From NCBI GenBank assembly GCA_964035015.1, contig OZ035997.1:89595965-89659964 (forward strand): a stretch of 64,000 nt of DNA. Reading direction: 5' to 3'. A program made the translations under genes and the position numbers. Positions within the stretch are counted from its first letter, which is position 1. Every line of letters begins with the position of its first letter. Below the pieces are notes generated by a model. The model was not told the origin of the DNA and made no database searches. It saw only the letters and a program-made list of their open reading frames with translations. Shown here piece by piece: positions 1 through 64,000 of this stretch. This DNA is from Corallium rubrum (lineage: Eukaryota; Cnidaria; Anthozoa; Scleralcyonacea; Coralliidae).

Positions 1-68
1 CATACGGTAAAAAGACACAGAGAAAAGTCACATTTTTGACACTTGTGTGTTTATTTAATTTGCGAAAG

Positions 69-99
69 CTAAGATCAAGAAATTTATGAACTTTCTTAA
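69..99 (+). CDS. Tentative upstream exon of the glucuronokinase-like gene
   Basis: A 31-nt candidate exon lies between a weak acceptor (gcgaaag) and a donor (gtacgc). It would encode KIKKFMNFL and end in phase 2, which fits the single leading base of the next exon at 1292. From recollection of the plant enzyme, the segment before the NFTL-YDTN motif reads like CKVFRNYCK, so the match is plausible but short. The acceptor is poor, and about three residues of the family alignment would be missing between the two exons. Treat as a guess. Confidence 0.35.
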
Positions 100-1291
100 G
101 TACGCTAACGTCACACAAAACGATCAAAATGTTTCTTCTATTTTTTGTATATAACATGGATAACATATATAAAGCGCTGTGTATCCAATATAATTATGTA
201 CTCTTATACAAACGTCTGTTTGAACACGATCGAAAGAAGCTGAGTTGTTCCATGTTTTCCCTTTGACGCACATTGTCTTGGCCATGCAAGGGGCGATTGT
301 GTCGAGAAGCCATGATGGAAGGGTTAATTAATCCTTTCATGCACATTGTTGTTGTGGAACAACTGCATTTTTTTACGCTGTTTAACGTCAGACGATTTTA
401 AGCCTGGTTCACAGTCCATTGTCTTTCAAGATTATGCAATGGTCATGTTGGAGGAAGGCAATTGGCCGAAGAAAGGAAATTCTATGGACACTTTACGACG
501 AAGGAGTACACTAATTAAACCCGAACGTTGCTATTGGATGACTGCTTCATTATACAGAAACTACAATACGTTCAGTCGCCGTGAAATTAGACAAATTGAA
601 CAAAAACATGGAACTATGACTTTTGCCGGGTTTCCAAGCCATTTCCCTCTACTAACTATGTTCACACTAGCAACATAAGTATAAGGGAAAATAAAAGGTA
701 AAACAAAAGAATGAAGTCAAGCCTGCGACATAAGGACGGTCATAATTATAATCATAAGATCATAAGCCAAGAGCAGAACAAAAGACGAAATAAAGAAAAA
801 GTCTGCTTTGTCTGAAGTCGCAAGTCCCAGAAGAAAAGTCATCCTCGACGCAGCAAGCTCGATGACGCGCCTCAAAAACAAAAGGATTCTTAATGAAAAC
901 AAAGTGAATGAATAATTTGTAATCCCAGAGTATGTATAATACCGTCCTCGTTCTGTGAACAACGCCACTTTCAGCATTTTTACGTCTTCCGAACGACGCG
1001 AACACGCTGAGAAGTGAGAGCTGTTTCTTAACGTTGACTTCAGCTCGGACCACTACAGCCGTTTTAGCAAGAACTGGAGCGTCTATAAAGTCATTAAACA
1101 AGCTTAAACATGAAATACGGCAGTTAATTTACCGGGTCTTCTTTTAAATCATTCCTTTTTAACGCTTTTAAGGCCGCGTCGTCGAGTTAGCCGCGTCGTA
1201 GATCTTAAAGTCCCTTATATGTCGCTAGGGAGACGTCTCCGAAAGACATGTATGAAATGTGTTAATTTTAATATTTTATGTTATATTTTAG
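100..1291. other. 5' intronic/unassigned stretch with a dispersed repeat
   Basis: Apart from the tentative exon before it, I see no coding signal here. The segment at about 515-665 (the part that reads as a 110-aa open frame) is repeated at about 18025-18180 with the frame disrupted, so it belongs to an interspersed repeat and not a gene. Confidence 0.5.
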
Positions 1292-24503
<23,212 letters not shown>

Positions 24504-24757
24504 CCTCGCTGGATCTGGAAGGATTCTTCACTTGCACAGATAATACCTGGTGCTAACACTTGCAGAGATCTGCATGTACAGATATGCATGCATGGTGACT
24601 CAGACGAAATGCAGTGCGATGTGTATTGTAGACTATTCAGTATTCAACCACGCATTGCTGCCACGTACACTGTCTGCACTACAATTGCATGCACGGCACT
24701 ACCAGACTGAACTAGACTATAGACTACACTACATTGCAGTGGACTGCACTCCACTGT

Positions 24758-24832
24758 ACTGCACTGCACTGCACTGCACTGCACTGCACTGCACTGCACT
24801 GCACTGCACTGCACTGCACTGCACTGCACTGT
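24758..24832. repeat. (GCACT)n pentanucleotide array
   Basis: About 15 exact GCACT units with diverged CACTG-like words upstream from 24700. Confidence 0.95.
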
Positions 24833-24852
24833 AACTGTACTGTACTGTACGT

Positions 24853-25123
24853 AATATGTAAAGGCCGACAATGAGGACTAGACCGGGTTTTCAAGTACGA
24901 GGAATTCGTTCCAGTCCGAGGCGAGGTGTATTCCCAAAATGAATTAGTGCATTAGTAATTAGTGTATGGATGAATAACCGATGTGTGAAGTAATATTTCA
25001 AGTCCTCTGCCCAGTACTTCCCTGGTATTTCAAGTCCCTTCACGTGGTGCAATTCAGCGCTTCTGATTGATTGATTATAATCAAACTCATTAATAATTCA
25101 TGATTATTAATGAGTTTGAGAAT
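24853..25123 (+). mobile_element. Non-autonomous repeat, copy 2, inserted in a (GTACT)n array
   Basis: Matches 2338-2666 but lacks its extra hairpin. It is preceded by ACTGTACTGTACTGTAC and followed directly by the (GTACT)n array, so it probably landed inside that array. The right end is a hairpin around TCATTAATAATTCATGATTA. Confidence 0.7.
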
Positions 25124-25124
25124 G

Positions 25125-25201
25125 TACTGTACTGTACTGTACTGTACTGTACTGTACTGTACTGTACTGTACTGTACTGTACTGTACTGTACTGTACTGT
25201 T
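25125..25201. repeat. (GTACT)n pentanucleotide array
   Basis: About 15 units of GTACT, then diverged related words to about 25300. It differs from the 24758 array by one base per unit (GCACT versus GTACT). Confidence 0.95.
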
Positions 25202-25522
25202 TTGGACTGGACGGGACTGAACTGTACCGTAATGAACTACACTGTATACCGTACTGTGTTGTACTGTACTTTACTATACCACACTACACTGCACCGCACC
25301 GCTTTGCCCCTTAGTCAACACAAATTGTTCAAGGTACTTTTTACACGTGAAGATGACACTGTACTGCACTGCATGTATGATGATATAGTTATGTTAATGT
25401 TGTAATGCATGTTCTTAATAGAAGATATCGATATGCTAACTTGGATATGAGAATTGTGGGCATGTAAATGTTTTTCGAGCTAGTTACTAGAAAAATTTCT
25501 ACGTTTTTAAGTGGGACTCGAC

Positions 25523-25592
25523 TCAAATTAACAACTTTTTGATTGTCGGTGATGGAGACGCCCTAACCACTGAGCTACTGGATTGGAATTCA
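25523..25592 (-). mobile_element. tRNA-like SINE relic, minus strand
   Basis: Minus strand reads CCAGTAGCTCAGTGGTTAGG (A box), then GCGTCTCCATCACCGACAATC and TTTGAGTCGAGTCCCAC (B box region). The anticodon arm does not fold convincingly, so this is a SINE head and not a tRNA gene. Confidence 0.6.
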
Positions 25593-26314
25593 GTTAATTT
25601 GAACGTACGTATATATAGGTCAAGTTTGACACAGTCGTATACTGGCATTTTTATATATATGCGCTTAATGTGTAAAGACTTTGCACACCACTCAATTGTA
25701 AATAGATTCAGTTTCAAATTCTGTTAATTTTGTAAAAAATAGACCTATATTGCCCCACCAAAATATAACAGTAAACTTCAATGCATTTCGTGATAATATA
25801 CACATGTGAAATTCATTTATTTTCGGTAAATGTATGTACGAGATTCAAACTGCTTCAGTATGTTTGAAGACTGAAGTATATATAGCTAGCATTTGCATCT
25901 GAAAGAGTAATTATGTACCCCTTGTCAAATTGTTAAACGGAATAGATGCCTTATATGTATGTTATATAAATAGGCGAATTTCAGGGTATCATTTTGCGCG
26001 CGCATCATTTTGCAAAGGAATTGGTGGGCTCCCCACATAGAAAGCAATGGCAAACAGACTTGCTAGCGAGCCAACAACAGCAGAATAACAGTGTTAAACA
26101 TCCAGAAACTGTATCTGTACTTTATTCATTTTATTACTTTGAGTGGAGCTTGCCAGTTTTTTTTGAAAAATGATGCGCACGCAACATGCTGAAACTCGCC
26201 TATTGGACCTTGTTAAGCCTCCAAAGAGGGTGGTAAAAGCAGTGGCGCAACTATAAATCAAAATATGTTCTAGGGATTTGGGGTGAAGGAAAATTCGAGT
26301 GTAGAATATATACA

Positions 26315-26434
26315 TTTTAAGACCAAACCGGGAGCAGTTGCGAAAAATGCAACTACACAGGCCCTCCGGCAGGAATTGAACTCACGACCTTGCGATTCTA
26401 GTGCAATGCTCTGACCACTGAGCCACGGAGGCCG
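26315..26434 (-). mobile_element. tRNA-derived SINE relic, minus strand
   Basis: The minus strand 26433-26360 has GGCCTCCGTGGCTCAGTGG, a seven-base anticodon loop CTAGAAT and TTCAATTCC in the T arm, close to a tRNA in length (74 nt). The T stem has a mismatch and the acceptor stem is off by one, and a non-tRNA body follows (GTTGCATTTTTCGCAACTGC). These argue for a SINE. Confidence 0.6.
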
Positions 26435-27126
26435 TTGCCGAGAGCGTGATCGCGAGTTCTGTATATATATAATAAGGTGGTAATGCCAGGAGAGAATTGG
26501 GTATATTATATAAATATATATATATATAAATGATATGAAATGATATTAGCTATCAAAATTGTCCAATCACAGTTCAGCACCTAAGCTGTAGGATTTTCCG
26601 GGATTTTTCAAAAAATTAAAAAATGGAGGATTTTAAATATTAAAATATAGAATTTAAATTTGTATTTTTTTGTATACGTTTTGAAAACAGTGTCGTGTCC
26701 CCAACAAATTAAAAACAAAGTATTACCCAGATTGGCACCCGGGTATTTCTTAAATATTTTAGTCAGTAACGTAGCAACACTCGGTGAAATACAGTAAAGC
26801 TTAAATTGCATGAGTGTGTTTATAAATACATGCGTATAAACACACTATAAAGTAAAGACAAACAGCACTAAATTACTCACATTTTTAGTTCTTGTCATTC
26901 TTTATCAATAACTCCCGGTTTTACCTCACATATAATTGTATGAACTCCTCATAAATTCACTTTATTATTAAAAAAACTCCTCGACGAGTCTCCGTATATT
27001 AAAAGAAATGGCCGCCTGACATTTGCATTTTTTGCGGGCCATGTTGAGAGGCCTAGGTCTAGAACCCAAAAGATGGGCTACTATGAAGTATTTGCTGTCG
27101 AAAACAAAGAAGACGAGGATATGACC

Positions 27127-27829
27127 TGATTACAGAAGGATATATAATGGGTAATAGAACGAAATGAATCGTGCTATTAATGCCAAATCATACTCGTGAT
27201 TAACAAATCAACCCCGCTTCGCGGTCGGTCGATTTTGTAATCACTCATATGATTTTGGCATCAATAGCACAGTGGTAAAAAATAAAATTCAAAATGGCGG
27301 CGTATTTTCAAATTGAAAAATTTTGACTTTTCCAACGACTTGTGGAACACTTTCAACTGAAAATTTCATGTAAATATTTGAAGATCAATACAGGTAACAT
27401 CTGCTCACCATAAGTGAAACTGTTTGTTGTCCAGTTGTAACGAAACAAGATGTTTTCAAACGCGCGAATTACTACGAAGCGTACGACAAGGATTGACACT
27501 TCAGGTAATTGTAAATTGTTTTGAAGTTTGTGATTACTTATCGTTAAGTTGCCAGAAAGAAAAATTAATTCACTTCTTTGAATAACGTCTTAAGATTGTC
27601 TGTCGTTGAATGGCCAATAAACATTCAAATTAAGACAATTTTTTTTTACTGTAATTAAGATAGATATCGTAATTTTGTCATGCATATAATAAACAAGTAA
27701 TCATATGATTTTGCTCATGCAATTAATGATTTTACACTACTCGAGATATTTGAATTTTGGATCAATTTTCAAATATCACGAGTAGTGTAAAATCATTAAT
27801 TGCACTCGCTATCATATGATTACCTATAC
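27127..27829 (-). mobile_element. Long non-autonomous element, copy 2 (inverse of 6073-6722)
   Basis: Reverse-complement copy of 6073-6722, including the terminal inner palindrome at 27730-27800 and the CGTACGACAAGGATTGAC segment. An unrelated palindromic insert replaces part of the other end at 27160-27260. Confidence 0.75.

Positions 27830-27896
<67 letters not shown>
27830..27896. repeat. (ATT)n microsatellite
   Basis: About 22 uninterrupted ATT units, placed exactly at the end of the 27127-27829 element. Confidence 0.95.
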
Positions 27897-27902
<6 letters not shown>

Positions 27903-28025
27903 GAATTTTTCAAGAAAAACCAGAGGGCTTCACTCAGAGCGACTTAAGAACAAAGCGTTCATTTTGTTCAAAACATTTTTTCGCAGTTCGATTCCAAGAT
28001 AAATCTCAAGCAAAACGGTGTCAGC
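27895..28025 (+). repeat. Segment repeated downstream of the nested transposon (42823-42955)
   Basis: Shares 'GACTTAAGAACAAAGCGTT', 'ATTTTGTTCAAAA', 'GATTCCAAGATAAAT' with 42823-42955 in the same orientation. The copies lie outside both ends of the 29645-42771 element but at unequal distances. Confidence 0.6.
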
Positions 28026-28898
28026 GTGTGGTTTTTTTATTTATTGCCTGGTTTCGAATTTATGACTTATTTTGTCCGAATATTGGTCGCGAAAAACAGC
28101 ATTATTTGACCAAATTACGTATTTTCGTGGCTGCATAAACAATAAGGCGAAATCGCGCTAAAAGCAGATAAGACTCTCGGGGGATCGGAACAGTATTGTG
28201 CAGTTTGTTTACAAAAGTTCATGCAATTCAACCTTGAACCTAATTATTTGGAAACTAATGAGGCAAGCTAAAATACACTTAACATGCACTAATAAGGCGG
28301 CAAAGTACGTTTGTTTCGAAACAAAGAAACCAGTAAAATGCACCAGATAAAAAAAACAAACTTCCCACTCAATAAAAAATAAATAAATAAAAAAAAATAA
28401 ACAAACAAACAAAGAAAAATGTTAGAGTGATACCACGCTTCGCTTAGTCAAGCTTTTTAACAATTAGTAACCCGTAAAACAACTTGTTGGACTATTGTTG
28501 GTCGAAAAAGGTTTGGTGAATTAGGAATCCTGCGGGTGCGAAAAGACGAATATTTGAAGATATTTTTCAACTGATATCCAACTTATAAAAAAGAAACGTT
28601 TATTCTAGTAAATACAGATTTAGATTTGCAGCAAAATGTGGTCAAACGTTCGACTGTTTTGTGAAACTATACCAACCGTCAAATATAATCAAATGAGTGA
28701 ACGAATGATACCATGCATTGGCCATATTTTTTTGGAGTTTTGATATACAGTTTTCCCTTATAAAATTGCGATGATGTATCGTCATCACACGCGTGACTAA
28801 TAGAGAAAGCGTTGATCAGCCGTCATTAGTTGTTCGCCAAACTTCCTTCACTTCACAGCAACATTTATGCGGGGTCGTTATTTGTAAGTATTGATATT

Positions 28899-29477
28899 CA
28901 GTGGCGTGGTGGCAGGGGGGGCCGGGGGGCCAAGGCCCCCCCCCCCCCCCAGCTGGGGTTGCAGAAGGGGCGCCAAAACTAGCAAGGGGCGCCAAAACTT
29001 AACAAAATAAACCTATTTCTTTGTATAGCTAGGTCTTCAGTGGTGGGATATAAAGATCTGAAATCTGTAATCTTTTATGTTTTCTATGATATTTTATAAT
29101 CTTCAGAATTCTGTAAAATCTCACTCCAAAATGCAGGAAATGGCATATCAAAGATTTGAAAATTTTCCAGGGGAGCATGCCCCCGGACCCCCCTAAATGT
29201 TTGGCGCTACTTCGGCGCTCGCATTGGTGTCCCTTGAGAGAACCCGTTATTCGTTATTATATATTGCTATTTGAGTTATTTTAAAACAAAAAATGTGATC
29301 ATTTATCAAAATACAGTAATGTCTTTTCTTCCCACTTTTTCCATTTTTTGTTGGTTTTTGTTGGGGTTTTTTCTTGGTTTTTTTTGGGTTTTTTGTTGGG
29401 TTTTTTTTTTTGGGGGGGGGGGGGGGCGCCAAAGCTAATCTGGCCACCCCAGCCTGAAACTTGCCACCACGCTACTG
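28899..29477. mobile_element. hAT non-autonomous element with perfect 8-bp duplication
   Basis: TTGATATT flanks both ends (28891-28898, 29478-29485). The ends CAGTGGCGTGGTGGCA and TGCCACCACGCTACTG match the hAT consensus CAGTGGCG. The interior has the CATGCCCCCGGACCCCCCTA word shared with the 44149 element and with a relic at about 53435-53515. Confidence 0.88.
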
Positions 29478-31765
29478 TTGATATTTTAAATCTCTCTCAT
29501 TCAGTGTGGCCTGTGTGAGGTTGTCATCGTGCTAAGAGGGTATTTATATAGAGGTGAGCTAGCCAGGGCACTATAACTAGCGCGCTGTATATTCGATTTA
29601 AGGTCTTCGTTAAGTTTGCAGACTCATTTCGATAAAGCGCTCTCAATGGACCTTTTACCTTTTAGGAAAAACCCGCAATGCATTGTGGTATCACTTCACT
29701 TTCAGGTGAAATGGCTGCCGCAAGGCGAGCACTTTTACTTGGAAGAATAATTGATTGGTTTTAACCACTTTTAGCTTTCGAGAGTAAACTTTACTTATTG
29801 CAGCATAACTAGGGGGGTATTTACTACATTTTGTGGAAAAGGTAATGAAGTTACTGCAGTCGTCGAGAAAGTCAATTCAGAGCGATTGACTGACCGAACA
29901 CGCTTCGAACAAAAACATTTATGAAGAAAGGCCTTTGCGAGCGTTTGCAGGTGAGTAAGCTTATCAAGTGGCGATCAATAAAATATTTTGCTATGTGGAT
30001 ATCTGTTTGTAGTTGATCTGTACAGATCGTACAGTTTTTGTGTCGACTGAAAGTCGACATTATGTTGGGAGCTTGGACTGGCAGTGTTTGTGGCAATTAC
30101 GTCACACGATGAAGGTTCGTTTGACATTTTCTGTCTGACATTTTCGAACGGTGGTCAACGAAAATTCCCGAAAGATCGCCGCCATTTTGTTTTTCACACG
30201 CCACACGGTTCAGGTTGTGCACAGACTTTCGCTTTCTTGACGTTTTTGACCCAGGAATCCAGGATAAGTATATCAATATTTGTTTTATTTATCGAAACCA
30301 TTGTGTTTGCACTGGCCAACATTTCGGCGAGGTTCTATTTACGTGTGGATATCACGTACGAAGAAAATAAACAGAGTCATTGCGTTCGTACTGACTACTG
30401 ACCAACATACAGAGATGGATAAAACTTAGATTAGATTATAAATTGGATTATAATTAGTTAATTAACAGTGTCAGAATATCAAAATACTTTATTAACTTTA
30501 GAATGTCAACATGTTCCCATGTTCCCAGAGTTTTTTCCTGCTCGATCTGTAATCCTCTTCCTCATTAAAACTGTCTGAGTTTAACTAGTCACCAGGCTCT
30601 CTACTTCCAGCCGAAATTATTTTGCTCTTTTCAATAAACCAGTATATAATTTTTAAAGAAGACTAAAGTATTTTGGTAAAGAAGAATAAAAGACAATAAA
30701 AGAAAATTTTTAGCCTCGAAAAAAATCTTTTATTATAAAAGAAGATAAAAGAAAATCGATTAAAAGAAGATTTGCCATCCTTGCCAACATATTTTTGGTC
30801 AGGTTTCATTTTACGTGAAGGCCAGGTATCAAACAATACAATAAAAAACTATCATTAAAATACTATTGAACCAAGCCATTGTGCTGGTATTATCATTGAA
30901 CCAAGCCGTTGTGTTGGTATTTATACTCAAGCAAGCCATTGTGCTGCTTTTTAACACTTATTTATATAGCCATTGCTATTGTGCTGGTGCATTTACTCGA
31001 TATAATATGGGGGTTTCCATAGAAGTATACAGATCAAGAATTGGTTCCCATAACAATTTTTTTCAAAGCGAGGGAAGCTTCATCTCATCTAAAAGGTAAA
31101 TTTTGGAATGAAATGTTCATAATGTTTTATCTCAGTGTGTTTTATTTGCCCTGTCTAAAACAGCTGATTAAGCAGCATGAAAGTAAGCAGGAAATCGTTT
31201 CAATGGCGATTTATAAAGATTTACAAGGGAAGTGGAAAAACAAGAACATTTCAAAGAAGTGCAGTCTTGATTATGGTTATTAAAAGAAAAGATAACGTCA
31301 ACGATCGTCAAGATCAACTAAGTTGTCTAAAGTTAACAAATATCACTCATGGTTTCGAATTGTTCAGTCATTGTATTTACTCTCAAACATCAACTAAAAA
31401 GTATTTAACTCTGACAACAAAAATTCACACAGATTTTCATCAAATAATGCTCAAAAGAGAAGCAAAACAAGCCTAAAATGCGGTAACACAGCAATTGAGC
31501 AACACTTCGGGTTTCTTGTTTTGGCATGTAGTCGCATTCGCGTTTGTTTATTACGAAAAAACGGGTATTTCTTTAACATATTTCGGCAGTTTTATGTTGA
31601 GATGGTCGCTCATAACAGGTAAATATCTTGTTTGGGACACTAAAAAGTGGTCGCTGGTCGCGTTAGGCAGGTGATCACTCATTGCAGGTACATTTCTATT
31701 ACAAATCACCCGTGCCAGAAAAAGTGGTCGTAAACAGCAGGTGGTCGTTAAAAGGGGTGTCGTAA

Positions 31766-34095
31766 AACTCAGGTTCATTAAATGGAAATAGTCTGTATGG
31801 CTGTCTAAGCAAATCTATCAACAAAGACTTGTTATTACTAACTGATGTACCTGAAATGGTTTCAATTGATAATAAAATTTATTGTTTACAATACAGTGAA
31901 TCATTTTCTGGTGCTTTGTTTATGACAGCTAACAATGATCCTTTTGTTACACTTGAACATGCTTTTAATCAGATATTTTCTAGTTCTTTGTTAAATTACC
32001 AAAGTTGTTTGCTTACTATCGGTATTAATACTGTTGCAATTTTTAGACCTTTTCCAGAAGTATTTAAAATTTTTGACTCTCACTCAAGATATTTATATGG
32101 AATGCCATGTCCATCAGGATGTTGTGTTTTAACTTTGGTTGAAGGTGTTCAAGACTTAGTAAACTATTTTCAGCTTACTTCATGTGTTCAAGACATAGTT
32201 TTACCTTTTGAATTGAAGGGTGTTGTATGTACTCTAGAAAATTTCACAGGAATGCTTGGTACACCTGTTTCAGTACATCTTTAAAAGGTAGTGATAATAA
32301 ACAAAATGAATCTGAAGAGTTGAGGGCAAAACGACTTTCTAAAAAACGCAATTATGCTAGAATGGTTAGACAAAATGAGTCAGCAGAGCAGAGAGAGGAA
32401 AGATTATCGAAACAAAGGATTTATGCAAAGTCTGTGCGAAAAAATGAGTCTGCAAAGCAGAGAAAAAAGAGGCTATCAGTGAAGTCAGATTGTAATAAGA
32501 CAGTTCAACAGAATCAAACTGCTGAAGCAAGAGAAACGTTACTATCTAAAAAACGTGATTATGCTGCAAGTGTAATAGCCAATAAGACATTTGAAATGAG
32601 AAAGAAAAGGTTGTCTGCTAAACGTGACCGAAGTTATGAATTAAATTGTGGTGCAGCAAAAACTATTAATGAGCTAATAAATAAATTTCATATTAGTGTA
32701 TCTACAGGGCCACTCTATACATGTACATGTTCATGTTGTGAACAATTATGGTATAAACATAGTGTTTGCCCAGCAGAAAGAGTTCGACTGCTTAATCGAA
32801 ACATAGTTACACATCTACAAAATATTATAAGTGTTGATAATGTTGAATGACTTTGCCAGTCATGTAATAGATATCTGAGAAAAGGTAAAGTACCACCATG
32901 TGCAGTATCAAATGGGATGAAATTTCCTGTGAAACCTGAATTTTTTTACCTAAATGAGCTTGAATGTAGACTAATTGCCCCAAGATTGGCATTTCAAAAA
33001 AATATGCAAGCTCCAAGGGGGAAGCAATTCAAAATAACTGGTAATGTCGTTAATGTCCCAGCAGATGTAACCAATACTGTTAACATGTTACCACGGTTAC
33101 CCCAAGAAACTGGAACAATCGAGGTTCAGCTAAAACGTCGATTGCAGTATAAGAGTTCGGCGCTGTCTTTAAATGTAAGACCACATAAAGTTTTTGAAGC
33201 AGCTACTTGGTTAGCAACTACAAGTGCATTATACCGGCAGAGAGCAAGGAATAACCGTTCATCAAAACTGGAAAGATGACTGTGCTCCAACCAAAAATCA
33301 TGCAGATAATTTTCGATCAAAAGATTCTGATAGTAGTTCCACTGAAAACAAGACTACGTGTAATCCAGTTGATAATCCAGATGATGATTGGAGTGAAGAT
33401 GAAGCAGAGATACCTGCTGGGGTCACTGATAGCATGCTAACCGCAACAGATTTTCTTGATGATAATGAACGACAACAAATTCATAATGTTGCACCTGGAG
33501 AAGGAAGCAGACCTCTTAGTATATTTAGAGACCAGTATTCAGAAGAATTAGCTTACCCTGGAATATTCGTAGGTCAGAAAAGGCCTGATGACAAACAACG
33601 ATTAGTTAGTACTTACTATAGTGAAATATGTAAATCAGAATTGAGAAGATCTGATCGAAGAGCAGCCATGTGTGTTGAAAATATATTTTTTAAAGCAAAG
33701 AAACTACAAATGAAAATTTTGTTAGGCAAATCACAAATTGCTCTTAAAAAGTGCAAATCAAGTAACAAAACAGTAACTGCTGGCCAAATAAAAATACAAG
33801 GTGGCTTAGAAAACTTAATTCACCATGATGAGGGGTACAAATTCTTAAGAGCCCTAAGAGGGTCTCCCCCATATTTTGAGAAAGCCAAAAAAGATTTGTT
33901 TGCAATGATTCGACAATTAGGTCCAGCAACGTTGTTCTGCAGCTTTTCATCAGCTGATCAAACGAAATGGGTTCATTTGCTCAGAATACTTGGCAAACTT
34001 GTTGATCACACAGACTACAGTGATGACGAATTAGAAAATTTAAACTGGGAAGAAAAATGCAGGTTAATTCAAAGTGATCCTGTTACATGTATTTA
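31766..34095 (+). pseudogene. Helitron replicase 5' fragment, truncated and frameshifted
   Basis: Three consecutive parts are readable. First, a segment with GSLNGNSLYGC and FDSHSRYLYGMPCPSGCCVL (31766-32284), like the protease-type N-domain of animal Helitrons. Next, repeated ERLSKQR-type basic coiled segments and CSCCEQLWYKHSVCP, then QLKRRLQYKSSALSLNVRPH (32285-33240, DUF6570-like). Last, a Helitron_like_N segment with RALRGSPPYFEKAKKDLFAM and SDPVTC (to 34095). Breaks are frameshifts near 32280 and 33238 and a TGA at 32848. It stops just before the HUH nuclease motif; no helicase is present. Confidence 0.8.
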
Positions 34096-35240
34096 TTTTT
34101 TTCATACTTGTATTTCCTTTTATTTTTCTGTTTAGTTTTCCTTTCATTTACCCTGGTATTAAATGAAATGTGTTTTGTTGGGTTTTTTCCTCATTTTAGT
34201 AACTGGCCATAAAATAATTTAGCTGCAATTTAATATTGGACTGATGAACATATATTTAACAATAATATAACGCAAGTAAATGACTGTGGACATTGCTCAC
34301 TACCTGCAGTGTTATGCTTTTCTGGAAATTGTAAGCTTCAATAATCAAAGGATGAAATCAAGAAGGAAAATGTCAAATTTAAATCCAAAGGATTGATTAT
34401 GAAACAATGGTGCCTCATAAATAAACATATATACATTTACAAGAAGCCAATGTCATCATGCTGAACAACCATCTGGATAATGCAACATCCCATGTACATC
34501 AAAGTATGTTTTAGAATTATACATACGTCTTTTATATACAACAACCTGCCTGACACAATTTAAACACCATGCAAACAAGCTTTGAGCAACTTAAGTGGAG
34601 AAAAGATTTACCTTAAAGCAACTTGTCCAACCAGCAACCTGTGGAAGGTTTAAGAAATGTCTCAGAAAACAACCAACCACATTCTCATGCAGAACAAATA
34701 GAATTTGGACGTGCAACCGAAATCTGGACAAATAACATCTCAGAATGAAATCCAAACATCACAACAAAATACCAAGGAAACTTTAAATAGATAATAGATT
34801 TACCTTAAAGTTCAAAGCACCGTATCCAACCCGGGTGAATGTAGAGAATATCACCATGATATTAAACAATACCTGGATTTAAATATATTTTCCAGTCTAC
34901 TTTTCTGACAATGAATATTCAACTCTAACATTCTTCACACAGCATTTTGCTCTGCAGATCCATTCATTTTTAACTAAAAAATACATCTTGCTGCATGTAG
35001 ATGTTTCATAAAAAGGACATGTTAAATATTGTACTGACCGGTTAGTTATTGTAATGAGTGGTTAGTTAATGAAGATACAATACATTATTTTTTCCCGGTC
35101 CGGAATTCCTTAAAATCCTGCTTTCTTATTGGCTAACGAGCGGTCCAGAATTTTAGAGTACGGACCTCGCAGGCTAAAACTGCCCGACAAATGTTTTAAA
35201 ATTTGGTTTTGAAATTACTTTTTAATATAAAAGATATCGA
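34096..35240. other. Noncoding DNA between Helitron fragment and recombinase
   Basis: AT-rich with no frame or inverted ends I can support. The word AGATTTACCTTAAAG occurs twice (34604 and 34797). The last 140 bp may be the leader of the recombinase gene. Confidence 0.4.
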
Positions 35241-35243
35241 AAA

Positions 35244-36420
35244 ATGAATTGGGGCGAAAGTGAATTTTATTACCCGTCAGACGATTGGACTGAAGAACAG
35301 CTTGTGAATAATGAATGCCCAACAACTCACTGCCCAACTAGCGACACTGTAGCGGTTGTAAACACAGAAGACGAAAGTAACGCCGACGATATAAACATAA
35401 TTCAAAACTTTATTGAGAAACAACGACCTGAAGCTACGAAGAAGAAGACGGAATACGACCTAAATGTCCTCAAAAGGTACTTTTTATCAATTAAGGAAAC
35501 AAGAGAAATTGAAATCATACCTGCTCATGAATTAAATGTTATGCTTTGTAAATTTATTATGAACGCACGAGAAAAAAAAATGGCGAAATGTATGAGCCGT
35601 CGTCCCTTACTTCATTCCAGAGAAGTTTGCAGAGATATTTGAATAACAAGAATTCAAGGGTAAATATATTCAAAGACCAAGAATTCTCCAAGTCCAGAGA
35701 AGTTCTCTTGGCGAAGAAACGAGAGCTTGTGCAGCAACACGCTAAAGGAAACAGGCCGCAGGCAGCTAGAGAGTTGACAACAGCTGAAGAAGATCGTCTT
35801 TTTGAAACCGGGATGTTTGGTGACCACGAACCCGAAGTGCTACAGAGAACCTATCACTTCACTTTGGATTTAGAGCTCGTGACGAATCAAGAAGGGTGAA
35901 GTGGGGAGATTTGGCTCTTGGGAAGGATCCAGAAACAGGAGACGAAGTCTTGATATGGAAAGCCGAACGTGGATCCAAAACAAGACATGGCAATGGCGAA
36001 GACAGACGGGCGTTTAATCCAACAGCTCAAGCGACCAACAACGAGCGTTGCCCAGTTAAATTGTTTAAATCCTTTGCCAGCCATCGGTCCGAAGAAATGA
36101 AAAAGCCAGATTCACCGTTTTACCTGGCCATTAACCACCGACGAAACCAGGCTCCAAAATTTGGTACACAAATGGTCCGTTGGGTAAAAACGAAATCGGA
36201 AAGCTGCTCGTAAAAGCTGCCAAGTCTGTTGGTTTGCCAGGTAAAATCACCAATCACTCTGTTCGAAAAACGTGCATTTCGCGGTTAATGGATGCTGACA
36301 TTCCAGAAAATTACGTGGCCCAACTAAGCGGACATAAGAATCTTAAAAGTCTGGATTCCTACAAGTCAGTAGGTTCCGGTACCATGTCATTATTTATTCA
36401 TGTTCATCAACCGGTCGACA
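35244..36420 (+). pseudogene. Crypton-type tyrosine recombinase (DUF3504-like), frameshifted
   Basis: Reading passes through four frames: 35244-35585, 35588-35870, 35896-36175 and 36180-36420. An acidic N-terminus leads to an SAM-like core-binding part (EYDLNVLKRYFL, SLTSFQRSLQRYL). The catalytic part follows: KWGDLALGKDPETG, CPVKLFKSFASHRSEEM and NHSVRKTCISRLMDADIP, then the second His in LSGHKN and the nucleophile Tyr in SLDSYKS. The HxxR, H and Y positions of tyrosine recombinases are all present. The tail after SYKS does not look native, so the 3' end may be truncated. Host-domesticated relatives with this domain exist in animals, but three frame breaks argue for a dead transposon. Confidence 0.8.
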
Positions 36421-37049
36421 CATGTACGCGCTGCGTACCTGTTTTTGCAAATGTGAACGTCTCCAAATGCCTTTTTTCCCTTATTGAGACTGACAAAGTT
36501 TGGCCATGCTTCCGATCAGACGTTCGATAAATACCCCCCGCTAGCAATGTTTTGGTTCTGTTTTGGCGCAAAAACTAAGCTTGTTCGGTGAGCAAAAATT
36601 CAGGTTTTTACATTAAAAGCTGCAACTCAAAAGTACTTTCTCGAGTTTTGCCTGGTTTGCAGCCGTCGTTTTGCTTGTATTCTTCTTTGTGTCTTGGTTC
36701 GTATCCTCCCAAGTAATTTAGTAGGTTCTAGAATTAGTTTAGGTCGGAAAATAATTTAAATTCAACGTTGTTTATTTACTAAATATTTAAAAAAAGTGCG
36801 GAGTTTTTCTCTGTACGTGTTGTGTACATTGAAGTTTTCTCAAATAGTTTTAGTTACTAGATATTAGTAAGTAAAAACTCAAAGTATAAATATAAACTTT
36901 ATTTGTGTTTGTGCAGTGTTCTCAAACTATAAGCTAATTATTACAGTAAGTTAAAAATGTTTAACTTAAAGATAACATTGTAGGGTTTGGCTTAACTTGT
37001 CAAACGTGTTAGACAGTTGAATAGTCTGTAAATAAAATAACTATAAATT

Positions 37050-37053
37050 GTAT

Positions 37054-37147
<94 letters not shown>

Positions 37148-37328
37148 GCTTACCTCAAAAGTCTGCTACAGGCTGTTTCATCTAAAAAAGAATCTTTAGA
37201 TGAAACAGCCTGTAGCAGACTTTTGAGGTAAGCGAAAATCTATATTTGCTCTAACTATATGTTATCGAGCACTCTTTGCGTTTCGTAGACCAAAACCCAC
37301 ACGTATATATATATATATATATATATAG
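37050..37328. repeat. (GT)n(TA)n, perfect hairpin, then (AT)n in the left ISL2EU arm
   Basis: (GT)n changes to (TA)n up to 37144. A hairpin at 37146-37232 follows (TTCGCTTACCTCAAAAGTC and complement around a 6-bp loop), then a second AT run at 37302-37328. The right arm has only (AT)n at 41057-41116, so the hairpin is a later insertion into the AT tract. Confidence 0.85.
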
Positions 37329-37395
37329 GAATATATTTAATAATATATATATAAAATTTATTTAATTACTGTATTGTAATATTACAATTTTTAAT

Positions 37396-38888
37396 ATGGA
37401 GGATGAACCTTGCACTTCGAAGGAGGCAAACAAACTGCAACAAGGTAGTAAATCCGGTGAATCTACTGCATGTCGAGGGGGAAAGAATTGTTGTGTACCA
37501 CAGTGCAGAAACAACAGCCGAAGGAATCCAGAACTTTCTTTTCACAAGATACCGAAAGACGGCACCTTGAAAACAAAAATGGGTCAAACTATTGAAAACC
37601 AAAGGCTTGTGCAACCCTGGTGTTCATGACAAGGTATGTTCAGCCCACTTTCCTGGAGGGAAAAAGACATATAAAAACAATATTCCAACAATATTGGCTG
37701 CAGATACATATCAAAAGTCAAGGAGGACTCTGGTTATACATGACAACTTACAAAACAGTTCATCAGATGATGAAGTCACTGAATACAGCAACACAGAGTT
37801 ATGCTCTGGAACTTTGAATGAAGAATCCGTTGAAGATTTGGTCACTGACAGTGACAGTGACAACATGGTTGACAATCTTCAGAAACAAGTTGAAGCTCTT
37901 CAGTCAAAGAACAACACCATCCAGAAAAAATATGATGATGATGTGAAAACAATGGAACAGTGCCTATTTCGATTGGAGAGATTTATTGGCAGTGACAGTG
38001 ACTTCCGATTCTACACTGGATTTCCAGACTACTCTACCTTTAAAGCTTTTTTTAATTACGTATCACCTGCATGCAATCACTTTATATACTGTGGATCTAC
38101 AACAGGCCCTATAAATTCTGGCAAACATAGAAAACATGGTAAACAAAGATCAATATATCTCCAGAACAGGAACTATATTTTGGTGCTATCGAGATTACGT
38201 TGTGCTTTTCTTTTGCAAGATCTAGCTCACCGATATGTCACTAGCCCATATTTCACGGATCTGGACAACTTGGATTACATTTCTTCATCAGCAACTTCGA
38301 GCGTTGCTAATTTGGCCCAGTCAACAGTTTGTTGATGCTAACATGCCTACCTGTTTTAAACAAACATTTCCAAAGACTAGAATTATCATTGACTGTACTG
38401 AGTTCCTGATTGAAATGCCATCCTCTTGCAGAAGCCAGTCTGTCACGTTCCTGAATTACAAGCACCGTAATACTGCTAAAGGCTTGTTAGGTATTTCCCC
38501 CAATGGATATCCAAGTTTTGTTTCTAGTCTTTATGTAGGAAGACTTAGTCACAAAAAATTAACAAAGGATTGTGGGGTTCTCTCTCTTTTGGAAGAAGGA
38601 GACCAAGTTATGGCAGATCGGGGATTTGACATTGAAGGCGATCTTCCTGTTGGGGTGACACTGAATATCCCTGCCTTTCTAAATGGAAAAGACCAGCTGA
38701 CGCTGGAAGAAGAAACCTCAACGAGGAGAATGGCATCTGTCCGTGTGCATTTTGAACGAGCAATTGCACGTATCAAGAACTACCGCATTTTGCATCAGGT
38801 AGTTCCACTTACCATGGCTCAAGATCTGGAAAAAATATGGAGTGTATGCTCTTATTTGACATTATTCCTCTCCCCCTCCCCCCATTGA
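37396..38888 (+). pseudogene. ISL2EU transposase (THAP zinc finger + DDE_Tnp_4), frameshifted
   Basis: Starts MEDEPCTSKEANKLQQG inside the terminal repeat. A THAP C2CH finger follows (CCVPQC ... VCSAHF, with FHKIPK between), then an acidic linker and coiled segment, then the DDE domain. The three catalytic acids are visible: Asp in IIDCTEF (codon 38391), Asp in MADRGFD (38616) and Glu in HFERAIARIK (38754). Frameshifts lie near 37590 and 38240. Length and domain order otherwise match full ISL2EU transposases, so loss is recent. The product would bind and cut the terminal repeats in the nucleus. Ends LTLFLSPSPH. Confidence 0.88.
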
Positions 38889-39389
38889 TTGATGATAAAA
38901 TGCAGAAACTATAAGATAATTTTAATGTTGCTTGATATGGTGCTTTTAGCCTTTTACATGTATGATATGCTACATGTATGTTCAGTCAGACAAATCAAAT
39001 AAGACATATATACATCAAGGCAAACAAGCAATGTTACAAATACTGTACATAATTTGATAAGGCGAAGCTTGCATTTTTAACATTTTTAACAATTTATAGC
39101 TATAAGCAGTTTACTTCGTGAGTACATGTACTCTAATACATGACAACTCTGTTTTCCTTTAAACTTACTGTGTAAATAACATTTACATAGTATTATTTAT
39201 ATACTACAGGTATACTGTATATGCATATGGAACTTGTGTATGAAGTATAATAATTTATAACATTGTAGTATCAGCAGGAATTTGATAAATATTGCAAATT
39301 GTATTTAAATAATTTGTATAATTATTATATAGGGAACTGATATTTACTAATTTTAAATTACAAAATTAATGTAATTAATTGTAAATAAA

Positions 39390-40970
39390 TTATACTTTTC
39401 CAAGATTCAAACATGGTAGTAAATCATTAAAATAAAAACTGTTAAGCTCTGGTAGCATTGTTCTTTCCCAGAATTCATGGTCAAAATAAACTCTCTCTAC
39501 ATGCAAGTCCTTGTTGGTAAACACAACAAAATCTGACCACTGTAACTGAAGTGTTGCCATGGACCCCTGCAGCTGATAATAATAAAAGTGTTTCCTTTTT
39601 AAGGAAACTTTACCATTAGAAATACCCAAGAAAAAATTTGGATCCTCACATGCTTGAACAATAGAAATATCTTTCTTAGAAAATGGGCACTTGACCTCAC
39701 CAACACCAAAGGTGGATGCTTCCTGCATATCACTAACAAGAAAGTCTGGACTAGCACCTAACCAAGGGAAAACTGGATTGACTATGAAGCCACATCGTGA
39801 ACATATCTTCACAAATTGTCCTTGCGAATGTTTTAACTTAAAATAAGCAGTTATTGCTCTGTCTTCATTGTCCTTACCCCATTGGCAAGGTTTGGGACAC
39901 TTTGAGTCTTTCGATTGGTTTTCCAGCATTTTTTGCAATAAAGACTGGGTGGATTGTTTTCCGCCTCTTTACAACTGCACCAAAGTTTGATGCAGTTAGT
40001 CTAGTCCTCCTTTCCTGGTACCATTTCTCACATGATGCCTGTCCCCTTGTGTTTCTTTCAATTTCTATAGTAATTGTGAATGTGTACTACCTAAGAAATC
40101 ATTTACAATGTCAATATTTTCCTCATCCACACAGGCCCGGTTAACCGCAGCTGGCTTTAAACTTTCTAATATTTGATCTCGGATATTAGATTCATTACAT
40201 CTTTTCTTTGAAGGAAGGTTGCTGTGAACTTCTTCAAAAGGAAATGGTTGACAGTCATTTGACTCTAACAATTTACACAAGTAGTTTGCTTTTTGTGAGC
40301 GCTTTAATTCAACAACTAATTTTTTAATATTTTGTTGTGATGTTTCTCGAGCAAATTGTGGCATAGGGTTGTAAAAATTGTCAGGTGCCTCTCTCTTTAT
40401 CCTATTGTTTTTACCACTTGTATCTTTCTCATATGATGCCTTTTCAAAATTAACGTCTTCATATAGAATTGGCTCATTCAGTTCATCATTTCTAGGCACA
40501 TGCCACTGTTGTAAAAGCTGGGTGCAGGTAAGATCTTCAGGGACCTCTGTCAATTCTAACTGTATATACTCGATAATTTGGAAAAGAAGTGCTACAACAT
40601 ATTTACAGCATCCTCCTTTACCAGCCTTACACGTACAATTAGCATAGAGTTATTTGATTCAAGTGAACATAAACAACAACTATTTTTCTTCATGGAGGCA
40701 TTGACATATCCTTTGATTAAGTAAAAGGGTTGGTCATTGTCCTTTTTAACATCTGCTTTGACTTCCACTTGCCTGACATTGGTATCCAAGTTTCTTATGT
40801 TTATGCGCACCAGTAGAGTTGTCATTGGCTAATTTTGGCTCAGTTCCCAGATGCTTTTGCAATAGCTCATAGGTAAATGGTGGAAGTAATTTCAAGTCTC
40901 TTGTCCATCGCTTTGTCTCACCTTGTTGCAGTTTGTTTGCCTCCTTCGAAGTGCAAGGTTCATCCTCCAT
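39390..40970 (-). pseudogene. ISL2EU accessory protein: SWIM zinc finger + YqaJ-type nuclease, frameshifted
   Basis: On the minus strand it begins with the same 17 residues as the transposase, then GAHKHKKLGYQ and a SWIM-like finger CTCKAGKGGCCKYVVALLF (the usual final His is Tyr). A long linker follows, then the YqaJ/lambda-exonuclease fold: [21 protein letters not shown] (metal Asp), GVGEVKCPF (Glu-x-Lys) and YYYQLQGSMATL. At least three frame changes are needed (near 40790, 40640, 40060), so it is broken or partly intron-split; a GTGAGA donor directly follows the shared first exon. It faces the transposase gene convergently. In ISL2EU elements this protein's role in transposition is not settled. 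Confidence 0.82.
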
Positions 40971-41051
40971 ATTAAAAATATCCTAACTAATTTAACTATT
41001 TTAATATTACAATACTGTAATTAAATTTTATATATAACATTAAATATATTC

Positions 41052-41121
<70 letters not shown>

Positions 41122-42062
41122 TTATAATTATTTTATTTACGCACTATTCAACTATCTAACACGTTTAACAAGTTAAGCCAAACCCTACAAATGTTATTTT
41201 TAAGTTAAAAAATTTTATAACTTACTGTAATAATTAGCTTATAGTTTGAGAACACTGCAAAGTATAAATATAAACTTTATTTGTGTTTGTGAGTTTTTAT
41301 TTACTAATATCTAGTAACTAAAACTATTTGAGAAAACTTCAATACACACAACACGTACAGAGAAAAACTCCGCACTTTTTTTTAATATTTAGTAAATAAA
41401 CAACGTTGAATTTAAATTATTTTCCGACCTAGACTAATTCTAGAACCTACTAAATTACTTGGGAGGATACGAACCAAGACACAAAGAATACAAGCAAAAC
41501 AACGGCTGCAAACCAGGCAAAACTCGAGAAAGTACTTTTGAGTTGCAGCTTTTGTAAAAACCTGAATTTTTGCTCACCGAACAAGCTTAGTTTTTGCGCC
41601 AAAACAGAACCAAAACATTGCTAGCGGGGGGTATTTATCGAACGTCTGATCGGAAGCATGGCCAAACTTTGTCAGTCTCAATAAGGGAAAAAAGGCATTT
41701 GGAGACGTTCACATTTGCAAAAACTATATGATCTGTACAGATCAAGTACAAACAGATATCCACATAGCAAAATATTTTATTGATCGCCACTTGATAAGCT
41801 TACTCACCTGCAAACGCTCGCAAAGGCCTTTCTTCATAAATGTTTTTGTTCGAAGCGTGTTCGGTCAGTCAATCACTCTGAATTGACTTTCTCGACAACG
41901 ACTGCAGTAACTTCATTACCTTTTCCACAGAATGTAGTAAATACCCCCCTAGTTAAGCTGCAATAAGTAAAGTTTACTCTCGAAAGCTAAAAGTGGTTAA
42001 AACCAATCAATTATTCTTCCAAGTAAAAGTGCTCGCCTCGCGGCAGCCATTTCACCTGAAGT

Positions 42063-42696
42063 TAGGGATGGGCGATACTAGTACAAAATATCGATACCAA
42101 CGATACTTACAAAAGTATCGATACTTTCGATACTCGCAAAAAGTATTGGTAATTTCGATACCACTTGAGCCTGCGATGTTTTTGGTCAGTATCTATGAAA
42201 ATCGGTGAATACTTCATCATGCAGGGTTGTATGAATGCTGTTTTTAAATAAAAACACTGCCTCGTACCCAGGCGTCTCCACATACATATTTGCATACATA
42301 TATACATTCATATTTACACGAAGTACTGCAATACTTCGTGTAAATATGAATGTATATATGTATGCAAGTATGTATGTGGAGACGCCTGGGTACGAGGCAG
42401 ATAAAAACATTTAACTAAATAGTTATCACTTATATATTTAGGCAAACATTGAACATGCACGTTGATATTGTTCAGTTTAAGATTTAAAATCATAATTGCA
42501 AATGTTTATGCAGCTGATAGACTATTCCTTGACTTGTTATCTTTGTTACTTTAATATTCTTCTTATTTTAAAAGTTATTTCAATCAATGTAAAAATTGAA
42601 GTATCGGTATCGATTTTGGTATCGGTATCGACCAAAATTCTTAGTATCGGACTGGTATCGTATCGAACAAAAAATGCTGGTATCCGCCCATCCCTA
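42063..42696. mobile_element. hAT MITE inside the ISL2EU right arm, 8-bp duplication
   Basis: CCTGAAGT flanks both sides (42055-42062, 42697-42704). The ends TAGGGATGGGCGATAC and GTATCCGCCCATCCCTA are followed by (GATACC)-like words. Absence from the left arm confirms the boundaries. Confidence 0.9.
42257..42400. mobile_element. 144-bp MULE-like hairpin MITE nested in the hAT MITE
   Basis: ATAAAAACA flanks both sides (42248-42256, 42401-42409). A near-perfect palindrome has ends CTGCCTCGTACCCAGG and complement, which share CCTCGTACCCAGG with the 8890-10533 element. Confidence 0.88.
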
Positions 42697-42822
42697 CCTG
42701 AAGTGACGTGATAGTGATACCCAACTACCACAATGCATTGCGGATTTTTCCAAAAAGGTAAAAGGTCCATTCCTCAGAATTTATTGCTACAAAAATAAGC
42801 TATTAATTTGTAGAATACAATT

Positions 42823-42955
42823 TGAAATTTTTCAGGTAAACCAAAAGGCTTCCCTCGGAGTGCACGACTTAAGAACAAAGCGTTGATTTTGTTCAAAAAC
42901 ATTTTCGCAGTTTGATTCCAAGATAAATTTCCAGCAAAAGGCTGTCAATACAATT
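42823..42955 (+). repeat. Partner of the 27895-28025 repeat
   Basis: Same-orientation copy of about 130 bp with roughly 80% identity by eye. No ends defined. Confidence 0.6.
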
Positions 42956-44148
42956 TTATTTTTTCCCCCTCCCCCGATCCTGAAAAAAGAGGATTTCTGC
43001 CCGTAAAACACAAGATAAAATTGGTGTGGCCTTATTAAAGGATCTATGAATACGGTGTTTAGTCGAACTTTTTCCCTTGAAACGGTAATAACTCCTACAA
43101 AATCTAAAGCCATGTTTACACCGCCAAAATTTAAGCGGGATCTGAGCCACATCTGACTTTAAGCGGGCTTAAAATGTCCGTGTAAACAGATCGGCGTAAA
43201 TTAATCGCGATTGGTTTGCACCACCCCAAGGAGGTGGGTTAAACTGAGCACGATCAGTTAATCGCGCACGATCAGTTAATCGAGCTTAACTTGGGCGTGT
43301 AAACGCAACGGTATTGAAAAACGCTTGTTATTAGTACGGTGTTATTAATACAATAAAATGCTTTTTTTTAAATGCTTTTGCCCTGCTGTAGAAGCTCCAT
43401 CTCGCTCCCAGCAAACCAGGCTAGCCCGCTTGCCATGTAATCGAAACGTTGAAAAAACACAATTTATATAGCACGCGGCCGGTTAACCGGGTCCCCCTTA
43501 TACTTTACTTTTAGCAAAGTCCACAAAGACTTAAGCCCTGTTTACACGGCCAAAAAACTTAAGCACGCTTAAGTTAAGCCTGCTTAAAATGCGCCACCTT
43601 GGTCCGTTTACACGGTCATTTAATAATCCCTTACTAAAACACGGCGAAAACACCATTATTCAACTGGCGGACGAGCTATATTTTTGGTTTTGGAAGCTTT
43701 GCACGGGTAGCGTGCGTTATAGAACAACGGAAGACATCGGTGCACGAGAAAGAGTAATAGCTAAAAGAAAGAAAGAAACAAAGAATATTCCCCGGGATGA
43801 AAATGTCCATGTAATCGTTTCGTCCCGGCAAAGCGGGCTGAAAAACTGTTGAACTCGCTTCGAACGATACGCCTTCGTTTACCTGACTGTGTGACTAAAT
43901 AGTGCTGAAAGGAACTGAAATAGAACATCAAAACGTTGTTCGTGTTTCGTGATCATAGCGAAGACTTAATAAATTAATTAGACTTCGTGAAGACGCTTTC
44001 GTGGGGTAGCTATAACGATCTTTTTGTTAACGATGGGCTTACAAAAGATAGCGTCGACATAAAGAATAGACTATAATTAATGTAAAACTGAAGTAAAACT
44101 TTGCCCTTATTTATTTCAAAACTCACCTGGCTTACTGAGCTAGCCCGG
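42956..44148. other. Intergenic DNA with 'TTTACACGG' MITE relics
   Basis: Inverted words such as CCATGTTTACACCGCC (about 43110) against GGGCGTGTAAACGC, and CCCTGTTTACACGGCC with CCGTTTACACGGTC (43537-43620), look like decayed short inverted-repeat elements. No gene is supported; the reading frame at 43589-43852 starts inside such a relic. Confidence 0.45.
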
Positions 44149-44740
44149 CAGTGGCGTCGCTAGGGTGGGGGGTGGGGACTGGGGAGGACGCGTCCCCGCA
44201 AGTTCTCTTCAAGACCAATTTTGAGATTCTTCCAAATCCGGTGAGAAACGTTGGAGGGGGGGGGGGGGGGGGGTATGTAATGATTCCAAGTGCTCAGCTC
44301 ACACCGCTAGGTGCCCAAAAATATAAACGGTGTACTACAATCTGAGAGTTTTTTCAAAGACCGTACAAGAATTTAAAAATCACCCCTCAGAATGTTAAAA
44401 ATCACATCTCAGAATGTAGGAAATGGCATTTCCGAGACCCCAAATTTCAAAATTTTCCGGGGGGCATGCCCCTGGACCCCCCTAGAGCGTTCCTACTATG
44501 TGTTAGTTCCATACAACAATTTGGGTTAAGTTTACGAATGTTTTGGGGTTAAAGTTAATGCACTCGAAACGACCATATATATTTTAAAATCGCAATTATC
44601 TATATGAAAACTATTATGTAGAATTAACATGAAGTACCAACAATTGTGACGTCTATACCGATGACGTCATATACCAATGTCGTCATCATTTTGTCCCCCC
44701 ACCCCCACCCCCCACTCTCCCAGGTCTGGCGACGCCACTG
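44149..44740. mobile_element. hAT non-autonomous element just upstream of the secreted-protein gene
   Basis: Ends CAGTGGCGTCGCTAGG and GGCGACGCCACTG. The 8-bp flanks are TAGCCCGG (44141-44148) and CAGCCCGG (44741-44748), one mismatch apart. A poly-G run at 44257-44273 and the CATGCCCCTGGACCCCCCTA word are internal. The element ends 112 bp before the gene's ATG. Confidence 0.82.
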
Positions 44741-44852
44741 CAGCCCGGTCCATGTAATTATCCCCTATCGACGAGTAAAATCGTCTAGCGTTGGCCAGAG
44801 TAAAGTAGTAAAATACTTGCTTGGTATTGAAAGGGTTAAATGTGTGAAAACC

Positions 44853-47800
44853 ATGCAAAGAATCATGGTTCTTTTTGTTCTCCTCTATTTTACTAAATAC
44901 ACACAAGGCAGTGTACCAAAGATGGTGCTTGGTCCTGACGTACAAAGTCCATGTTTACCATATGGATGGGAAGAAATCGATCAAGTCGAAGAACCTGATG
45001 AACTTGTTAATAAAATGTTTGAAGCCTACAAGGTATTATAACTTAACAACAATTAGCAAATATTAAACCCCATCGATAAATCGATTCTATCCATCTATCC
45101 GTTCATCCATTTGTTCACGATTCTTCCATGTCTTCCTCCCCCCCCCTTTTCTACTTCACTCTCTACATCTCTCCCTCACTCCTCTCTGTCCCTCTTTCCC
45201 TCCCTCTATCTATGTCCATCCATTCATCCATCCTTCTCATCTTCCATCATTTCGTCAGTTCGTCCATCCATCTATTCATTCACCAATCCATCCATACACT
45301 CCTCCTTCCGTCCGTCCGTCCGTCCGTCCTTCCTTCCTTCCTTCCTTCCTTCCTTCCTTCCTTCCTTCCTTCCTTCCTTCCTTCCTTCCTTACTTCCTTC
45401 CTTCCTTCCTTCCTTCCTTCCTTCCTTCCTTACTTCCTTCCTTCCTTCCTTCTTCCTTCCTTCCTTCCTTCCTTCCATCCTTTCCGTTCCTTCTTCCTTT
45501 ATTTCTTCATTCCCTTGTCTTCCTGTCTTTCCTTCCTCCTTCTTTCTTTCCTTCCTTTCTTACTTAAATTCATCCTACTTTTCTTTCTTCCTTCCTACCG
45601 TCCCTTCTTTTCTTTCCTTCCCTCCTTTATTTCTTTCTTCCCTCCTTTATATGTACACTCTGTCCCTCCCTCAACTTTTCCTTCCCTCCTCTCTCCCTCC
45701 ATCCATCCGCCTCTCCTTCCTTCAGTCAGTTAATCATGATTTAGAAGGCATGTCCAAAGACATAGAACAAGCTGGATGGTCAACCGAGATGAAGAAATTT
45801 GCCTTCTTTTGGCTCTACGGGCAAGGCCTTTCCAAAGCTTGTGAGGACTCCTTTATTTTTACTCAATTCCGACGGGAGACCCTAGTTCCATTCGCTCAAT
45901 CAGCCGTTGCCAGACTCAATGAAATAATCTCCCTTTCGTCTACGGCTGGCCGCGATCTCGAGAAAATTCGTACATTCGTCTATGATTTCATATATTTCCA
46001 CTTCACAAGATACACGGCAACAGGAATAGAAATGCCCTTTCCCCCAAAAGCTCCATTTGATGGCCACGATAATAAATATATGAAATTCAGTTCACTTTCA
46101 CGTACTGACGTTTTCGTTAAGCCACAAAAAGATATGCTACGGTGTTTTAGGACATTTATACAGAGCCTGACCAACATTGAAAACGCTATAATCGAAGGTG
46201 CCGAAAAAGCAAAGGTCTTCGCTTTGGCTCGGCTTGCTCTGTTGTGGTTTTTACATCGTGATTTTCAGCTGGAATCTGAAATCGACCATTACAATACCTT
46301 CCTGGAGGGTTTGAGCTATCTTCTCCAAGACTCGCCCTCTTTAATAAACTTTGATAAGGCCGTACAGCAATATGATATTAGTATTTGCGGAGCCAATACT
46401 ATTCACCAATCTGTCAGGTTCTGCAAACTGTACGAAGCCTTATTTGATATTAGGATTTACGCGACCACAATGGAGGACGCACCTACGACGAAGGTTCTCA
46501 ATCCGGCTACGAACTACAAAAAGATCCTCGAACTGGGAAACATGCGTTCGATCCAGTCGGACATCGCAGCTCTCGAGGTGAAACAGGAACAGCTGGAGCA
46601 GAGTTTGTTTAACATGAGGAACTCAGCTCGCGGGAGCGATAGCCGAGAACTGTAATCCTTTGAAATGGTTAGCGGGCGGTGGAGGGGTCCAGGACGTGTT
46701 TGACCAAGCCAACGCGCTCGCTCAAGAGGGGGTCGACATTGCTAAGCTTGTGAACGTTGGTAAGAACGTTTTGCCCGAGTTAGCCAAAAAAGCGAAAGAA
46801 TTATCCAACGCAATGGCTGGGAATGCTGAAATTCATAGGAAACTCAATACTACATTTCATCAGATAAAGGACAAAGAATCAATTGATATTGATAATGTTC
46901 AGGCGAATTTTCTGATAGACTACAGGGGTTATGACCCTGGCTGGTCTTCTGCTGACATAGCCGAGTACACGGTATTATTAAAAGGTGTCATCGATGAGTT
47001 ATGTGATATCTTATACGGTGGCAATACCGTAGCTTCTGCCGTCTCCGAAGGAATAGGAGCGAGCGAAGGTGTTTGCCTGAACATCAAAACTAACGCAGAA
47101 GTCGTCGAGGCTGTTTACAACGAAATGTACGACTTTCAATACGAATTCATGGAAGCCATGGCCGTTGCAGTTCGAGCACTGGTTACCAAACACAGCGCTG
47201 ACACAGTGAGGAATATGCCAGAAGAAGTCGACGACTCCGCTACCTATCGCTTACAACTCAAGTTCTACGCTTATCGTATCAAACTGCAGTCGAAACAACA
47301 CATCCTGTTAGCTTTGAAAGATGTTTGCGATGTCGACGAGTTCAAAAACGGCGGGGTTCCGACCGATAAGTGCGAACGGGCGTTAGTGAGTCATTCGAAC
47401 GCCGACATTGATCGAGTAATTGGTGAAGAGGTCAATGAATGTCCAAGCGGTCAAGTTAGTAATATATATGCGCGTATCCCAGCCAAATTAAATCCCGATC
47501 AAGCAACCTTGGAACCAGGCACTTTAGACCTAACAAAGCTGTACTCTGGAAATCTTACATCATTTCGGATTCCATTTTCCATGTCGGCTCCCTGGCTTTA
47601 TAGTTTCGTCAGCGACACGATTCCCGTGCACGAAGATGTGGCTTTGTATCTAAAACGCTTCGAGCTTTTCCTACCCGATTTAACCTCGTCGCCCGTAAGC
47701 CACGATATAACAATCACAATCAAGCAAGACGGCGCAGCGAAGGTTCCTCAGAGCGGTCAGTTCAAGTATGGGTTTGCTACTCCGAAAGTATTTACTCTGA

Positions 47801-48363
47801 CTTACGGCGAGAACAAACAAAGATGCATGAATGGCTTCGATGATAGTGCTTATCCAAAACTCTGCGAGCCTGGGCCATCTCAAGTTTGCATAATATCACA
47901 CGGTGAGATATCTGAAAACGAGATGGCACCACCACTCCACGGTAGATGGTTGATACAGTCGTCTCTCCCTGGGGGACTGCCTCTACCCAAACCAAGCTCC
48001 ATGTCCGTATTCTATCTCAGAGCGGCTCTCTCAATTTGCGTAAAGAACCCGAAGAATATCGACTTAAGCGACCAAGGACGTCCTAATTTAGTCCAGGTTT
48101 CGCCCGACGATACGTGTTGTCCTCGAGGACAATTTTGGTACATAAGTCCGTTTTTAAGTTCCATCCAGGGATGTTTCAATTGTCCTGAAAATTCTACTCC
48201 GAAATTGGGGGGTTTGTATTGTCATGACGACGATGCCGACAACGTAAGTCTTCGTGGTAAAAGCAAGCCTAAAAAACATGGTCTCCGAGGAAAGATTTTT
48301 GGACGCCATAAAGTCAAGGGGAAAAACGAAAAGCGGAAAATAAAGAAAAACAAGAAGAACTGA
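44853..48363 (+). CDS. Large secreted protein of unknown function, two exons, one frameshift
   Basis: Exon 1 (44853-45032) encodes a signal peptide, MQRIMVLFVLLYFTKYTQG, then about 40 residues. The donor AAG|gtatta and acceptor ttcag|TCA (45726) join in phase 0. Exon 2 runs to TGA at 48361. The product would be about 938 residues: a long mainly helical N-terminal two-thirds (LALLWFLHRDF, KQEQLEQSLFNM), a middle part with IYARIP and LTKLYSGNLTSFRIPF, then a Cys-rich end (CCPRGQFWY ... GCFNCPENS ... GGLYCHDDD) and a Lys/Arg-rich tail of about 35 residues. Near 46617-46622 one extra base moves the frame; joining gives continuous coding (FNMR then TQLAGAIAENCNPLKWL). I do not recognise the family. 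An ATTAAA lies at about 48405. Either a genuine null allele, a young pseudogene or an assembly error. Confidence 0.75.
45033..45725 (+). repeat. Intron filled with (CCTT)n pyrimidine tract
   Basis: From about 45120 to the acceptor the plus strand is nearly all C/T, with pure CCTT at 45326-45480 and diverged TCCATC/CTTTCTT words around it. The tract runs into the splice acceptor and gives false Ser/Pro/Phe- or Lys/Glu-rich frames. Confidence 0.92.
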
Positions 48364-49841
48364 GACTGGGTTGTCTTTAATTGCTGGTCTAGATAATCAC
48401 TTTTATTAAAAATTAACGTGATTTATTTGAAATTATGAGGGGATTTAATACAATAATAATATGAACAAGAGGACACTCGGGGTTCAAACCAATTTTATTA
48501 AATTTGAGCAGTTTATTAGTGGTCTAATGTATAGAAACTATCGAGACAATCATAGCCATATTACGTGTTTGAGAAATACAAATAGAGTTCAAAAACTCAA
48601 TAATTCACGAGGAAAATTCAAAAGAAATTAAAGTTTGATCAGTGTCTTTATATGTGTCTTTAAACTTGGGTGGAGTGTGCAAACTTGAGTAGTGTGGGCA
48701 AGCTCAGGTGGAGTCGGCAAACTCGGGTGGAGTGGGCAAACTTGGGTGGAGTGAGCAAACTCGGATGGAGTAGGCAAGGGGGTTGTCATGTTAACAGTTG
48801 CCTAAGGAGAAGCCTAAAGGTTTTCATCCCATTTGAGGCAACACTTCACTTGCGATAGTAACTTTTAGTTATTATTGTTGTTGTTAGTGTTGTTGTTGTT
48901 GTTGTAGCTGTTGTATGCTGTTGCTGTTATTGTTGTTCTTGCTTTTGTCAAGTCTACGCAAATCTGATAACTATGTGACTTTTGAAAAACTTTTAGATGA
49001 AGTTCTACATCAAGTTGTTTTTTGTTTATTGTAATTATTTTCTATACTGTCACTTAATTACCTTATCATGCTGTATGTATGTGTATTTATATTTATAATT
49101 CTAAGAATTTGACAGGACAAGTTGACAACAGCAACTTTCATTGCTGAAGTGTTTAAATCCTGTATAATAATTACTCGGGCTACTGTGGTAGCCGAATCTA
49201 GGTTTCGGCTCTGTTTTTTTGGGGGTTTTTTTGTGTCGACAAATTGCAATTCTTGTGCAACATTTCCCAAAAGCCTTTGCGACCCTGACGTGTGCTCAAA
49301 TGATTTCATCATGGCTGATTTTCATGCACGAGTCACGAGATTTTTCTTCTCCTTATATGCATTAGGAAAGATCTCCAATTCAATAGTGTGCACATAGTCC
49401 CAAACGTAGACGCATGTACGCGTTGCGTACCTATTTTCTAAATTGGCAATAAATCGTTCTTGTTCTCTAACCTCTGCACACAGTAACACACTTGTGAACT
49501 GACTGTCTTACAATTTCGGTGGGGAGAGTTTATCTTGTGGAGGTAAGATATCAATTTCTACAACTGACAACTCTGTTTCTTTGTAGGAGATTTCAGTTGT
49601 TTTCTTCTATTTTTAGGTGTATATTGGTGTGGGTTCATTGTGTATTTGTGTTTGCACTGATCAGCTTTCTGATCAGTCGATCAGACGCTACTATCTACGT
49701 GTGTGTATTTTGATTTAAGCTTATACTAGAAATACATAACCGCAACAACCCCTCGTCCGCTTTAACATGTATTTTTGTAACACCCACCCCCTAACCCCAC
49801 CCCACCCCCCACCCCACCCCCCACCCCACCCCCATGTTTTA
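48364..49841. other. Downstream intergenic DNA with minisatellites
   Basis: Holds a 20-bp minisatellite at 48664-48780 (unit CTTGGGTGGAGTGGGCAAA, about six copies), a (GTT)n-like tract at 48865-48945, a copy of the 'CTAGGTTTCGGCT' repeat at 49168-49212, and (CCCCAC)n at 49785-49833. The word ATGTACGCG(T/C)TGCGTACCT at 49411 also ends the 6.4-kb insert at 36440. No gene recognised. Confidence 0.6.
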
Positions 49842-50597
49842 TAGAGATGAGCCGATTAATCGGCCGTTTTTCAATAATCGGTAATCGGCCGATTATTAAT
49901 CCATAATCGGCCGATTGCCGATTATTGCCGAGTTTTCATATTTCTGATAAAAATACGTGAAAATATGCGTCGTTTTCTTGTTCTCGAAGTTTGGGTGCGC
50001 CTAACGCAATCAGTGAAATCTCAATCTCACCTTTCTCGCTATCGGAACTCGACATTCGAGTGATTCGACAATAACAACTGACAAAAATGGATGCCAAGAT
50101 GGCGATAAGGCGTTCAGTGACAAGTGCAGTTTGCAAGCGGAAGAAGAAAAGACTGCTTGAAAAACATACGAACGGTGCGTAAAATACGCGGCGATAGCCG
50201 ATTGTTTTGGCAGATTCTCGAGTTCCTTTCAATTTGGGACTAAGTTTCCTATTTCTTTTATAAAATAAAGTTGAAAAATTAACGCAAATAAACATTTCTC
50301 ATGCAGTCAATATTTTCGTTTGCGTAAACGTTCACTTTAAAAAACAAAACTAAAGGCGATCACTGGTAAGCGCAGTAAATCGAGACAAAGTATAATAGTT
50401 TATATTCTCGGGTAAAATTGGCGGAGTCAAGCGACAGACAAGTACTTTGAATGTGAGAGAATTCGTCAGCAATTAAAGTGATTTTTGACGCGAAAATAAA
50501 CGGCTTTGGCCGATTAATCGGCCGATTATGTGTCATGATCGGCCACCGATTAATCGAATCGGCCGATCGGTATTTTTTGGTGATCGGCTCATCTCTA
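49842..50597. mobile_element. hAT MITE with GATTAATCGGCC subterminal repeats
   Basis: ATGTTTTA flanks both sides (49834-49841, 50598-50605). The ends are TAGAGATGAGCCGAT and ATCGGCTCATCTCTA. Both subterminal regions contain clustered CGGCCGATTA palindromes, typical of hAT transposase-binding motifs. Confidence 0.88.
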
Positions 50598-50868
50598 ATG
50601 TTTTAAGCAAAATTTCCAGTCGAAAATAGTCATATAACAGTGGTTGAAGAAAGAAGAGTCGAAGCAAAAGTTAGATTTACTAAACTCCGGTAGTCTGGTT
50701 GTAAAACATATTTTGTTTATTCGAGGTTTCGAAAGGGTTTTTTAGCAAGCCTTTAAATGGCTTCCATGTGCATGTTTTGATGGGGGAACGTTTCTGGTTT
50801 GTAAATCCTGCAAGTTTTCAAATGGTTTCCATGCATGTTGTTTATTAAAATAAAACAAGGAAACAAGG

Positions 50869-51888
50869 AAACTTTAAGGGAAAGCGACAACAACTATTAA
50901 CTCGAAGGAAAAGTGTTGAGGGAGAGTCGAAAAGATTGAAAGAACGTACAGAACTGTCGCGATGGGGGGAACATTTCTGGTTTATAAACTTGCAAGTTTT
51001 CAAATGGTAGTCCATGCATGTTGTTTATTACAACGACAGAACTCAAGCAACCTGAAAATTAATAGCCCAAAAAGAATATATAATATAGACTAACAAATCA
51101 CACAGTGTAATTGGACCTGTGAGATGAAGCAAAATGCGGAATTTGATTCGAAAATACATTAAAATATGAAAAACATGCCACGTCCTATAGAAAAATTCGG
51201 TCTTGACTGGCGTCTTAATTTAGCAGGACACGTCGGCAAAAATAAACTGTAATAACTTAAAACCAGCAATTGAAACAAAGCAAAAATATATAGTATTAAT
51301 CGGACTGTCAAGGTGAAACTGAAATAGCAAACATTTATTTGAAAGTGTTGACGAGAAAACATGGAAAACGTTTGTCACGACTCACGACACGTTTTAAGAA
51401 AATAGCTGACATTCTCAGTGAGATTTTTTTCAGACTTATCTTAAACCTTGCCGTTTCTCTCGCTATCATACACTACACTGACTTTCCCGTTGCCTTCTCT
51501 CTCTAGTGTACTTGTTTACTTTTTTTTTTTCTGACTGCCTCAGTTTGTTAGCTTCGTATTTCTTTGCTAAGCAAATAACTTCCCTGCCTTCCACTGTTTG
51601 GTTCAGTTGTCGTCGTGACAGTTCTGTACGTTCTTTCAATCTTTTCGACTTTCGGTCAACACTTTTCCTTCGAGTTAATAGTTCTTGTCGCTTCCCCTTA
51701 AAGTTTTCTTGTTTTATTGAGCTGCATTTTCTCTTTCCATAGTGACAAATAACAGTATTTTCGCATGTATATTTCCATATTAATGTTCCCAGTGTCCCAC
51801 AATCTTCACCGCAGTCATGGTCCGTCCATACGGTACGTACACACATACATACATACATTAAAATTGATGGTAAGCATTGAGCACACAT
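50869..51888. repeat. Inverted duplication of a coding-like Lys/Arg-rich segment
   Basis: The plus strand 50869-50966 and minus strand 51711-51614 both read close to NFKGKRQ(E/Q)LLTRRKSV ... SKRLKERTELSR. The minus-strand copy sits in a 140-residue frame (51888-51466) with an N-terminal DHDCGEDCGTLG. I do not recognise it; the basic, charged repeat could be part of a larger transposon protein. Direct repeats of about 80 bp (50756-50830, 50975-51030; AAGTTTTCAAATGG) surround it. Confidence 0.45.
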
Positions 51889-52404
51889 TTAGTGTATATA
51901 TATAACTCATCAATCGAAAAACCTCCTTCCACCTAAGCTTAACATCTGTAATATAATATAAGTCTTTCTACTTGATTCTGTTATTTGCCTATATTAGAAA
52001 TCTGGACAAACTCATATTATATAAATCATATTATAACTTACCTTCAGTCAGTCAGTCAGGCCTTCTGTATACTGTAATATCATGATTTTGAAAACAATTT
52101 AGAAAAGACAGCACTCAGTGTCCAACTTCTCAAAGCTTGGATAGTTTTAAAAACATTTCATTCAACGAACATCAAAACATTCACTCATAACATCTTCTAA
52201 CGTCTTTCAGGTACTTTAGTGGCAAATATTAAAACACAATTCATTTTATACTTCAACAAAATGCTTTTGATAAATTGAAGTCATTGTCGCCATATTGGAT
52301 TTTGTCTTGGAGTAAAACACAGCTACCCCAAGCTACATATTTGAAATTGGAAATTTAAAACTAAAAGGTAAAATAAATGCTTACTTATAATCCTTCTATG
52401 TTGA

Positions 52405-52955
52405 TTTGTTGGTTAACAACACGTCAGAAAGCTGATATAAACGTTTCAGCTTTGAAGTTTCTACTTTTAAAAGACTAGAGACTTCAAAGTCGTTTACTTG
52501 TTTATATCAATTCTCTGAATCAAAATCAAGCAACAATTATCAAGACAAAAAAACTGAAAAGTAGAAATTGATTTCCAATTCTAGTTTTAATATAATTACC
52601 AATTTTCCATATGTTTTAACAATTAATAGTATTATAAAAGCAGTTATAATCGAATATTGATAAAAGTCATGTATTACATGAGCTTGAAGAACTGTGGAAA
52701 ACTTGAATGAATATCTTTCATAATCCGTATAAAGCATTTGATTTGCGCCCTTTGAGTTTTGTTAGCCAATCAGAATAAATGCTTAATATATAGGACCTTA
52801 TTCATAAATGGCCGATGATTTAAAATCCTTTGATGTGCATATAAATTAGCCCCTCTGACCTCGTTTTAGAGTAAAGATTCTTTTGAATTTCGCGCATGAA
52901 AACGAGTTCAGAGGGGCTAATTTATATCCACATAAAAGAATATTAATTGCACGGG
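52405..52955. repeat. Palindromic segments and first copy of a direct repeat
   Basis: Palindromes at about 52430-52515 (GATATAAACG ... CGTTTACTTGTTTATATC) and 52825-52940 (TTAGCCCCTCTGACCTCG against GAGTTCAGAGGGGCTAA). Between them, 52565-52790 is repeated at 53580-53800 (GATAATCGAATA, TAGCCAATCAGAATAAATGC). Confidence 0.65.
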
Positions 52956-53579
52956 CAATTATGAATATGGTCTATTCAACAAGATAAAATTTGCACTGTA
53001 TCACATCTTTAATGCATTTACCAAGACCTTTTTTAACATACAAGTTAAAGGAGTACTGCTGAAGTACAAACAAACGAACAAAGAATTAAGCGATAAGAAT
53101 ATAAAAGGAAAATTTCGGACTTAGCTTTGAAAAAGGAATACCTATATAATTAACTCACCCCCACTTTTTGTTTCAAACATTTGAAACTAAAATGCTTAAA
53201 TATAAGTAACAATCTTGTCCAGCATTTCTATTGATGATATTAACTGTTCTCTCACTAAAATTAATGTACCTAATAAATGTTTTCATGGGACAGTCCTAAC
53301 CCACTAGGCAGTACTGTAACAGCAGCATTAATATGTTTGGCATGCTGATGAGTTCTGACGCAGCAAAGCAGTCAGAAATGTGTTTTATTTTAACTAGTTT
53401 TGATGACATTTTATAACCTTCAGTGTCCTAAAAATCACCTTTCAGAATGCAGGAAATGCCATTTCCGAGACTCTAAATTTTAAATTTTCTCCGGGAGGCA
53501 TTCCCCCTAAAAGAGTCCTTTTTAGTGAATGCCCATCCCTACACACCACCACGAGAAAATCCTTAAAAAAGGCCTTGAT

Positions 53580-53800
53580 TTTCAAAATGATTCAACAATT
53601 AACAGTATTATAGTTTTCGTGATAATCGAATACTGATAAAAGTCATATAGTGCATGCGCTTGAGGAACTGAGGAAACTGACAACCTTCAAAATCGGTATA
53701 AGTATTTGATTGGCTCTCTTTGAGTTTTATTAGCCAATCAGAATAAATGCTTAATACTCAACCTGATAAAATTTGCATTGTATTACATCTTTTGTGCATT
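53580..53800 (+). repeat. Second copy of the 52565-52790 direct repeat
   Basis: Same orientation, about 1 kb downstream, with small indels. A relic of the hAT-related word CAGAATGCAGGAAATG lies at 53435-53515 just before it. Confidence 0.65.
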
Positions 53801-54329
53801 TACATTAAAATTGCACTTTTCTTAGCCAATCAAAGTTGTGTGAAGTTCTTTCATGTATTTTATTATGCAGCAAATGTCACACTTTTTAAGTGTTTACATT
53901 TTGCACCATTTTATTATGAATACATTTAAAAAAGTTTAACACTAATACAAGACTAACCCTATCTGATAATATAAAAGAAAACTCAGTGTTTTTAATCCTA
54001 ATTGTATTAATGTAAATATACAGTTGTTGTCAGTTCAAGTTATAATAAAAGATTAAATTTCAGAGCTACAGTTACTTACATAAGATTAATTTAAACTATA
54101 AAATACATCAGCCTTACATCACATTAACTCACACTTATTAACTGTACCGAAAAAGATAGCGACTTGTAAATTTAACCATAATTGTTTTCGCGCAGTAAAC
54201 ATTGTTTCTTCGGGGAATTATTGAAAAATACGGCTTGAAAAAAATAAACTTTGATGGAAAACGAGTTTTAATTTTGGCTACTTTATGCATGTTAACATAA
54301 TAAACATTATAGTAGAATCAAGAATTACC

Positions 54330-54680
54330 AAGTTTCTTATTTATTGCTGATCTTTCGACCTGCTGACTCTGACCTTCATCAGATCAGAGCAAATGCCAAC
54401 ATCGTGTTGGCTCACGTCATATAAACAAACAACTAAACAACCAGAATGACGTAAGAACACAATGGCGTAGTTACGTGCTTATTCGTTTATTCTAAAATTA
54501 ATTAAATGACATAATGGAATCAGGATTGTTGATCGAAGAGAGCTAACCAAGAGCTATTCAATGGCTGACTCTCCTGTGAAATCGTAGGATTTTTTTAAAA
54601 CTTTAATAGACTGGATCTGATAAAGGTCTGAATCCACAGATCAAAAGTTAAGCAATAAATAATAGACTTGTGTTACCACA
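54330..54680. repeat. Inverted pair around 'GATGAAGGTC..GATCAGCAATAAATA'
   Basis: The minus strand of 54388-54330 (TCTGATGAAGGTCAGAGTC, then GATCAGCAATAAATAAG) matches the plus strand 54612-54675 (TCTGATAAAGGTCTGAATCC, then AAGCAATAAATAATAG). Class not determined. Confidence 0.5.
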
Positions 54681-55182
54681 AATCGTTAGGCTTCTGTTAA
54701 AATTTGTCACCATGTAAACATTGAAAGAATTAACAGTAAATAATGTTTATTTGTTTTTTTTGAGATGCTCTATGTTTTCGAAGTATTATGGTTAAATTAC
54801 AGCCACCATTTTCTGGCATATTTTCGATTAAACAAACATAATAGTCAGAACTACATACATAAAAACGCACAAGACTTTACAGATCTGTAATCTTGTTGAT
54901 ATGTTGTGCATTTTTTGTTTGGGTGACTGACAGAATGTTTGTTCAATTATTCAGTCTATTCAGAGGTTGGCTTTTTGCAAAAAATAACGGGTAAAGGTTT
55001 TGATTCTCAATAAAATCCGCCCAAATTGATACAAATACATTTTACTTTGTGGAAAAGAAATAATTTGGCCGCAAAAGGTATCCACAACTAAATCTTTAAG
55101 CAATATGAAGCTGGATGTTTATTTAGGTTTGCTAAAGAGTTGAGAGCTGTTTCTCTAGTATAAACCAAAACCATGCCATCAC

Positions 55183-56032
55183 TTTGCAAACCAGACTTTA
55201 GTTTTGTGGTGCTTGCTTCATGTTTAATATTCAGTTTTTTGACAGAGGATGAATAAAAACGATGTCTTCTCCTTGCAAACCAGACTTTAGTGTGGCAGTT
55301 CATTCATGTTTAATATTCAGTTTTCAGAGAGATAGATAGATTGATAGATTGGTTTATTTAAAAGCCTTATTTGCAGCAAAAGCTGAATTACAAAGGTTTA
55401 CAAAATAATTAGTTTGTAGTACAAATTTACATCTAAAAACTCGTAGTTATATACAGTTATTTACAAGGAATGAATCTTGTTGTAGTTTATAGCACTTGCG
55501 TTCAAAAATGTATTTTTAAATCTATTCGTTTTGCAACGTGGGATCACGAAGGGACGCTTTCTTCGGAGGTTCACTTTATCTTCTCTAGTATTTGGCTGTA
55601 GATACTTATATAGTTGTTCTTCTTGTTGCACGACAATTTTGTCGAAAAGGGTTGAGCAAAGTTCATCCCTACGTTGAGATAGACTGGGAATTCTAGAGGT
55701 CGCTAAGGCTTGTTCGTAAGGTGTGTCATAACCATGGCAGTAATAAAGCCAATGTACTACTTGTAAACCAGACTTTAATCTTGACAGGGCATGCATGTGG
55801 TTGCTTCACTTGTCTAATATTCAGTTTTTTGAGACAACATATAAATAGAAACAACGTATTCCTTGCAACTCAAACTTTAGTCTTGACAACCTGGTCTCTA
55901 TTTTATGTTTAAATCCAGTTTTTTTGACAGTGAAAAAATATAGAGGCGATGTATTCTCCTTGCTAACCAGACTTTAGTCTTGATATATAGCGTTGTCGTT
56001 CTTTCATGTTTAATATTCAGTTTTCTGACGAA
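55183..56032. repeat. Degenerate minisatellite, about 110-bp unit, split by a LINE end
   Basis: The unit is roughly CTTGCAAACCAGACTTTAG, a short variable part, TTCATGTTTAATATTCAG, TTTTTGACAG and an AAACGATGT-like part. About two units lie before 55326 and about four after 55756; the LINE fragment occupies the gap. Confidence 0.75.
55327..55755 (-). mobile_element. LINE 3' end with reverse-transcriptase C-terminus, minus strand
   Basis: The minus strand encodes YDTPYEQALATSRIPSLSQR, then RDELCSTLFDKIV and later TNRFKNTFLNASAINY. This is the usual ending of jockey/CR1-like ORF2 proteins. It then runs into a 3' UTR that ends in (TATC)n-like tetranucleotides at 55327-55345, a common LINE tail. 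5'-truncated. Confidence 0.75.
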
Positions 56033-59000
56033 CGGCAGGTTTAGAGTAAAACTGTAAATAATCCAATATCTGAAATAGAGTAAACTGAAGGTCGACAGTC
56101 AGAGTTTAAAATGGTTCAAGGACAGCTTTCGTCAAAATAGAACTCAAAGTGTTGTTGTTTGATGGTTAATGTTAGTGGAGTTCAGGTATATGAAAGACCA
56201 CGGGTTAAACATTCTTGACATTATCTGTAGACAGTCAGAGTTAAGATAGTTCCAGATAAGCTTTTGTCGGGATATTCATCCTTTGTATAATACAATGAAT
56301 CAATGATGATAAAGTACAGGTGCGAAGCAGATGAAGGATGTCTGAAAATATATTCCTGGTAACATAGAGATGAAAGTTTAATGCTTGTAGTTGATATTCA
56401 GTTGTCAGTTTACCAAATGCCAGTATTCGAGGTTTTCCAAATTAAAGAGATATACTTTGTAAAGTTGAAGCCGTTTGATTTGACTAGTAAAAAAGCTCAA
56501 ATTAAAGTTCAATGAATTCGGTTCAAATTTTCAGTCATTATTCCAACCATTTAGCATGTTAATAATATAGATAAATAAAGCAACTGACATGGCTGGAGAC
56601 CAAAGTATGCAGAGGAACCACTCACTCAGATACCATTAAACCAACTTGTGGAAGCAGAATCTTTAACTTCAGTTTTAAACAGATCAACCTTCAGCTTCAT
56701 CATCAAGAATAATTGTCACGGTTCAAGCTTTAAAATAAGATATATTCTTTATGTACTTTATTTGTTGTCGTAGCCAAGGTTTTGAAACTCGTCGATACAA
56801 CAATTTGGGTTTCCTTGAAGGCGACAACTAAGCAGCAGAAAGCACAGATTTAATTATTACCACAAGTGTCTCAAATAAGCGTTGTCTTCCTGGACCAATG
56901 GTGTTAGTTTGACTTTCTCTGTATTCAAAATCCCAAGAATAATTTCCAAAGTTTAAGCAGCCTTGATTTGACTAGACAAACAGCTCGAATTATCTTTATC
57001 ACTCAAATGGAAACATTGTATTGTACATGCAATTGCTTAAAACATTTGACGCAGATATCTCAGTTCATGAAGTAATATTTAAAACATGAGCAGCAGTGTT
57101 TTCTTATCAGATTTAAAACAAGAGGCGATAGCCGAGTATTTTAGATCTCATAAAACACATACTGCGAATGTTTTGAATAGCTTTAGAAACGACTCATTTT
57201 GTAAGTTAATTGGCTTAGTAATATTGAAAAACAATGTTGTCTGAGACGAAAAAATCAAGGCTAAAGTTTACGTAAATCAGGAGGATTTTTTTATCAGAAA
57301 TAAAGCTACGGACTTACTTAGATTTCTTTTGTGCTTTCTTCATGAATTATTAATGGTTTTTAAAGAGAATGCAACATCATACTTGAAACAAAATGTGGGC
57401 AAGGAAAAATTTTGAAACTTTATCAAGTTAACCCTTTACAGCCAAGACCATGTTGTATTGTTTAAAATCGTCTGATTTTAGCAAGAAATAAAATCCTAAA
57501 GTTCTCAACAAGCTGTAAAGGGTCAAGAATATAGTTTCTCAACCATTTACAATCATTGCAGAAGATCCTTTTCTGTGCTAAATACAATTCAACTGGTGTT
57601 AACCAGAAAAGATAAATAAGATTGCAAAAGGTTAAGTATCCCATCACAAAATTTTTAACAAAAAGCCAACCTCTGAATTTGATTTTGACAGTGACCAACA
57701 TGCAGCTATTGCTTGAGTTAACTTTGGCAAAGTTACATCACGAGAAATGTTTTTTACAACTTGCAAACTTGGCTTAGGGTATTCTATAGAGCGTGAAAAC
57801 GTTGTATAATATTGATAAATATATGACCATTATAATTACTAAAAGCAGTAGCCTAGATAGTTCAGAATCAGTTAAAAACATTTAAACACGAAACATTCAT
57901 GCAATTTTTTTTTATATACAGTAGAGTACATTGTTGGTATTTACGCCACTAATAACATTATTAATTTTACATGTGGATTATAAAACACATTTTTTTGAAA
58001 GTTGTTCGTCTACACAACGTTTTCAAACCATTTACTTTATAACGTTAGTCACCACTACCAACCGTCTTTCTCAAGACTGCATTAACCTAGACGAACAACT
58101 TTCACAAACATGTAGTATAATAATACTATTAAGTTCAAAGTATTTACCGTTATGTAATTGTGTACATGGGAATTGTATAATTGTGATAAAATATTCGATT
58201 AACAAATTAGTTTTACAAAGTAACTAAATAAGATATACCGTTGACACACACTTTCAAAACATTCTCACTTTACACTTATACTGGAGAAAACTCAAAACTA
58301 AACTATTTGACTTCGCTAAATTACAATTTTGTTTCTATATGTTAACAGTTTCACTGCCACAATCAACTTTTATTATCTTACTGGACTTTTAGTTTGCTAT
58401 CTTTTCACTTTGCTCTATCTAAAACACTGCACTTTACTTTTTTACACTCACCGATAGAGTTAATTAAGCCTTGCCAATTTTAATTATCAAAACTAAGTAT
58501 TACCAAGTATTTTATAACCAAACAATTAGATAGTACCATTTAAACTGCAGTGATCTATTTGTGTTACCCTCAGCTGTACAGATATACAAGATATATCTAG
58601 ATTACAACTATATCTCCTTTATTCATAGCTATAGGTAACTCAAGTGTAATGCAAGTCCTCTCATATATACAAAAAAGCGAATATAAATTCCAATTTTAAT
58701 AGTATATATAACTAAACTATTTGTGGATACTGTATAAATGAAAGTCCAATCAGAGAGATGCTCATAGTGTTTAACTAACAATAACAAACATGATATCAAA
58801 GACAAACCATTGTTATACAACATATCTGCAAATGATCAAAAATTCTAATTTTATTATGTAAAACGTGTAATAATATTATACAAAAAAAGAGCTTGTATCT
58901 TTGTCTGCAAATGCTTAGATAACTCGCCTGTAAACTTCGAAAAAACTATTTTAAGTTAAACGACCAGAGTATGAGTATACGTGGAATTCTTCTTGTTAGA

Positions 59001-59363
59001 GTCAACTGACTAAGATATACCTCCTGAATATGCTAGAAACTTGTATTATTAAGTGCTAAAATCTATAACTTTCCTATTAAAAACGGTTAAATCCAAGATT
59101 ACATCTTGTTTAGCTGCTCATTAAATCACCGTTTTTTGAAATGGCCTAATTATGGATGCCTAAACTAATATCTTTATATTTATAGACAATTACACGTTTT
59201 CTGACTTCTAATGCTGAATTCTTATCATAGCCTATTTGTTTTCTGTTGCATCACCTATGAAATTGTTATCAGTTCGATCTTCTGTTTATAGTTTTGCCAT
59301 GTAATTTTTTTCAGACCTAATTTTCGTTTAACTTTACCTTGTTCGTAGGTTCAATCGGTTCAA
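56033..59363. other. AT-rich intergenic DNA, nothing recognised
   Basis: About 3.3 kb. The only structure I see is a short inverted pair GAAAGTTGTTCGTCTA / TAGACGAACAACTTTC (58000-58105). No exon series on either strand is supported; part may be 3' UTR of the minus-strand TPR-CHAT gene. Confidence 0.5.
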
Positions 59364-62300
59364 TCACAAGGTCATTTGGCGAGATTTGGTTTTTATTTCT
59401 TTAATATCGTGCTTGGAAAATTTAACGTCTTCGCCGTAGATAGTAAATGGTGCCCAAACCTGTAGATTTCGGAAAAAAAGGTGTTGATGTTGTTGAAATA
59501 TATTCATTGTCCTTCGCAAAGCCTCACAAACCGACGTTTCGTTGCAAATTTCATTATAGAAATTTTTCATGAACAATTTTGAACCCTCATCATGAATAGG
59601 CCAGAGTGTGGCAAGGACGGAGCGAGCACCGGCTGCAAGAAATGCGCGTGCTAGACCAACGACTCCTTCTGAAGAGACATTCCCACTTCCTGTGTAACAA
59701 CAACAGAGGACAACTAACCGGGCACTTATGGGAATTTCAATATCATTTTCTCTTACAAGATACGATTCTTCTTTGGGTAAGCCTGGGCTAGTTGAATTAG
59801 GATTAGGATTAGGAGCAATAAAAATTTCACTATGTTCTCCCTCCCCATGGGCGGCAATGTGAATTATGCCAGCATTTTGAATTAATTGTAAAACTCGTTG
59901 CTTTACGGCCTTGTCTTCTACTAAGGGTGTAGCGTCAAAAAGCGGTGCAAGACATTTCGCTTCAGCTGTGGCGAATGGGAGCGGTTCCGGTTCAAATTCT
60001 TCTCGACGAAAACTAACTTTGCCAATAGTTGGATTACCAACAAACAATGCAAAACCTAGACTAGCTTCATCTGATTGCTTCATGCTGGCATAAAGAGTGT
60101 GCAGAGATGGTGTTATTTGAATACTGTAATTTTGTGAGATCGAGGAACCGTTTTCATCTTTCAAAGCACAAAATGGTACAAAAAACAAAAATTTGTCAGG
60201 AACGATAATCAGTTTGTTTCCTTTAATAAACTGCTTAACAGGATTGACGAGTTTCTGAAACAATTCCTGTAAAATAAGAGTATGTTGTTCAATAGGAGGA
60301 GGTCTAGCCGGAGACCTCAGTTTGGCAACGTCAACAGCCAGATCATAACGTTGCACTACTTGCACTACGTTCTTCATTTTCGACTCAGAATCTTGGCGTG
60401 TGTTGGGAAGAAATATGCTTTCGCAAGACTGGACCTTTTTGGTTATAATATTTTCAGAGTGTTTTAACTCACAATTTTCCGATCTTTTATTGGAATCAAT
60501 AAATTTCTCATTCACTAACATCTGGCTCCATGGTATTTCCGCAATGTTATGACGATCAGAAGTAGAATTTGAACTTAGTTTAAACAAGGAGGAATCACGC
60601 TTTAAATGAACAAAATAAGTCTGAAGCAACATATTCAAAGTGTCGAAAATAGAATTTTCAGGTAAAGTCAGGTCATTATTTCCTTTCAAAACTACGTGTT
60701 TAATATCATCCACGCCATTTAAAACCCATATATGGAGAAACTTATAATCATCAAAAGAGTAGAATAAAACAGTGGAATTATTTTTCTTGAGCAGGATACC
60801 CTTCCGAATATTGTCTACTTCTAATTTCTCTTCATTTTTGTCGATATTTTTCCAGGTGTCATGTGTATAATTGACCATGTCATCAATCTCTGATTTCTTT
60901 CGCTTCTCGAAAAAAGCATGCAGTGCCTTGGCCTTTCCAAGATCAATAACTAACAACGCGGCTTCAATGCGTTGTAACAAAAGAAAACAATACAGTAGCA
61001 TCAGATATCGTTGAAAGTATTCACTAGTGAATGATATCTTATTTTTGTCAACGCTTAAGTCGAATAAAATCTTATCACCACACATAACACATCTCTTAAG
61101 AAATGACACAGCGTTTTTTAAGTTGCTCGAATCTTTCATTTTGCGAGCTACAGAGACATACAGTGACAAGTAAGAGGCCCCTATGTTTCCTAAAGAAATA
61201 CGTTCCAAATTTCGATCACCAATGTCTAAACTAATTTTAAATGCTTCTCCAAAACATTTAAGAGATTTTTCATACTGCCCCAAACGACAACAGGCATTTC
61301 CTAAATTTCCATTCCCAGTTGCTATTCCTAGCCGATCTCCTATTTCAGTGCTGATTTCTAGACTTTTACTGTAATAGTGAATAGTTTTTTCATACTGCCC
61401 CAAACAACAATAGGTAGTCCCTAAATTTCCATTGTTCTTTGCTATTTCTGACCGATTTCCTATTTCAATGCTCATTTCTAGACTTCTATTGTAATAGTGA
61501 ATGGCTTTTTGATAATGTCCCAAACAACGATAGGCATTCCCTAAATTTCCATTGTTATTTGCTATTCCCGACCGATCTCCTATTTCAATGTTCATTTCTA
61601 GACTTTCATTACTACAGTGAATAGCTTTTTCATACTGCCCCAAATAACAATAGGCAGTCCCTAAATTTCCATTTGCACTTGCTATTCCTAGCCGATCTCC
61701 TATTTCAGTGCTGATTTCTAGATATTTATTGTAATAGTAAATGGCTTTTTCATACTGTCCCAAACAAGAATAGGCAGTCCCTAAATTTCCATTGTCACTT
61801 GCTATTCCCGACAGATCTCCTATTTCAGTGCTGATTTCTAAACCTTTATTATAATAGTTAATAGCTTTTTTATACTGCCCCAAACAACGATAGGCAGTCC
61901 CTAAACTTCCATTTCCACTAGCTATTGCTGACCGATATCCTATTTCAATGCTGATTTCTAGACCTTTATTATGATAGTCAATAGCTTTTTCATACTCCCC
62001 CAAAAAACAATAGGCACTTCCTAAATTTTCATTTCCCCTAGCTATTCCTGACCGATATCCTATTTCAGTGCTGATTTCTACACTTTTATTGTGATAGTCA
62101 ATAGCTTTTTCATAGTGCCTCATACTCGAATAAACATTCCCCAAATTTCCATTGCTACTTGCTATTCCTGACCGATCTCCTAATTCAGTGCTGATTTGCA
62201 GAGCTTTATTGTAATAGTAAATGGCGTCTTTATACTCTGCCAGCTTTAGATGCGCATTTCCTAATTTTTCGTAACATTTTGCTTTGCCTGATTTATGTTT

Positions 62301-62540
62301 AAGTTCATCTGCAATCTTTTCAGCTCTTGAGGTATATTCTATTGTTTTACTATAATGTGAAATATTAAAATATATTTCTGCAATTCTAAGAAGAATACCC
62401 ATTCTAAAACTCTTTCCCTCGACTAAATTACTTAAAAGTAATTTTTCGAACTCAAGATAGTACTTCAACATTTCCTGACATCCCTTATTTCCATCATCAC
62501 ATTTTTGAATAACGGACAATAACATTTTCGTTTTGAACAT
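59364..62540 (-). CDS. TPR-CHAT protein (tetratricopeptide repeats + caspase-like protease domain)
   Basis: An uninterrupted 1058-residue frame. Residues about 50-460 hold ten TPR units of 40 aa (consensus NLG.AY..LGQYEKAI.YYNK.LEI), nearly identical at the DNA level in 120-bp steps. A helical linker follows, then a CHAT domain from about residue 750. The putative catalytic dyad is His898 in HIAAHG and Cys948 in LCCCYTGSG. Downstream come GVVGLARAFLAAGARSVLATLWP and the C-terminal WAPFTIYG. CHAT domains are separase/caspase-clan proteases, and TPR-CHAT genes are abundant in cnidarians, often annotated TTC28- or GPSM2-like. The frame stays open upstream of the first Met to about 62681, where an acceptor-like cag occurs (minus strand), so an upstream exon probably supplies the true start. 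Substrate unknown. Confidence 0.88.
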   Translation of the reverse strand: MFKTKMLLSVIQKCDDGNKGCQEMLKYYLEFEKLLLSNLVEGKSFRMGILLRIAEIYFNISHYSKTIEYTSRAEKIADELKHKSGKAKCYEKLGNAHLKLAEYKDAIYYYNKALQISTELGDRSGIASSNGNLGNVYSSMRHYEKAIDYHNKSVEISTEIGYRSGIARGNENLGSAYCFLGEYEKAIDYHNKGLEISIEIGYRSAIASGNGSLGTAYRCLGQYKKAINYYNKGLEISTEIGDLSGIASDNGNLGTAYSCLGQYEKAIYYYNKYLEISTEIGDRLGIASANGNLGTAYCYLGQYEKAIHCSNESLEMNIEIGDRSGIANNNGNLGNAYRCLGHYQKAIHYYNRSLEMSIEIGNRSEIAKNNGNLGTTYCCLGQYEKTIHYYSKSLEISTEIGDRLGIATGNGNLGNACCRLGQYEKSLKCFGEAFKISLDIGDRNLERISLGNIGASYLSLYVSVARKMKDSSNLKNAVSFLKRCVMCGDKILFDLSVDKNKISFTSEYFQRYLMLLYCFLLLQRIEAALLVIDLGKAKALHAFFEKRKKSEIDDMVNYTHDTWKNIDKNEEKLEVDNIRKGILLKKNNSTVLFYSFDDYKFLHIWVLNGVDDIKHVVLKGNNDLTLPENSIFDTLNMLLQTYFVHLKRDSSLFKLSSNSTSDRHNIAEIPWSQMLVNEKFIDSNKRSENCELKHSENIITKKVQSCESIFLPNTRQDSESKMKNVVQVVQRYDLAVDVAKLRSPARPPPIEQHTLILQELFQKLVNPVKQFIKGNKLIIVPDKFLFFVPFCALKDENGSSISQNYSIQITPSLHTLYASMKQSDEASLGFALFVGNPTIGKVSFRREEFEPEPLPFATAEAKCLAPLFDATPLVEDKAVKQRVLQLIQNAGIIHIAAHGEGEHSEIFIAPNPNPNSTSPGLPKEESYLVRENDIEIPISARLVVLCCCYTGSGNVSSEGVVGLARAFLAAGARSVLATLWPIHDEGSKLFMKNFYNEICNETSVCEALRRTMNIFQQHQHLFFRNLQVWAPFTIYGEDVKFSKHDIKEIKTKSRQMTL

Positions 62541-62681
62541 TAAGTTACCTTGAAGAAGTTCAATAGATCTATCTACTATATATTCAAAGTCATTCTTTCT
62601 TCCTTTGTCTTGTAGAATTTTTGTCGTCTCAGCAACGAACTCAATTATTATGACAATGTTTCTGTTTCTTGCTTGAAAAAT
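62541..62681 (-). CDS. Probable 5' extension of the TPR-CHAT exon
   Basis: The TPR-CHAT frame continues without stop for 47 codons above the first Met (EFVAETTKILQDKGRKNDFE, then YIVDRSIELLQGNL). It is bounded by an AACAG| acceptor-like site at 62682-62684 and an in-frame TAA just beyond. The residues are helix-forming and continue the helical start of the protein, so splicing from an upstream exon outside or near the window edge is likely. Confidence 0.6.
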
Positions 62682-62839
62682 CTGTTTTTAATTTAAAAAT
62701 CTTAAGATTACTTTATATATATCAAGAAAGTGAACAAAACGCCGGTTTGAAACTTTTTAACGTTTAACAATTTAAACGTTTGCAACAGACGTTTGTACTG
62801 AACAGAGCTTTCATAGAGATAGTATAGTGGGTGGGATGT

Positions 62840-63240
62840 AGACTTAAATTGACCTGGTGTCACAAAAAAAAATGTTTTCTTTTAAAGTACACACGTAAAA
62901 AAACTGGGATTGTTCCATACCCGCAAGCAAGTTGTTACAAAGCTCTTCCAAGCCCTTACCAGGATGCATTCACACTGGTTGTTCCCAGTTTGTTAACAAG
63001 TCTGTAACAGGTTGTTGACAACTTGTAACAAAGTTGATGGCTTCAACGGACTTTTAACAAGTTGTCGCAACGATTTGTTATACTGCTCTACACTTAAAAA
63101 AGTTGCTACAAGGTTGAAAACAAGCTTGCATTGGCTTTGTAAAATCACAACTTGTTAACAATTGTTAACTGCTAAAAGCTTGTTGCGAACACATCCCGTC
63201 AACGAGCTGTGGAATTTTTATACGCGTGTAGATTTGCTCA
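62840..63240. repeat. 'AACAAGTTGTTAACA' low-complexity repeat
   Basis: Irregular, palindrome-rich copies of ACAAGTTGT, TTGTTAACAA and GTAACAGG words. Looks like a decayed tandem family; no gene. Confidence 0.6.
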
Positions 63241-63244
63241 AACA

Positions 63245-64000
63245 AAAAACAAACAAACAAACAAACAAACAAACAAACAAACAAACAAACAAACAAACAA
63301 ACAAACAAACAAACAAACAAACAAACAAACAAACAAACAAACAAACAAACAAACAAACAAACAAACAAACAAACAAACAAACAAACAAACAAACAAACAA
63401 ACAAACAAACAAACAAACAAACAAACAAACAAACAAACAAACAAACAAACAAACAAACAAACAAACAAACAAACAAACAAACAAACAAACAAACAAACAA
63501 ACAAACAAACAAACAAACAAACAAACAAACAAACAAACAAACAAACAAACAAACAAACAAACAAACAAACAAACAAACAAACAAACAAACAAACAAACAA
63601 ACAAACAAACAAACAAACAAACAAACAAACAAACAAACAAACAAACAAACAAACAAACAAACAAACAAACAAACAAACAAACAAACAAACAAACAAACAA
63701 ACAAACAAACAAACAAACAAACAAACAAACAAACAAACAAACAAACAAACAAACAAACAAACAAACAAACAAACAAACAAACAAACAAACAAACAAACAA
63801 ACAAACAAACAAACAAACAAACAAACAAACAAACAAACAAACAAACAAACAAACAAACAAACAAACAAACAAACAAACAAACAAACAAACAAACAAACAA
63901 ACAAACAAACAAACAAACAAACAAACAAACAAACAAACAAACAAACAAACAAACAAACAAACAAACAAACAAACAAACAAACAAACAAACAAACAAACAA
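63245..64000. repeat. (AAAC)n microsatellite, over 750 bp, reaching the window end
   Basis: About 189 uninterrupted AAAC units from 63245 to the last base with no visible substitution. The three long Phe-Val-Cys-Leu frames on the minus strand are artefacts of this array. Confidence 0.98.

Follow-up and report, generated by a model that had tools for sequence, protein, structure and literature searches.

Two convergent genes of a DNA transposon, one for a THAP/DDE transposase and one for a SWIM/YqaJ protein, begin with the same letters in the 64,000-nt stretch of the Corallium rubrum genome analysed here (the window), which raises the question of how two different proteins come to share their starts and whether this is peculiar to one copy. 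The first-pass annotation had placed both starts within an inverted repeat, and this proved correct: a perfect 60-nt inverted repeat (37387-37446 and 40920-40979), too long an exact match to have arisen by chance, contains the ATG and the first 17 codons of both genes. The translation from the ATG on either strand is MEDEPCTSKEANKLQQG, and the two sequences diverge after GGT, at GT-AGTAAA on the plus strand and GT-GAGACA on the minus strand. This repeat is only the inner tip of far longer terminal repeats, whose outer ends were mapped to 29648 (GGACCTTTTACC) and, as the complement, to 42768, where the flanks read A-AT and AT-T (Table 1).

Table 1. Features of the transposon copy and of its insertions, in window positions
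Feature	Positions	Strand	Evidence
AT target-site duplication, left	29646..29647		flank CTCA-AT|GGACC, with the A expected of A|AT|T before it
Left terminal inverted repeat, outer part, starts GGACCTTTTACC	29648..30040		terminal match 29645-29690
Later insertion in left arm	30041..36440	+	arm interrupted; 7-bp direct repeat GTTTTTG
Left terminal inverted repeat, inner part, through ATG and 17 transposase codons	36441..37446		arm alignment
Transposase shared start, 17 codons MEDEPCTSKEANKLQQG	37396..37446	+	translation
THAP/DDE transposase gene, broken (pieces in three frames)	37396..38888	+	Pfam THAP 2.7e-5, DDE_Tnp_4 5.3e-38
SWIM/YqaJ gene, broken	39390..40970	-	Pfam YqaJ 6.9e-9
SWIM/YqaJ protein shared start, same 17 codons	40920..40970	-	translation
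Right terminal inverted repeat, inner part	40920..42062		arm alignment
Small insertion in right arm	42063..42696		inverted ends TAGGGATGGGC, 8-bp duplication CCTGAAGT
Right terminal inverted repeat, outer part, ends GGTCC	42705..42768		terminal match
AT target-site duplication, right	42769..42770		CC|AT-TCC; T after

The element between these ends belongs to the ISL2EU type of DNA transposon, and this copy of it is dead. When window positions 29560-29760 were used as a query, 37 of the 42 non-self rows among the matches listed (best 40 of 945 candidates) started at query positions 79-90, near the left edge, and the segment 29701-30040 matches 41718-42060 inversely (97%). The left arm is interrupted by an insertion of 6.4 kb with tyrosine-recombinase-like frames near its right end (Pfam DUF3504, 1.6e-9; Phage_integrase, 1.5e-7), which we take to be Crypton-like, and the right arm by a presumably hAT-like insertion of 0.63 kb containing a 144-nt near-perfect hairpin (42257-42400). 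Without these insertions the arms measure 1392 nt and 1207 nt and are 96.4% identical (1124 of 1166 aligned columns; 267 gap columns). Positions 36441 and 41724, suggested as the element ends by a table of inverted repeats, were rejected: the former is an insertion edge and the latter a mirror point, beyond which the right arm continues and matches 29701-30040 in inverted orientation. The left arm also holds a small palindromic stretch (window about 37147-37237), similar to stretches in two other loci (L009, 9857-9965; L014, 1984-2094). At the former of these loci an insertion with 1007-bp arms, 99% identical, lies within an F1-like arm (5850-9015), and its arm matches overlap by 9 bases, as for a 9-bp target duplication.

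Elements of the ISL2EU group (PHIS superfamily) carry two ORFs, encoding a THAP/HTH/DDE transposase and a YqaJ protein, and duplicate AT in A|AT|T; their termini usually start with GG, and the terminal repeats surveyed measured 6-259 bp (Han et al. 2015, PMC4482050). The families found in Corallium (F1 to F8, the window copy representing F1) resemble this description in their two ORFs, in the AT duplication in A|AT|T and, for F1 and F6, in the GG terminus (PMC4482050). THAP, HTH_Tnp_4 and DDE_Tnp_4 occur together in one 492-aa frame in F3; in the broken transposase pieces of the window no HTH match was obtained with Pfam. A YqaJ domain is present in the second ORF of F2, F5 and F6 as well as in the window, and the SWIM domain scored above the cut-off in F5 and F6 and below it in F2. 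The window SWIM/YqaJ frame meets a stop after 74 codons, and the single further piece scanned (40065-40649) gave no SWIM match; the name SWIM is taken for this gene from its relatives in F5 and F6. The AT duplication was recognized in the window and in one F7 and one F8 copy (judged from occupied sites). The terminus reads GGACC in F1, GGCC in F6 and instead AGTCGG in F8. The differences from the published group concern the repeats: the F1 arms lie outside the 6-259 bp range, which is that of the survey and no criterion (the 190 nt of F8 and about 150 nt of F7 lie inside it), and repeats entering coding sequence find no mention in the consulted sections of that paper (PMC4482050).

Relatives were collected from this one genome (474 Mb, 312 contigs) by two protein searches, in which the best 150 of 441 and the best 150 of 400 candidates were scored, so that the numbers of relatives are lower bounds. 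Sequence was read at the 30 best loci of each protein search, at 8 loci, and in 6 longer and 3 short stretches. Both gene starts were read in six families beyond F1 (F2, F4, F5, F6, F7 and F8), with one copy each in F1, F2, F4, F5 and F8; F3 is represented by the transposase side alone. Counted from the ATG, the two genes are identical over 51 nt in the window copy, 54 nt in F2 (C8:4368271), 55 nt in F4 (C22:13245828), 70 nt in F5 (C1:22370994-22374413) and 146 nt in F8 (C8:19725690-19729633). The identity amounts to 4 nt (ATGG) in F6 (C13:10428259), and in F7 (C37:12231499, C28:4490726) the arm ends 2 nt before the ATG of the SWIM gene and about 72 nt before the first ATG of the transposase gene; the two genes of F6 and of F7 have no peptide in common, and those of F7 not a single coding base. 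Where a peptide is shared, its versions are akin (MEDEPCTSKEANKLQQG, MEDRPCTSKDADRVTQQV, MEDEPCTSMESQREKQLP and MEDEPSTSMGVKEQLPLPVTRHE, and IDEEPSTS within the longer F8 segment). The proposal that two different proteins draw their 5' flank, start codon and first residues from equal arms is thus borne out beyond the window: the shared-start architecture is real and recurs in ISL2EU-type elements of the Corallium rubrum genome, more widely than first proposed, without being universal (F6 and F7).

The repeat is continuous from the terminus to the gene start in F7 and F8, in F1 once the inserts are removed, and in F6 when two copies are combined; the loci of F2, F4 and F5 end short of the terminus. 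The transposase frames of the F2 and F4 copies read are broken, and in F5 we found at least seven copies with both open frames, of 489 aa and 543 aa (best 150 of 441 and 150 of 400 candidates). Two further, more distant families lie around C39:5791508 and C1:22830187. When viral contigs were scanned with the SWIM/YqaJ protein of F5, no relative came to light.

The shared stretch had been interpreted as a common first exon bounded by GT on both strands, and this interpretation is not supported by the comparison. Both frames run through the GT at the boundary, so that no intron is needed there, and whole proteins are encoded by relatives in single open frames from that ATG (the F3 transposase of 492 aa, with THAP, HTH and DDE, and the SWIM/YqaJ proteins of F2, F5 and F6). 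In F5, two Met codons precede the THAP cysteines, both within the arm, which therefore supplies the start of the transposase frame. A GT does stand at the end of the shared letters on either side in F1 (GTAGTA, GTGAGA), the copy for which it had been noted, and likewise in F2 (GTTGAA, GTTAAA) and F8 (GTGGGA, GTAGAA), but F4 and F6 lack it and in F5 it follows on the transposase side only (GTAAGA). A real first exon in the arm, with the GT as splice donor and a different set of downstream exons for each gene, would account for the three families with GT on both sides and for the GTAAGA of F5. Against it speak the frames running on, the domain-bearing single frames of the relatives and the absence of the GT in F4, F6 and one side of F5, and we consider it highly improbable. 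Splicing at the boundary appears unnecessary, although it could occasionally take place.

The sharing might also have been a private gene conversion of the window copy. This was ruled out by paired starts elsewhere in the genome and by recurring arm boundaries in F5 and F8. A degenerate 23-nt pattern for MEDEP(x)TS had 77 matches (none in the reversed control), which formed 28 convergent pairs at distances of up to 25 kb (up to 5 kb in 26 cases), with no divergent pair, one tandem neighbour and 21 unpaired matches. The paired sequences were identical over the 23 nt in 27 of the 28 cases, a figure to be read knowing that the pattern itself restricts the possible difference between paired arms, and all 28 pairs had the same Cys or Ser codon at both starts. 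The corresponding F8 pattern gave 28 matches, comprising 13 convergent pairs at most 5 kb apart, with 2 matches left unpaired (hand count).

Searches with single arms located the boundaries copy by copy. With the F5 query (best 40 of 48 candidates), 16 arms, its own included, matched to base 222, 18 stopped at base 157 and 2 at base 109, and 4 rows were F4-like. With the F8 query (all 34 of 34 candidates scored), 15 arms, again including its own, matched to base 260, 14 stopped at 237 and one at 233, and 4 rows were weak; the 29 arms outside its own locus started at base 42-46, which fixes the F8 terminus. The F8 repeat of 190 nt contains one mismatch; from its first ATG, 44 nt in from the terminus, the remaining 146 nt form an open frame. 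With the F6 query (best 40 of 74 candidates), 17 arms including its own matched to base 220 and 21 stopped earlier, 16 of these at base 104, which corresponds to ATGG, and 5 at bases 55-96; of the remaining 3 rows, 2 represented one split arm and 1 a fragment. The idea that the arm always ends at the same codon therefore stands in a restricted form: within a family most stopping arms end at one base (157 in F5, 237 in F8, ATGG in F6), but there are exceptions within families, and the boundary differs between them.

The reading that we favour, with a probability of about 0.78, is that the terminal inverted repeats form the 5' regions of two convergent genes, with the start codon and first codons included, and that they are probably homogenised by arm-to-arm gene conversion limited by selection on both proteins. 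Such conversion would act on the 5' flanks, for example by template switching during repair of an excision gap, and purifying selection on the two proteins would set its inner limit, since conversion extending further in would overwrite the THAP domain or a domain of the SWIM protein. In the SWIM/YqaJ protein, the first conserved Trp lies 3-8 codons past the boundary in F1, F2, F4, F5 and F6 and about 29 codons past it in F8; in F7 it is residue 14 of the protein.

That the two arms evolve together follows from the identity of the shared codons within an element, compared with the wide differences between families at synonymous and non-coding sites. Between families, pS over the 18-codon tag was 0.33-1.06, with five of seven comparisons at 0.59 or above (NG86; with 8-10 synonymous sites these values are an indication only), and 0.63-0.82 in the remainder of the genes (NG86). 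Within an element, non-coding arm identity near the ATG was 0.98 in F4, 1.00 in F5 (86 nt) and 0.99 in F6, and lower in F1 (0.62), F2 (0.79), F7 (0.76) and F8 (0.64), to which indels, a microsatellite or flank beyond the terminus contributed. The same side compared between families gave 0.37-0.56 (no shuffle control was run), which we take as the level of unalignable AT-rich sequence. The coupled sequence evolution suggested by the first-pass annotation is upheld by these comparisons, the synonymous sites being strongly different between most families and not within the shared codons of an element, albeit over few sites.

Selection on the peptide, or on the DNA as a site of transposase binding, might keep the shared start identical without any conversion. 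Codons 1-9 do retain MED-P and a following Ser/Thr, with a pN between families of 0.04-0.18 (NG86, 7 comparisons), and the F8 segment contains the similar IDEEPSTS. Selection of this kind does not explain, however, why synonymous sites of the shared codons agree within an element and differ between most families, why the non-coding arms agree within F4, F5 and F6 and not between families, or why the motif is absent from F6 and F7. We therefore regard selection by itself as quite unlikely; alongside conversion, it may act on the shared start. In the comparison of F4 with F5, tag pS was 0.33 (0.00 in codons 1-9) and tag pN was 0.27, as opposed to 0.15 in the rest, which indicates that the later part of the tag is hardly constrained.

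The similarity of the arms could also be a matter of age, if a single recent inverted duplication of the 5' region gave rise to each family and the arms, free of ongoing conversion, are too young to have diverged. Among the matches listed, F5 arms are 96-100% identical (the exceptions being one of 87% and the four F4-like rows), and F5 is thus young. In seven F6 copies the arms of one copy differ at 1-4 of 253 sites (mean 0.8%), as against 1.4% between copies on the same side and 1.6% on opposite sides (73 comparisons each), and a single site differs by side in 6 of these 7 copies. The F6 arms thus differ about half as much within as between copies, and homogenisation at that level is incomplete; the side-specific site is what young, unconverted arms would show. 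Nevertheless, the tag occupies a homologous place in F1, F2, F4 and F5, so that independent duplications would have had to end near the same codon each time, and the Cys or Ser codon agrees at both starts in every pair. Recent duplication without conversion is in our opinion unlikely, if somewhat less so than selection by itself.

From the arrangement of the letters we infer that each arm carries the same promoter and that the expression of the two genes is coupled. Both proteins would be made from equal leaders and start sites, which would match their output, and one small RNA could silence both. For F8 we tentatively raise the further possibility, in our estimation rather doubtful, that the codons of the shared N-terminus are themselves part of the putative binding site of the transposase; if so, one set of letters would do triple duty, as the cis-acting end of the element and as the start site and the protein tag for two genes.

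DNA transposons are usually regarded as having non-coding terminal repeats. In the present elements the repeats make up the beginnings of two unrelated genes, with an inner limit at or near the gene starts in arms ranging from about 150 nt in F7 to about 1400 nt in F1, and masking such ends strips the start of both genes from an annotation. If conversion is indeed the agent, the boundary records in a natural way the exchange between the arms and its restriction by selection on the proteins, and an element with two genes has here an uncomplicated means of matching their products. A comparable situation exists in herpes simplex virus, a viral system, where US1 and US12, beside the short-region repeats, receive the same upstream region from two inverted-repeat copies; as here, two different genes are served, but the shared part is non-coding. 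MuDR of maize belongs to another superfamily. Its two convergent genes have their promoters and transcription starts in or just inside terminal repeats of ~215 bp (PMC3440606). The convergent gene pair with promoters in the terminal repeats, a feature of MuDR that is inferred for the present elements, is common to both, whereas the sections consulted describe shared promoters and not a shared start codon or N-terminus (PMC3440606). The literature searched yielded no ISL2EU element described as having a start codon and N-terminus common to its two genes, although Repbase entries may contain one unremarked, and no matching description of terminal repeats with shared starts, coding overlap or homogenisation, including the consulted parts of PMC4482050, PMC9179366, PMC3440606 and PMC9587614; a text search of the Galileo paper (PMC4168063) did not find the terms sought. 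The architecture is new as a variant.

Some copies depart from the usual boundary. The F4 search (best 40 of 99 candidates) revealed short convergent pairs in which both arms match to base 219, past the end of the tag (base 119) and into SWIM codons. Examples are C46:1545754-1547878, C9:1213356-1215494 and C8:27852834-27855124, each of about 2.1-2.3 kb, and the spacing of the starts in such pairs is 1.9-2.1 kb, compared with 3.0-3.4 kb in the C1:10188329 and C1:28656666 pairs. A single ancestor may have given rise to these short F4-like copies. Since the scored rows were of the SWIM type, this search was uninformative on the transposase side. A short convergent pair of the F6 type (C8:19880386-19882330) likewise has the start of the SWIM gene beyond the usual boundary in both arms. 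In F8 copies at C22:16003292 and C28:15329745 / 15333662, the third ATG of the shared segment is replaced by GTG or TTG, and in the C28 copy it is altered in both arms, by different letters.
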